This document shows positions 1-64,000 of a stretch of DNA of 64,000 bases, piece after piece. The translations under genes and the position numbers were made by a program. The notes beneath the pieces are model-generated. The model was not told where the DNA came from and did not search any database. It was given only the letters and a program-made list of their open reading frames with translations. Position 1 is the stretch's first letter. Every line of letters begins with the position of its first letter. This DNA is from Acholoe squamosa (lineage: Eukaryota; Annelida; Polychaeta; Phyllodocida; Polynoidae), in the NCBI GenBank assembly GCA_949317995.1, contig OX439043.1, positions 55,507,339-55,571,338 of the forward strand, read 5' to 3'.

Positions 1-82
1 TAATGATATCCCCTCTGTCCTTAATGATTCACTCTGATCCCTTAAGGACTATTCCTGTCCTGGTGGTTGATAGAAATGAATG

Positions 83-303
83 AGCCACATTGCGCCACAT
101 CGTCCATTATTATGTAATGCATGCAATAGGAACCATTATAATATCCCTCTCTTCTGACAGATATTGAAGAAACAACAACCCTAAGGATACTGTCCCTATA
201 TGTAGAACTAAACATGTGGTAGACACTAGCTTTTTGGCCACATCGTACAGAAATTTGGCCACATCGTCTATCGTCCACCTACTTTTTTGGCCACATCGTC
301 CAT
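83..303. repeat. Short direct repeats, GCCACATCGT core
   Basis: The motif GCCACATCGT recurs at about 93, 238, 258 and 290, with a related GCCACAT at 83. Three copies are preceded by TTTGG or TTTTGG. It looks like a degenerate cluster of short direct repeats, possibly the subterminal part of a transposon whose other end lies before the window. No protein-coding signal was seen. Confidence 0.5.
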
Positions 304-899
304 CCACCAACTGTGATTACATTTATAGCTAAGAAAAGCAAATGCAAAATAGAAAGAAGGGCCTGGGGGAGAGATGGTTTTCTTATTGGGAGAGCATATA
401 ATATAGGTGCATGATATTTTGGGGGTATATAAAGGTATATAAAGGTAAATATTACTGAGCGACCTAATCAAATAAATAGATTAATGCGACTTAAATTTTT
501 ATCCCATTTAGGCGATGCATTTTGCTGTTGTTACTTATCATAGATTTGGATATTAAGGGTTTAGTATCATCAGGGTCCAAGAATTTTACCTTTATTTCGG
601 TAAAGACAAAAAAGAATAGGAGGTACCTGTTGCCCATACGTTCCATCCCACATCTGTTCATAAAAGTATTCAGTTTTAGTCCTTTACATCAAAATCAAAA
701 TGTCCAAAGTGCCAGCTATCCAGACGTAATATCAGACTGATGCAGGTTCATTGGTTCATTTATAAATAGACCCATCGTTTATAGATAGATACAGGTTTTC
801 ATTCTTCAAATATGACATCTATAGGTCTGCAGCCACATAATGAGCACCAGGTAAAGTCAATGTTCGATACATTTGTTTATCTCTTTTACAAATGCCTAG

Positions 900-902
<3 letters not shown>
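304..902. other. No gene seen
   Basis: AT-rich sequence. Short open frames here lack codon structure, splice context or any recognisable domain. Confidence 0.5.

Positions 903-955
<53 letters not shown>
903..955. repeat. (GA)n microsatellite
   Basis: About 26 uninterrupted GA dinucleotides. Open frames across it encode only alternating dipeptides and are not genes. Confidence 0.97.
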
Positions 956-956
<1 letters not shown>

Positions 957-1579
957 AGGCGAGCCCCGAAGCGAGCGAGCTTGTTCTCCTCGAATGCTGG
1001 AGCCTTAAATAGTAAAGCAAGTAGTATACCAAAAGTACAATATCTCTCAGGCATACCTCCCCCTGAGATATTTCACATTTCTCAGGTATGTTGATTAGCA
1101 CAGTGAAGAAATGATCTCCAGGTGGATGTCTAGTGGATTAATCCCCATAAACTTTACTGCATAACTTCCCTAAGTCTATAAACCGTACTTAATTGGGATA
1201 AACCACAGGGACTTTCGGCAGTAATCGGGAGCTATTATTATGCCAATTAAACCTGTTACATGTACCGGTATATCCAACAAGTTCCAAGAATAGACACCAG
1301 GAATTAGCCTAACTAATTCCACCACAGTCTATGACTAAAATAGACATGTACCCGTCAATAATTATCGCATTTTGCTCCGGAAGTCCACTGTAAGTTATTG
1401 ACTAGTGGGATTTCTGACGATCGATGCATCTAGTTTAAATACCTATACATAGAGGGAATCGATTTTGGTCATTCATCAAACTCTATCACTATGACAATCT
1501 TTTTTATAAAGTTTATACCTGCTAGAAGTAAAGATAATTATGATTAAAGAAAAAAAAACACTACTCTATTTCAAAGGTA

Positions 1580-2012
1580 ACTTATTTGGGTGGTCTTTCC
1601 ATCAAATAAAAAGATTCTGCCTTGATTATTGAAATAGCAGAGGGGAGCAAGAGCTTTATCTGATGCATATGATGACGTCACGATTTCCAAAATGCACTGT
1701 AAGGGTGCAACCAGATACTCTTTGCAACTTCTTTTCTGGCATGCCTTGCTATTTCCCTCCACAAATGTCAATATGTAACCTAATCAAAGGTTCCTGTCAA
1801 GTATTATTATCCTCTACGAATTACTATTCTAGATATAGAACACATTTTGTAACACCCTCAATGCATGGACAATTCAACACCTGGTGATTTTGGGCAATCG
1901 TGACGTCATCAGATACATGTATCAGCTTATACCTGCTGATCTCCTCCACAGTTACACATATTTCAATCATGCCAGAATATGTTCATTTGATGGAAAGACC
2001 ATCCAAACGCAC
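1580..2012. mobile_element. Foldback-type MITE, ~430 bp
   Basis: TTTGGGTGGTCTTTCCATCA at 1585 recurs as its reverse complement near 2007 with one mismatch. Inside, GATGACGTCACGATT (about 1672) is again mirrored near 1895-1910. The mirrored order means the two halves fold on each other, as in non-autonomous foldback or MITE elements. No transposase is encoded. The superfamily is not identified and no clear target duplication was found. Confidence 0.75.
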
Positions 2013-2694
2013 AGAAAACAGAGTAGTGGCTTTCTTTAACATTTTGGGTGAATGCTTAATTGTGCAAGGGGATAAGATGTATTTTGACTCTAAAATCCAG
2101 GCTAACAGTTGCAATGAGAAATAGGCTGATAACTTAAAGAGAGCACTACCACCATAGTTGTATAACGTTACACATCCCAAACTAACACTCAATGAACTCA
2201 CCGAAGCGTTGAGTTATACGTCCCTTGCGCTCCTGAGTACCCCCCCCCTCCCCTTGCTCTCCTCGTTTGAGCAACTCGTCGAGTGTAAGGGGACCCGTGT
2301 TTTATTTCTGGCCCGTGTTCCTATTTAAAGATAGAAGTGACCTGATGTTTCTATTTCCGACTGAAGGACCACCCTGACCGCTCTCCTTGAGCAGCTCATC
2401 ATGAACTTTGAGTTGCTCACCTAATTGTACCCAACTACACACAAAAGGGTGTTTCCATATGAATACACATAACATTCATTCGGCTTTTCTGCCCATATGA
2501 AGAAAAGGAAAATACACTTTTTGCTTTAAAAGGTATGAATTAACATTAATTAAATTGCTTTTGGAAATGGTAATATCTAAATAGACACCACGGTTGCTCG
2601 GAGACGATAAGGTGTACTTTTACTGCAGATTGATGCTTATGCCATTTCTAAAAGCTATCCATGTAGTTAGTGTATCACAGCAAGCTTCAGAACT

Positions 2695-2955
2695 GGAAGG
2701 CATTTCTCAAGATGGTACGACTAGACCCCTTCAAGTCATAGTGTGATTCCTCACTGAAATTACAGCTTTGTGTCTCGTGGTCACTAATCATTTCATTGGT
2801 ACAACTGCCCTACCAAACCTATGTAACTACTGTGTTAAGTGCTGACTGTAGTGCTGAGTAGTCGTAGCTCATTACCTACAATCACCCACTCCAAAATTGA
2901 GGGTTTCAAATCGTAGTGGCTGTGATCCGTCATACCATCTTGAGAAATGCCTTCC
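2695..2955. mobile_element. MITE, CATTTCTCAAG family, ~260 bp
   Basis: The left end AAGGCATTTCTCAAGATGGT is mirrored at the right end by ACCATCTTGAGAAATGCCTT (about 2934-2953). Internal TACGACTAG and CGTAGTGGCTG motifs are shared with copies at 13.0-13.9, 15.3-15.6 and 16.0 kb. It is non-coding and non-autonomous. Confidence 0.85.
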
Positions 2956-3170
2956 TGGCATACAGACCTATATTTTCTATATACTTTTATGTGACGTAAA
3001 GGTTTACCTTATTAGAAGCTAGTAAAATTGACCAAGTGAAATTTTTGACTGTATTCTCGTAAATCATATATTGATATCCAGACACAGGTCTCTGAATTAC
3101 GGCTTTGAAATATGATAATTTTATTGGTGTACATTACATTATCTCACGATTCAGGGCCATCAGAGTGCTA

Positions 3171-3216
3171 TTTTGGTCATAACCCCGTTCCGTTATCGGG
3201 GTATAACCGCACTCTG
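3171..3216. repeat. Short imperfect hairpin
   Basis: CAGAGTGC and CGCACTCTG bracket a partly paired region that includes CCCCG and CGGGG. This gives a ~46-bp stem-loop. It may be a very small MITE remnant; no host function can be inferred. Confidence 0.5.
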
Positions 3217-3321
3217 AGACCTTTTGTTCGTCTTCAAGAAGGTGCTGGTTTCAACCTGGACATGTAAATAATTGACGAAATATACGTCAACTAGGCCATT
3301 AATTTCCTATTAAAACCGTTT

Positions 3322-3398
3322 AGGGTTCAATGGGGAATCGATCCCCAGCCGCTGTGGCAGGAGACAAGCTCGCTGTCCACTATACCAAGCCGACCAGT
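3322..3398 (-). repeat. tRNA-derived SINE-like fragment
   Basis: On the minus strand an A-box-like TGGTATAGTGG (3377-3387) is followed about 30 bases later by a B-box-like GGGGATCGATTCCCC (3332-3346). A tRNA gene is unlikely, because the seven bases on either side cannot form an acceptor stem. The best reading is the head of a tRNA-derived SINE, or a decayed tRNA pseudogene. Confidence 0.55.
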
Positions 3399-4537
3399 GG
3401 TAGAAACCAATGCACATGGAGGACCTAAAGTTTACACACCTCGTTAGCATAGAATCCAATGGTGCCAGGTGGAGTTATTAACAGGGAAACTTCCTTAGAT
3501 ATCCTAGATGAACATGCCATGCCTAATTTCTCCATTTTGTTCAAAATAAATAACAATCCATTGATTTTCCATAGCGACATGGGTAGGGATCTCGCCCTGT
3601 CCGGCCATTCCTTGTTCAATACGTATCTGACCTAGTTCTTACATCCGGGCACCTACTCGCTTCGTAAACAAGATGGAATGGCCGTGTGCGTTGGATCGCT
3701 ATGTAAAATCATTGGATTCTCATTTATTTATAAGAAAATGGAGACAAAATGTAGGCGAACACCAACTAGACATCGTATAAGTACAGGACTTGACATGCTT
3801 GGATTCTACCCGAAAAATGTGTGTAAAGGTGGAGGTATGTCGGGTAGAACGACAACATGGCCACTACGGCTTGGCAAACTGTGTGGATCACATGCACTTA
3901 GAAAATGTCTTCTCCTGGATTAATTTTGGGGTTATAAGGTAAGAAATTCATACATAATGGATGAATAAGTGCGATAAACACATTACTGAGGTGAGGTTTG
4001 CTTGAAATATTCACACAACCTCACCGAGTCCTAGAATATCAATACATTAATTGCTTATTATACGACTATGTTTTTTCCTCCCCACTCCAAATGTAAGGAT
4101 GATGGCACCATAATTGGTGGGTCTCACAGTGAGACATAAGCTAAAAATCACGATTTAATCATAATTAATTTAATAGCACCATTATAAAACAACACACGGA
4201 GACTCTTCCAAACAGTCATTTATATTCCCAAATCAATTTTAAAATTGATGTCACTCTGACAATAAAACCAATATTCAAAAGTGACTACCGGTACCAACAT
4301 ATTATTTTTAGACCTCCATAGTTCAGTGACTATAATTATCCATTTGTCGTATATTAGTCATGACAGAAGTCTTTCTGTGTTTGGAGCGCACAAATTGATT
4401 ATGTCACTGGGGTGTGTGCACAGAAATCAGCTAGTATTCAAAGTGGAATGCCCAATTGACTTCAGGTATATTATAAGTCGTTGGTTGTGCACTACAGCCG
4501 GCCATGAGTGTCTAGTCCTTGTTTATGTCAACCATGA

Positions 4538-4870
4538 CAGGGGTAGACACTAACGCTGGCCCGGGAGCCAAGGGCCAGTAATTGTGAGTCCGGGCCCGCA
4601 ACTTTCTCAACTTTCTCAATAAATACCTTCCAATGGGCCCATGTGAATTTAAGGAAGCTTTTCCAAGACCGACAAAGCCATGTTATATACTGTTGGAAAG
4701 TGACTATTAACATATTACTTTTGTACAAATTGATTTAGGAGAGCTTGTTTTTTTCTTTCCTAAAAAGGTGATTATCTTTTCTGGGCCCGCAGATTTTTGT
4801 GTGGGCCCGTATATCTCTCTAGTCACAGGCCCGGGTGGCCCATGGTTCAAAAAGTTAATTCCCACCCCTG
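4538..4870. mobile_element. hAT-like MITE, ~330 bp
   Basis: The left end CAGGGGTAGACACTAACG is mirrored on the right by GTTAATTCCCACCCCTG. GGCCCGGG-type blocks follow both ends internally. The CAGGGG tip is typical of hAT non-autonomous elements. A convincing target duplication was not found, so the superfamily is inference. Confidence 0.65.
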
Positions 4871-5029
4871 GCATCATGCCATGATGTTCCAAGAGGCTCT
4901 AGATTTATTTTCAAGTGGTTGTAGTATCATGGTCTTATGATAAAACTTTAATCACATATAGGATGAGTATAAGAGGGAGTAGGTATACACTTGTGCTAAA
5001 CCAATGGAAGGAAGGCTTGTGTGCCATTT

Positions 5030-5270
5030 TGCCTGTTGCCAGTTGACAGTTTGTTGCCAGTTGGGCCCTGAAAGTTGTAAGTTGCATACGCCACTTCAGT
5101 GAGCTGGCAATTGCTATTTAAGATTGAAGGTTACTCTTTGGCTTGGCAGGTGTGGCGAATTATCAATTGCCAGTTGCTAAGCTAGGGTTGCTAGTTGCCA
5201 GTTCACCCTTGACTCTGTTGCCAGTTTCTATTGAAGGTTGCCATTTTGAAATGCCATTTGCCATTTGCAT
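5030..5270. repeat. Cluster of TTGCCAGTT words
   Basis: TTGCCAGTT occurs about five times (near 5035, 5053, 5167, 5195 and 5219), with weaker TTGCCATTT forms to 5268. The spacing is irregular, suggesting a decayed minisatellite. A 68-residue frame (5143-5349) crosses it but shows no domain. Confidence 0.45.
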
Positions 5271-5477
5271 ATGTGACGAAACATGGGAAATCGCCGCATT
5301 AAGGGAAATACCCAAAAATGCTCTAAATACAATATCTAAGGAGATATGACAAGAAGAATGAAATATTAGGAGATAACAAGTCTAGGATAACCTTTTCTGA
5401 AGAAACTCTACAAATTACCATTGCCAGCACACCATACAAGTAAAGGACGTATGATAATATGTGCTTGGCATTGCTTT

Positions 5478-5552
5478 AATTATTTCACAGAGTGGCATTT
5501 AAGCCAGGGGTAGCTATGGTACAAAGCAGCACCTTGCTTGCAGGTTGTCATT
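5478..5552 (+). repeat. Left inverted terminal repeat of the DIRS element
   Basis: It begins AATTATTTCACAGAGTGG. Its first 40 bases are an exact reverse complement of 10033-10072. Its inner part (TTGCTTGCAGGTTGTCAT) is mirrored in the right repeat near 10221-10240. Confidence 0.85.
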
Positions 5553-6720
5553 CTTACAGTGACCGCTCCTTCCCCCTCCGTGGCACAAAGCTTGCTGGAG
5601 GCCGGCCGTACAAGGCAGCCTCAACAGAACCTATACGGCCTTAGGCCGGTAGGGGCCGGGCCCCAGGGTCGGGGGGACTATAGGGATTAGCCCTAAACAA
5701 CCCTATAACCAAGGGGACCGGCTTCAAAGCGCCTAGAGGCCATAAAAACGTCCCCACCCACTGTCTGTGCACCCAAGCACGACCAACAGCCACCGCTCTG
5801 AGCAAAGAGAGTAAGCGAGCTCCTCTCTCTGATCCCAGAATCAGAGAAACCAGGCGAAGGGCCATAAAACTGCCCATCACATTGCCCTGAGGCCTCACCC
5901 CTCCCCCTCCTGATCAGATCAGATCTGTAAAAACTTATTTGATTGAAGGATGAGAAACCCAATTAAAACAATGGATGGGGTGGAGATGTATAAAAAGCTG
6001 AGCACAAGATGCTCAGCATCACTTCTCACCAAGCTACCACTCCCAGCTCAGACTCCACCATTCCTGGAGGACAGGGTAACCCCCAGAGGGATCATACCCA
6101 AGCTACAGAGCCCAGTCAGAGCGTCCTGGAGGACATTATAGCTGTAAACAGGACATGTACGTCCCAATCCAGCTTTACATCTGATAACAGCACTAACTCT
6201 GATGCTCAGGGTAACACCCCAACACAACAATTTGACCCAATATCCAAGGATGGGATAGAACCAGAAACTGAGCAACCCAACGGCGGCAAGCCAGGTCAGG
6301 CAGAGGATCATATATAAATCCTCAGGGAATATGGGAGGGAGATGCCCCTACTGCACCACTGGTGAGGTGGCCACAGGAAGTGCGACCTGGCCCAAGATAT
6401 TCCACCAAAAGACCACAGACGAGGTGGCTCTCCAGCCCCACAGCACAGCAACCTACATGAAGAAGGGCCAACACACTCCATATCACCTGAGGCAGACATG
6501 GAATACTACCTGCACCCTGGCCAGATACCAAGTGGACACAGAACATACTGCCACACACAGGAGGACCATACCCCACCATAACCTGCCCCCACAGCACGCC
6601 CCAGCACCAATGCCAGGGCCGGCGCCACGCCACCTGGAGCCACTCAACCGCCACCTAGCAGCACATAGAGCTGAACCCGACGCCCCAGCCAACAGACCAG
6701 CCCCACCCACTTAGCCCACA

Positions 6721-7704
6721 ATGGACATGGACACAGGGGAGCTGGAGGAAGGGGAAGTGCTGGATTCACCACTAACAGCAGTAAAAATACCGAAAGAAGA
6801 GCCCATGGACAAGACTACGGGCCCTGTAAGGGCCAATGTAAAAACACTGATCAGCGACATATACAAGGCGCCCCTGGGGAAGACGGACACAGCAAAGCTG
6901 TATGAGAAATACCCCACAAGCCTCCACAAGACTAGAATAAACCTAGAGATCCTCGATGAGCTAGAAGCTAAGGACCCCAAATACAAGCAGCAGACTGTGA
7001 ACAGGGATGCACCCTATAACTCCTCAAGAACACTGTTGCGGGCCCCACCTCACACCTGGCCAAGGACAACAATAAGCAAGGCTTCCAATACCTACTGGAT
7101 GACAGCCCAAAGGAGGAAGTCACCACATGCAGTAAGCTACATGACACGTTTAAGGAAGTCTTTATCACAACCAAAGACAAAAGGAAGCCCACAAATCAGG
7201 GTAACTCCACCAAGGGCCCAGCCGAGGGCTGGGGTCAACAGTGAGGGCACCAACAGCAACATAACAACAGGTACCACTAAAACAACCAACAGTCATGCAG
7301 AAACAACAACCACCAAAGGAAGTACGACGACAAGAGGAAACAATACACCAATGGAGGCCAATACAACAACAGCAAACAACACAAAAACAAGCAAGACAAA
7401 CGCCAGTGCAACGGAGGCAACACCAACAAATGGCGCTAAAAACAAAAGTAAGTTCACCTACCTCCTACACACATACAAGTCCCACATTCCAGGCAGTCTA
7501 GGCAGAGAAGCAGACACATGGTTACAATACACATCAGACGGATGGGTACTGGACATGGTAAACGGCCTACCCATAAGCCTAAGCTCTCTGCCCACCCAGC
7601 TGAGACAACCTGACTCTAGGTGCTTGGACCCAGTGAAAGACAGAATCATGAGTGAACAACTTGCTATCACAAGGCATAATAGAACCTGCCTTCCCATCAC
7701 CTAG
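6721..7704 (+). CDS. Gag-like ORF of the DIRS element
   Basis: A 327-residue frame at the position of DIRS ORF1. The N-terminus is acidic (Glu-rich over residues 8-30). The C-terminal half is rich in Thr, Asn and Lys with no zinc knuckle. This composition is common for the poorly conserved first protein of DIRS elements, which is thought to be the nucleoprotein. Assignment rests on position and composition, not on a recognised domain. A further Pro-rich frame lies upstream (6331-6714) and could be part of the leader or of the same region. Confidence 0.55.
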   Translation: MDMDTGELEEGEVLDSPLTAVKIPKEEPMDKTTGPVRANVKTLISDIYKAPLGKTDTAKLYEKYPTSLHKTRINLEILDELEAKDPKYKQQTVNRDAPYNSSRTLLRAPPHTWPRTTISKASNTYWMTAQRRKSPHAVSYMTRLRKSLSQPKTKGSPQIRVTPPRAQPRAGVNSEGTNSNITTGTTKTTNSHAETTTTKGSTTTRGNNTPMEANTTTANNTKTSKTNASATEATPTNGAKNKSKFTYLLHTYKSHIPGSLGREADTWLQYTSDGWVLDMVNGLPISLSSLPTQLRQPDSRCLDPVKDRIMSEQLAITRHNRTCLPIT

Positions 7705-9310
7705 AGCCTTTGTCTCACACATGTTCCTAAAAGAAAAATCAAACAGAACATACAGGCCCATACTAAACTTGTCAAGCTTGAATGAATACACATCATACAA
7801 GCACTTCAAAATGGACCACATGTCAGTGGTTATGAATACAGTCCCAAAGGACAGCTACCTAACGAGCATAGACATAACCCAGGCTTACTTTTCACTACCA
7901 GTGAAACTTAGGAACAGGGACCTCCTACAACTGATACATCATGGTAATAGATATAGGTTAACCTGCCTCCTCAATGGTTACTCCCCAGAGCCTAGAATCT
8001 TTACTAAAATCATGAAGGCACTCATGGCACACCTGAGAACAAAGCATGGGGTAAACCTTGTCTTTTACATAGACGACACATCAATTTATGCAAAAACAAA
8101 AGTGGAAGTCAGAACAGCCACAATACACACACTCAGGGTGCTGCAAAATGCAGGCTTGACTATCAACTTTGACAAATCAGTACTAGAGCCAACACAAACC
8201 ATTGGGTACCTAGCAGTCCACAGGGCAATCAAAAACGGGGCAACACATACATATGTTCATAGACAACACCACAGCCATCAGCTGCCTCAACAAAGGGGGT
8301 CTAGCCAATCCATTCCATGCAACAAAGCCACTGAAAGTGTATTCAGATTGGCCTGGGAAATGAACATAACATTCAAAACCACATACATTCCATCAGAAGA
8401 CAATGTCAAGGCAGACAGGGCCTCAAGAGCCTTCTCCATGGCGGGAGAATGGACACTGAGCCCTGAAAGCCAACAGAAAATATTCAAAAAGTTCCCAAAA
8501 CCTGACATTGATCTATTTGCCTCACCTTCCAATGCAATATGCAAACACTTTGTATGCCTACACCACTACCCCAATGCATATGCAACCGATGCATTTTCCA
8601 TAACCTGGTCAGGCTTGTTTGTACTCATATTTCCACCCTTTGGTATCATTGGCAGGACACTAAGGAAACTGAAGGAAGACAGACCCAGAGGACTACTACT
8701 CATACCGGAGTGGAAGATACAACCCTGGTACCCCAACCTCAGGAGACTGCCCACCTTCGAGGGTCAACACATCAACGCTACAGTGGCCACGGGATCAGAA
8801 GAAAATCTTCCCCATGGCCAACAGGATGAGGCTCCTATGCCTGTCCTTATGATTGACAAGCACCCCTTGGAAATCATCTGGTGCAATCACATAGGAATAT
8901 CCATGGCATGCTTGGAGCTCCTCATGGCTTTATGGTCAAAATCTTCCATAGCCAGCTATGCAACAGCAGCAAGGAAGTGGCTAAAACACACCAGTGAAAA
9001 CAATGTTAGCGTCACCCACCCCACCATACACCAATGTGTAGACTTCCTAACAGAGATCACCAACATTGGGGTGGGTCACTCATCAGTAGCCACCACCAGG
9101 TCCCTAATATCATGCTTCATCTACATAGTAGGCAGACAATTAGGAAAACATACACTGACCAAAAAACTAGTAAAAGGGGCAAAAGCCCTAAACCACCCAC
9201 AGGAACCTTATGAATACATATGGGACCCAGCACCAGTAATACATAAACTGGCACAGTGGGGCGACATAGAGGAGCTAGATACAGAGCACCTATGCCCTGC
9301 TAAGAACTGA
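7652..9310 (+). CDS. RT / RNase H / recombinase-start ORF of the DIRS element
   Basis: A 552-residue frame overlapping the preceding one, an arrangement usual in DIRS. The reverse transcriptase has the SIDITQAYF block and a YIDD active-site box (about residues 144-147). The RNase H tail and DIRS-specific extension follow, with TYIPSEDNVKADRASRAF and DLFASPSNA (about 245-300) and the IPEWKIQPWYPNLRRL segment. The C-terminal ~140 residues look like the helical N-terminal domain of the element's tyrosine recombinase; its catalytic half lies downstream. This is a fossil copy. Confidence 0.8.
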   Translation: MNNLLSQGIIEPAFPSPRAFVSHMFLKEKSNRTYRPILNLSSLNEYTSYKHFKMDHMSVVMNTVPKDSYLTSIDITQAYFSLPVKLRNRDLLQLIHHGNRYRLTCLLNGYSPEPRIFTKIMKALMAHLRTKHGVNLVFYIDDTSIYAKTKVEVRTATIHTLRVLQNAGLTINFDKSVLEPTQTIGYLAVHRAIKNGATHTYVHRQHHSHQLPQQRGSSQSIPCNKATESVFRLAWEMNITFKTTYIPSEDNVKADRASRAFSMAGEWTLSPESQQKIFKKFPKPDIDLFASPSNAICKHFVCLHHYPNAYATDAFSITWSGLFVLIFPPFGIIGRTLRKLKEDRPRGLLLIPEWKIQPWYPNLRRLPTFEGQHINATVATGSEENLPHGQQDEAPMPVLMIDKHPLEIIWCNHIGISMACLELLMALWSKSSIASYATAARKWLKHTSENNVSVTHPTIHQCVDFLTEITNIGVGHSSVATTRSLISCFIYIVGRQLGKHTLTKKLVKGAKALNHPQEPYEYIWDPAPVIHKLAQWGDIEELDTEHLCPAKN

Positions 9311-10032
9311 CCTCAGACTATCAGATGATACCATCAGGATCAAATACTCCACAAAACTGAAGTCCAACCATCCCAAAAAGAACCCACAACTCCTCAGGTT
9401 TGACAAACATGAAGGCACATGAACATGTGTCAATTCACACCTGAAAGCCTACCTGGACAGGGAGGACACAAAAGGAGCACACCCCAGAGTGTTAGGCACC
9501 ATCAAAACGCCTTCCACCCCAGCCAGCTCCATCACCTTTTCAAGATACATTAAGGTGACCCTAAAGGACACAGGCATACAGGAACACTTTGGGGCATATA
9601 GCACAAGACACGCTGCCACCAGTGCAGCGGACAGGCTAAATGTACCAATAAGAGACATGCTAAAATGAACATGGACACCTAAACACCCTTCTCAGATACA
9701 TGCCACTCAACATATACATAGAAAAGGGGTGAGGACCACCATCAAAGGTGGCCCCGACCACCTCTCTTCATGAAGAAAGGGAGGGGGGGGGTTGAGACAT
9801 CAACAGTGGAAACACTGTGTCCCACAAACATAGATTAAAAGACTATACATGAGATCTACATAATATTACATAAAACATTTAAGATCAAAAACCATACAAA
9901 CATGTATACCTACTCTGCTTGAGCAGACAACTTACAAAGTGTAAATAAAACCTGTCTACCTAATATGAATCTATGACTTGTGGTCCTTCAATTAGGATAT
10001 CCGCCCTGAGTTAGATTATTGAACGAGACAAA

Positions 10033-10143
10033 ATAGCTACCCCTGGCTTAAATGCCACTCTGTGAAATAATTGAATATTAAACCTAACAATGTGTAGTTT
10101 AATATGAATTATTCCTAAGAGTTATGGCATTAAGCCATAGGGG
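10033..10143 (+). repeat. Internal complementary region (ICR) of the DIRS element
   Basis: 10033-10072 is the exact reverse complement of the left terminus. 10074-10143 is the reverse complement of the right terminus (10261-10331) with one small indel. The two are separated by a single base. This joined-ends sequence is the template from which DIRS elements are believed to complete a circular DNA intermediate. Confidence 0.88.
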
Positions 10144-10217
10144 TAGCCCACCCGTTCGCTATACTATCTACCCACCCTATTTCACGGGATAATCTAACTC
10201 AAAAACGGCTATGACGA

Positions 10218-10331
10218 ATACATGACAACCTGCAAGCAAGGTCCTGCTATATACCATAGCAACCCCATGGCTTAATGCCATAACTCTTAGGAATAATTCA
10301 TATTAAACTACACATTGTTAGGTTTAATATT
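10218..10331 (+). repeat. Right inverted terminal repeat of the DIRS element
   Basis: The inner part (ATGACAACCTGCAAGCAAGG, from 10221) mirrors the left repeat. The outer ~70 bases fold back on 10074-10143. The terminus is AATATT at 10326-10331, deduced from the joined ends in the ICR. Confidence 0.83.
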
Positions 10332-10794
10332 TAATTAAACAGCTGATCATGACAGACAGTCACTCATAGGAATGCCATCTGAAATATTCCGCGATTGCAT
10401 GAATGAATCTCTAAAGTCTTTTGCACTTGGGATTGGAGAACGCATACATTTTCACATATGTATAGTGAGTACCTATTTATAATCATAATCCAATGGTCTC
10501 TGATAACATCCCTGTGCAGAATGATTGCCCTTGCTCAGCATTCTGCATGCAATACAGAAATAAGTAGTTTGGTTTGGCCACCTATCACCCAGCTCCATTG
10601 GTTACTAACAGGTCTATTCAACCAGTGTCTGGAGAGGGTAACACCTGCCCTGTATATCACAGTATGTTAGTTTTGTACCCTGTCCCATTTTAGCCACCAG
10701 TTAGCCGTGTGAGGGAGGGATATAAAAATAACTAAAAAGTCTCCAAAGCTCGGCCATACATCTGGAGTGGTATAGGAGGGTGCGTGGGCCTCAA

Positions 10795-10912
10795 AGCTAC
10801 TCATAGAATTTAGAATTTTGACAATCCATTGAGAAGAACAGAAGTTATGCCTCTTCCCATTTTTTCCCACCAGACCCTCAAACTCTGGGTGCGCTTTATA
10901 TGCGGAGTACAT
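10795..10912. mobile_element. Decayed fragment of the CGTATAAGGCGC MITE family
   Basis: The stretch up to CTCTGGGTGCGCTTTATA (from about 10882) matches the right half of the well-preserved copy at 63453-63743, including the preceding AGAACAGAAGTTATG block. The terminal TIR is eroded. Confidence 0.6.
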
Positions 10913-11775
10913 TGCAGTATGGTAGTGAACCCCTCATAAGGAGAGGATACCGGTATTCAGGATGATACCACAGTTCCCCATAAAGCTATTGGGATGCCTT
11001 ATAAAGATGAGGCCTTCTTTAATAGGCCTCATGTCGTCCTTAGAGGATACATTGCCAGGGTTATTTACTTATTCGTATCCAAGCTAAACGATTAAATGCT
11101 AAAATCCGCTTGAGAAAAGGTCAATTGCAGCTAGCCTTTATGTTTTACAGCTTTATCTACCAATGGAATGTGCCCCTTGGTGATAAGGAGAAAGTTCACA
11201 TTTTACTGGCAGTACACATTTTACACCAGCCAATAGTTTAACTACCTTACACCCACACAGGAGATTTCTATCTAATCAGGCAGACCTGAGTGCAGTTTAC
11301 CCCCTTGTCTGCTGAATCAGATAATGTACAGCATCATTACACAGACGTCCAACCAGACTTGGGCCATATCCGTGGGGTATAGGACTCAGTATGGAGGCCT
11401 AGTGGAGCCGCCATTTTGAATTTCACTGGTTGAGGTAAAACCCACTGATAAGACATACCATGATGGGTACCTTGTCCCTGGTTAACACCCACATCCAGGG
11501 ACATGCTGGTCCCATCGTATCAGTTCTTATCAGTGTGTGTCGCTAGAACCAGTTCTAGACCAGCTAGTGGCCAATACAGCCCACATAATATAACTAGATA
11601 TTGAGACAAGATACTTTTCTGACAAAGCCGGAACACCAGGCCAAAAGTTTCTGATGCCAGCGGAAATAGTGTGACAGGAAATGGAAGTGTCCTCTGTCTG
11701 GTGAGTAATTGAAAAAGGAGAGGTTACATACCCAGTATTCACAGATAGATCAGGGCTGAGGGACATCTGAAACAG

Positions 11776-12098
11776 GTATGGCCACGCGCGTGGACTGGTT
11801 GTCAGGTTGAGTCTGCAAAGATGATCCATATACTTCAATAAGGGTGAGAAAGTAAAGGACCTTTGCTGCCCTCTGTTGGTTCTATTTGCTATGCATAGAC
11901 CTTGATTATGAGGGTGAGGGAGGACTTTGCCAAAGTCCCCCTTCACCCCTGTAATCAAGGTCTAAGTATAGGAAATAGTTCACAGGGTATCAGGCAGAGG
12001 GCAGCAAAAGGTCCTTTTACTTTCACACCCTTCTTATAATATAAGGATAACACCTTCGCAGACTCAGCCTGGTAACCAGTCCACACCCATGAGTATGG
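11776..12098. repeat. Long palindrome, ~160-bp arms, almost no spacer
   Basis: Left arm 11776-11929 and right arm 11931-12098 are reverse complements with scattered mismatches. Shared blocks include GTGGACTGGTT, GTCTGC, AAAGTAAAGGACCTTTGCTG and CTGCCCTCTG. The centre is GACTTTG-C-CAAAGTC at 11930. It is non-coding. A foldback transposon or an inverted duplication would both explain it. Confidence 0.85.
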
Positions 12099-12751
12099 GG
12101 GAGGGGTATTATACAAAACGTATGAAGGACCATAGGCATCCATAGATAGCATAGGCTATGTATATAGCATCTATTGACCCTTATCTACCTACCATGAAAG
12201 TACTGAAGCTCTGCCTTTGATATGTAGCCTACAGGTCCCAGTACAATCAGGCCACGTCCACTTGGTGCTATAGTTCTTGTAGAACTTCTTTTGCCTCTCC
12301 TGCAAAACTTAAAATACAGATATAACCTTGCTGCACTGAGGCGACGATATATCGTAGACCCACAGTACGACTAATCCCGCCGCCTCCCTTCCAACATGTC
12401 CCACTGGGTGACATAAAAAAAGTCCCACATGTTTTATGGTGTTCATAAAAGTTTTTAGTCTTTAGTAAAGAAAAGTACCAGATTGGCTCCCATTGCTGAT
12501 CTCCTCGGGGATCCTCCCCTCATGCAGAAATCTTAAGTGCGGTGCCAATTTCTAATGTAACTTTAAAGCATTTTTTTCTGTATATATGTTTTGTACATCG
12601 GGGGGCTGTGAATGACTACCATATCTAGTTCATCAACGGAAGGTCATAAATCCATTATGGTACAAAAATAAAACATTGGGATGTTGCTCTCCATGGCTGG
12701 ATTCAAGCAGTGAGTCAGTGGATATATAAAAAAGTAATAAACAGTTAGACT

Positions 12752-12753
<2 letters not shown>
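12099..12753. other. No gene seen
   Basis: Mixed unique-looking sequence. No coding frame, splice-bounded exon or repeat was recognised. Confidence 0.4.

Positions 12754-12819
<66 letters not shown>
12754..12819. repeat. (TA)n microsatellite
   Basis: About 33 uninterrupted AT dinucleotides. Alternating Ile-Tyr frames across it are artefacts. Confidence 0.97.
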
Positions 12820-12823
<4 letters not shown>

Positions 12824-13041
12824 CAGCCTATGGACCAACACAGTGGATTACTTCTGCCAAAGCCCACCCATTTTCTGACCATATCTCAATAAATTTACTC
12901 GCAAAACTTTAAAGCCTAGAATGTCCCGGTATATATGCCATGGCCTAACAACCGCCAGAAAATGCTACTGCAAAGTAGTCACACTCGTAGATTTGATATA
13001 CATGGACAGCCATTTTGACTAATTTGTAGTCTGGTAGACCT

Positions 13042-13949
13042 GCTAGCCATTTCTCAAACCCTACGATCTGGGCCTCCCCACTACGTATTGTACATCCCCT
13101 ACGATCCAATCGTAGTGAGGGGCAGTGGGTGAACCCTAATTACCTTCGATTGGTTATTCATATGCATGGTCTTTCCCTTTATCCCTTATGTGCCCAGAAT
13201 TCAAAATGTGCGCTCTTAAGCATGTAGGTATGTTTAAGATACCATCCCAGGTTTGCACCAGTCGTAGTGTTTGATCCTGTCTGCCCCATCAATACCCTTC
13301 CGATCCAGGCCAGGTTGGTACGCTTTGGGTGTGCCACAAACTTAGCGTCTGAGAAATGACTTCCCGTGGTACAGGAAGTAATTTCTCAAACCTAAAGAGT
13401 ACAGCCCTCCCAAATCGTACCAACCTGGCCCTGATCGTAAAGGGATTCTTTGGTTAACAGGGTCAGCCACTACGAGTGGTGTAGAAATAGAGGGAATAGG
13501 CATGGCTCTGTATGTGCAATCTTAGGTAATTCTGGGGTATGTTTCATAACATTGTACGATGAGTAAATTAATGTACTATCACTAAAATCGTACAACAAAC
13601 ACAGAATCTGGGTAAATCGTAGGTTTTACATGATAGCATATACAGAATTATACCAAGCACTAGCATAGGGTTCTACACCTGGGATATATTTCTACTATGG
13701 TTATTAACAGTCTGATGTAATTTTCCTTGTAGTTCAATGACTCATTCTGGTCCAAAAGGCAGCATTATGATTATCAACCAATCATACAATTTCTGATCAT
13801 TTAAGATACAAAATGTGAGGCAAATCGTTGCCTGTTCTGAAACATACCCCAGGGTCACTGACTTCCCCCACTACGATTGGACTGGATCATAGGGGGTCAT
13901 CAATACGTGGCGGGGATGCCAAGATCGTAGTGTTTGAGAAATGGCTAGC
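13042..13949. mobile_element. Composite MITE, CATTTCTCAA family, ~0.9 kb
   Basis: The outer TIR GCTAGCCATTTCTCAAACCC (13042) is exactly mirrored by GGGTTTGAG-like sequence ending AGAAATGGCTAGC (13922-13949, with one change). The interior contains several TCGTAGTG and CTACGATC words and a second inverted repeat at 13262-13475. This is best read as one family member that received another. Confidence 0.75.
13262..13475. mobile_element. Inner inverted-repeat element within the composite MITE
   Basis: The arms (about 13262-13364 and 13374-13475) mirror each other. Shared blocks include TCGTAGTG, GGCCAGGTTGGTACG and TGAGAAAT.ACTTCC, and the centre is near 13369. The arms are diverged by point changes, so this is older than the outer TIR. 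Confidence 0.7.
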
Positions 13950-14680
13950 TGATGGCCTTGTTTACAGAGTGCTCAGTGACGTAGAGTGGGATGCAGCGTT
14001 TTATTACGGTGGCCACATATATTTCGACACAGTGAGGTGTTTACTTGGTGGGATCCAATCAGCAATACGACTAGCATAACATTGTTTAGCTCATCTTCCA
14101 GCAGAAGTACTTCTATCATCAGTTGGACATCGGTCGATATAGATTAGCAATGTCACTGATCGCCTGACATCTTTTCCTCCTGGAAAATTTAAAGTTAATG
14201 TTATAACAGGTAAAAAGAGAAAAAAAGGGGAGGGGGAAAAGGGGGGAAATGGTGTATGACCCCCATCTGCCACTTTATTGCACTATTAATACATTCAGAG
14301 TCATCCCTTTAGATCCAAAATTGTGAAAATTATTTCAACTATGTTAATTGTTATATTTTCAAGTAATCAAATGTCACCATGCTGTAACTATTTTCAACAT
14401 GCAATGTACCAATTAGTAACTAAAGACATGAATTAAGATGCTTTCCCCTTCTGAAATCCTCTCAGGATTACATTTTATCACATTCACTGAAAGTTTAAGA
14501 ACTCATAATAAGGGAACTTTATTTTGAAAATAGGAATTGAAGCTCTCGTCAGTTTTAACACTGTTGACGTGTCTCTAGAAGAAACATTAGGGTGGCCTGA
14601 AGGCTAAAAGAATTAAACCGCAGGCCTCTACAAGATAATAGAACGTTTAATAACAAAGACAGAAAAATAAACAGCAATAT

Positions 14681-15213
14681 GGTCACTCCAAAAAGAAATC
14701 TGGTTTCTCATAACCGCCCTCGTCAGAAAAATCGCCATTTGAATTGTTTTTTGAATTTCCTGAGGAAAATATACTAAAGAATGAAGAAAAGTGGTCAAGT
14801 TTGGGATCAAATGAACGCTTATGGTCCAGGAAATGCAGCCAACTATCAATAATAGACATCCTAACACTTTTGAAATATCAATGAAAACTTTTGGATTATA
14901 ATGCAGTTTTTTTAGCGCCTCCCACGGGGCATAGCGGCGGTACCGCGAAGTGGTACGGGAGTGCGCTATGATGATTGCATTTGCCCCATGTGATGAGGTC
15001 TCACAATACAAAATACCGACATTAACAGCGGGAGGCCTTTTTTTATGGTCACAACCGCATTTCTTGTCATACATGTGATGTCTGTGATGAGCCCGCGATG
15101 TGTAGATATCAGTCCCGAATGAGCTGCGTCGGCAAAAAAAAAATAAATTAAATTCTCCCTCGTCACTTTTTCCATGGCTTAGTGATGAGAAACAAGTTTT
15201 TTTTGGAGTGGCC
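14681..15213. mobile_element. Putative TIR element, ~530 bp
   Basis: GGTCACTCCAAAAAGAAATC at 14681 and, mirrored, GGCCACTCCAAAAAAAACTT ending at 15213 are followed on both sides by TTTCTCAT. A 148-residue minus-strand frame (14628-15074) overlaps most of it. That frame matches no family I recognise and runs beyond the element edge, so it is not called as a gene. Confidence 0.5.
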
Positions 15214-15287
15214 TAATCTAGATAGCAAAACATCAAGGCATTGCATTACCAGCAGGGTGACATAGATTGTGTCTAATGTGTTATTGG

Positions 15288-15563
15288 ATGGTATTTCTCA
15301 ACATGATACGACTAGACACAACCACTGCAAGTCAGACAAACTCCAGGAGGCCATTTCTCAAGGCACCACGATCGCTCACAGCATTATGATTGTAAAATGC
15401 CAATGCTATTCCTATGGGAATGTTGGTACGACTAGGTCGGTGCAGTTAAGAAATAGCGTCATGGAGGGCATTTCAAAACCATAGCTATAGACATGGTTTT
15501 GAATGCCCTGCTCGGGTATTCCTCAACATGATACGACTAGACACAGCCACTACAAATCAGAAC
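15288..15563. mobile_element. Nested cluster of CATTTCTCAA-family MITEs
   Basis: A ~55-bp block with TCAACATGATACGACTAGAC occurs twice in direct orientation (about 15299 and 15526). Between the two lie a GGAGGCCATTTCTCAAG-type MITE (15346-15459), closely related to the 126-bp copy at 21978-22103, and a perfect 17-bp-arm hairpin (15465-15509, AGGGCATTTCAAAACCAT and its mirror). Confidence 0.7.
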
Positions 15564-16032
15564 AACTCCAGTTGTACAGAGCAATCATCCATGGGATTCT
15601 GTGCACAGGGGGCTGGGGGGGGACATCGAGGAGGGTGTTGCGAAAGGATAGGAATTCAATTCTGTCGGATGTGCTACTCCTAGATGGAAACTGACTACCC
15701 TCAGGTAATGACTTCTCCCCTGTTTCGCAGCAAGGTAGTAGGTTATAGAATTAAATCTTAAGTGGTCATGAATAGGGGAATGCTTCCAAGTATGACCCAC
15801 ACTAAAAAGATTGATTCTGAGTGTAAGGCGAGAAGTTGGTTCTGAGCAGCAGAACTGCTGGGAACTGGTAGGTAAGTTACGACAGTGAGAATCTGATTCC
15901 GATTGTTTTTGCAATACCCTCCTGAGGACCATGAAGCTACGACTGGAGACTATGATTGCTTTGTAAACCCAGGCTGTATTTTAGCCGAAGAGGATAATTC
16001 TCATACGACTGCAGCTCTTAGAAGGTTCTGAG

Positions 16033-16195
16033 AGGCATTTCTCAAGTCATATTGGGATTCCTTATTTGGATGCCATTACAAGCCCTACATCTAGTGGTCA
16101 TTGATGATTGCACTGCTACAACTGCACTAGCAAACCCTATGGGGGGTTTCAAATTGTCTTGAATATGTTCAATCGTACCATGATGAGAAATGCCT
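16033..16195. mobile_element. MITE, CATTTCTCAAG family, ~163 bp
   Basis: The left end AGGCATTTCTCAAG and the right end TGATGAGAAATGCCT form the TIR. It is shorter than the 2.7-kb copy and carries its own interior. Confidence 0.7.
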
Positions 16196-16199
16196 TAAA

Positions 16200-17195
16200 A
16201 ACAGAGGAGGTGTTATGTGTGACACATCTCTCTCAGCCACGCACAGCCACACACAGCCACGCTGCCCTAGTCACTGTGCGCGACTCAGTTAAGGACTGAG
16301 TCGCTGGGACTGCCCTAGCTAAAACTTGCAGGTGCTCTAGAAACAGCAAGTTTCTAAGAATAACATTTGACAGAAACAAATCCCCAACAATCAGCTTATA
16401 ATATTGACAAGAGTACCACCTTAGTTTTGCTGTCTGTGAGTGGGAAGAGCGTCTTTTGTTGGAAACCTTTAGATCGCACCTTTTTCCAAGGTTTGGCACA
16501 TGCTGTGTGGGCTGCAACAGGTAGCCATAAGCAGGTGCATTTTCTGCCAGACAGGAAGTCAATCTCCACTCACCAAGCAGATTCTCATGGATAACATTAT
16601 TTCATGAATAACACCTCTGTTGTGAGACCTGAAACCACTTCCATCATGGCCGACCGTGGCAGCTAAACTTGATGTGAAGGCTAACAGATTTGCAAGAACC
16701 AAATAATCTGGGCCCCCATATGAAAGGTTTCTCACAAAATGGCAACAAACATGTCTTAGGAAGCCATCCTAAAGAGGAAATTGACATAAAAAAAATTATG
16801 TCCTACAATTCCAGCCACCTGACAAATTAGCCCTATGCAGGAAGCCTGACTCTCCCGTTAGGTAAGAGTCAGCGCCCGCCGGACAACGCTGCCCGTGTTC
16901 GTCCAGTGCCCATGATTATATATATCCGTCGCTGCTAAGTAGGTATCATGGGTGAACTACATTTCCCAGCTTGTTGCTGTCAACCAAAGAGTAGAGTCAG
17001 AAGTTCAACACTAGGGGCGTATGGATATAACAATTTTGGGTCAAAATGGTAGGCTAGAGGAAAAGTTGCTCTTTCAACAAGACAATCCATGTAGAATATC
17101 GTTCGTATGTTGCATTGACTTTGTGTGAGCATTGGATCTGCTGCTGAAATATTTAGAGTGCGTTTCCACACATATGACAAGAAACGGGGGTGTTG
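16200..17195. other. No gene seen
   Basis: Open frames of 63-109 residues on both strands show no domain and no exon boundaries worth calling. Confidence 0.4.

Positions 17196-17262
<67 letters not shown>
17196..17262. repeat. (AGT)n microsatellite
   Basis: About 22 uninterrupted AGT triplets. The poly-Ser frame across it is not a gene. Confidence 0.97.
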
Positions 17263-17404
17263 ATCCCAGTCTATAGATGGGGTGACGTTGGTTCTTGGTC
17301 AAGGCATGGACACTGTGCGCCTATTTAACATGCATTAACTATGCAGAAATTCTGATGGATGACCAAGGGTTATGCATTTGTCAGATACAAAATAGCAATG
17401 TAGG

Positions 17405-17428
17405 TATATATATATATTATATATATAT

Positions 17429-17464
<36 letters not shown>

Positions 17465-17496
17465 GCACAATCTGCGAACCTATTCCCAGTACATGT

Positions 17497-17585
<89 letters not shown>
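17405..17585. repeat. Compound (TA)n(TG)n ... (CA)n(TA)n microsatellite
   Basis: TA and (TG)13 (17437-17463), then 32 bases of unique spacer, then (CA)12-13 (17496-17521) and (TA)32 (17522-17585). The two halves are mutual reverse complements, so the locus can fold into a large hairpin. Confidence 0.93.
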
Positions 17586-17587
<2 letters not shown>

Positions 17588-17683
17588 AACTATATACACT
17601 CGTGTATATTTATATAATTAGCCGTGGATGGTTAGGGACTACTTGCAGCGCATATTGGTATCTATGAGGTCATCGATGACGTC

Positions 17684-19392
17684 ATGGTAAATAATCCTCC
17701 AGTATATAAGGGGGAGTTTCAAAGTAACCGTCAAATGGCTCAAATTTTACCATGTACAGTAGCTTCTTTCCTTCAACAAAAGGGTCTCATTGATATTAGT
17801 GGTACAGAGGCTGATTTTCTATGGCATGGTATTGTTCAAGGGTTTAAAATTGTAGATCCAGATTGTCAGACTACTTATGATTGTAGAAATTATAAATCAA
17901 TCCTTGCGGGAAAATTCTACAATGAATTTTGTGGTATATTATTGGACGAGTTAGAGGCGGGTCTAGTCTCGAAGAGGGATAGTAAACCTCGTTGTATCCA
18001 TTCTCTAGGTGGTGTAGAAAAATCGAATGGCAAATTAAGACCCATAACTGACTGTAGCATGCCCGAGAAGATATCTATTAATAACTTTATGGATACTACT
18101 AGCTCAACCTTTTCCTATAATAATATTAGCATGGTGACTGCTCAGTTGGATAGAGGCGATTATATGAGTGTAGTTGATTTAAAATCAGCTTATAGGTCTA
18201 TAAATGTATATGGCCCCCATAAAAATATGCAAGGTTTCAGGTGGAATTTTGGACAGGGTGAGGAGTACTTTGTTAGCAACAGGTTGACCTTTGGTCTTAA
18301 GTGCGCTCCATATATATTTAACAGAAATTCTGATTTCATTGTGGAGGTAGCAAAATTCTACGGTGTAAAGAAAATTGTTTGGATGACTTTATAATTATTG
18401 CAGACTCTTATGAGGAGTGTCTCAGTCAGAGAAACTTGTTGATAGAATGTATGGAGTACATGGGCTTTGAAATTTCTAAAGAAAAGGTAACCGAGCCAGC
18501 CCAAGAGTGCAAATTTCTAGGTATTTTGATTAATTCTATTGAACTAGAGTTATCTTTACCTAAGGATGAAGTGGAGAAAATGAAAGGGATTTTATCCAAC
18601 AATGTTAATAGGAAGTTCATTTCCAAGAAGAACCTTGAGAGGATTGGAGGTCTCATGTCCTTTTGCTCACAGGTAGTAAAAGGTGGTAGAACTTTTAGCA
18701 GAAGAGTCTTTGATTTGTGTGCACGAGCTAGGCCTAGAAGATATATAAAAGTTTCAGAATGTACCAGGCAAGACATGCAGTGGTGGTTGGATTTTTGTGG
18801 CACTTTTAATTGTAAAAGTTTAATCCTAAACGATGTGGTTAATACCCCTATGTACTCTGACTCCTCTATCAAGGGCTTTGGAGCATGGATGGGTAAGGAT
18901 TTTCTGTATGGAGACTGGACATCTTTTGATAAATTTGATCTTGGTGTAGACCACTTTACTGTTCCTCCAATTTTGGATAATCTAAAGAACCATCATCGAA
19001 ATATCAATGTATATGAATTGTACCCTGTTATGATGGCTTTGAAGTGCTGGATCTCTAGTTATAAAAACAAAAGAATCCATTGTATAACAGATAATATGCA
19101 AGTCCTAGCTATGATTAACACAGGCAGATCTAGGAACAAACTTTGTATAGAATGGCTAAGAGAAATTTTTTGTCTGTGTTTCATTAACAATGTAGAAATA
19201 TATGCTACTTATATTAAGTCAGAGGACAATATCCTGGCTGACCAGTTGTCGAGACTTGCATATAAAGGTATGCCTGGTAGATGTATAACCTCTCTCCATG
19301 ATAATAATATGTGTTGCTTCAATTACAGAGTGGGAGAGATTACAAAACAGAAAAAAGTTACTTTTAGCCCATGGTGTGTCAGACAATACTAA
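17684..19392 (+). mobile_element. RT and RNase H region of the Ngaro/DIRS-group element
   Basis: Signatures seen are GKLRPITDCS, YMSVVDLKSAYRSI and LTFGLKCAPYIF of the polymerase fingers and palm, then DDFIIIADS around the catalytic aspartates. A retroelement RNase H follows with MYSDSS.KGFGAW and ITDNMQVLAMIN, ending in YIKSEDNILADQLSRL. These are the usual RT-RNase H landmarks of the YR retroelements. Fossil copy. Confidence 0.75.
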
Positions 19393-20250
19393 GAGAACGA
19401 GGAAACATCAACTCAAAAGGTATAAGAAATTTTGTGATATATTTAAATTACAACCTTTTCCTTGTTCTCCGTCCCAAGGTTCAATTTATTTTGTGTATTT
19501 GTCTGAATTTATGAAGCAATCATCTGTAAAAAATTACATGTCTGCAGTGTGGTATCAACAAAAACTTAAGAGCTTTGTGGATTACAATGGTAATTTCATG
19601 GTGAAGAAAACTCTGGATGGGATCGAAAGGTGTAATGCTAATCCTTCTAAACTAGTCCATCCTTTTAACCCCCAAGAAATGTTAAGGTTAAGGTCGAATC
19701 TAGACCTATCTAACAGAGCAGATATGAAATTTTGGTTGGCTATTTTAACTTGTATTAGAGGTATACTTAGAATAGGCCATGTGGTTAGATCCCCTCACTC
19801 TCTGAGGGTAGGTGATGTTAAATTTGAATTGATTATGTTAGCTTACATGTTAGGACATCTAAGACTGACCAATTTGGTATGGATTCTTTCCATGTATTTT
19901 TGGTTAGGAACGACAGCTCCTTGCTGTGCTCTTTTAGAGGTTTACAGCGTTTGTGTAGGGGTAGAGATAAAAAAGATCTCCTATTCAAGTCTGGTAGTGA
20001 TGGCATGGATTATCAATATGTCAACTCTAGGTTGAAACTTCTAGCCTTACAGTCTAATATAGTAGGTTGTGTTTCTACCCAATCACTTAGGAACGGTGGT
20101 GCCACCTTATTAAAGGATTCTGGCCTCAGTATAGAGGATATTAAGAGAAAGGTTAATTGGAAATCCAGTGCTGTGTATCATTATATTCATAATCATAAAG
20201 ATGAATTATTACATCTTGATAGGTTGTGCCAATCTCATTTGCAATGCTGA
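19393..20250 (+). mobile_element. Tyrosine recombinase region of the Ngaro/DIRS-group element
   Basis: The N-terminal SAM-like part (TKRTRKHQLKRYKKFC, then LSEFMKQSSVKNYMSAVW) is followed by a catalytic domain. Its late part reads TQSLRNGGATLLKDSG and ends VYHYIHNHKDEL, where Arg and the nucleophile Tyr of the family are expected. It resembles recombinases that replace integrase in YR retroelements. Fossil copy. Confidence 0.7.
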
Positions 20251-20466
20251 TTGGTATGTGTTTTACATGTGTTTGGCATGTTTTGTGTGTTTTGGCATGT
20301 ATGGTGCTGATAGCCCCAAGGTCAGTAACCCACCAAACTCATGTGTTCTGTGATAGATCATTTATTACATGAATATTATATTGATACCTTTTTATTACCG
20401 GTACATCTGGTATCTATTATTATCTCATCCATATATTACCGGAATATTATTCCCTGGTAGCGAGAT

Positions 20467-20469
<3 letters not shown>

Positions 20470-20542
<73 letters not shown>
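20470..20542. repeat. (TA)n microsatellite
   Basis: About 36 uninterrupted TA units immediately 3' of the retroelement, matching the (TA)n on its 5' side. Confidence 0.97.
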
Positions 20543-20546
<4 letters not shown>

Positions 20547-21343
20547 CTGTATAGTTGAATTGAGTACCAGTGGAATGTCGACTTAGTTGAAACGTGCAAA
20601 TGGAATGATAAAACTGCCCAGTTAAGCACTAGATATATAGACACATGCTTACATATACCATCTTGTTTATTCCAGCCTCACAATCTAAAGCCAATTGCCA
20701 TTGAGAGAATTAATGATAACCCCAAATTAGTTCTTCAAGTAGACTTCAGTTTGAAGGTGGTGACACATTGACCAATGTGAGTACAAGTAGAGATAAGTCC
20801 CCATATATAACGTGTACACACTTGTGAGGCCAATTTTGCAGCTGGTGTATCCCACAACCAGTAACACCTTTTACTTTGACCTTGCTTAGTTTTGTGAACT
20901 TGTATACCTTATTATATCATGGTTATGGACATTTTGAGTGCATACTTGTAGCTGAAAGGAGTGCATTTAACCACAGCTAGAAAGAATGATTTTGACACTA
21001 AAATGAAAACACACCATTGAGAGCGAGTTGCCAGCAAAATATATCCGCCATTTCTAGCATTTACATAGCAACCTGACAACATCACTTGAGCAGAAGATAC
21101 TTAAGATATGGGGGAAACCATGATATAAAGGCCACATGTGATGGATATATATGAACGCGGTGCTTTTAGCTCCAGATAAATCCACTAGCTGTTAGGCGAA
21201 TGGGTTTACATGACGGGTAAATATCAATCCCGCCATACCTAAAATGGAGCATATTGCTCCTGAGGGTGTTGTGGGAGAATGCCTGGGAGATCAGATTCAA
21301 TTTCGGTTCTACTTTCCGCACACTTTATATCATATTTCTACTA
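20543..21343. other. No gene seen
   Basis: No convincing exon or repeat was recognised. Confidence 0.4.
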
Positions 21344-21696
21344 CCGTAAGTCCTTGTGTATAAGACGCGGCTTATACACTAGAATTACTTCATCTGCGTC
21401 ATATAGGATTAAGCCGAACTCAGGGTGCGTCTCATAGAAGTATTTCACAATATAGAACAGTACAGAGGCGTAGGAAAAGGGGGGGGGCAGGGGGCCTGCC
21501 CCCCCCACCAATAATGAGGAGGTTCCCTATATAAGCCTATATAAAATATAGCAGGCCCCCCAAGCGAGACCCCTGGGCCCCCCTAATAAAAATTTCCTTC
21601 CTACGCCCCTGCAGTACTAAATTGACCAAAATGTGATCCCAGGAGCGTCCAAGAGGACTCGGCCCAACTCAGGGCGCATCCTATACGTGATTTACG
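21344..21696. mobile_element. CGTATAAGGCGC-family MITE carrying another MITE
   Basis: The left end CCGTAAGTCCTTGTGTATAA follows a TA. The right end, mirrored, is CCTATACGTGATTTACG at 21680-21696. AACTCAGGGCGC-type sequence occurs near both ends. The middle is interrupted by a CAGGGGCG element (21463-21611). The TIRs are diverged, so this copy is older than those at 59.9-63.7 kb. Confidence 0.7.
21463..21611. mobile_element. hAT-like MITE, CAGGGGCGTAGG tips, 5-bp TSD
   Basis: CAGAGGCGTAGGAAAAGG at the left is mirrored by CCTACGCCCCTG at the right. The direct repeat CAGTA lies immediately outside both ends (21458-21462 and 21612-21616). It has the same tips and the same 5-bp duplication length as the copy at 40398-40737. 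The interior is GC-rich with poly-G/poly-C runs. Confidence 0.8.
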
Positions 21697-21977
21697 TTGC
21701 TATTAGTAGACACTGTTAAATCTGTTATCATACCCTGGAACAAAGATTTCAGATCCACACTGACGTCTTTTCCAAGTTTTTCCCGTACTTGTTGAAAACA
21801 GTGACGTCACCCCTGTAGACATTCAAAGAAGATGCAGGGGTATTCTTTAAAAAAACAAAACACCAATTACGAACAAAAGAGAATAAATAAATCAAAATCT
21901 CCCACTTTCACCATAGACAAAATGATGTAGGTGCATCTTGAAGTTGTCTGGAGATAAGCTTTTAATTCCTCCACCCG

Positions 21978-22103
21978 GGAGGCCATTTCTTAAGGTAATA
22001 CGATCACTCCCAGCCCTACGACTACAAAATGTCAATGCTATTCCTATGGGAATGTTAGTACGACGTGAAGGGTCTAGTCGTAGGCTGTTAAGAAATGGCC
22101 TCC
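21978..22103. mobile_element. 126-bp MITE, GGAGGCCATTTCTTAAG tips
   Basis: GGAGGCCATTTCTTAA and its exact reverse complement form the ends. The interior includes CAATGCTATTCCTATGGGAA, shared with the nested copy at 15346-15459. Confidence 0.85.
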
Positions 22104-22514
22104 GGAGACATTTGGACAAAGTTGAACCTTTATCTGACGATCCCATTCAATTATTCCATAGCCAGAAAATTGACCCACATGTACACCTGTCATACTAAAA
22201 AGGCTATACAAATGTATTTTCTTGATGAACTGCCCCTTCACCTTTCGTATACAGCGCAGGCCTAGTTCTCAGACTTGAACAAAACAGAAACGGTAACCCC
22301 AGCCTAATGACGGGAAGCACATGTATGTGTGTATATGGTGGAGACATGTTTGTATCCCTACAGGTCATTATCGTGATTAGTAGAAAAGCTTTCCTGTACC
22401 GAGGATGGTGGCCGGATGGTGGTGTTAGCATCATGAGACCCCGATTTGCACCTTTTGAGATCGGTGATATATAATTGATTTGCGTCAATGCTCACCCCTC
22501 CTCTAACAAACACC

Positions 22515-23465
22515 TTAAGCCTTGTGTCCACAGGGCGATAGAATTGGTTCCGACAAAATTTCCGACGATAAAAGCCGTTTTCTCGTCCATTCCCGACGAC
22601 TAAACGGCTTTTGTCGTCCATTCCTGATGACAAAAATCAAACATGTTATAGCTCGATGCAGCAAGTTGGGAATCTGAGTGCTTTCCAGTTTTGGAGGCAT
22701 CTGTGCATGTAAAATGCCTTCATTCAAGGGACATTTTTTCATATGCTGCAGAAGACAAGTCTTGTGTATGATTCTATCTCAAAAATCATAACAAAATATG
22801 AAAATAGAATCATTTGCTATGCATTATTCTCTCATAATACATGCCAGACTAGACAAAATGCCCTCTGTAGGTCCCATATGGTAGGCACATCAACAAAAAA
22901 TTCAAAGTGAATACAGAAAATTCTTTAAAGTCGCATTCAGTGGAGCTACTTGCGATGTTTCCAAACTTTTGGAATTATGTTTCTACCTTGTCTAGAACGC
23001 CAAGTATAACCCAAGTAACTTTAAAATGCTCATGAAAAGGTGTCAGATAGCACCAACATTGCAGCCGTCACTCAGGGCAAAAAATATACATGTCTCATAT
23101 TTTGGACAGCTCTAAATCATCTCTGGACGAAATTAGAAATGCATAAAATTTTACACACTGGTCATTTTATATCCTAAAAACATGTTTATGGTGGTAGTTT
23201 TTATGTTTCTCCAATGCTTGATATGTTTATTAAAGCTTCAAATCAACCTTTACATTCAACTTTATGTAAAGCTGTTAATAATTGATCTTTTTTACCCAGA
23301 TTTCGCTGGTGGGTAGCTTGATATCTAAAAAAAACTAAGTTTTATGTTCCCAACTTGTTGCATCGAGCTATAGATATTATCGTCGGCAATGGACGACAAA
23401 AGGGCTTTTGTCATCGGGAATTCTGTCGCCCACCAATTATGTCGCTCTGTGGACACACGGCTTAA
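22515..23465. mobile_element. TTAA-flanked non-autonomous DNA transposon, 951 bp
   Basis: TTAA at 22515-22518 and 23462-23465 bracket inverted repeats: GCCTTGTGTCCACAGGGCGA on the left, mirrored by CGCTCTGTGGACACACGGC on the right. The inverted similarity continues inward for 100 bp or more, including GTCGTCCATTCC and CGATGCAGCAAGTTGGGAA. A TTAA target is used by piggyBac and Kolobok elements. No transposase frame is present, so the superfamily stays open. Confidence 0.85.
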
Positions 23466-23782
23466 GGCATCACCTTATTCCAAACACGGATTGGTTGCTA
23501 TCACCTATGCCTTGCCACTCATGACGTCATGGCTGGTGTTTGTCTTGTTTTGTTTTTTTCAAGTAATAGGATATGATCACTGTTAAGCATTTTAACGGCG
23601 TTCAAATAATGCCGTGACCCGGTGTCCAAGCGTGATTTGACCTAGTTTGCCACTAGCGTCACTTCCGGTGGTAACAGAATCAGTTCTGGTTCCATATTTC
23701 TGCTGGGGAAATTAGTCTAAAACATAAATAACATGCTCTAATTTTTTTCAAATATGTGATATAACATAATCTATACATTCCC

Positions 23783-23785
<3 letters not shown>

Positions 23786-23815
<30 letters not shown>
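23786..23815. repeat. (TA)n tract at the left edge of the TIR element
   Basis: About 15 TA units abut the left TIR. A matching tract (25574-25618) abuts the right TIR. Confidence 0.95.
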
Positions 23816-23817
<2 letters not shown>

Positions 23818-25571
23818 GTGGGGCTCCAGAAAATGTCCATTAAGCAAATTTGTCATGTTTTCTTTAATAACTCTGTAATAAGATCATTTCAGGTGATATG
23901 AACAGCATGGTTACAAAGATCTCAATGAGTACTTATGTAATAACTAAGGAATAAATTATATTTTTCCTGTTATTTTCTGAATTTACCCATATTTTGCTTG
24001 AAAAATACCAAAAAATCCATGTCCCCTGAGAAAAAATGATTTTCATTCAATTTTTTTCTCTATTCACATTGTATTAACCCATTTTGCAATTAATACAACA
24101 TATTTTAGAGACCCTTCTGTACATCACCGTGAATTTTCAAGAAAATTTTCAAATTTTTTCATTATCTGATGAAAATCTTTAAAAATAGAGGTTTTCTCAT
24201 AAAATCATGTTTTTATTTAAAAAATGTGTTATCTATATGAATAGAATGCGTTTGAGGTAGTTTTTTGACAGTATGTAGAAGTCTGACACCCACATATTGG
24301 AGCAGATATGCAAAAATCTGAATATTTTACTGTTTTCTCTCCATAAATGAGGCCCAAAGAGGGGTAGAAAAATGACCCTTTTAAGGCTATTTTCTTTGGG
24401 GAATAATTTATTATATAAATATAAGGCATATAAAGATGAAATTCAGTTGACACTGTGTGTGGTGGGGGCCTGGAAAGGATCTTGCCATTTGATTCCGGAA
24501 ATTCCACTTCAAAGTATGATAAAAGACAGAAAATTGAAAATGTTACGTTCATCAGATTTATGTTACGTTCATCGGATTCACATGGATGATTTACCTCTAA
24601 TTTGCCTAATTCTTCAATAATAGTTAAAACAAATATCAATAGGGTACCCAAGTAGTGAACTGCACCAGCTAGTGTAAGAATTTTTTCAATGTAGATTATT
24701 GTTTTGCTGTAATAGGAATGCAATCATAAATGTTACGTTCATCAGATTTATGTTACGTTCATCGGATTTATGTTACGTTCATCAGATTTTTGGTGTTACG
24801 TTCATCAGACTGTTACGTTCATCGGATAAACTGATGATAGCATATGTATGGCATAAATCATCCATGAAGAAAATTTTAAACAACCAGTAAACCTGAGAAA
24901 ATCAACCTAATCAGCATGGGATATGAATTTTCCAGATAGATATATTCTTTAAGGAGATATTTCATGATTTTCCCCAAAAATGTTACGTTCATCGGATTCA
25001 GGCTAATGACTTATCAAAGATAAAATCCTTTATAATGCATAAGTAGATCAAAGAAATATCTTTAGGTATAGCTAATAAAAGTGAATACAATCATTTCCAA
25101 TTGTCAGTTAGTGGAACATTGTTCAATTTTATATTTTTTTTGTTGTTTACAAGAATTTTTAAATGAACTTAGAGCAAATCCATCATTTTCTCAATTTACC
25201 TGATATTTTAAGCATGACACAAGATATGTGGAAACGAAGGAAAAATTTCTATATGATATTCTGTGCATAGAAGAGATACATCTCTACCAGGTTCCAGTGA
25301 ATATATATCATGGTATATTGTTTGAAAATCATTTTTCCACAATTTTATCTCATTTAATCAAATCTGATGAACGTAACACCCCTCTTAATGCTTAAAATAT
25401 ATGCATTTTGAGCTAAAAAATAGAAAATGATGGAAAAATCCCAACTTCACAATATTTACCATTCTCATGGCTTATCACCTCCTCCACAGACATGTAAAAC
25501 TATAGAAGTCTAAGGGTAATTAAAAAGTTTGATCATTTTTTCTCAAAATTGGACATTTTCTGGAGCCCCAC

Positions 25572-25573
<2 letters not shown>
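23816..25573. mobile_element. 1.76-kb element with perfect 24-bp TIRs, set in (TA)n
   Basis: GGGTGGGGCTCCAGAAAATG plus four more bases (23816-23839) is exactly reverse-complemented at 25550-25573. The flanks on both sides are pure (TA)n, so the element either inserted into a (TA)n tract or carries TA at its tips. The interior is AT-rich with poly-A/T-rich stretches and an array of an 18-bp motif (separate entry). The longest frame is a 164-residue minus-strand one at 24229-24723, with no recognised transposase motif. I do not recognise the family. Confidence 0.8.
24541..24998 (+). repeat. Iterated motif TGTTACGTTCATCRGATT (8 direct copies)
   Basis: Direct copies start at 24541, 24561, 24731, 24751, 24771, 24794, 24811 and 24981. 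Spacing inside the clusters is 20, 20, 20, 23 and 17 bases. A ninth copy is inverted at 25361-25378. The core TGTTACGTTCATCRGA is identical in every copy, with only A or G at one position. It lies inside the (TA)n-flanked TIR element. Close spacing near two helical turns suggests protein-binding iterons, such as transposase sites; this is inference. Confidence 0.85.
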
Positions 25574-25620
<47 letters not shown>

Positions 25621-25752
25621 CTATACCATGGCTTTGGAAAAATGCTATAAGCAGCATCTGAGGCCTATTAAAAAAAGGTAACGATTCCTTACTATGAATA
25701 TGCAACCAAAAGGAGATCACATGACAGATATTTGAACGTTTTGGAATGATAT

Positions 25753-25890
25753 TGGAGGTACATCGAATTAGCGGATTGTTCAATGGGAGCGGCCATTGCT
25801 GAAGCTGATTACCAGCGGTTATCACTGATAACAGCTATCAGGTGGGGACCAACTGCCCCCCGAGAGGACTGCAGTGAATAGTTGGTATTA
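25753..25890 (+). repeat. Dispersed repeat (AGCGGATTG...CAGTGAATAGTTGG), copy 1
   Basis: This ~135-bp block recurs in reverse orientation at 48221-48350 and 51181-51310. Shared words are GCCATTGCTGAAGC, ACTGATAACAGCT, CCAACTGCCCC and ACTGCAGTGAATAGTTGG. A degraded second unit follows directly here (to about 25965). No A/B boxes or TIRs were seen, so SINE or MITE status is undecided. Confidence 0.75.
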
Positions 25891-26370
25891 CCAGCGACTT
25901 CCTACTGATAGGAGTTATCAACACGGGTGCCAGTTAACCCCTCAGATTTCTGCGGAGAATGGAGGGAATTTCTCGTTGGTTGATAATTCATCCCGCTGGC
26001 TGCCTATACTCCCGAAGTTGTTTTTTTTTTCGGGAAGGGAGCTAAGATTCTGTTGGTGTACAGAACAACAGTCCCATCTTCAATTCAGACATTACTGAAG
26101 GATATAATTATGTATATAGAAAACAGAAGGGATACGCACTGACATATAATTATAAAAAAGCTATGTACATTATATGTTATTTGTCTGGCATCGGTTTGTA
26201 TTGAGAACTATACGTCTACACGTGCAGGTTGCCACACACAAATCCCACTTTCTCTGACCAATATACTACTTACAGCTATTCTTCGTGAGTCTAGCATGTA
26301 GCCTACAGACCACTGATTTTTCAGAGCCAAAATTAGAGACCTGGACAAACAAATAAAAAATAAGCTGGTC

Positions 26371-27165
26371 TTGAACAGACAAAAAGAGATAACCAGGAAT
26401 CTTAATAAATACAAAACTGACCCAAGGCGTTTTTGGAATGTAAAAAGTAGTTTATGGAAGGGACCTCGTACTGAGATAAAAATGTCATTAATAAATGAGC
26501 ATGGTACTGGCATCCCTGACCTTGAGATTCCTGACTTTGTAAATAAATATTATACTTGTATTGGTCCTAACCTTGCGAATCTGATACCAGTTGTCAGTAA
26601 CACCGACCATCGATGGATTACTGACCTTATACTTTCCCATGTCCCTGAATGTGACCAGTTGTTTGAATTGTTGCCTATTGATTTATTAACCTGCACTAAT
26701 ATAATTAACGGTATCAACTCTGTAAAATCATCGAGTATTCAACACATCAGAGCAAATGTGGTGAAAAACGTGTTGTTACATATCCCACATATACTACTTC
26801 CAATAATTAATGGTTCAATCACTAATAGTGTCATACCGGAGATGTTCAAAATAGCTAATGTAATTCCGTTGCCAAAGTCAGGCGATTTGCTGAATATCTC
26901 AAACTGGCGCCCAGTGAGTCAACTCAATATTGTCTCGAAACTAATTGAGAAATCAATCCACCGCCAGTTAATTAGGTATTTACTGGATAATGATTTTATA
27001 TCTAAAAGACAGTTTGGCTTTGTTCCATGTAGATCTACTAATGGTGCTATTTATATTTTGACTCAAGATCTATTTGAAGGATTTAACAGGGGGGAGTGCT
27101 CGGCTGTAGTCTTCCTAGATCTGAGAAAGGCTTTTGATACTGTCGATCCCACTCCCTCCTCCTAG
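26371..27165 (+). pseudogene. LINE reverse transcriptase, N-terminal part
   Basis: It contains SNWRPVSQLNIVSKLIEK (the RT2-like block), then QFGFVPCRSTNGAIYILTQ and AVVFLDLRKAFDTVD. The frame leaves the RT consensus right after KAFDTVD. A +1 or -1 shift near 27145-27165 moves the continuation (LLRKLRNLHLS) into another frame. The track's first residue is a TTG; the frame is actually open further upstream to about 26328. Confidence 0.85.
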
Positions 27166-27179
27166 GAAGGCTTAGGAAT

Positions 27180-28148
27180 TTGCATTTATCTGTACAGTGT
27201 GTATCCTGGTTTAATTCTTATCTTAAGGACAGAAAGCAATATGCTACTGCCAATGGGCGTGTATCTGCTGAAGAGGCTGTAAGGTGTGGCGTCCCGCAAG
27301 GGTCCGTGTTAGGTCCGTTATTATTTATAATATATATTGATAGTATAGTATCGGTTATAAAATCCTGCAAATTCTGTTTGTACACCAATGATCTTGCTAT
27401 TTATGTCAATGATCTCGACCCCAATCATGTACTAAGGAAATTACAGTCTGATCTGGATAATATCAGTAAATGGTGTAAATTGTTCAAGCTTACTATCAAT
27501 AATGAAAAAACAAAGTTGTTATGGTGTGCAAGTGATTTACTTAATGCCAGACACAATTTGAGTATAATGAGTGCTGAACTGGATGGTAAGCGCCTTGAAG
27601 TGGTTGATGAATTCAATTACCTTGGTGTTATCATTGATCGTGGTCTTAATTTTCGGAGAAACAACGAAAAAATAATATCTAGTTTCCGCCACAAGATGTA
27701 CCAATTAAGACAGTTAAGGAAATTTGTCGATAATAAGCTGTGTCTGACCTTATACAAACAAATGGTTCTACCTGTGCTGGAACATGCAAGTTTTCTACAT
27801 GAAAGCTGTCCTAAATCCAGTGTTGGCCGCTTACAACTTATGCAGAATCATTGCCTACGGTTATGTCTTCGAACCTTTAATACTCGGGATATATCTATAT
27901 ACGATCTCCATGTTAGACGTGATAAGAACTTATTATCTATGATGTATGATGTTTCTTGTGATCCAAACTGTGTCAAACTCCCTGCCAGGAACTTGCGTGG
28001 CAATGTTAAAAAACAGTTAAAGGTATCCAGATCCAGGTGTTTGACGTATGATAAGTCACCACTGTACAGGGGGTGTGTCCTTTGGGACAAATTGGATGCA
28101 AATACTCAGCAGAAAGGCAGTAAGAAAGAATTCATGAACAAAATCTGA
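27180..28148 (+). pseudogene. LINE reverse transcriptase, C-terminal part
   Basis: It carries GVPQGSVLGPLLFIIYIDS, then the catalytic box as YTND where the family has YADD. Two G-to-A-type changes remove one catalytic Asp, so this copy could not work. KLTINNEKTKLLW, FNYLGVIIDRGLNF and the thumb and C-terminal region follow, ending near KSPLYRGCVLWDKL. The frame then runs to a stop at 28148. Confidence 0.87.
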
Positions 28149-28985
28149 ATGTATTTGGTGTATAACCGTCACTTGATAGACTACGCAATTATTTTTGAAA
28201 GATGTAATATACATGCTGCCTGCGGATAATCGACTTGTGCAAATCATGGTGATACATACAGCCCCTAAGAGGCTTTAGTTATGTCTTTAGTAATATCTTA
28301 ATGATCTACACCCAAAATGATGCCTGCCTGATGTAACTTTGTACAACCTGATTGAGCGCTACACTATTTCTTTCCTGTTGCCGTGTTTTGGCCGATCTGA
28401 AAAACGTACATGTATGATTTCTGCCAATAAACTTGTTAAAACTCAAACTAAAACTCAAACTCATTGCTGCAAGCTGGTCAAAATACTATACTAGGAGATA
28501 GCTAAAGCTTTCCCCGACTGATGTCTGAGCAGGTACATGTACTTCACTCTACGAGAGCTCCTTTTTTCTGTGGCTGCTTATGCATGGGTCTTCGAATGTC
28601 AAAATCTATGGTTACTCTTTCTATATATATACAATCCAAGTCTCACATCACGGGTCGTGTGTCACCAACGAGGGGCAATGGGTCACCATACCTCACACCT
28701 GTGGCTATCGATGTGGATTCATTTTCAAGCTGGGAAATAATTGCTTTGGGTGAATACGTAGCATGAAGCAGCTCTACCTTTGTCCTCAACACTATCATTT
28801 TAAAAGGAATCTCACAGTGGCTCATATTTTTTGCTGCTACCCCTCCCCCCTGCAGCTTCAGAAGGTCCCTCCTGTGTGTCTCCTGGAAGTAATTTCTAAA
28901 ACTGTTATGTATGGACATTCATGCTACGGTCTCAAGTTCAAACCGCAGGATCATATTATTAGCAGGTTAAGCCTCCATACGGTAC

Positions 28986-29092
28986 ACCGTAATACCTCGC
29001 GTATAAGGCGCTGCTTATTATAGACGAATAGACTTTTACACCACGCCTTGTAGCATCAGTAAGGCTTAGGGTGCCTTGTAGCGGGAGATGTC
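28986..29092. mobile_element. Short CGTATAAGGCGC-family MITE
   Basis: CCGTAATACCTCGCGTATAA on the left, and mirrored GGTGCCTTGTAGCGGGAGAT near 29070-29090 on the right. It is about 107 bp with a diverged right TIR. Confidence 0.65.
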
Positions 29093-30190
29093 ATCCTTTA
29101 GACAAGTACTAAGGTGTTCAAAATCTAGTGCCAGATGAGCTTTAGTTACAGCTTGCGCTCAATTAGTTGGGGGTGTCTTAAACTACGAAGAAAGGGGGCT
29201 GCTAAATATATTTCTAATCGGGCCCATCTGTCACTGTTTGTGAAACGCCAGACAAGAAGAGTTCTTTTTCAAAACACACCAATACAGACAACACAGCGTT
29301 TGTCAAACCAAAACTCTCTATGACAGCCACTCATACAACAGTCATCCATTGCATTTGGTAGTGCAGTATTACCAGTGCTACCAGCAGTCCGCCGTGAGCC
29401 TCACTACAATTTGATCAATTTGAAGTCATGGGATGTTGTGCAGTGCACTCCTGGGGAGTCATGTTCCATCACCTCGCCAGTTGACGTCGCAGGACACGTG
29501 GCCTCGGCTGGTTTCTGCGCTCAGAGACTGGTATATCGGAAGCAGACGACATTTCGCCAATTAACTGTCGGCAGCCCCTATTTCCGCTACCGGAAGCAGG
29601 AGGCTATCCGAGAGAGACACTCGCCGACCAAGGTATATCCTATTGCCATTTTAGTGTCAAATTAAACATTAGAAGGTGGTCACAGCGACCATGGAAATAC
29701 TTTATGGAGTTGGCCTCCTGTACAGCATTTTGTTATAGGTCGATACTGGCGAATTTTTATGTTCTCACTAGGATTGAAATCCATGCCTAATGGCAATCAC
29801 ATGTATCTGTATTGATAAAGGCCTGCTGATAAAGGGCTATTCCACCTAGATTTTCTAGAGAAATTGGGAACAGGAACTCATTCCTACTGTACTCATGGAA
29901 ATTGATATATATCTTCCTCACAATTACTTTTAGGTTGAGAAATAGGCCCAAATAGTTTCTGGGTTGTCTATAGAACGGCCAAAGTTAGTGTCCGCCCTCA
30001 CTGATCTCTTTGGCTTCATTATTAGCCCGGACAGTGCACTGTAGGAAAGTAAATTGACAATTTGCTGTACGGCAGGTTGGAATAATTGCTTAAATCTAAA
30101 GGGACTGTAGGAAGAATTGACAATTTAGTGAATCAGTCTGGGCGAAAATGTGCCTATTTTAGCCCCAGCCTAGATTCCGTAATTAGAATA
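29093..30190. other. No confident gene; GC-richer patch at about 29370-29640
   Basis: The patch contains two CGGAAGCAG words (ETS-like GGAA cores), several CpGs and a possible GT donor after GACCAAG (29633). It could be a promoter or untranslated first exon, but nothing downstream confirms this. Confidence 0.25.
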
Positions 30191-30262
30191 CCGTAATATC
30201 TCGCTTATAAGATGCACCCTGTGTATAAGCCGCACATTTGCTGCTTCTAGAAGGCACACCAG
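30191..30262. mobile_element. Fragment of the CGTATAAGGCGC MITE family
   Basis: It starts right after a TA with CCGTAATATCTCGCTTATAA and contains a second GTATAAGCCGC. The right end could not be placed. Confidence 0.55.
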
Positions 30263-30409
30263 GGGGGGTTATCCTTGCTTATTAAACGACCATTGTGATT
30301 TTGGGTGCCTGTCGATATTGCAGGTCCTAGGAGTGCTAATATTCATGGACATCAGCACTCCTTACATGTCCTAACATGTTATATGTTACATGTTAAAACC
30401 CACAAAATT

Positions 30410-30490
30410 TTCATGGCCAGGGTAGGGGTTGAACCTGCAGTCTCAGATACCAAATCAACTCCCTATGCATTGCGCCACAGGGACTGATGA
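30410..30490 (-). repeat. tRNA-derived SINE-like fragment
   Basis: On the minus strand TGGCGCAATGC (A-box, 30467-30477) is followed by GGTTCAACCCC (a consensus B-box, 30425-30435). The flanking bases do not pair into an acceptor stem and the D stem is poor. It is therefore a tRNA-derived SINE head or tRNA pseudogene, not a tRNA gene. Confidence 0.65.
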
Positions 30491-30714
30491 GAAGTGGTTG
30501 GCTAGAATCAGGTCTTGATATGATACAAAGCCTGGGGAGGTCACTCACATATAACTATTATACATTCAAAGTGTGAAAATCCCCAGCAGTCTGGGTTGTG
30601 AGACCCCCCAGCTTTGTTGCTACTGCTCGCATAACGGCGACAACTGTGGGCCATAACCGCGAGACGTGGGACACGTTCAAATCAAAGCAAGCCAAGGCGG
30701 GCGCCGAGGTGTGA

Positions 30715-30850
30715 GACCCGATGGTCTAGTGGTTAGCGCATTGTGCTCAGCTTCTACAGGTAGGCGGGACAAGTCCTGGTCCGGGCGTATCTTTTTTTCG
30801 CCATGTGTACACACAGTAGGCCTATTGCAGGCTTTGAGTCCCGGGAACAG
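30715..30850 (+). repeat. Possible tRNA-derived SINE
   Basis: TGGTCTAGTGGTTAGCGCAT (30722) is a good A-box. A clear B-box at the normal distance is missing; a weak GGCTTTGAGTCCC sits about 110 bases downstream. It could be an altered SINE head. Confidence 0.35.
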
Positions 30851-30929
30851 ATTTTTGTTTTCAACTTGTTTTTATTGATATTCTATTGATTATTTATTGT
30901 TTTTTATTGATTAATCGTGTAATAAAGAC

Positions 30930-31056
30930 AGTAAGGAATGGGCTAACGGGCACCTCATTCAGTGTATCGTAGGATATTATAATGAGTGGCCGTACGCCAT
31001 GAGTTACGATATCCTACGATACACTGAATTTGGTGCCCATTAGCCCATTCATTACT
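30930..31056. mobile_element. Foldback MITE, ~127 bp
   Basis: The left arm AGTAAGGAATGGGCTAACGG, then TTCAGTGTATCGTAGGATAT, is mirrored by ATATCCTACGATACACTGAA ... CCCATTAGCCCATTCATTACT, with only a few mismatches. The loop is about 35 bases. It is non-coding. Confidence 0.85.
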
Positions 31057-32263
31057 CTCTTAATAGCTGCTCAAGCTGCCCCTGAGTAGCAGAACCTACA
31101 GGTAAGTTTATTTTGGTAAAGCCTTTGTGGGTCACTCTGGTGCAGAGTGACTGGCTGACCTAGCTAGGGTATATGAGAGTAATTATACAGGACAACTCAC
31201 TGTACACATGTGTCTACAGGTAGAAGCTTGTCACTAAACAGTGACACTCAGTGTATTTGAAAATACTGCTATTTCCCCTGTTGATTTACGTAGAACAATC
31301 CTGTTATATAACCCCAACTCTTTACAGTGTCTAATCCATAAAGTATGTCACACAAGAGGGGTTGGGGGATGCCCATGGCTCCTGTACATTTCTATAGTAA
31401 AACTGTGACAAAAGGATGAGTGGGTGTCCACAAAGGCCCCATACAAAAGCGAGATATATAATTCATGGATCAGCCCTGGGGGTTTACAGCCAGATGGACG
31501 TCAGCAAACAGGGAGAAAGTTAAGCACATGGGAATTGGGATGCACAAAGATAATCAAAATTACCTTTTTGGTTTAAGATACATTTAATTAAAACATCTGT
31601 GTTTGAAATGTCTTTTAGTCTACCAGGATTTTCCTTCCTTCTATTCACAATTGGTCGAGGGTCCTAGTTAATTGTCAAAGAAATAAAAAGTACAGTCAAA
31701 GGACATAACATCAAAGAACTTTGGCTTTGTATCCATAAGTTATATACATCATGTCATATCAGAATCCTATCTTGGAGAGGGTATTTGCCACATCCATGAA
31801 AAGAATATCATGTTTTACTAAATCCCTCTGTTTTTGGAGAGAATATTTGGCACTGTGCCGACGCACTTGGTCGTCACAATGTTACGTTCTTATAACACGA
31901 GCAAATTTGATATTAAAACTGTTTGTAATCAATGTGGAGTTGAATGCCACCGACAAGCATTAGGTTTCCTCTCTGGGTATAGCTATACCCCATACAATCT
32001 TCAATGTATAGTTTTTTTTTATTCAGCAGACAGATGTAGACCTACAGCTAATTTAGGGAAACATCTGGAAAACATGTTTTTATAGGCTATCAAAATTTAT
32101 TCAGGAGGTATACACACATTCTTTTCTTAGGTGAAACTACTTCATCGGATCGCATGGAAGGGTTGATCTTGGTGTTCTTATGAGAAATGTGTATCAAAAT
32201 GTCAGGACAGGACGCTTCATTTATAAAAGTATCAGTCACCTTTAGGCATGCAGTCTTCCTTTG
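31057..32263. other. No gene seen
   Basis: Short frames only; no splice-bounded exon stands out. Part may be distal 3' flank of the minus-strand gene that ends at 32578. Confidence 0.4.
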
Positions 32264-32648
32264 TCACAATGGTGGTTGTTCTAAAACTGCACCAGTCACT
32301 TATTCATGAAGCAGAAATTGTTCCTTAGTCAAAAGATGCTTCCTATATAAGAGCAAAAATCACATAATATGAAGTAGCATCTGTTCCATAGTCACAGGCT
32401 ACATTCTCTAAACAGCATAAACCACATAATTGCTTAGCAGGAACTCTTCCTTTTATCACAGGATGCTTCCTCCAAAACAGCATAATTTAGCCATCATGAG
32501 GTAGGAACTCCCTTTTGTCACTGCAGGCTTCCTCCAAAACAACATTAAACACCTGATAATGAAGCAAGAACTTCTCTTTAATCACAGGACGCTTCCTCTA
32601 TAACGGCGTCTATCACCTCATCATGAGGTAGGAAATCCTCTTCTTTAG
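32264..32648. repeat. Tandem array of ~64-bp units reaching into a coding end
   Basis: Six units start at 32264, 32329, 32392, 32456, 32518 and 32582 (lengths 65, 63, 64, 62, 64 and 67). On the minus strand each has the form ...TTCCTACCTCATGATG ... GAGGAAGC(A/G)TCCTGTGA, best kept in units 4 and 6. Unit 6 encodes the last ~22 residues of the 445-residue protein, and its stop falls at the end of unit 5. Units 1-5 contain stops in that frame and would be 3'UTR. Confidence 0.85.
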
Positions 32649-33915
32649 TCAGGTCATACACCTCAAGGTCTGGATCATCAAGGTCATTTGTGCCATTCGT
32701 TTCATTTACTTCCGGTGTGGGAGGAAGTCCAATACCCACAATGTCGCCCTCTGACGCAGATCCGCGAAGCAGTGACGTCATGTCAAGCTGTCGCTCCTGT
32801 ACCCAATCCAGGACGCGGCGGTTAAGGTGATCTGCCTGCTCCTGTGGTATATTGGTCGTGGAACCAAAATTGTTTTTAGGGTTGTGCAGATACTCAAAGA
32901 TCTCCAAGTTCTTTTGTGTCAGTTGCAGAGGGTGCTGGGCGCCAGTCTTTAGACGTAGACCACGTTCGTCCATAGGGAAGAGGTAGGTGCTAACATGAGC
33001 GGGAATTCGGTCCTCATCGAACCGAACCCGCCGCTGGTTTTCCATGGCCCTATTTGACGTACCGTCCTTGTTGGGGCCTCGTCTTATGCTGTCATGCACC
33101 GCGCGGTAGTCATATCGTACTCCCGGATGTTCATTTTCATAATTGAAGAGGTCGCGCTGTTGTCGCGAGGTGGCGTAAGTACCGGGCCGCGGCATGAAAC
33201 GCTGGTTGCCTCGTGTCTGTGGATGCTGAGCATCCCCTGCCTGTCTCGTGACGTACCCCGGTGACGTACGCGTCGTCGTCATCCGGTGTCCGTATACGTC
33301 CAGCTCATCCTCCTCTCGTAATTCCGAGTTTGATCTAAACACAGAACTGCCACGGATCTCATACCCATCAATACCATCGGACGCTGAATTGGGCGCCGTA
33401 GGCGTCACCACGTCAATGGATCTTTGGGAAACTGCCGCTTGGTTAGCTGCGGCTGAGTCTTTCCGCTTTACGATCAGGTGACCGGAAAATCCTTGGTTGG
33501 GTATGGGAGCCTGGCCAGGCGCTACAGGAAGTCGTGGCTGGGACGCAGCCGACCCCTTCCGGGTCGCCTTTGAGCGTCTCTGGGTGCCCCTTAGCATGAA
33601 GATGACGGTGCCGTCACGGCTGGGCGGGGTCGGTGAGGGCGCCGGGGAGGCATGGAGCGGCGGAAACTCTCGCCTACCATTGATGCGGTAGTGGCAGTAG
33701 TTGTTGTAATTTGACCGCAGATTGTTCAACTCGGCCACTGACCGAACCCTCTTTTGGTTCGACAGAGGCTCGCCGATCTTGAGTTTGACGATGGGGATGG
33801 GGCGCGGCCGGTCCGCCATTTTGCTAAAGGCAAGGTGCTCGTACACGTCAATGGCGTTTGACCGCGCCGTCGCCGACCGCGATATGAGCTTCCGGTAGGC
33901 CCTCTGACGATTCAT
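32578..33915 (-). CDS. Unrecognised 445-residue protein, single coding exon
   Basis: I do not recognise the family. The open frame is far longer than expected by chance here, GC-richer than its surroundings, and starts ATGAATCGTCAG. The N-terminus (1-80) is basic with KLKIGEPL and VRSVAELNNLRSNYNNY. Residues ~90-290 are rich in Ser, Pro, Arg and Gln and look disordered. A more ordered segment lies at ~295-375 (RRVRFDED, then LTQKNLEIFEYLHNPKNN and a helical LNRRVLDWVQERQ). The C-terminus (~400-445) is acidic. No signal peptide or membrane segment is seen. Upstream, CATTGCAG|GGAAC at 33967 is a good splice acceptor, so an untranslated exon probably lies further 5'. The C-terminal 22 residues lie in the tandem array described separately. 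Frame integrity suggests a real host gene, but function is unknown. Confidence 0.7.
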   Translation of the reverse strand: MNRQRAYRKLISRSATARSNAIDVYEHLAFSKMADRPRPIPIVKLKIGEPLSNQKRVRSVAELNNLRSNYNNYCHYRINGRREFPPLHASPAPSPTPPSRDGTVIFMLRGTQRRSKATRKGSAASQPRLPVAPGQAPIPNQGFSGHLIVKRKDSAAANQAAVSQRSIDVVTPTAPNSASDGIDGYEIRGSSVFRSNSELREEDELDVYGHRMTTTRTSPGYVTRQAGDAQHPQTRGNQRFMPRPGTYATSRQQRDLFNYENEHPGVRYDYRAVHDSIRRGPNKDGTSNRAMENQRRVRFDEDRIPAHVSTYLFPMDERGLRLKTGAQHPLQLTQKNLEIFEYLHNPKNNFGSTTNIPQEQADHLNRRVLDWVQERQLDMTSLLRGSASEGDIVGIGLPPTPEVNETNGTNDLDDPDLEVYDLTKEEDFLPHDEVIDAVIEEASCD

Positions 33916-33960
33916 GGCTACTGGAGCATTCCCAACTCAGATGACTATCTGGATTCTTAA

Positions 33961-33974
33961 TGTTCCCTGCAATG
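33961..33974 (-). promoter_or_regulatory. Probable 3' splice site upstream of the 445-residue ORF
   Basis: On the minus strand CCTCATTGCAG ends at 33967. The start codon follows 52 bases later with no ATG between. This fits an intron in the 5'UTR. Confidence 0.45.
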
Positions 33975-34201
33975 AGGATGAAAAAGAAAATTTGTTATTA
34001 CTAAATTTTATCTAGTTATATACAGGTAATTGCTCATTCACTGAGATTATATGAAACGCTTAGTTTTATAACTGTATATCTTTTTTCGGGGGATGGGCGC
34101 TGATTTAAAACCAAAGACTTAAACTTCACAAATTACATTTAGGGTAGAGGAAAATGAATAAATGGGCTGTATATATTTAGGGGGTCTAGATGGGGGGTCC
34201 C

Positions 34202-34410
34202 CATGTCACATGTCTATTTTAAGAAAAGGCAATGTCACATGTCATTAAATTTCTATTTTCCCATGTCTTTGTCACTAAGCCTCATGTCACATGTCGATTT
34301 TAAAATAAGACCATGTCTCATGTCACTAACTTTTTACTCCTCCATGTCCTTGTCACTAAGCTCCATGTCACATGTCAAAATTAAGAAATGGCCATGTCAC
34401 CCTGTCGAAT
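34202..34410. repeat. 81-bp minisatellite (CATGTCACATGTC)
   Basis: Unit starts are at 34202, 34283 and 34364, giving two full 81-bp units and about 50 bp of a third. Each starts CATGTCACATGTC and ends near CTTTGTCACTAAGC or CCTTGTCACTAAGC. A shorter CATGTC(A/T)CATGTCA sub-repeat occurs inside, so the unit itself was built by an older duplication. Confidence 0.85.
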
Positions 34411-36499
34411 TTAGGGGTCTAGACCCATTATTTAGTCTCCAAAACATCAAATTACACCTCAAGTCAGGCAGCTCATGCCAGAGGTGACCCTAGAGTCAGA
34501 CACTATGTTATCAAATTGATACAGACACAATTGGTCACTGTATCTGAAATAATCTATGAAGGTACATAGCATATAACACTAAGGAATCCAAGCTAATACA
34601 ATACTCTTCTCCAGGATACTCTTAGATGTTTAATTTTGGATACCTATAGCAGGTCAGTCTACAGGCCCAGATGAGCATGACGTCTATGGGCAGACTGAAT
34701 AATGATTAGGTTTAGGTGTTAGATAGTAGGTAAACCAAACACAGATTGACTATTCAGATCTGGGAGTACAGGTATATTATGAAGGATTCTGTTTGTAATG
34801 AAATGTCCATTATATAAGTATTGAAATCTTGATATAATTGTGTCCCAGGTGTAATTGGTGTCCGACTGTAGGTGTAATCTGAAGGTCATAGAAGAATAAC
34901 TCCCATACTGTAACATGAGGGATGTATTCAGGTTTGTTAAGTCAAATTATTAGCAAAAATGTGTATATTGCCATTGACATGTATAGAAATCCTGTAAGCA
35001 TGGAGGAAAGAGATGACAAATTGACAAATCAAACCAGGATCTCCATTCAATCGCCATTCTTCACCCTCAGAATATAACAAAAACACCCTGGGTTTGTGCA
35101 GTTGTAAAACCATGTATGACAGGGGTTTAACACGTTATTCCTCATTTGTTAGAGCATATGATACCTGAGTTTTCATGTCTAATTCAAATGATAGCTGAAT
35201 TTTTCATATCTATTATGTAATTCAATGCAAAAGGTGTCTGACTTTAGGTGTCTGTTGGACTCAGGGTGCCCCAACCCTAATAGGGTCAACATATGAAAAA
35301 AAAATACTGCAAAATGACCACAGTCTGTACAATGTCATGTGTCCAAACGATGGTGAAAGGGTCTATGGGCAGTGGGGACGTGCCCCCGGCCACCCCCTGT
35401 ATCCACACCCGGGATATTATTTTCTCTTATCATAGTCTGATCGAAATCATAGTTCCTACCAGTGAATACTTATAGCCACCCCCCCCCCCCATTCCCGAAA
35501 CCTACTTCACAAGGGTCTCCGAAGCAGTGTGTTTCTCCCTGCACAGAGAGAGCTATTAGTAGCATTAAATCACTTGAGAGATATCATATAAAGACGGGCA
35601 GTAGAGGGGATTCGTGTCCCAGAGTTGGTCGATTCTCGTGAACTTCGTGGCGATGGGGGGGGGGGGGGGGTAGCTGAATAATGAACTTCATGGTTCAGTA
35701 AACCAAAACCTTTTGGCCGTTACAGTACCGGAGTTGGGGAATCAATAACTGTCATGAATAATTATTTGAATACCACGGAGTAAATTATGCGTGTACAAAT
35801 TTGGCCTACCGGGTAATAGGACCAAAGATATGTAATCTTGATCCAATAACCATTAGTTTTTTTCTATCAATTCCTCATCCCTTAGTCATATGGGGGTGTG
35901 TGGGTATAGGTAATATTTTGTTTTAGCCACAGAGCGCAGACTATCCACATTAAAAAAAAGTATTGAAACCCCACTAACGGTGTTCACAAACAGCCACCCC
36001 ATAGTCTCACAAGTAAGCGAATGAAGATATCGGGAAAACATTATATAAATATGGAGGAACAATTTCTCAACTATTTTTTCGATACTTTTATTTCGCCCAT
36101 GGAATGCTTAACCCAAGGGTGACCTCAGGCCCTTTCGTGTTATTACTTTTATAATCCCGAACATGCGAGTCAGCGTTTGGTCACGATATGTACACCCAAT
36201 AAAAGAAAAAAGTAGAAACATGATACTCGATGCCTAAAGTATTCTGGATCGCATGATAGTTTAATATGTTTATTTCGAAAAAAAAACGGTGTCAGATCCT
36301 CAATATATTAGCTGCGTTAGATTTTAACTATGACGTATCAGATTGATAGATAAAGAGGAATTAGTGAATGTTAGAAAAGTTCTTTACAAACGCGATGTCC
36401 ATTGAAATATCCAACAATGATAGTTTTCACGCACACGTTATTTTTGGATTTTGAACAGAATCCCACCACGCCATGGTTATAGATGGCAGCCACCCATAC
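34411..36499. other. No gene seen
   Basis: Apart from poly-C (35478) and poly-G (35656) runs, no repeat, exon or domain was recognised. Confidence 0.4.
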
Positions 36500-36690
36500 A
36501 TAGAACTTCATATACAACTGTATGTTTATCACTATCTTTCTTTCTATCCTCCAAAGAACATTCCCCCTGTGTTGAAGGCTTTTGAAGTATGTGTTACTTC
36601 TCACTGTGGGGGTTTCTAGTTTCATTTGGTTGTTGCCCCTCAAGTCTCTCGCCGGCATGGTACATTGCTGGGCATCTGAAATTTCTTGTA
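36500..36690 (-). pseudogene. LINE fragment, C-terminal end of the reverse transcriptase protein
   Basis: The minus-strand frame reads MPARDLRGNNQMKLETP, then YFKSLQHRGNVLW, parallel to LPARNLRGNVKKQLKV and SPLYRGCVLW of the LINE at 26.3-28.5 kb. It is only a short remnant, pointing away from the + strand fragment that starts 170 bp later. Confidence 0.7.
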
Positions 36691-36864
36691 CATTTGGTTC
36701 AGCAGTTGTTTTTACTTCTTGTGCAGCCAACATAACTGACATTGTTGTCAGTATGTAGCGCTTCAATGTTGGAGTCCCATGAGTTTATATCTATTTTAGG
36801 ACCCCATTGTTCTGGAGTGTTTGTATTTTCTTGCTGGCTCCTAGCCTACGGGGTGTAACACCTT

Positions 36865-38085
36865 TAAACTAACAGTGAATGCCAAAAAAACTAAAGTGTT
36901 ATGGGTGTACTCAGATCGAGATATCCCAGATCTGACTGTGTGTAACGTTACCCTGAGTAATAGTATATAAGAAAAGGTTGAGTCCTTTAATTACTTAGCA
37001 GTCATTATTGACAAGTACCTCAGCTTTACTGGCCACTGTGAAAAGGTAATGATATCAGCATGTGGCAGGCTGAAACATCTAAAAAACCTACGTAAATTTA
37101 TGGGCAAAGCACTGTCACTGCGGCTTTACAAACAAATGGTGTTACCCATACTAGATTATGGCAACATCATTGTTGATGGATCCCTGGTGGGTGGCATTAA
37201 GAGCCTACAGACCATCCAAAATCACTGCCTGAGGACATGTATGCAAATAAGAGATCCATGAGATATTAGTAGAGATGTACTCCATGAGGTGTGTGATTGT
37301 AAAAATCTTCTGCTGAGGAGAAAAGAGCATTTGCTATGTCTCATGTACCGGCTTTCTTGTGATGCTAGGAATGTAACTGAGCCACCAAGGCTTCTACATG
37401 GAAATAATAAGGTCCGTCTGATTGATATGCCCCGGAGTGCACTGTTTAGAAATAGTCCACTGTACCGAGACAACCAACTGTGGATGGCCCTGTGTGCCAC
37501 TCAGCAGCGGTCACTTGATATAAGTAAATTCAGAATTGCAATTAAGTGATGTGTAATGATATGATAACTGAAATGAAATTGCTGTTGTAGCTATTAAATG
37601 TAATAAGACGTGACTACTGTGCATATAACTGTTGGCAAGATTGAGTGTCACGGCTGGTGATACATCAATCATCGATCATGGCACCTCAATAGAAATAATA
37701 TGTGTTACAAAATGAAACATGGATGGTGATGCCATCTCCATGGATAGATCATTAAATCAAAAGTGTAATTTAACATGAGTGTATTAAGAACTGATTCACA
37801 AATGTATATGCATGTAATGTAATGGGCTATTACCAACTTGATGGATGTTGTCAGCTATGATCCCAGTGATTGTAAATTAGCATGGGTGATGATTATTATG
37901 GTTACTTGTCCTTATTGACCTATTGCCTTGCGATAAACTTAATAATTATCTCTACTTATATTTATTATATTGCTTATGATGGTGTATTGTGAATGTATTA
38001 TTTTTGACCTTGATGAAAATAGCACAATTGTATGTGTGTACTTTCGGTCAATAAAATTCTTTAACAACATTCTTTAACAACAACA
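36865..38085 (+). mobile_element. 5'-truncated LINE copy
   Basis: The protein-like region begins LTVNAKKTKVLW and continues through FNYLAVIIDKYLSF, LYKQMVLPILDYGN, QNHCLRTCMQIRDP, SPLYRDNQLW and RFRIAIK-like sequence, parallel to the 26.3-kb LINE. Several stops interrupt it (for example TAA after CNVTLSNSI and TGA after QIRDP). About 530 bp of 3'UTR follow to CAATAAAATTCTTTAACAAC, with a second ATTCTTTAACAAC as tail repeat. It belongs to the same family or a sister subfamily. Confidence 0.83.
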
Positions 38086-38911
38086 CTGTCGTCCAATGGT
38101 CAAATAAATACGAGCCCCACATTTACTGAATTTAATCTTACCTGCAGAATAATCAATGAATAAATGGAAGACAGGAATTCGGCACTGGGTTAACTTCTAC
38201 CCAAATGTACTGTTGATAAAACCTTTGAACCGAAAATCTAGTCTGTTAATATGCAGCAGAATATAGAATTTGAAGTCTAAAATATACAGATCTTGACCGT
38301 GTCCCCTTTCTACAAGATAGTGGATCCACCACTGAACCCTTAAGCAATATATACCTGTGGATAATAAAAAGAATGGATATCATGAACATTGGCAATGTCA
38401 TGGAAGTATGGGTTACAGCTCTATAATTTCAGACCGGCCCTGGGCGCTGGAGAGACAGGAATCAAATACACCATTAAGCACCCACCTGCCGAGTTCTTCC
38501 TCCAGGGGGTATCTCCCCATCATTTAGGTGTTACCATAAGCCTATGTATAATATTTCTCTCCATATCCCATTACCGCATGTCCCGTTCATTCTCTATCTC
38601 ATTATCACATGTATAGGGAATCCAAGAAATTCAGTCAGTTCTTAAACTCTTAGAATTGAAGTCTGACATCCAAATTGTGAGTGACCCTAAGAGTAGTCCA
38701 CATGAGGTATGTTTACAGGTAATGTCTCGCCTCAGGCCCCTGCAGTGCTGTTAATGTACCGTAACAAACTCCAGCTGGGCTTAAGGTTTTATCCTATCAA
38801 GTCCCACCTAGACAGCCATAGCCTCCTCCATAGCCCCACACCGTAACGCCTTCCTCTGCCAAAGCCTATTGTAAATCATATGTCCTTCAGAATGGTCTTA
38901 GTCATTTACTA

Positions 38912-39099
38912 CAGTCATGTCTCACTTTACTGGCCACCTCCGTTTCAGATAAAAAATTGACTGGTTCCTGAATCGGCTGGTTCTTTGAATCAGAATTACA
39001 GTAGAATTCAATGGTTATAATTCAATCTGTTCAGAGAAATTAGTGGCTGGTTAGTGAATTGGTCGACCTTTTGAAGACCGATATATTGAGACATGACTG
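38912..39099. mobile_element. pogo/Tigger-like MITE, 188 bp, TA target
   Basis: CAGTCATGTCTCACTTTACT on the left is mirrored by ATATTGAGACATGACTG on the right, and TA flanks both ends (38910-38911, 39100-39101). CAGT tips plus a TA duplication fit Tc1/mariner-pogo non-autonomous elements. Confidence 0.85.
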
Positions 39100-39101
39100 T
39101 A

Positions 39102-40392
39102 TATGGCCCATGGTGTTATGTTCCTGCTGCCGAGAAGCCAATACAGAGAGCTCATACAGGAAGTAATACCAGAAGTCGACGTGTACTGCCTTACCAATTA
39201 TGAGAGGGGCTTGTACCATAACTTGTAAGAAGCATAACTGGGATTAAAGATTTAGTGTTGTTAAGTAGCCATTCAGTGACAGGGAGGTATGGTATTACTA
39301 TCCATAGAGCATTACAAGTAGTTTGGTAAGCAATATGATAAGTGCGTTTGTGTACTAGTTAACCCTGTTGTTGAGTCATTAGCAAATAAGGTTTTCATAC
39401 AAACAGTAGGATACAGATACGCTATTTCTCCTTTCGTTCCTTCTGTTGAGTCATCAACTGTTTTTCTGTACATGTCACATAGCAAAGTTACTGAGAATAT
39501 AAAGCAAAATCAAACCCATAGCTTCTAGGTAAGATAATCTGAAGGTCTTCCTATGTACAATGCACACACTGTATTAGCAATGTTCAAAGATAGGGAGTTT
39601 TACCATGCATAATCCAGGGTACTTGTGCGAAACATATAAATCAGAAACCATAAATCCCATGATAGGATTGTTAAAGATGTTTGGGGGCTACATTGGAACC
39701 AAATTCTCTTTCAGATCTAGTCATTTTAAAAACGTCCCTTTAAAGGCATTGATTGCTGGTATCTATACTTGTATAAAAGTGTATGACATATAAGGAAAAA
39801 ATGATGGGGCCATTTCTTAATATCTTATGTGATTCCTGCAGCTCATGCGATGTTATTTTATGTCATAAATCCGCTAAAGAAGTAAATGATATTTGAGAAA
39901 TCTTGAAACCGCAATTTTCAAGCTCTTCTATTATGAGGGGGAAATATCCACCGGTGCTGCTTTCAATCATTGCGATAGCAAGCAGATATGCTGTATGTAC
40001 CTTGTGGCCAAACTCCCACTTGCAGAGCCTCCACTCCTATTACTCTGGCCCAGTGTACCTTAAGTCACTTGAAGAAGATAATTCCATTCTTCAAATATTC
40101 TTTTCCAATGCGTGATAATAATCCTTCATTTGGCATTTTTAATCACACTTTCCTCAAGGCAAGTTATTCTCAGACACGCCCGTGATTACCACTAATTATT
40201 TGTTCGTGTCGTTGGACCACCAGATGAATCTTTATTAAAAAAAGATTAATCTCTACCGGCAAGGTTCTTTCATTCATCAAGTTTGATTTTTTTTTATTCC
40301 CTGCTAAAAATTGTTTTCTACACTGTAAACAATAACTCTTAAATCTGCCAGGTATCCTCATAAAACTGACAAGGGAACCACCATAATTGTAT
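39102..40392. other. No gene seen
   Basis: Short frames without domain or exon support. Confidence 0.4.
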
Positions 40393-40397
40393 ACATG

Positions 40398-40737
40398 CAG
40401 GGGCGTAGGAAAAGGGGGGGGGCCAGGGGGGCCTGGGCCCCCCAATCATGAAGGAGGTGGGGCCTGAATATGTCTGCCCCCCCCCCCAATATTTTCCAAG
40501 AACTCATAAGCACAATGGAAAAGAAGCTAAAACTTTACATCTCAAATTAGATTATTGTGGTGATGTCATAGGGAGAATGGGAAAGTCAGATCCAAAATTT
40601 ACCAAAAATCACTTTTCTATATGAATTCTAAATACTCATATATATAGACGCCATCACGCATCAGCCGACAATTCAAGGTGGTCGCGATGGTGCCCTTGCC
40701 AGGCCCCCCCAATGAAGATTTGCTTCCTACGCCTCTG
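40398..40737. mobile_element. hAT-like MITE, CAGGGGCGTAGG tips, 5-bp TSD, 340 bp
   Basis: CAGGGGCGTAGGAAAAGG on the left is mirrored by CTTCCTACGCCTCTG on the right. ACATG lies directly outside both ends (40393-40397, 40738-40742). The interior begins and ends with GGGGGGCC/GGCCCCCC-type sequence, as in the 149-bp copy at 21463. Confidence 0.85.
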
Positions 40738-40794
40738 ACATGGCAGAGTACCAGTGTAGTTTTTACAAGTATGGTGGTATAAAAATGCACAAGG

Positions 40795-41180
40795 AATCTC
40801 TGTGAAAATAACGACGGATCTCTGAAGTTACTAGTGAGTCGACCTAAGGCTGAAATATACGGAAAAAGTCCACTGTATAGGGGCAATATTGTATGGAGTA
40901 CATTGAATGCCGAAATACAACATTTTGGAGATACGTGAGAAATTTAAACAAAGAATAGTGGATCATATAATAAGATAGACATAATACTGCACTAAATCAG
41001 TGTAGATTTCTGTTTGAATGCTACGAGGTTCATGGAAACCATTAGTCACTGTTTAATCTTTAATGTTATCATTGTAAAAGGATGATTGTATATGCCGTAT
41101 TTTACCTGGCTGATAAATAGAAAAGCTCCAATATGATGTGAAATATTTGTTGGTCAATAAACCTTTTTCAAATCAAACTC
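40795..41180 (+). mobile_element. LINE 3' end fragment
   Basis: A short coding remnant (SRPKAEIYGKSPLYRGNIVW) matches the C-terminal block of the LINE family. It is followed by ~240 bp of 3'UTR ending GTCAATAAACCTTTTTC and AAATCAAACTC. Confidence 0.75.
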
Positions 41181-42723
41181 TGGAACTTAATTTGGGACGA
41201 CGGTCCTGTCGTTATTTCGACGACATATTTTTTACAGTGTAATACAGTCACCGTATTAGAGTACCAAGCATGGATATGGACATTTCTGGTTTGGTATTTT
41301 CCCCATTAGTATGTTCTTGGTTCCTAGTATTGTGACAGCCTTTCTTAACTAAGAGGGTCAACCAAAACTAGGTTCAGAGTTTCATTTTGAAATCTAACGT
41401 AACAATGTTTTGTTGCCGAGCATTATCAACATATATATACAAATAAATACATGTAGATAAATTAATGATACAATGTAAATAAAGCCGTGAACTATTAATG
41501 TGTTGCAGGGTAGTAAGCATGTGTTTGATATAATACAAAAGGTCAATATTGTATGCCTTGATTTACCGCCACCATCCATTAAGAAACACCCTCAGTCATT
41601 TCACCACAAAGCTTTTAGGTATGAGTGGATTCTAACGATGCCAGCCAAATGGCCTAATGCTTCATGTGCAAGGCATAATAACAGCTATACATGTAGTTTG
41701 AAGGGTCTGTTTATGGTCAATGTTTCTAGATGGCTATGTTAGTCTCTGAGTACATCATTGACCCATGTTAACACGGTAAAGTGCAGTAGTGGTCCCACTC
41801 CACGGTGCCCACTCTATAGTATATAGTTTGCGTTGCCCACTGCAGTATTAGCTATACCAGGGATAGAAATAAGTCATGTAGAAAAGAAACAAGCTAGACT
41901 ACCTGTCCTGGAGGTCAATTCAAAACGGCCTGTAGTCCAGTCAATCTGACTCAATATAGGCCAAAACCTTGAACAAAGTGCAAACCAATTTTCTTTTTCA
42001 CCATACAATTCTCTTTTTTTTTTATCCCTACAGTGACATACTAAAAGTCCTAAGAGACTATTAAAGGTGGTGGAACTATGCTTAATAGCATATGCTTGTT
42101 AGTACTGCATACATATTATAATCCAAAGTAGTATTTCCAATGTCATCAGTAGGGGGGGGGGTAAATCAACTTTTCTTTCATGAAAGTGGTCAAAAATATC
42201 CATTTGAGATATAAACAGACCATTAGAAGTAATAATATTGTAGATATAATGATATGACCTGCCCTGGTGAGGGGGTAAGCCTTGCTGAGAATACCAAAAA
42301 ATAACGGTTATAATACTGCTATAAGTAAATAGGTCAGGTCGCCAGAAAGCAGTAGATTTTGTGTTTTTGGGTCATTTTGCACTCTTATGGCTCTAGAGAA
42401 AGAAGTTGCAAATCAATCTTGTTTTACATAGACTCATTTGATAGATAACACTTAGGGCTATCAGAAAGATGTTGATTTGTGGCCATCCATCAAAAACTCT
42501 CAGACTTATAGCTTGCCGAAGTGAGAAAAACAGTCAAATTTGTTCTTTTTTGTTTTTTTGTACTTTTTACAAATGTTCTGTATTGAATAAAGAACATCTG
42601 GAGTAACCCAAAGTTATTTTTTTGTATTGTATATGATCATAGGTATCATTTCCATCAGGTTTGAACATGTTACTGAGTGAGGATTTTTCATTGTGTGTCT
42701 TTGAAAATGGAAATCTGTAATTT
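41181..42723. other. No confident gene; one possible exon
   Basis: 41510-41618 has an acceptor-like TGTGTTGCAG, an uninterrupted frame (GSKHVFDIIQKVNIVCLDLP...) and a GTATGAGT donor. No partner exon or domain was found, so it stays a candidate only. Confidence 0.2.
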
Positions 42724-43122
42724 GTAACGTCCGATACCAAAATCTAAATCAGTTATAAAACATGGAAAAAATTAATCTTCATAATCTTTGTTATTACCCA
42801 TATGAAGGGCTTTATTATCCCCTACTTTGGCGAAAAAATTGTGTGTCCAGCAGCATTTGTCTCCATGTGAGAGCAGCTTATGTGAAATAATTCTGATAAA
42901 AGTACCGGACGTTACGTAACGTCCGGTACTTTTATCATCATGTAGGAGGCAGTCTACTGTACATGCATAACTCAAATTCTGTTCCATTCTGTAATTGAAG
43001 TCAATAAAAGACATATTGGCCTTGTTAATTAATGTGTTTGTTATGCATAATGGGACATTCTTATATTACTGAGAGCAACTTCAATTACCTCTACATTTCA
43101 TTATTTTGGTACCGGACGTTAC
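42724..43122. mobile_element. Two TIR elements joined tip to tip
   Basis: The terminal sequence GTAACGTCCGRTACC occurs four times: inward at 42724, outward ending at 42915, inward from 42916 and outward ending at 43122. This makes two units of 192 and 207 bp in direct contact. Their junction is a perfect 42-bp palindrome (42895-42936) with centre GTTAC|GTAAC. Neither encodes a protein. The superfamily is unknown. Confidence 0.8.
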
Positions 43123-44460
43123 ATGACACAAAACAAGCAATAAAAATGGAACCGGATGGGCTAGATCGGTATTTTTTGGTTTTCTGAGTTGAGCGGAAGT
43201 CCCTTCACAGTTGTGTTAAGGTTATATAAAGGAATTAGAAAATTAATTTTAAAGGCCCTTCAAGGGCAGAATCTTACACTTTCTGACGACCTGACCCAAT
43301 TATTTATACACTAGAATGAGCTCAGATTCACTTCACATATTCTTCCTTCCTGTCTGCTGTTCATGTGCACTCCATTCTCCTCAGGTTTGGTTACCCCCCC
43401 CCCCACTCTCGCCACCCCCAATCCTTCTAGAGACAAATTATATAACATTGTAACATTATATGGGATGTATGCTGAAGTGAGGATATCTTGCAATGTATAT
43501 TGAGCATCTAGACACAGGTCTGGTTTTGTGCCTCCTTGATTTGTTCAGATCCATGGTTTTCCAGAAAGTAAAGGGGTGGGTTCAGACCTCTTTACCTTCT
43601 TACCAGCAGTCACATCAAAGGGTTCCCAGAATAACGGCAGGTCTCCCATACTTAAACTTAGACCCTACAGAAGCACCTATTTATCAAAATCTACATTAAG
43701 GCTACATTCCCTCCCTCTCATAAGCATAGTCTTTTGTCAAATACATGTAGATCCATATAAGGTTTTAGATGTCAACCCACATAGGTGAATGACACAGTCT
43801 GGAAGGTATCTAGATAGAATTATTCTTATCCATATTACAGTAATAAAGTAGTTGCTCCCATTTAAAAGCAAATCTTGGTTCCAGTCTGAATGCATTGCAG
43901 GTGAATGTCATACTACTAGACCTTAGTGCCCTGCCGCAGACATGGAAAGGATACAGGAGCAATTATTGCAAAAACACAAAATATTATTTTCAATATTTAT
44001 CAATATCTATCTATTTATCAATATATATCAAGGGTTTATAATATATATTAGGATATAAACCGATTTTACTTCTATTGAATCATCTGCAATATTGCCATTC
44101 CTGTTTCCATTCCCTCATTTTGAGCCTACTAATTTCTAGAGGAAATTCTAAATTCTATCAGATATTGATGATTGATTTTAAAATGAGCGTCTTATCTGAC
44201 ACAGAGAGTAGGTATAGAAAGAGGAAATAGGTGTATCATTAGACCCTCTTACGCACACATGCAGCTGAACTAACACACAGGACATTATGAGAGAATGTAG
44301 GTGGGCGGGGGGGGGGGTGCGGTTCCTAAGGTTTTCTATTCCCAGTTAGACGGTAGGGACATATTGCTGAAGGATCATTGTCTTCACAGTATATCATAGT
44401 ATAACAGTCTTAACTGTTTAGATATGAGTTGATGAAAGGGAGTTTACATATACGCTGGGG

Positions 44461-44714
44461 CCCCAGTGGGGTGTTTCAGAAGCAGGTAATGTTTACAACC
44501 GGTCATAAGGAGATATGATAGCAGTTTTAATAATGACTGTAGGCTTATAACTGCATGTGTTTCTAAAGCATTACCATTATCTCACTATGTCTATAACTAT
44601 ATGACTGGCGAGAGATGATAATGGTTGCAGTTGTAAGTTTAGAATCTAATAGTTTTAGAAACAGATATTTAATGTTCATTATCATGTCCGGCTTCTGAAA
44701 CACCCCACATGGGG
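44461..44714. mobile_element. MITE, CCCC(A/C)..TGGGGTGTTTC tips, 254 bp
   Basis: CCCCAGTGGGGTGTTTCAGA and AGC continue the left TIR. The right end is the mirror GCTTCTGAAACACCCCACAT and GGGG. The interior is AT-rich with a second weak inverted region around GTTTCTAAAGC and TTTTAGAAAC. Confidence 0.82.
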
Positions 44715-47700
44715 GACAGGTTGGGGGGGGGAGGCGGAGGGGGGATAATGAGTAACAGGCTTTCAGGGAGGATGAATAAAGCGTCATCTAAGCCCATTCT
44801 GATATATTGTGGTAGTATACCTGATTTATTGCTATTTTAGCAATGCTGAACCCCTCCTCAAGACAGGTTATACCCTCAGAATCACAACAGTATGGCTTCT
44901 AATAGTCTCTTTATGTGACAAATGAATATTTCTGACCATCTCCATGGGCTCTTGATAATATTTCATAAGAGTCCCAAATTAGGCTATTTTCACTTTATGG
45001 CCAAACATTGGCCCTGAACAGGGGGTTGGGGGGAGCAAAACAACTATTTTTTTTCTTTTTGTCTGGGCCCAAATGCATAGATTGAGCTAGTATCTCAACT
45101 TTTAGCCAAAAAAGGCGATTCAACACTACCTACAGTGGGATGGGCTGCCAGAGAGCAGTAGGTAATAAGCATAAATTCCTAGTCAGCACTACCCTCATTA
45201 GGGTCCTGATGTTAGGCCGTGTTGAATTAACCTCTTGGAGGGTGTGTGTGAAAAGGGTCTAAAGGGATCAAAGGTAATATATAGAGGATGATACGGTAAT
45301 GGGAGCTTAAAGATGGGGTATAGGAGCTAACCCGAGGTCAATAAGTTCACATGGGTGATATGGTGAAGTGGTATGATGCAGGTGTGTGGACATTTTAAAA
45401 ATATTTTGATGGCTATAAAGGTCTGGGAAATTGTGAATACTGTGCTCAAAGTAATTGTGGAGACCCTCCCCATATATAATAATAATAATTCTCTGTGTCA
45501 CCCGATACTTACCACAGATTAATTCATAGTTTTATCTATTGGTTCTATATATAGCAGTTAAATATTGAATTTCATTATTTCTGATAACTGCTATTGATTT
45601 ATATGGATTGGCTATAGTCACTATTGATTTGACGAAGGCTCTGGTTAAAGGACGAGTCTTCTGTGGATTGTTCTGACTGTGCTCTCCTAAACAGGAGTTG
45701 TAGGATATGAGCTCTATCTGAGCCCAGTGCTGCCACCTAGCAGGTATTGAAATTGTCTGCGAAAAACTTTTAACTTTCTGCAACCATACTAGTCTTGGGG
45801 CCTTTCCACTACTAATCTTTTTACTTTATCGAATATAGCTGAATCATTACAAAGACATCTTAGGATAGATTGTAAAACGGAACATGCTAAATATTATATT
45901 GAACACCGTCCTTTTCTTCATGCAAAGGAAATGATAGAAAAAAAAGATGCATTCTCTTGAAAAAAGAAAAGGGAGAAGAACAATACACATGATAAGAATG
46001 CATCTAGTACAAGTTAGTAATGCTGAGGCCCGGGAAAACCCGGCATTTTGCAATTCTACAGCATCAGAAATATGGTGCCATAAATAGAAACGGTTATTCC
46101 TGAGCAGTGCATGTAATCCACACCCCTGGTCTCAATTCGCAAATCATGGCGACATAGCAGAAATCACAGGTAACTGAACCTTGGTCTAAAATTGGCTACA
46201 CCTTGAATATGCCCACGCTGCAGCTTCTAATTGGATAATTAAATTTCATGGCTGATGCCCGGGGAGGAAACTCATTAATTAGTACCTATCTCACGGAAGA
46301 TGAATTTGTGAAAAATCTTGAGGGTTAAAATAAATGGTGATACCTATATGAAAAAGGTTTAAAACTTCACGAGAGTGTACATGTGTGTCTGGAGCACAAT
46401 CTGATTTCTTTTTAAATACTTTTAATACCGGGTAACCATATTCTATTGATGTAGTATGCACTTTTTATTCTATTTCATGGTAGGAATGATCTACTATAGA
46501 TTAGTACTGCAATGCCATCCCCTAGGTGGGCATGCAAAAAGGAGGCACCATTCTGCACGCCCCATGCGGCATGTTCTACACCTAGATAAATGTGAGTTTG
46601 TGTCCATTTTAAAACTGTGAAACCATAAAATAAATACAGAGATTCACTTGAAAGTGTCTCCCCTCCCAGTTTCTTCACTTGTGAGCCGGGAGGCCGACTT
46701 TGGAACAACAATAAACCCACGCATGAAAAAACTGGCAATGTTGACACTTAACCGTGCAACTCTATTTCTTCATTGGTCGTTATAAATAACGTATGTACAT
46801 ATGATTAAATGTGATAGTTTGGCCAAAAATAAGAAGATGAAAAAAGCCCTGTTTCACTATTGATCCGATTTTTGTATAAGCTGGAGGGAGAAAGATGGAG
46901 GGCTGCCGTACAATATATTTCATATTTTATTCATGTCAGGGCTTTGAAATTCCTCCATAATGCCATACTGTGCCAAGGGATTGTTTCTAAATGGGGGGGG
47001 GGGGTGGCACAGTCGAAGTTGGGCTCTTCCAGAGGAGTCCTCAGCAATTAAGACGCACAGGGATATTGTGGAAAGAGGGGAATTGTGGAGACTTATTTCT
47101 TGCTCATACCCCCGCTCATACCATACTTGAACAAGAATAGAAATCGTTTGTTACCTTCCTCCAGGTGACCACCTCCCCTCCCACCCCATGAGTCCAAGGG
47201 TAAACGTATATCATGTACATGTTACAATAACGCCCTGGGGGTATTTGAGGCAATATTGACACTGGACGGGACACAGTGGCGGCTACTGTTGGGTAAACTA
47301 GGAATCACAACTTCCTCACAAACCCGATCAAATGGGATCATGAAGTAGTGTGTTGGTCTGTAGCCAGGGGGCAGCAGTGGCACTTACAAGGGTCACTGTT
47401 GGTGTTGTGTTGTGCTCACTTGCTTGTGATCCCCCTCCCCACTACCACTTACCCCCCCCCCTTTTCTACGGAAAACTCCAGGTGGGTAAAGCCTGGTAGG
47501 GGATCTAGACGAGTCAAGCTGGGATTGATAGTTTTACCATCATTGGCTAATCGGTTATAGAGTGTACTGATCGCTCGCCAAGTTAGACAGGTCTAGATCC
47601 AGCTTGAGCTCACTTAGGGCTACCGTGTTAATTGCATTTAGGAACTCCCTCCATATTAGGGACCGACTTCATCAATTGAGACGAAATATCTATGCCTCTA

Positions 47701-48220
47701 TCATTTATTCATTATTTCATACGTGATGACAAAAAGAAAAGAAAAAGGTGGGGGGGGGGGTGTGTGAATATGTTTCCACTGGTGGATCCACAATTTGGAA
47801 AAGTTGTTTAAATCAAAGTATTTCCATAAATCATGCAGATTTGTCTTTTATATATGACTTGTTAAGCTAATTTTCATAATAATTGATCAACAGTAGAACA
47901 GCGACTATTGAATAATATAACATCAGGGGCTTATTTTTACAAAAGCATAAATGACATCATAACCTTCAAATCTTCACGAAAGCAACTAAGAGTAAGATAA
48001 AGAGGCCTACGTTATAAACATGCATGTAAACTGCAATGACTGCCTTAACAAATCTTACGTCCATGCATCACATGTATAGGGAATAATTTTAGAGAAGAGT
48101 CCCTGGAGGGAATTTCTGAATGTTATTTAGCATTATTAAGAAACACCCTTCCGATGATAGTGTGGGCCTCCAGTATATATACCGACTTAACTGGTTTGAC
48201 TATTAGCCAATGAAATAATC
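44715..48220. other. No gene seen
   Basis: Scattered poly-C and poly-G tracts (for example 47451-47461 and 47749-47760). No exon, TIR pair or tandem repeat was recognised. Confidence 0.4.
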
Positions 48221-48350
48221 CCAACTATTCACTGCAGTCCTCTGGGGGGGGGCAGTTGGTACCCATCTGAAAGCTGTTATCAGTAATAACCGCTGCTAAT
48301 CCGCTTCAGCAATGGCGGCGCCCATATATAGGGCAATCCGCTACCTCCGT
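48221..48350 (-). repeat. Dispersed repeat, copy 2
   Basis: Reverse-orientation copy of the block at 25753-25890. It shares CCAACTATTCACTGCAGTCC, AGCTGTTATCAGTAATAACC and GCTTCAGCAATGGCG. Divergence is moderate. Confidence 0.75.
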
Positions 48351-51180
48351 ATAAGGTACAACCAAAGTTAATAGTCATTGAAAACTAACATTGTCAGCTG
48401 TACTGAAATAAGCCCATCATTAGTTGATACAAATGTATAGTAGATGTTCACAATTTGCTCTGCAGTCATGTATAGTAAGCAGAGCTGTCGTATCAGTGAA
48501 AACATTAGCAACCACCAATATTTGCTAACTATGGTATTATAGTGACAGCTTATTCTACCATGTACATATTTATTGAATAATCTATATTCAACAATCTTAG
48601 AAGTATCCAAAGACATTATATGCCTCTTCAGTAAAGATCACCGAATCTTTAGGGAATTTTTGGATCGTCAGCTATATTGAAATATTCCCCTGGTGGACAT
48701 GTTTTTTTTTTCTTTAAGTTGACATTTTTTTTAAAACAAGTTTATTGGCCAAAGCATCTTAAACCTTAAGCATGCCATCACTAAATAAGTCAATGAAAAT
48801 GTAATAAACTTACCCATATTGTCAGTTTGGTGAGTTCAGCTATTAGGTGGCCATGTATTCAATATTGAAATCAAAGGTATGCACGTTAGTCCATGGAGAT
48901 GTCAATCACAGTTAGGGCTTGGCATTTCTCAACGGCCTTATGTTAAAGCCTTTAGTTGAAACCAATTGTTGATGATCCCATAAGCCCAAGGTAGTGCTTC
49001 AGGTATACTCCTATGTGACAAATTTTTGGTATACTGGAGATGTTGCCTTCCTTATGAAATGTAGTTGTGGTGGTTAGTTCTCCAATTGTAGAACATACTA
49101 TAGCGTTTTGAGATCGGTGTTCCAGTGCAGACGACAATTTTGCGAGAGACGCTGGGAAAATCCCGCTCTTTTCTTAGACCGCTGTAAGTCTGCAGCTAGA
49201 GTCCTACGTACAGCAGTCCATAATCACAGTGGGTGCCAAATAAAGTCCGTTATATTCTGCATGGATTGTGCTCGGATCATTTGGCACAGTGGTTTGGAGA
49301 GCTTAATACCGACATTGTAACAAAAGGCTACAACACTGACGGAATATTGGCTGGGGTTTGGTCGGTCCTACTGCGGACCTTCGCCAGGCTAGTAGAAGGG
49401 GGGTGGGCGGGTGGTACTCAATCAAGTACTCAATTACTGACCCCCCCCCCCCCACCTGCAACCAACCAAGGGGCATGTATTCTGTTCAAACGGTATAAGT
49501 GGTTTATATGACATAATGGCATTTATAATTTCTTTTTAAAAAAAGGCCACCCGTCAAACTTTAAACTTAATAAATAAAAGGGCAGCCAAAAACCTCATAA
49601 ATATCATACAGTTATTAAAATGGTAAGATTTATATTAAATGGTCTCTACCATTATCAATTTTGTGTACCTTCTTTCTCCGTACTGCATTTGGTGCATCTT
49701 GCTTTAAACATTCGTTAGTTTTATCAACACCGGGGGGTCGGCATAGGGTAGGTTTACCTCCAGTCGGTCACTCCTCTAGGGAACACCAAAATCAGTGTGC
49801 TTCTGTGTTCATTCATAGTTTGATATATTGAATTTTCTACTTCATGGTTATTTGATATCATTCAATCTAATGGGCTCTTTAATAATTGGCTATAGGTGTT
49901 GGATGTACAACGTTGTATGAGATCCATGATTCGCGCCGACCTCGTGAAGGGTCATTTTTAACATAATGAGGGGGGAGGGGCTAGTAATCAACCACCCCCA
50001 CCCGGAGGAGTCATCAGAAACAGCACCCCCCCCCCATTTCCCTTCCCCCGCCACACAAACTATCAAGACGGCTTCCTCGAATCCACCCAGCCCCCCCCCC
50101 CTAATTCCAACAACTCAGACACTATACGCCCCCCATCCTTAGATACTCAACTCTTAAACATAATACTAACGTGTATAGCCGATATTAATTTAAATCTTTC
50201 CAAAGGGGATTGTTCTGGCTGCCAAAGCCGTCAAGGAGGTCTCAGATTGTTCACGGAGATTTACATTTGACCAAGACCCAAACGTTAACTGTAAGCCCGC
50301 TATACATGGTCATCAAACCAGGCCAAGTCACAGGTTTAGACCACAACAACGTGGCTTACATACAGTAACGTGGAACAAGATGTATTACACAATGTAATGT
50401 GAAATCAAACAATACAGTGCGCCACCTTCTGTTTTGTAGTCCTAGATGCAGCATCCAACCATTCCACCAACCTGTATACAATTGAGAACCACGCCGTTAG
50501 ACCACTTGTAGGTTATTTGTCGTAACCAAAATTATGGCGAGGGAGATTCTTGTAAGGGAAAACCTTGGAGGGGGGGGGGATGGGAGTCGTCGGCTGACTG
50601 TATGGTGACAAGAGTTCAGCATGCATTATGTGTCAGAAAAAAAACACAGCATCCCTTGGCCCAGCATTCATTATCAATGTACCTCTCGTGCTAAGTACAT
50701 TTCTAACATGTTGGGCTTTCAAAAACTTAAAGAATTTCTAAGATATCCTTACTAGAACCACGATCCTCAAGCCCGCCAAAATAAATGATTTCACATTGAG
50801 ATTTTCAAACAATTTCCACCGGCCAAACCAGTCATTTTACTTTTCTCTCCCTAGTATAAGGTCCTAGCACATTGCTAGTGATAGGAGTTTCAACCAGGTG
50901 GCTCATGTTGTCGGGGGCTAAACCCACCTTTGGCCTCTTTGTATAGTCTAATTTGACAACTTGCTATCCATGTGATTTTTCTATAAATCATATTTATCGA
51001 TTCTCAATATCAACAGCTTTATTAATGGAGATAATCTAGAAATAGATTAAATGTTTAAAATAGAAGAGCAACAGATGATTGAAATTTCTGTTTGATAACA
51101 CAGGTCACCCACTCCCTGCTCTGACATGGCCCCCCTCCCTCCACCTCCTAGGCTCGGACTTAGCAGGTTTAGTTATTAGC
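48351..51180. other. No gene seen
   Basis: Low-complexity poly-C/G tracts and short frames only. Confidence 0.4.
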
Positions 51181-51310
51181 CAATCTATTCACTGCGGCCC
51201 TTTCGGGGGCCAACTGGTACCCATCTGATATACCGGTAGGTCTTATCAGTAGAACTCGCTGGTAATAAGCTCCAGCAATGGCCACGCCCATTGGACAACC
51301 TGCTACCTCG
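51181..51310 (-). repeat. Dispersed repeat, copy 3
   Basis: Same orientation as copy 2. It shares CTATTCACTGC, CAACTGGTACCCATCTGA, AGCAATGGC and CTGCTACCTC, and is more diverged. Confidence 0.7.
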
Positions 51311-51893
51311 GATATTCCGTCCCTCACCTTTCAGTCCCCGTGAAAAGGTTTTATTTTCACTGTCCAGGACATTCAATCTCATTCTTTGTTTGACTTTTGC
51401 AGGATCGATATAATGGTGAATACATCAGACATTAAAAGCGAAAAAAAAAAAAATCCAGACCCACTGTATCGTCCTGGATTTACTACCCCTATGGAATAGG
51501 CCTAGGGCCTACACCCGTGGCCTACACAATCCCCTACACACTCATACATTTAGGCCTATGTAAAAATGCTTGCAGTGTGCCAGTCTCGTCCGGTCGGGAT
51601 TCAGGGAACTCCCTCTTTGGTGTTTGGGGATTGTGGGTCCCCATATTCTGGGGAATATTACTATGCACTGTACCTGCCTACATTTAACTTAAAATTATTT
51701 TAACAACAACAGCAACCAGCGCCCAGAACTACTTTTACCCAGAAATGCTGGTCGCCAGAGACAACTCACGCTAGTGGTCGAGCTGGGGCCAGATTAGGCT
51801 GACCATCTACCTGCGTCTACCAACTATACAGGCAGATCTCAGCAAACCAGCTAGCCGCCGAGAATGACCGGGTGATCGGACCACCCAATCCCA

Positions 51894-52018
51894 ATACACA
51901 TTCAACTATACAGAACCTCTTATCTGCATCAAAGAGTAATTCCTTAATTGGTTCCAATACACATTTAAGTAAACAGAAGCTCTTATCTATATCAGAGAGT
52001 AATCCCTTAACGACCTTG
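51894..52018 (+). repeat. Two tandem 63-bp units upstream of the sorting nexin
   Basis: ATACACATTCAACTATACAG (51894) and ATACACATTTAAGTAAACAG (51957) begin two 63-bp units with CTCTTATCT..ATC and AGAGTAAT.CCTTAA in common. The period is a multiple of three and the frame stays open, but there is no other sign of coding. Confidence 0.7.
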
Positions 52019-52277
52019 ACACTCACTAACCTACAAACTATCTATCATCTTGGGGAGAACCCCTGGGGAGAACGCTTAGGCCGACCGCAGTTTCTCAGGG
52101 CAGGGCCAGATTGGCAGTGTGCTCAGGCGGGAAAACAGTGACTCCCCCTGGTGCGTCCGAACGCTGAATTGCCGTGGCTCCATCTGTATGTCATTTTTGG
52201 AACTAGCGAAACGCCTTTTGTTGACAAGGGGCGGAAACATTTCTTACAAGTTGGACAAACCATCTCTACTGGCCACG

Positions 52278-52340
52278 ATGGTCAGTGTGTATGTACCAAG
52301 CTATCGTAAGGTGGGAGGGGATCATGAGAGAAGCTTCACA
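52278..52340 (+). CDS. SNX24: Sorting nexin SNX22/SNX24-like, exon 1
   Basis: The exon encodes MVSVYVPSYRKVGGDHERSF and T, parallel to the N-terminus of vertebrate SNX24 (MEVYIPSFRYEE...ERGYT). The start is set by this match and by a good context (CCACGATGG). A frame continues upstream to an earlier ATG (52119) but that part is unlike the family. The donor ACA|GTAAGT is strong and ends in phase 0, fitting exon 2 exactly. The preceding ~200 bases are GC-richer than the surroundings and may hold the promoter. The product is a small PX-domain protein expected to bind phosphoinositides on endosomal membranes. SNX22 and SNX24 are close paralogues, so the symbol denotes the group. Confidence 0.85.
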
Positions 52341-54976
52341 GTAAGTTAGATCCAGTATATAAGGGTGATATCAAACTTTTTGCAGTGTGTTCGCGCCCAG
52401 TACCCCTTATATCGCTCACACTGTCACAGTAGGCTGACCAGACTCCAGAGGCTGCCCAGCCTTGTCGTAGTATGACGACCTCCTTTCCGTGAGGAGGCCG
52501 GGACAGGGTCTCTCTGTCCCGGGGGGGCCACTTGCTATACATCCTATAGTAACCATGTGCAGACACAAACTAGCGGGAAAGGGGGTACTTTTTGGGCACA
52601 AGGGGCGGGTCCCCCCGGATCCTTTAATAGGGGTGTATTTTGGGCTGATTTAGGCAAAAAGGGGTATGCTTTTTGGGCCAAATGGCCAACAAAAAATTCC
52701 GAAATTTACAGTAAAAAAAGGTACATTTAGGAGAAATTTAGGGCAATTTTTCTCATAAGTTATGGGAGTTGCACGCCAAAAGGGGTATGATTTTTGTTAT
52801 TAACTCGGAAAGTTTACTTTTCCGAGTTTTTAGAGACAGGTGGGGGCAGGGTGACACTTTAAGAACTAAATTGCCTGTTTCAGAGATGTGACTGTTCCCT
52901 TCAACCATGAACATGAAAATGCTTAAATATGAAGCAAAATGAAACCTGTCATAAAATAGTGTACATATTCAGGAACATAGAGGTGTAATTGTTACCTGTT
53001 ATCTGGTTCTTATCTTTCTGATATTAAGGTTTTAAAAAAGTAGGTCATCTCAAAATGGGAGCAACATCCTTTGTGCTCTCAATGCTTTTCTATTGAGGTG
53101 TCAGCTTAGGGTGTCAGGTTTCCCGCCGTTTTTAAACAGGGTGATGGTCTCATTGTTCATTATTTAGCAGGGGGAACTGAGGTGTTTCCAGCTAGGGGGT
53201 AATGGGAAATGAATATTCTATACCATAGTGTTTTCTTCTTGGTTTATTCCACTTGAATATAGCAGCATATAACTGTGTATAATAGCATTACTCTAACACA
53301 TAATATTACATGAATATATAGCGATAGATAAGATATTTTGAAAGGGGAGAGATTTTCTGATACTTGGTCCACCTATGTTAAGTACATCCTGTGTCCTACC
53401 CTGATAAAATATGAACCAGCTACAACCCTTCAGTCTGCCTAGTTCACTCATTTCTCACTAGGAGCCACCACCTCTATAGAACAGTGCTGATGTCAGCTAC
53501 ATCCTGTCACCCACTGTGGCTTATTATTTAGCAGGGAGGACTGAGGTGTTTTTCATGAATGGGCACATTATCACTCTTATTGTTAACTTTTTTATAGGGG
53601 GCAGAGAAGTGTTTGACACTGTCACAACACTTCCACCTGACTCCCGACATCACAAAATTTTCGATATTTTGCTGTTGTTGGGGATTTAACCTCTTGGTTA
53701 AGGTTTGGTAATTTTATGATTCCTTTTCAGGCCTCAGTTATTATTTAAGCACTTGTCAGAGTTACGTGCAATTCAAATCGCTTCACCCCTCGTTGGTATG
53801 AACCTTTCCGAGTTACCTGCGATATACATTGCTTCAACACTCGTTTTAGAGGGGACCCACCAAAAGAGGGTATATTTTCAGTAAATTTTGGGGGTGTATC
53901 CCGCCAAAAGGGGGGTGTTTTTGAGTAATTTTGCCCCGCTAAAAGAGTACAAAATTTAGGCTGATGTACGCACATGGTATCTACAAATTCAAGAGTGGCC
54001 CCCCCCCCCCCGGGCTCTCTGTCTAGATCTAGCCCAGCCAGACCCAGGCCAGGGCACTCATAGCATTCCTAGTGTAGGCCTTACTTACAAGGTGTCCCTA
54101 TAGTTTACTTCAGGTAAAGACATTGACATAAAAATATGATCCTCTCCAGTATTAAGTCTTAAGCAGGCCACAAATGTGTTTTGGGGGCAAATAACTCACA
54201 TTTACATGATTTTGCAACTTAGAGGATGCAAGATAGGATCAATACAGCATCTAATCACGCATAGAACAACAGAAAATTGTTTATTTATGCCCTGGATCGA
54301 TGTGAAAAGCATCCACCATCCGTTCTTACATCAGCGCCACATTACTATTAATGCGTCTCTGATGCCGTGCACCTCTGGGAGTTCTACACTGACCAATGGA
54401 ATCTAAGTGTGTCAAGCACCCTGTCATTACCTAGAGATTTGCTATCATATCATGAAGATTACTTAATTAATGATACATTTACACCCTCATAGAACTTATT
54501 ATTGCTCACGATCTCTGTAAATACCTTTATGGAAACATAAACAATGCATTTCTCTTGGCGAGGAGGTAGGGAGAGCTGTGACTGACAGTTATGATAAATA
54601 TTTTCATTTCGTAACAATTGCTAGTAATCTAAAGAGAAAACTCATTGGACCAGTCCGGAAATCAAAACTAGTGAATGAAAATATACCATATATAAAAGTT
54701 TGGATGAATTTAGGGTCAAATTCTGGGGGACTATATCATGCAGCAGGATACAAGCCTAACAACTCAGCCACACCACTTGTGTAATGATATGCGTACAGAT
54801 TTACGCTATGGCCGGCACTAAGACAGTGACGCACTACAGTAGAGGGTGGCCCTGTAAACAGTAGGTCCACCATCTTGTCAACAGCAGATGCATCTGCTGT
54901 CATGGTGCTTGCCTCTGATTGGTCCATTCTCTTGTCTACCTCAGGTAACCTACTATAAATGAGCGGCTGCGCTTTT
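52341..54976 (+). other. Sorting nexin intron 1, 5' part; no other gene seen
   Basis: It contains repeated AAAAGGGGTATG-type words (52600-52800 and 53850-53950), a short hairpin AACTCGGAAA/TTTTCCGAGTT (52802-52828), and two diverged ~50-bp units beginning GAGTTAC (about 53759 and 53808). None of it looks coding. Confidence 0.45.
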
Positions 54977-55169
54977 AAGGTAAATGACAGGGGACCAGTC
55001 CCAAAAGCAGGTCATGAGCGTTGCGTTTGGTACCGCTGAAAAACGGACATAGAGTTAACTTAAGTACTAACCCCCACTCAAATTTTTGAATCTAAAATCC
55101 CCCTAGAATCTAAAATCCCACTAGAATCTGGCATGTGGGCAGACGCAGTAAGAGATAAAAGTTAGCAAC

Positions 55170-55395
55170 ACTTGGGAGTCAGGTATTTAGATAGAAACTA
55201 CAACACAGGTCTGGGATCTAGACTGGTCGGCCATGACAGTGTATTCCGTGTGAGGTCAAGGACAAACAACTTTCTGCAGCATACAGATGGTGCTGGCTTC
55301 TGATTGGTCAATATTAACAGGACTAGAAATAATCATTCTAGGTAACCAAAGTCTTTAGAAACATTATATAGATAATATTTTGACATATTATAACA
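55170..55395 (-). repeat. 3' LTR of the Ty3 element
   Basis: 226 bp, starting TGTTATAATATGTC on the minus strand and directly preceded there by the purine tract AAAAGGGGGAGA (55396-55407). It differs from the other LTR at three sites. Confidence 0.95.
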
Positions 55396-55609
55396 TCTCC
55401 CCCTTTTAAGGAAAGTTCAAAATGTCTCATGACTAAGTCTTTGAATATGACTGTTATTGAGTCTTTTGATATGACCATATGACTGAACATATTTAATGAG
55501 AAATATGACATATGAAAGATCCCTTGGGTATTAGAGTAGACTGCTCAATACCCATAAGTCAACCTCTGGTGTTATTCTGACCAATGTGAGGATGACTCAT
55601 ACAGCTAAT

Positions 55610-58350
55610 CTAACAGGTCTCAATAAACCGCTCAGGTTTCTTCACGGCTCTCGAGGACCGGCGTGGCTCTGGAGTGGCTACTGCTGTTGCTGGTTCAACA
55701 TCCGCTTCACTCGCAGCGGTATCTGACATTTGTATGGGACTCGCAGGAGGTGGTTGAATCTGCAGGCTCCCTGGTTTCTTTGGCGTACTTGGCGCTGTGC
55801 TTGATGATACTTTCGGTGCCAAATGGTGTCTATTCCTCCAGACGACTCCTGACTCTGTCTGCACGATGTAGGATCTCGGAGCGTTGGCGGCATCACTGAT
55901 GACTCCTGGCTGGTTCCAACCTTTCTGGTCATCTCTCTTCATAACAACTTTTTCACCCACCTGTAGTGGTTGTAGAGGGCGAACACCATGTTGACTGTTA
56001 TAGTAGTCGGTGTATGAATCCTTATAAGCTTGGTCTCTTGACAGAATGGCCTCTCTGTCAGGCCACTTTGGCTCCAACATAGAAGGAATGACTGGCAATG
56101 TTGTGCGGATGTGACGACCCATCATGAGCTGAGATGGGCTACATCCAGTGGCAGCAATTGGGGTGTCTCTATAGACCATCAGACCTAACCAAGGATCACT
56201 TTGACTCAGAATTCGCTTGGCAGTCTGGACTGCACGTTCCGCCTCTCCATTAGAATTAGGCAAATATGGACTTGACGTAATATGATTAAACCGATGCTTT
56301 ACGATCAGGGACTTGAATTCCGCCAAGACGAATTGGGGACCATTGTCCGACACAACTTCTCTCGGAGAACCCCACCTGGCAAATACATCTTCCATGCGGT
56401 ATTTCACTGACTTGGCTGTGGTCTTGTATAGGCGTAAGACCTCTATCCATCTTGAGTAGTAATCGGCCATCACAAGGTAGTCTTTCCCTTTGAACTGACA
56501 GAGATCTACCCCTATCCTCTGCCAGGGACCTTGTGGCAAAGGTGTCGGCAGCAATGGCTCTTTTCGCTGAGTTGGTCTCAGCGTCTGGCAATGTTCACAA
56601 GAGCCAACGACCCTTTTGACGTCTGCCGTCAAACCAGGCCACCAGACTCCTAAACGGGCGCTCTCTAACGATTTGGTCACTCCCTGATGTCCATCATGGA
56701 TCCTTTGAAGAATCTCTGCTCTGTTGGCCGCTGGAATGACTATCCTGCTACCAAAAACCAGTAGTCCATCTACAACTGATAACATTGCTCGATGAGCATA
56801 GAGCTCTCGCAAGCCATCCGGTACATCCTTCTCATACTTAGGCCAACCCGTCAAGGTGAACACTATCGCTGCTTGTAACACTGAGTCATTCTGCATCGCC
56901 ACTCTCAGATCGTCTCTCTTCTGAGGAGTTGCAGGAAACCCAGCTACGATAGACTGAACATACATGTCAACTTCCTCAGCCGTGCTGCTTACGGCCTTCG
57001 TTGACATTGGACTCCTGGAAAGTGCATCTGACACATACATTTGCTTTCCTGGGACATACTTTGCTTGTGCCTTATACCTCATTAGTCTCATGAGGAGTCT
57101 CTGGCATCTTATCGGCACACTATCCAAGTCTTTGGTGTTGATAAGAGGAATGACCGGCTTGTGGTCTGTCTCCAGCATGAAGGACTCCAGTCCACAGAGG
57201 AACCGGTCAAACTTTTCACACGCCCACACACTCGCTAAACATTCCTTCTCGATTTGTGCATACTTCTGTTCTGCAGGGCTTAGTGTTCTTGAACAGAAGG
57301 CAACGGGTTTAGGAATACCTCCATGGTCTTGTAACAGTACTCCCCCTAGACCATATGCACTGGCGTCTGCATTCACTATGGTTGCCTTGTTGACGTCATA
57401 GTAAGCCAATATGGGAGTTGACGAGATGAGTGACTTCATCTTTGCGAAGGCTTCTTTCTGGGCTGAACCCCAGATCCACTCCACATCTCCCTTCAGCAGA
57501 TCGTTCAGAGGACGAGTGACTACATGTAGATCTGGCAAGTATGACCCCAGATAGTGGACCATACTGAGAATCTGTCGCAATTGAGTCACAGACGATGGTG
57601 GCGGCATCTTGACAATTGCTTCCACTTTCTCTGAGTCGGCTGAAATTCCGTCTTTTGTGAACCTATGTCCCAAGAACTTTAACTCTGTCTTTCTGTAAGA
57701 GCACTTCTCTTGGTTCAGCTTCAATCCTGCCCTCTTTAGGGTTGCTAGCACTGTAGCTAGTCGTTCGTCATGCTCTTTTGGAGTATTACCATAGATGAGG
57801 ACGTCGTCCATGTAGGTGAAAACACCTTCAAGCCCATCTAGAACCTCCTTCATCTTTCGCATAAAGATTTCTGGCGCCGACTTAATCCCGAAAGGTAATC
57901 GTCTAAAACAGTACCTCCCGAAGGGCATCAGGAACGTTGTCAATTCTTGGCTTTCCACAGCCAGAGGGATTTGGTAAAAATCCACTAGCGGCGTCTAGGC
58001 AGGAAAACATGGTGGCTCCTGACAGTTTTGACGTGAGGTCTTCTAAAGTCGGTAGAACAAACCTCTCACGTCTGACACTGACGTTTAACTTTTTCAGGTC
58101 GACACACAAACGCACTTTGCCTGTCTTCTTCACGGCAACTACCATGGGTGCACACCATGCTGTAGGCTTAGTGATCTCACGGATCACGCCGGAAGTGAGG
58201 AGACGATCTAACTCCTCCTTTACCTTAGGCAGAACCGGAATGGGTACTCCTCTGGCAACTGCTACTGCAATAGGCTGTGAATCTTCCTTTAAGACGATCT
58301 TGACAGGATTGGTGTTCAGACAACCAACGCCTTCCTTGACACTGTCTAGT
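55610..58350 (-). mobile_element. pol (RT, RNase H, integrase) region of the Ty3 element
   Basis: Landmarks in order on the minus strand are VIREITKPTAWCAPMVVAVK and LCVDLKKLN of the RT fingers, then LPFGIKSAPEIF and the YMDD catalytic box. RNase H follows with VNADASAYGLGGVL. Integrase has an HHCC domain (ending CEHCQ) and catalytic Asp residues in GVDLCQFKG and SDNGPQFV, with Glu in NGEAERAVQ. The C-terminal tail carries a chromatin-tethering-like basic segment ending KKPERFIETC. Fossil copy. Confidence 0.93.
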
Positions 58351-58351
58351 T

Positions 58352-58960
58352 TAGAAAATTTTTTTTTTAAAAATTTAAATCAAAGTTTATTGAGCCTCTC
58401 ACAATTTACAGAATCGTGGTAAATGAAGCACAACTGGAATTATAGTCAAACATCTATCAGTAAGTCAAACACAATCATACAATCAAGAAAAAAAAAGCTA
58501 CAAATCATATTCATACGGTTAAATAGATACCATATCAAATTGTACACCATATCAATTTTATAAAAAATACATACAATTATAGACACAACAATGAATCATG
58601 AGAAATATATGTAATAATGATAAATAATGATAGACAAAACAAGCCCAGACAAACAAGAACAAAAGTAACACAGGCTAAGGCAGAAATGTACAGGATTGTT
58701 GAAATTGCGACTCACAACATACACCAAAGCTTCTATAAAGGAGGGTTAACAATGTACAAAATTCTAGACACAAATATATTATGCTCAAACTAGTAGGATC
58801 ATGTAAGGATAAAGTAAGAAAGAAAACAGCACACTGACATTCACACATACACAAGGCATGATAATAACAATAATAATAATAATAACAATAACAATACTAA
58901 TACTGATATTGGCTGTTACTTCTAATGATAATAATAGTAATAATACCAGTGATAATACCA
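58352..58960 (-). mobile_element. Poly-A-tailed retro-insertion inside the Ty3 element
   Basis: On the minus strand the segment ends with AATAAA (58386-58391) and an A-rich tail (about 58359-58368), as left by LINE-type reverse transcription. Its other end is an ATT-rich low-complexity stretch near 58870-58960. The interior matches no protein. It may be a 3' LINE piece or a SINE; target duplications were not resolved, so the limits are approximate. Confidence 0.6.
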
Positions 58961-58979
58961 GTGATCAAGGTAAAGATCA

Positions 58980-60425
58980 TTTAGGTCATTGAACGCAATG
59001 AGTCCCATTCGTGATGCCACTCCTCTCCCGAGAAGGCATTCGACCTCATTTCCGATGACTAAGACACGGAAGTTGTAGCATATTCCTTTTACCTGCGTCT
59101 TGGCTGTAAAGTCTCCCTTACAGCTCAAAGGACCACCAGGGCTTGAAAGGTTTGACGTACTCTCGCTGAGTGGCGGTCTCGGCTTCAGCGTTAGATACTT
59201 GGAGTATGACATGACAGAGACATCGGCACCAGAGTCAATCTTAAAGTCTACGGGCTGACTACCCCCGATGGATAGAGTAACTTTCCATGCTGGGTCGCCA
59301 TTGTCACAGTCAATGGATCCGCAGAAGTAATCGTCCTGCTGGTCATCTCCATAGACTTCTTGGACCTTCTGACGACATACGGCTTGAAAATGACCTTTCA
59401 TGTTGCAATTCTTGCATGTCTTACCAATCGCTGGACATGCATCTGGTTCGGACGATCGGTGGACATAACCACAGTTACCACATTTCGGCTTTGACTTCTT
59501 AGTGTTTGACTTCTTACTGTGGTCATTCGATCGATGACCTTGGCCGTTTGACTTTTGACCTTCAGCTTTTGACGACCCTTGCGTCCTTCTTCTCCTTCCA
59601 CCATCCCTAACGGCGTTGACGGCTGCTGATGGCTCGTTCTGCATCTGGACGAGCTCGTTATGTCGGGCTTGCTGTACCGCTTTGTCCAAGGTGAGAGTGT
59701 CCTGTTCGAGCTGGAGCTTCTTCGACATTGTCTTGTCGCTCAGGCCACTGATGAACCTGTCACGAATATACTCATCCTCCTTATCTCTAAACCGACAATG
59801 CGTCGCTATCGCATGTAAGCTTCGGAGAAAACACTCGATCGACTCACCTGACTCTTGGACTCTGTGGTAAAACTTTGTACGCTCGTGAATGGTATTCTTT
59901 TTAGGTATAAAGTACTCGTCATACTTTTTCATGACTACCGTAAACTCCCGCGTATAAGACGCGTCCTCTACGCCAAACAAAATGCTGGGGGGTCTTATAG
60001 CTTTCTCTCAAGTTGGGTGTGCGTCTTATACGAGGGGTAATTTTACTATAGAACAGTACTGGATTTACAAAATTGAGCATTAAAATGTGCGTCTTATACG
60101 CGGAAATGCATGTGCTGAGTTTGGGGTGCGTCTTATACGTGCAGCGCGTCTTCTACGCGGGAGATTACGGTACATCGAAGTTGTCTTTAGGGTCCATCGG
60201 ATGTGGTACGGCAGCGGTTGGCTGTGCGATGGGGTCGAAGCCGAATGACTTAAAAATGTTCTCAGCTTGTCTACCCATGCAATAAATCAGTGATGACACT
60301 TGGACATCCCCATCCTCATTCTTTTGTTTAGTGACAGATCTGAACCTCATGTACCTCTCCTTCCATTCTGGCCACTTTGAGGGCTCCTCAAAGGTGAACG
60401 GGTCAGGGGGACTAAACTTGGCCAT
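58980..60425 (-). mobile_element. gag and protease region of the Ty3 element
   Basis: The region starts MAKFSPPDPFTFEEPSKWPE, typical of a Ty3-group Gag N-terminus. It includes a capsid-like stretch (YHRVQESGESIECFLRSLHA), a basic linker, and two zinc-binding knuckles: CGNC-type, then CKNCNMKGHFQAVC with CX2CX4HX4C spacing. An aspartic protease follows with FKIDSGADVSVMS. A MITE sits inside the capsid part (59938-60170). Confidence 0.9.
59938..60170. mobile_element. CGTATAAGACGC-family MITE inside gag, TA duplication
   Basis: CCGTAAACTCCCGCGTATAA on the left and, mirrored, TTCTACGCGGGAGATTACGG on the right, with TA at 59936-59937 and 60171-60172. It is 233 bp. It must be younger than the Ty3 insertion that it interrupts, so this family was active very recently. 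Confidence 0.92.
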
Positions 60426-60827
60426 GGTTCAGAATAAAACAAAAGGAAATGCAGTCTATAGGGGCTTTCTCTGAGACACTTTCTCTGAGACAGGTGGCTA
60501 TGGGTCTGGCTATGGAGTATGGATGCTCTGGAGCAGTGACACTGACAAAGTCTCTCTCCAGTCACTTTACAACAGAAACTGTCAATAATTATGTTGCCTT
60601 GGTGAATTCAGCTTGACTTGGCATTGGGCAACACAGAAGGTGGGTGTGCAATATAAAAGAAAGGCTTGTCTTACCTTAGGTCTGTAGCCCTAGGCACATG
60701 TATACATTTCATATGAAAATACCACACCATAATCTGTTTCCATCTCCTTTCCCATTTGACCATCCGGCAAAAATCCTGACCACCAGGTGTTGTCTAGATA
60801 TCCATCTACCACATACTCTCAAAATTA

Positions 60828-60840
60828 TTCGCTGTCACCA
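60828..60840 (-). promoter_or_regulatory. Primer-binding site of the Ty3 element
   Basis: On the minus strand TGGTGACAGCGAA follows the 5' LTR directly. It begins with the TGG that pairs with the CCA end of a tRNA; the tRNA species is not assigned. Confidence 0.75.
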
Positions 60841-61066
60841 ACTTGGGAGTCAGGTATTTAGATAGAAACTACAACACAGGTCTGGGATCTAGACTGGTCG
60901 GCCATGACAGTGTATTCAGTGTGAGGTCAAGGACAAACAACTCTCTGCAGCATACAGATGGTGCTGGCTTCTGATTGGTCAATATTAACAGGACTAGAAA
61001 TAATCATTCTAGGTAACCAAAGTCTTTAGAAATATTATATAGATAATATTTTGACATATTATAACA
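60841..61066 (-). repeat. 5' LTR of the Ty3 element
   Basis: 226 bp, 98.7% identical to 55170-55395 by direct reading (three differences). The target duplication GCAAC follows at 61067-61071. Confidence 0.95.
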
Positions 61067-61511
61067 GCAACCTAACGCACCCCTCATGACCTACTTTCAG
61101 GGGGTGGTCCCCCGTCATTTACCATTTAGCTTTTAGCTAATGGGCCATGGCTTGTCTACTTGAAGTAATGTCTCAGCTGCCAACGGCTGCGCTGCGACTC
61201 TTCCTGGCGGTAGCGATAGGCTGTCTCCATCTGGCCTATCCTAGTGTAACTATGTCTATGCACAGACCAAAGAGCAAAATACTGGCGAATTTAGCCCCTG
61301 TTATAAACCCATCTTAAACATACCAGGTTCCAGGTTCCCTACTAACAGTAGCATCATAAACTTGACATATAAAGTTAACCAGATACACATTTATCAAAAT
61401 GCCAATGCAATAGTCTGTTCATGAATTAATAAAATTCTAGTGCAATACACATCCAGTAGCCTGAGTAGGAATTGCCGTAGCCTAGGGCCTACTGACGTAA
61501 GAGATTACATA

Positions 61512-61803
61512 CCGTAATCTCCCGCGTATAAGGCGCAGCCCGCGTATAAGGCGCACCTAGAGTTTTGGAAAATTCTCAAAAAAATGAAAAATTCATAACT
61601 TTGGTTCTACTGAATGGATTTATACAATTCAAAAATCTATAGGTAGCTTGGGCCACCTTGGGCCCTCCTGGGCCCCATTTTGTCCTATTTTGACCAAGGG
61701 GGCATGTAAGATATCAAAAGAAAGGTCTTGGTGTCCCCCTTCTGGATCAAATGAGAACTAAAACCCCCCGTATAAGACGCGCCTTATACGCGGGAGATTA
61801 CGG
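61512..61803. mobile_element. CGTATAAGGCGC-family MITE, 292 bp, in intron 1
   Basis: CCGTAATCTCCCGCGTATAA and the exact mirror TTATACGCGGGAGATTACGG form the ends. TA duplications lie at 61510-61511 and 61804-61805. The near-perfect TIRs suggest a young copy, 250 bp upstream of exon 2. Confidence 0.93.
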
Positions 61804-62053
61804 TAGAAGCTCTTATTCACATCACAGGAACGATAATTAGGATATGAATATGTAAAGGGCCGAAAAATCAAGATAGGCCCTACCTTTAATAAAATTTTAT
61901 TTACTACCCGGTATCTTACGGTTTAAGATCTGGTAAAATGAGATACCGGAACCATGAAAAGCCATAATCAATCTTGGAACTACTGATGGATCTATTCAAA
62001 ACTGCATGCTACATTATGCTTCAGTCTTAAATGATTTCCTATCTATTTATTAG

Positions 62054-62137
62054 GTATTTTGTATTGAGGTCTTCGTGAATGGCCGAAGGACCATGCTAGA
62101 GAAACGATACACTGAGTTTGAAGAGCTTCATAAAAAG
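62054..62137 (+). CDS. SNX24: Sorting nexin SNX22/SNX24-like, exon 2
   Basis: Phase 0, 28 codons: VFCIEVFVNGRRTMLEKRYT then EFEELHKK. The acceptor is TTTATTAG and the donor AAG|GTAAGT. It corresponds to the beta-sheet and the RRYxEF-type motif of the PX domain (here KRYTEF), whose Arg and Tyr contact the 3-phosphate of PI3P in characterised PX domains. The match to vertebrate SNX24 exon 2 (VFKIEVLMNGR...VEKRYSEFHALHKK) covers the whole exon, including its boundaries. Confidence 0.95.
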
Positions 62138-62313
62138 GTAAGTGCAGTATCACAATCATGGGTCTATGTTAAGTTTTTTTCATTGCATTCATTTTTAGCC
62201 TGACATTCTTTACAATTGATCACTCCTACTAACTAGCGTACCACGAATAGTATAATTCTGTTGATGCAATCCAGGTACTTAGGTTTACTAGATTTGGTGA
62301 ATGTCATTTCCAG

Positions 62314-62418
62314 CTCAAGAAGCAGATCAGAACTCCAGAGTTTCCTCCGAAAAAGGTGCTCAGATGGAATGCCAAGGTCCTAGAACATCGTCGACAAGGA
62401 TTCGAGAATTACCTTCAA
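62314..62418 (+). CDS. SNX24: Sorting nexin SNX22/SNX24-like, exon 3
   Basis: Phase 0, 35 codons: LKKQIRTPEFPPKKVLRWNA then KVLEHRRQGFENYLQ. The acceptor is CATTTCCAG and the donor CAA|GTGAGT. It includes the proline-rich membrane-insertion loop (TPEFPPKK) and the RRQGFENYLQ helix of the PX fold, with the basic residue that normally completes the lipid pocket. The intron before it is only 176 bp, in contrast to intron 1. Confidence 0.95.
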
Positions 62419-62838
62419 GTGAGTAGCCCCCATATCTAATTTGGCCCCACAAATTTTATCGATATTGATTACCGGTATGAGAGCGTTTATTCTTTCTTAT
62501 TTCATGCATGTATTTTCAGTTCGACTAAGTTTTTGTTCATATTTAGGAACACATCTTTTGATGGTAGATTTCTGTTTGTTATACTTTAGAGTCATGTCCA
62601 GTCTCGTAGTTAGTGGTAATATGTACATACAGCAGGAACAATTTGATAAGATGATCGTTATATCATTATAATGAGGCATGTAATACGATACAGGTTTGTC
62701 ACATATAGAATTGGTCAACTTTATGTATTCCCATCTACATATCCCTTTAATGTTTGTGAGATATCTGTACCCTTGATTCACGTGTATACCCTATTTTTTT
62801 ATCTCTAGGTGTTTCTGAATGTTGGTCTATTGTTTCAG

Positions 62839-62921
62839 ATAATTATTAACCGGAACAGTCGTGTTCCCAGCTTGTTACTTCAGTTTCTTAATGTCAATGA
62901 CTTTAATCTTGGGAGTCAAAA
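62839..62921 (+). CDS. SNX24: Sorting nexin SNX22/SNX24-like, exon 4
   Basis: It encodes IIINRNSRVPSLLLQFLNVN then DFNLGSQ and part of a codon. It matches the end of the PX domain in SNX24 (ENEELPKLFLDFLNVRHL). The acceptor is TTGTTTCAG and the donor AAAA|GTAAGT, so at least one more exon with the variable C-terminus lies beyond the window. No exon was found in 62922-64000. Confidence 0.9.
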
Positions 62922-63452
62922 GTAAGTGTTGATATTTTGTAGTGATTCAATAGATTTTCTGTGTATGTGTATTGTAAAATTTACATTAGATACGAAAGTA
63001 GAATGATGATAACATTAAACATCTCTGAATTCAGGTGTTTTCCTTTTTCTTTTGCATGCTGATTTTATAACTAACGTGAGCAATGGCATCAATTTCATTT
63101 TTCATAATAATCATTTAATTTTATATTTTCCATTTGACCTATCATGTCATCGACTATGGTATTTACTTTGATTTAACTCACAATGGCACCTTAAAACAAA
63201 TGAGGACTGTCACGATTATATCCCAGAACCATCTAACTCACAGCTCTATACGGTTGCGAGGTATAACCAGTGTCTCATAAGATGTCAAACACATTTGATG
63301 AACCCATGTTAAACACTGTTATAACTCACACCCCTATAAAAGAGTGGGTTAACTATGTAGAAATGTCAGAATGTATAAAATGTGTGCACATTGTAAAACA
63401 CATCTAAACCCCCCCCCCCCATCTCTGTATACGCTGTGCGTCAAAAGAGGTA

Positions 63453-63743
63453 CCGTAATCTCCCGCGTATAAGGCGCGTCTTATACGAGAGGTTTTAGTT
63501 CTTTCTGGATCCACAAGGGGGAGATCAAGACCTTCATTTTGATATCTTACACTCCCATATAACCTTATCAGCTGAATATGGGGTCCAGGGGGGTCTGGGG
63601 GGTCCATGCAACACATAGGTTTTTGAATATTCAAAATCCATTCAGTAGAACAAAAGTTATGAATCTTTTATTTTTCTGGTCAAATCTCTAAACTCTGGGT
63701 GCGCCTTATACGCAGGCTGCGCCTTATACGCCGGAGATTACGG
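63453..63743. mobile_element. CGTATAAGGCGC-family MITE, 291 bp
   Basis: CCGTAATCTCCCGCGTATAA and the mirror TATACGCCGGAGATTACGG, with TA at 63451-63452 and 63744-63745. It is closely related to the 61.5-kb copy in length and interior (CTCTGGGTGCGCC near the right end) and lies in intron 4. Confidence 0.92.
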
Positions 63744-63808
63744 TATATGTTCTAATTGAGCTCTTCCACAAAATACAGAATCTATAAAACAAAGAAAGAT
63801 ATTTTTAA

Positions 63809-63985
63809 CGTATTCGACGTAATAAGCGCTCCTCTCCTAATAAGCGCCCCTCCCCTATTTGGGGCTTTTTCAGACTAGAATCAGACCAATTTTTTTTCAG
63901 GATTTTAGAGCCATTTAAACTCTTAACTACTGGAGGGCCATGAATACAATGTTCTAAGCCTGGGCGCTTATATGGTCGAATACGG
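63809..63985. mobile_element. Sister MITE family, CCGTATTCGACCATATAAGC tips
   Basis: Mirrored ends: ACGTATTCGACGTAATAAGC on the left and GCTTATATGGTCGAATACGG on the right, with TA outside both (63807-63808, 63986-63987). It resembles the CGTATAAGGCGC family in having TA targets and AAGCGC/AAGGCGC inner tips, but is distinct in sequence. Confidence 0.8.
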
Positions 63986-64000
63986 TACTTCTTGTTCATT

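Follow-up and report, generated by a model that had tools for sequence, protein, structure and literature searches.

Among the transposons that are described in print as homing to TA microsatellites, those that we found in the available excerpts of the literature are plant families, two of which are MULEs with target site duplications of the 9-bp class (PMC4486113, PMC8449440). MuTAnT of Medicago, a non-autonomous MULE residing in (TA)n, has GGGG ends and 9-bp-class duplications (PMC4486113), and Ac-mMITE of pineapple is likewise a non-autonomous MULE in (TA)n with duplications of that class (PMC8449440); Micron of rice, as cited in these papers, is a further element that sits in TA microsatellites. 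In the excerpts at hand, a paper on MULEs of arthropods mentions TA microsatellites solely where it cites MuTAnT (PMC13359780). Shorter duplications are on record for other superfamilies, as far as the passages cited here go. Published Sola2 duplications are ATAT, AAAT, ATTT and AWWT (PMC3627910); Sola in general is treated in passages that also give the TA duplication for Tc1/mariner (PMC10741241), and Sola elements have been reported from bivalves (PMC10294476). ISL2EU, of the PHIS superfamily, makes a 2-bp AT duplication in the target A/AT/T (PMC4482050), and Ginger1 makes a CCGG/CCGT duplication and has TGTNR ends (PMC2836005).

The locus described here lies in a stretch of 64 kb (hereafter the window) and belongs to a young DNA element that is present in a few hundred copies. 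The family, a non-autonomous DNA transposon, falls into two subfamilies, A and B. No description of it was found in the accessible parts of the literature on ISL2EU and Sola elements, on the transposons of gastropods and on the targeting of TA microsatellites, which is no proof of absence, and in the text passages searched for the motif or TIR strings the only matches were in three human stem cell papers.

The element in the window and its iterons

The copy in the window belongs to subfamily A and is 1758 bp long (23816..25573). Its left TIR of 24 bp (GGGTGGGGCTCCAGAAAATGTCCA, 23816..23839, plus strand) and its right TIR (25550..25573, minus strand) are identical at 24/24 positions, the identity ending abruptly inside both repeats. 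The element is enclosed by (TA)n tracts of 30 bp on the left (23786..23815) and 45 bp on the right (25574..25618), which are taken as its target. The perfect 24-bp TIRs, the 1,758-bp segment and the (TA)n on both sides, as reported in an earlier note on this DNA, are thus all confirmed at 23816-25573. Since a duplication is not provable within a TA tract, a putative 4-bp target site duplication, ATAT (23812..23815 and 25574..25577), was assigned from copies outside such tracts. No coding capacity was found: the element has only short frames, and of five scanned with Pfam none gave a match above threshold, the best being a sub-threshold DUF (E 0.067).

The 16-base core TGTTACGTTCATCRGA is present in nine copies, starting at 24541, 24561, 24731, 24751, 24771, 24794, 24811 and 24981 on the plus strand and at 25363 on the minus strand, so that the eight direct and one inverted copies claimed earlier, with a core invariant but for one A/G site, proved correct. 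The A form of the 18-bp iteron is found in iterons 1 (24541..24558), 3 (24731..24748), 5 (24771..24788) and 6 (24794..24811), all on the plus strand, and in the inverted iteron 9 (25361..25378, minus strand); the G form is found in iterons 2 (24561..24578), 4 (24751..24768), 7 (24811..24828) and 8 (24981..24998), again on the plus strand. As read from the sequence, the full 18-mer is exact in seven of the nine, while those at 24794 and 24811 deviate past the core, the former (with exact core) at base 17 and the latter at its last base. The direct iterons are spaced, start to start, by 20, 170, 20, 20, 23, 17 and 170 bp, and the array occupies positions 726 to 1563 of the 1758 of the element. 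Elsewhere in the 64-kb window no further 16-base core was detected, only one extra 10-base part at 31880. The variable A/G site (CRG) represents CpG or CpA, and its variation is therefore as expected from deamination.

Copies, subfamilies and the search for a transposase

The genome of the element (1.48 Gb, 63 contigs) was searched with the 24-bp TIR extended by a single flanking T, allowing at most one mismatch. This pattern matched at 255 places on the forward and 257 on the reverse strand (512 in total), and the exact 18-mer motif at 852 + 741 = 1,593 places; the same two patterns reversed, used as a control, gave 0 matches in the genome. The first 100 TIR places listed of the 512 comprised 41 pairs and 18 single ends, the pair length being 1740-1770 bp in 30 of the 41. 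Four of these 41 pairs were shorter than 1,700 bp and none of the short lengths was seen twice, as if internally deleted copies failed to spread, a faint hint at most. The motif lay inside elements at 95 of the 100 places listed of its 1,593. The earlier note had named many copies with common ends and (TA)n flanks as support, and a motif abundant outside the element as refutation. The support is there, since besides the 41 pairs 63 of 71 fetched ends adjoin 8 bp or more of uninterrupted TA, as do both ends in 28 of 32 pairs; and among the 100 motif places listed the motif is not abundant outside the element.

Twenty-two full-length A copies, including that in the window, differ pairwise by 1.1% and on average by 0.57% from their majority sequence, a low divergence that suggests a recent burst of A. 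These copies were found via their TIRs; hence the lack of TIR mismatches among them reflects ascertainment. Subfamily B (L040 to L045, L048, L054 and others) has about 85% identity to A and an additional length of about 340 bp; wherever its ends were read, they proved to be those of A. The site of the stretch that is missing from A maps to 24788..24793 by A/B alignment, and in L048 and L044 this extra stretch holds one more iteron-like copy; iteron number and spacing are not the same in the two subfamilies, and copies with one or four iterons exist (L050 and L049). The B-specific stretch gave 106 candidate places genome-wide, of which 40 were scored and were 87-100% identical. Predicted ends of B copies were examined in 16 windows; ten contained a TIR (eight exact over 20 bases, one with one mismatch and one with three) and six did not, L111 among the latter having a cut TIR. 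Among four B copies found via the B stretch, exact TIRs numbered one in L098, two in L100, one in L101 and none in L099. Two distant pairs, L040/L041 and L042/L043, resemble interrupted B copies. A nested stretch in L045 that is missing from L048 holds CCACCAGGGGGCAG, which resembles the CTCF core site.

Neither a transposase nor an autonomous partner emerged from the 100 of 512 TIR places listed. A longer relative with a transposase, which the earlier note had named as support, did not turn up among them: the single 4.8-kb pair (L039 on C4, 4,845 bp), considered as an autonomous partner, was rejected because it is an A copy into which an RT-bearing retroelement has been inserted. That retroelement (L039:1787-4868) has an RT recognized by Pfam, a tyrosine-recombinase-like frame identified by eye, and repeated end segments. 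Ten of the 18 single ends among the 100 places listed were probed about 500 bp inside; eight of them were A or B, and L086 and L091 were not. A search for the TIR core with an altered internal base gave four matches genome-wide, all A/B derivatives, and other GGGTGGGG starts within TA tracts gave four matches vs. two in the control; one GGGTGGGG match lies about 90 bp from where a B copy is predicted to have its left end. A viral origin of the motif was also considered and dropped: in IMG/VR there were five single exact motif matches, judged chance level for 18 bases, and none for the TIR core.

Target sites and superfamily placement

Target site duplications can be read where the ends lie outside TA tracts. 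Genome-wide, 12 exact TIR ends have C or G at the fifth base outward, in every case C. The partner end was read for six of these, and TAAT, TAAA, ATAA, ATAT and ATAT are perfectly repeated on both sides at five sites; at the sixth (L131) the TIR is damaged and a duplication is not evident, and for the other six ends there was no partner TIR within the estimated windows. AAAT/AAAT is duplicated at L071. In L045 both ends are present and there is no duplication; its left flank (L045:440-525) consists of (TG)n and then of another, partial TIR that abuts the full one. One end of L056 carries an additional G. At the few sites where it can be read, the duplication is 4 bp, as a fifth base fits at none of the TAAT, TAAA, ATAA and AAAT sites, and the TA flanks therefore look like the target and not a part of the element. 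At the six sites with a fitting duplication and at L048, ACA follows beyond the duplication; alternating TA/CA DNA may perhaps be a favoured target.

Could segments between TA tracts have spread by recombination or segmental duplication, with no transposition involved? TA tracts do enclose most fetched copies; however, this reading is scarcely credible, being contradicted by the exact ends and by the 4-bp duplications at non-TA sites, and the flanks of the fetched copies match one another little beyond TA. A separate suggestion, that the window copy and L054 were inserted beside one repeat, was dropped, only 32 bp at 87.5% identity being common to them beyond the TA tract.

Outside TA tracts the 4-bp duplications argue against Tc1/mariner (TA), ISL2EU (AT) and MULE (9 bp). 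Tc1/mariner was rejected, as the TAAA/TAAA and ATAA/ATAA sites do not agree with a TA duplication. The duplication of piggyBac and Kolobok is TTAA; four other tetranucleotides were found instead, and these superfamilies were rejected as well, as was Ginger1, the duplication being AT-rich here and the ends GGG. That the element is a MULE like the plant MuTAnT or Ac-mMITE is very improbable. These share the habit of non-autonomous elements ending in long (TA)n, and the GGGG ends of MuTAnT are similar, but outside TA tracts their duplications are of 9 or 9/10 bp, whereas 4 bp is found here and the fifth base fails; none of the few sites that could be read has a duplication of 8-10 bp.

If the element were ISL2EU-like with an AT duplication, and not Sola, this would account for the GG start and the AT at most ends. 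Such an element would also fit a one-base phase slip, ATT, located exactly 2 bp off the element at 5 of 68 ends vs. 2 of 2415 positions farther out, if compared with the target A/AT/T. Nevertheless, 2-bp AT is contradicted by the ATAA/ATAA, TAAA/TAAA and AAAT/AAAT sites, and because of these 4-bp duplications the ISL2EU reading was given up as improbable. The ATT slip was also seen at 2 of 10 later B ends; its loci are L039, L044, L046, L063, L066, L102 and L106, and it is one-ended in five copies that were read at both ends. A plain 4-bp duplication does not explain it.

Judged by the length and base composition of its duplications, the family comes closest, among the superfamilies that we found, to Sola (Sola2-like). 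This affinity is unproven and the family is not assigned to Sola here, no transposase having been seen in the copies read. A recently active family that has the same TA habit with a 4-bp duplication, in an apparently animal genome, would point to more than one origin of the habit, and would explain the presence of some TA tracts in this genome. Another family besides this transposon may favour or carry TA tracts. A retroelement in the same window (17522-20541), with an RT recognized by Pfam and with RNase H and tyrosine-recombinase-like frames identified by eye (17684-20250), is flanked by (AT)32 and (AT)36, and its end is matched by the right flank of the B copy L041, adjoining the TA tract of that copy. 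Other neighbours in the window, recognized by eye from translations, are frames of a YR-type retroelement (6721-9310), non-LTR-like RT frames (26371-28148) and Gypsy-like pol/gag frames (55610-59980).

Conservation and putative role of the iterons

The claim of a conserved motif in diverging surroundings holds between A and B in seven of the nine B copies compared. The window copy differs from L048 at 5/144 iteron positions and at 240/1561 positions elsewhere (p=2e-5), from L044 at 9/144 and 237/1562 (p=0.003), and from L045 at 12/144 and 312/1530 (p=2e-4). At non-CpG sites the corresponding values are 1/116 vs. 230/1543 for L048 (p=5e-7), 1/116 vs. about 15% for L044 (p=8e-7), and 6/116 vs. 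about 20% for L045 (p=2e-5). L100, L101, L042 and L054 concur, their iterons being more conserved with p = 0.01, 7e-4, 2e-4 and 1e-4, respectively; L042 was located partly by its motif places and is thus biased toward iteron conservation, while L100 and L101, as well as L098 and L099, were found via the B-specific stretch and not via the TIR or the nine compared sites. In the old, partly alignable copies L098 (12/51 vs. 66/390) and L099 (9/70 vs. 129/790) there was no significant iteron conservation. Among young A copies the iterons are not better conserved overall (21/3158 vs. 198/34407); non-CpG sites alone, with 6/2587 differences in iterons vs. 186/34231 outside, hint at it. These comparisons support the iterons as a selected cis-acting putative binding site, and the 18-letter motif is probably needed for jumping.

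A neutral minisatellite-like array homogenized by slippage and gene conversion, conservation being a by-product, is rather unlikely. Several copies at 20-bp spacing, an iteron number and spacing that vary between A and B, and the lack of an overall excess of conservation among young A copies are consistent with such an array. However, the inverted iteron (25361-25378), nearly 400 bp away from the others, is unchanged in L048 and L045 and differs at a single position in each of L044 and L100, against 15-20% in its neighbours, and of the 17 CpGs in the element 13 are retained in iterons. Outside the iterons four CpGs are observed vs. 35.7 expected (o/e 0.11, compared with 0.62 in neighbouring DNA). 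As CpGs are kept in the motif and lost from the body, the motif looks like a constrained binding site.

This CpG pattern would also be expected of a regulatory site. The iterons could have been a host or transposon promoter or enhancer of a lost autonomous element, and not a part of the transposition machinery, a possible but doubtful explanation; a bZIP-like site containing ACGT would presumably be an example of such a regulatory element. The central position of the iterons, away from the TIRs, is in its favour. Yet none of the five A frames scanned matched a family above threshold; the element would therefore seem not to need a promoter, and the sites are nevertheless conserved between A and B.

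We consider it reasonably probable that the family is a non-autonomous cut-and-paste transposon with a transposase acting in trans on the TIRs, a 4-bp stagger, a choice of (TA)n and an iteron binding site under selection; cut-and-paste movement, the trans-acting enzyme, iteron binding and poor spread without iterons are the parts that we infer. A transposase (DDE/D) encoded elsewhere would recognize the 24-bp TIRs and excise the element, which would be joined to a staggered cut, giving the AT-rich 4-bp duplications, with long (TA)n tracts being chosen as the target in most cases. The 18-bp iteron array would be a putative cis-acting site to which the transposase or a helper protein binds, and selection would keep it if copies losing iterons spread poorly. 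The conserved iterons could then be used as DNA bait of known sequence for the missing transposase or helper. A bolder version, which we regard as distinctly unlikely, assumes a distinct animal cut-and-paste lineage with 4-bp duplications, which would find its target by the flexible structure of alternating TA/CA DNA more than by sequence and would depend on the iteron array in its middle, with its CpGs, as an enhancer of the transpososome. If this were true, host methylation of the array, which holds most of the CpGs, could switch mobility.

Compared with known systems, the family resembles Sola2 in its AT-rich 4-bp duplications and in the shortness of its TIRs; it differs in that no copy read here contains a Sola transposase, and internal iterons and strong (TA)n targeting do not appear in the available excerpts of the published descriptions of Sola2. 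MuTAnT and Ac-mMITE are likewise TIR elements with long variable TA on both sides, but they are plant elements with longer duplications, and no iteron array is mentioned in the excerpts at hand. With ISL2EU the family shares GG at the ends and AT adjoining most ends, in contrast to which its duplication is 4 bp and not 2-bp AT, and no DDE or YqaJ frame was seen in the copies read. It is MITE-like in being multicopy, with common TIRs, a target duplication and no transposase found; the window element, at 1.76 kb, is long for that class. Finally, Sleeping Beauty with its IR/DR, En/Spm and P have several internal or subterminal protein-binding repeats. The family is similar to these in having a short motif in several copies besides the outer TIR, but here the array, with its putative binding function, is central and unlike the TIR in sequence.
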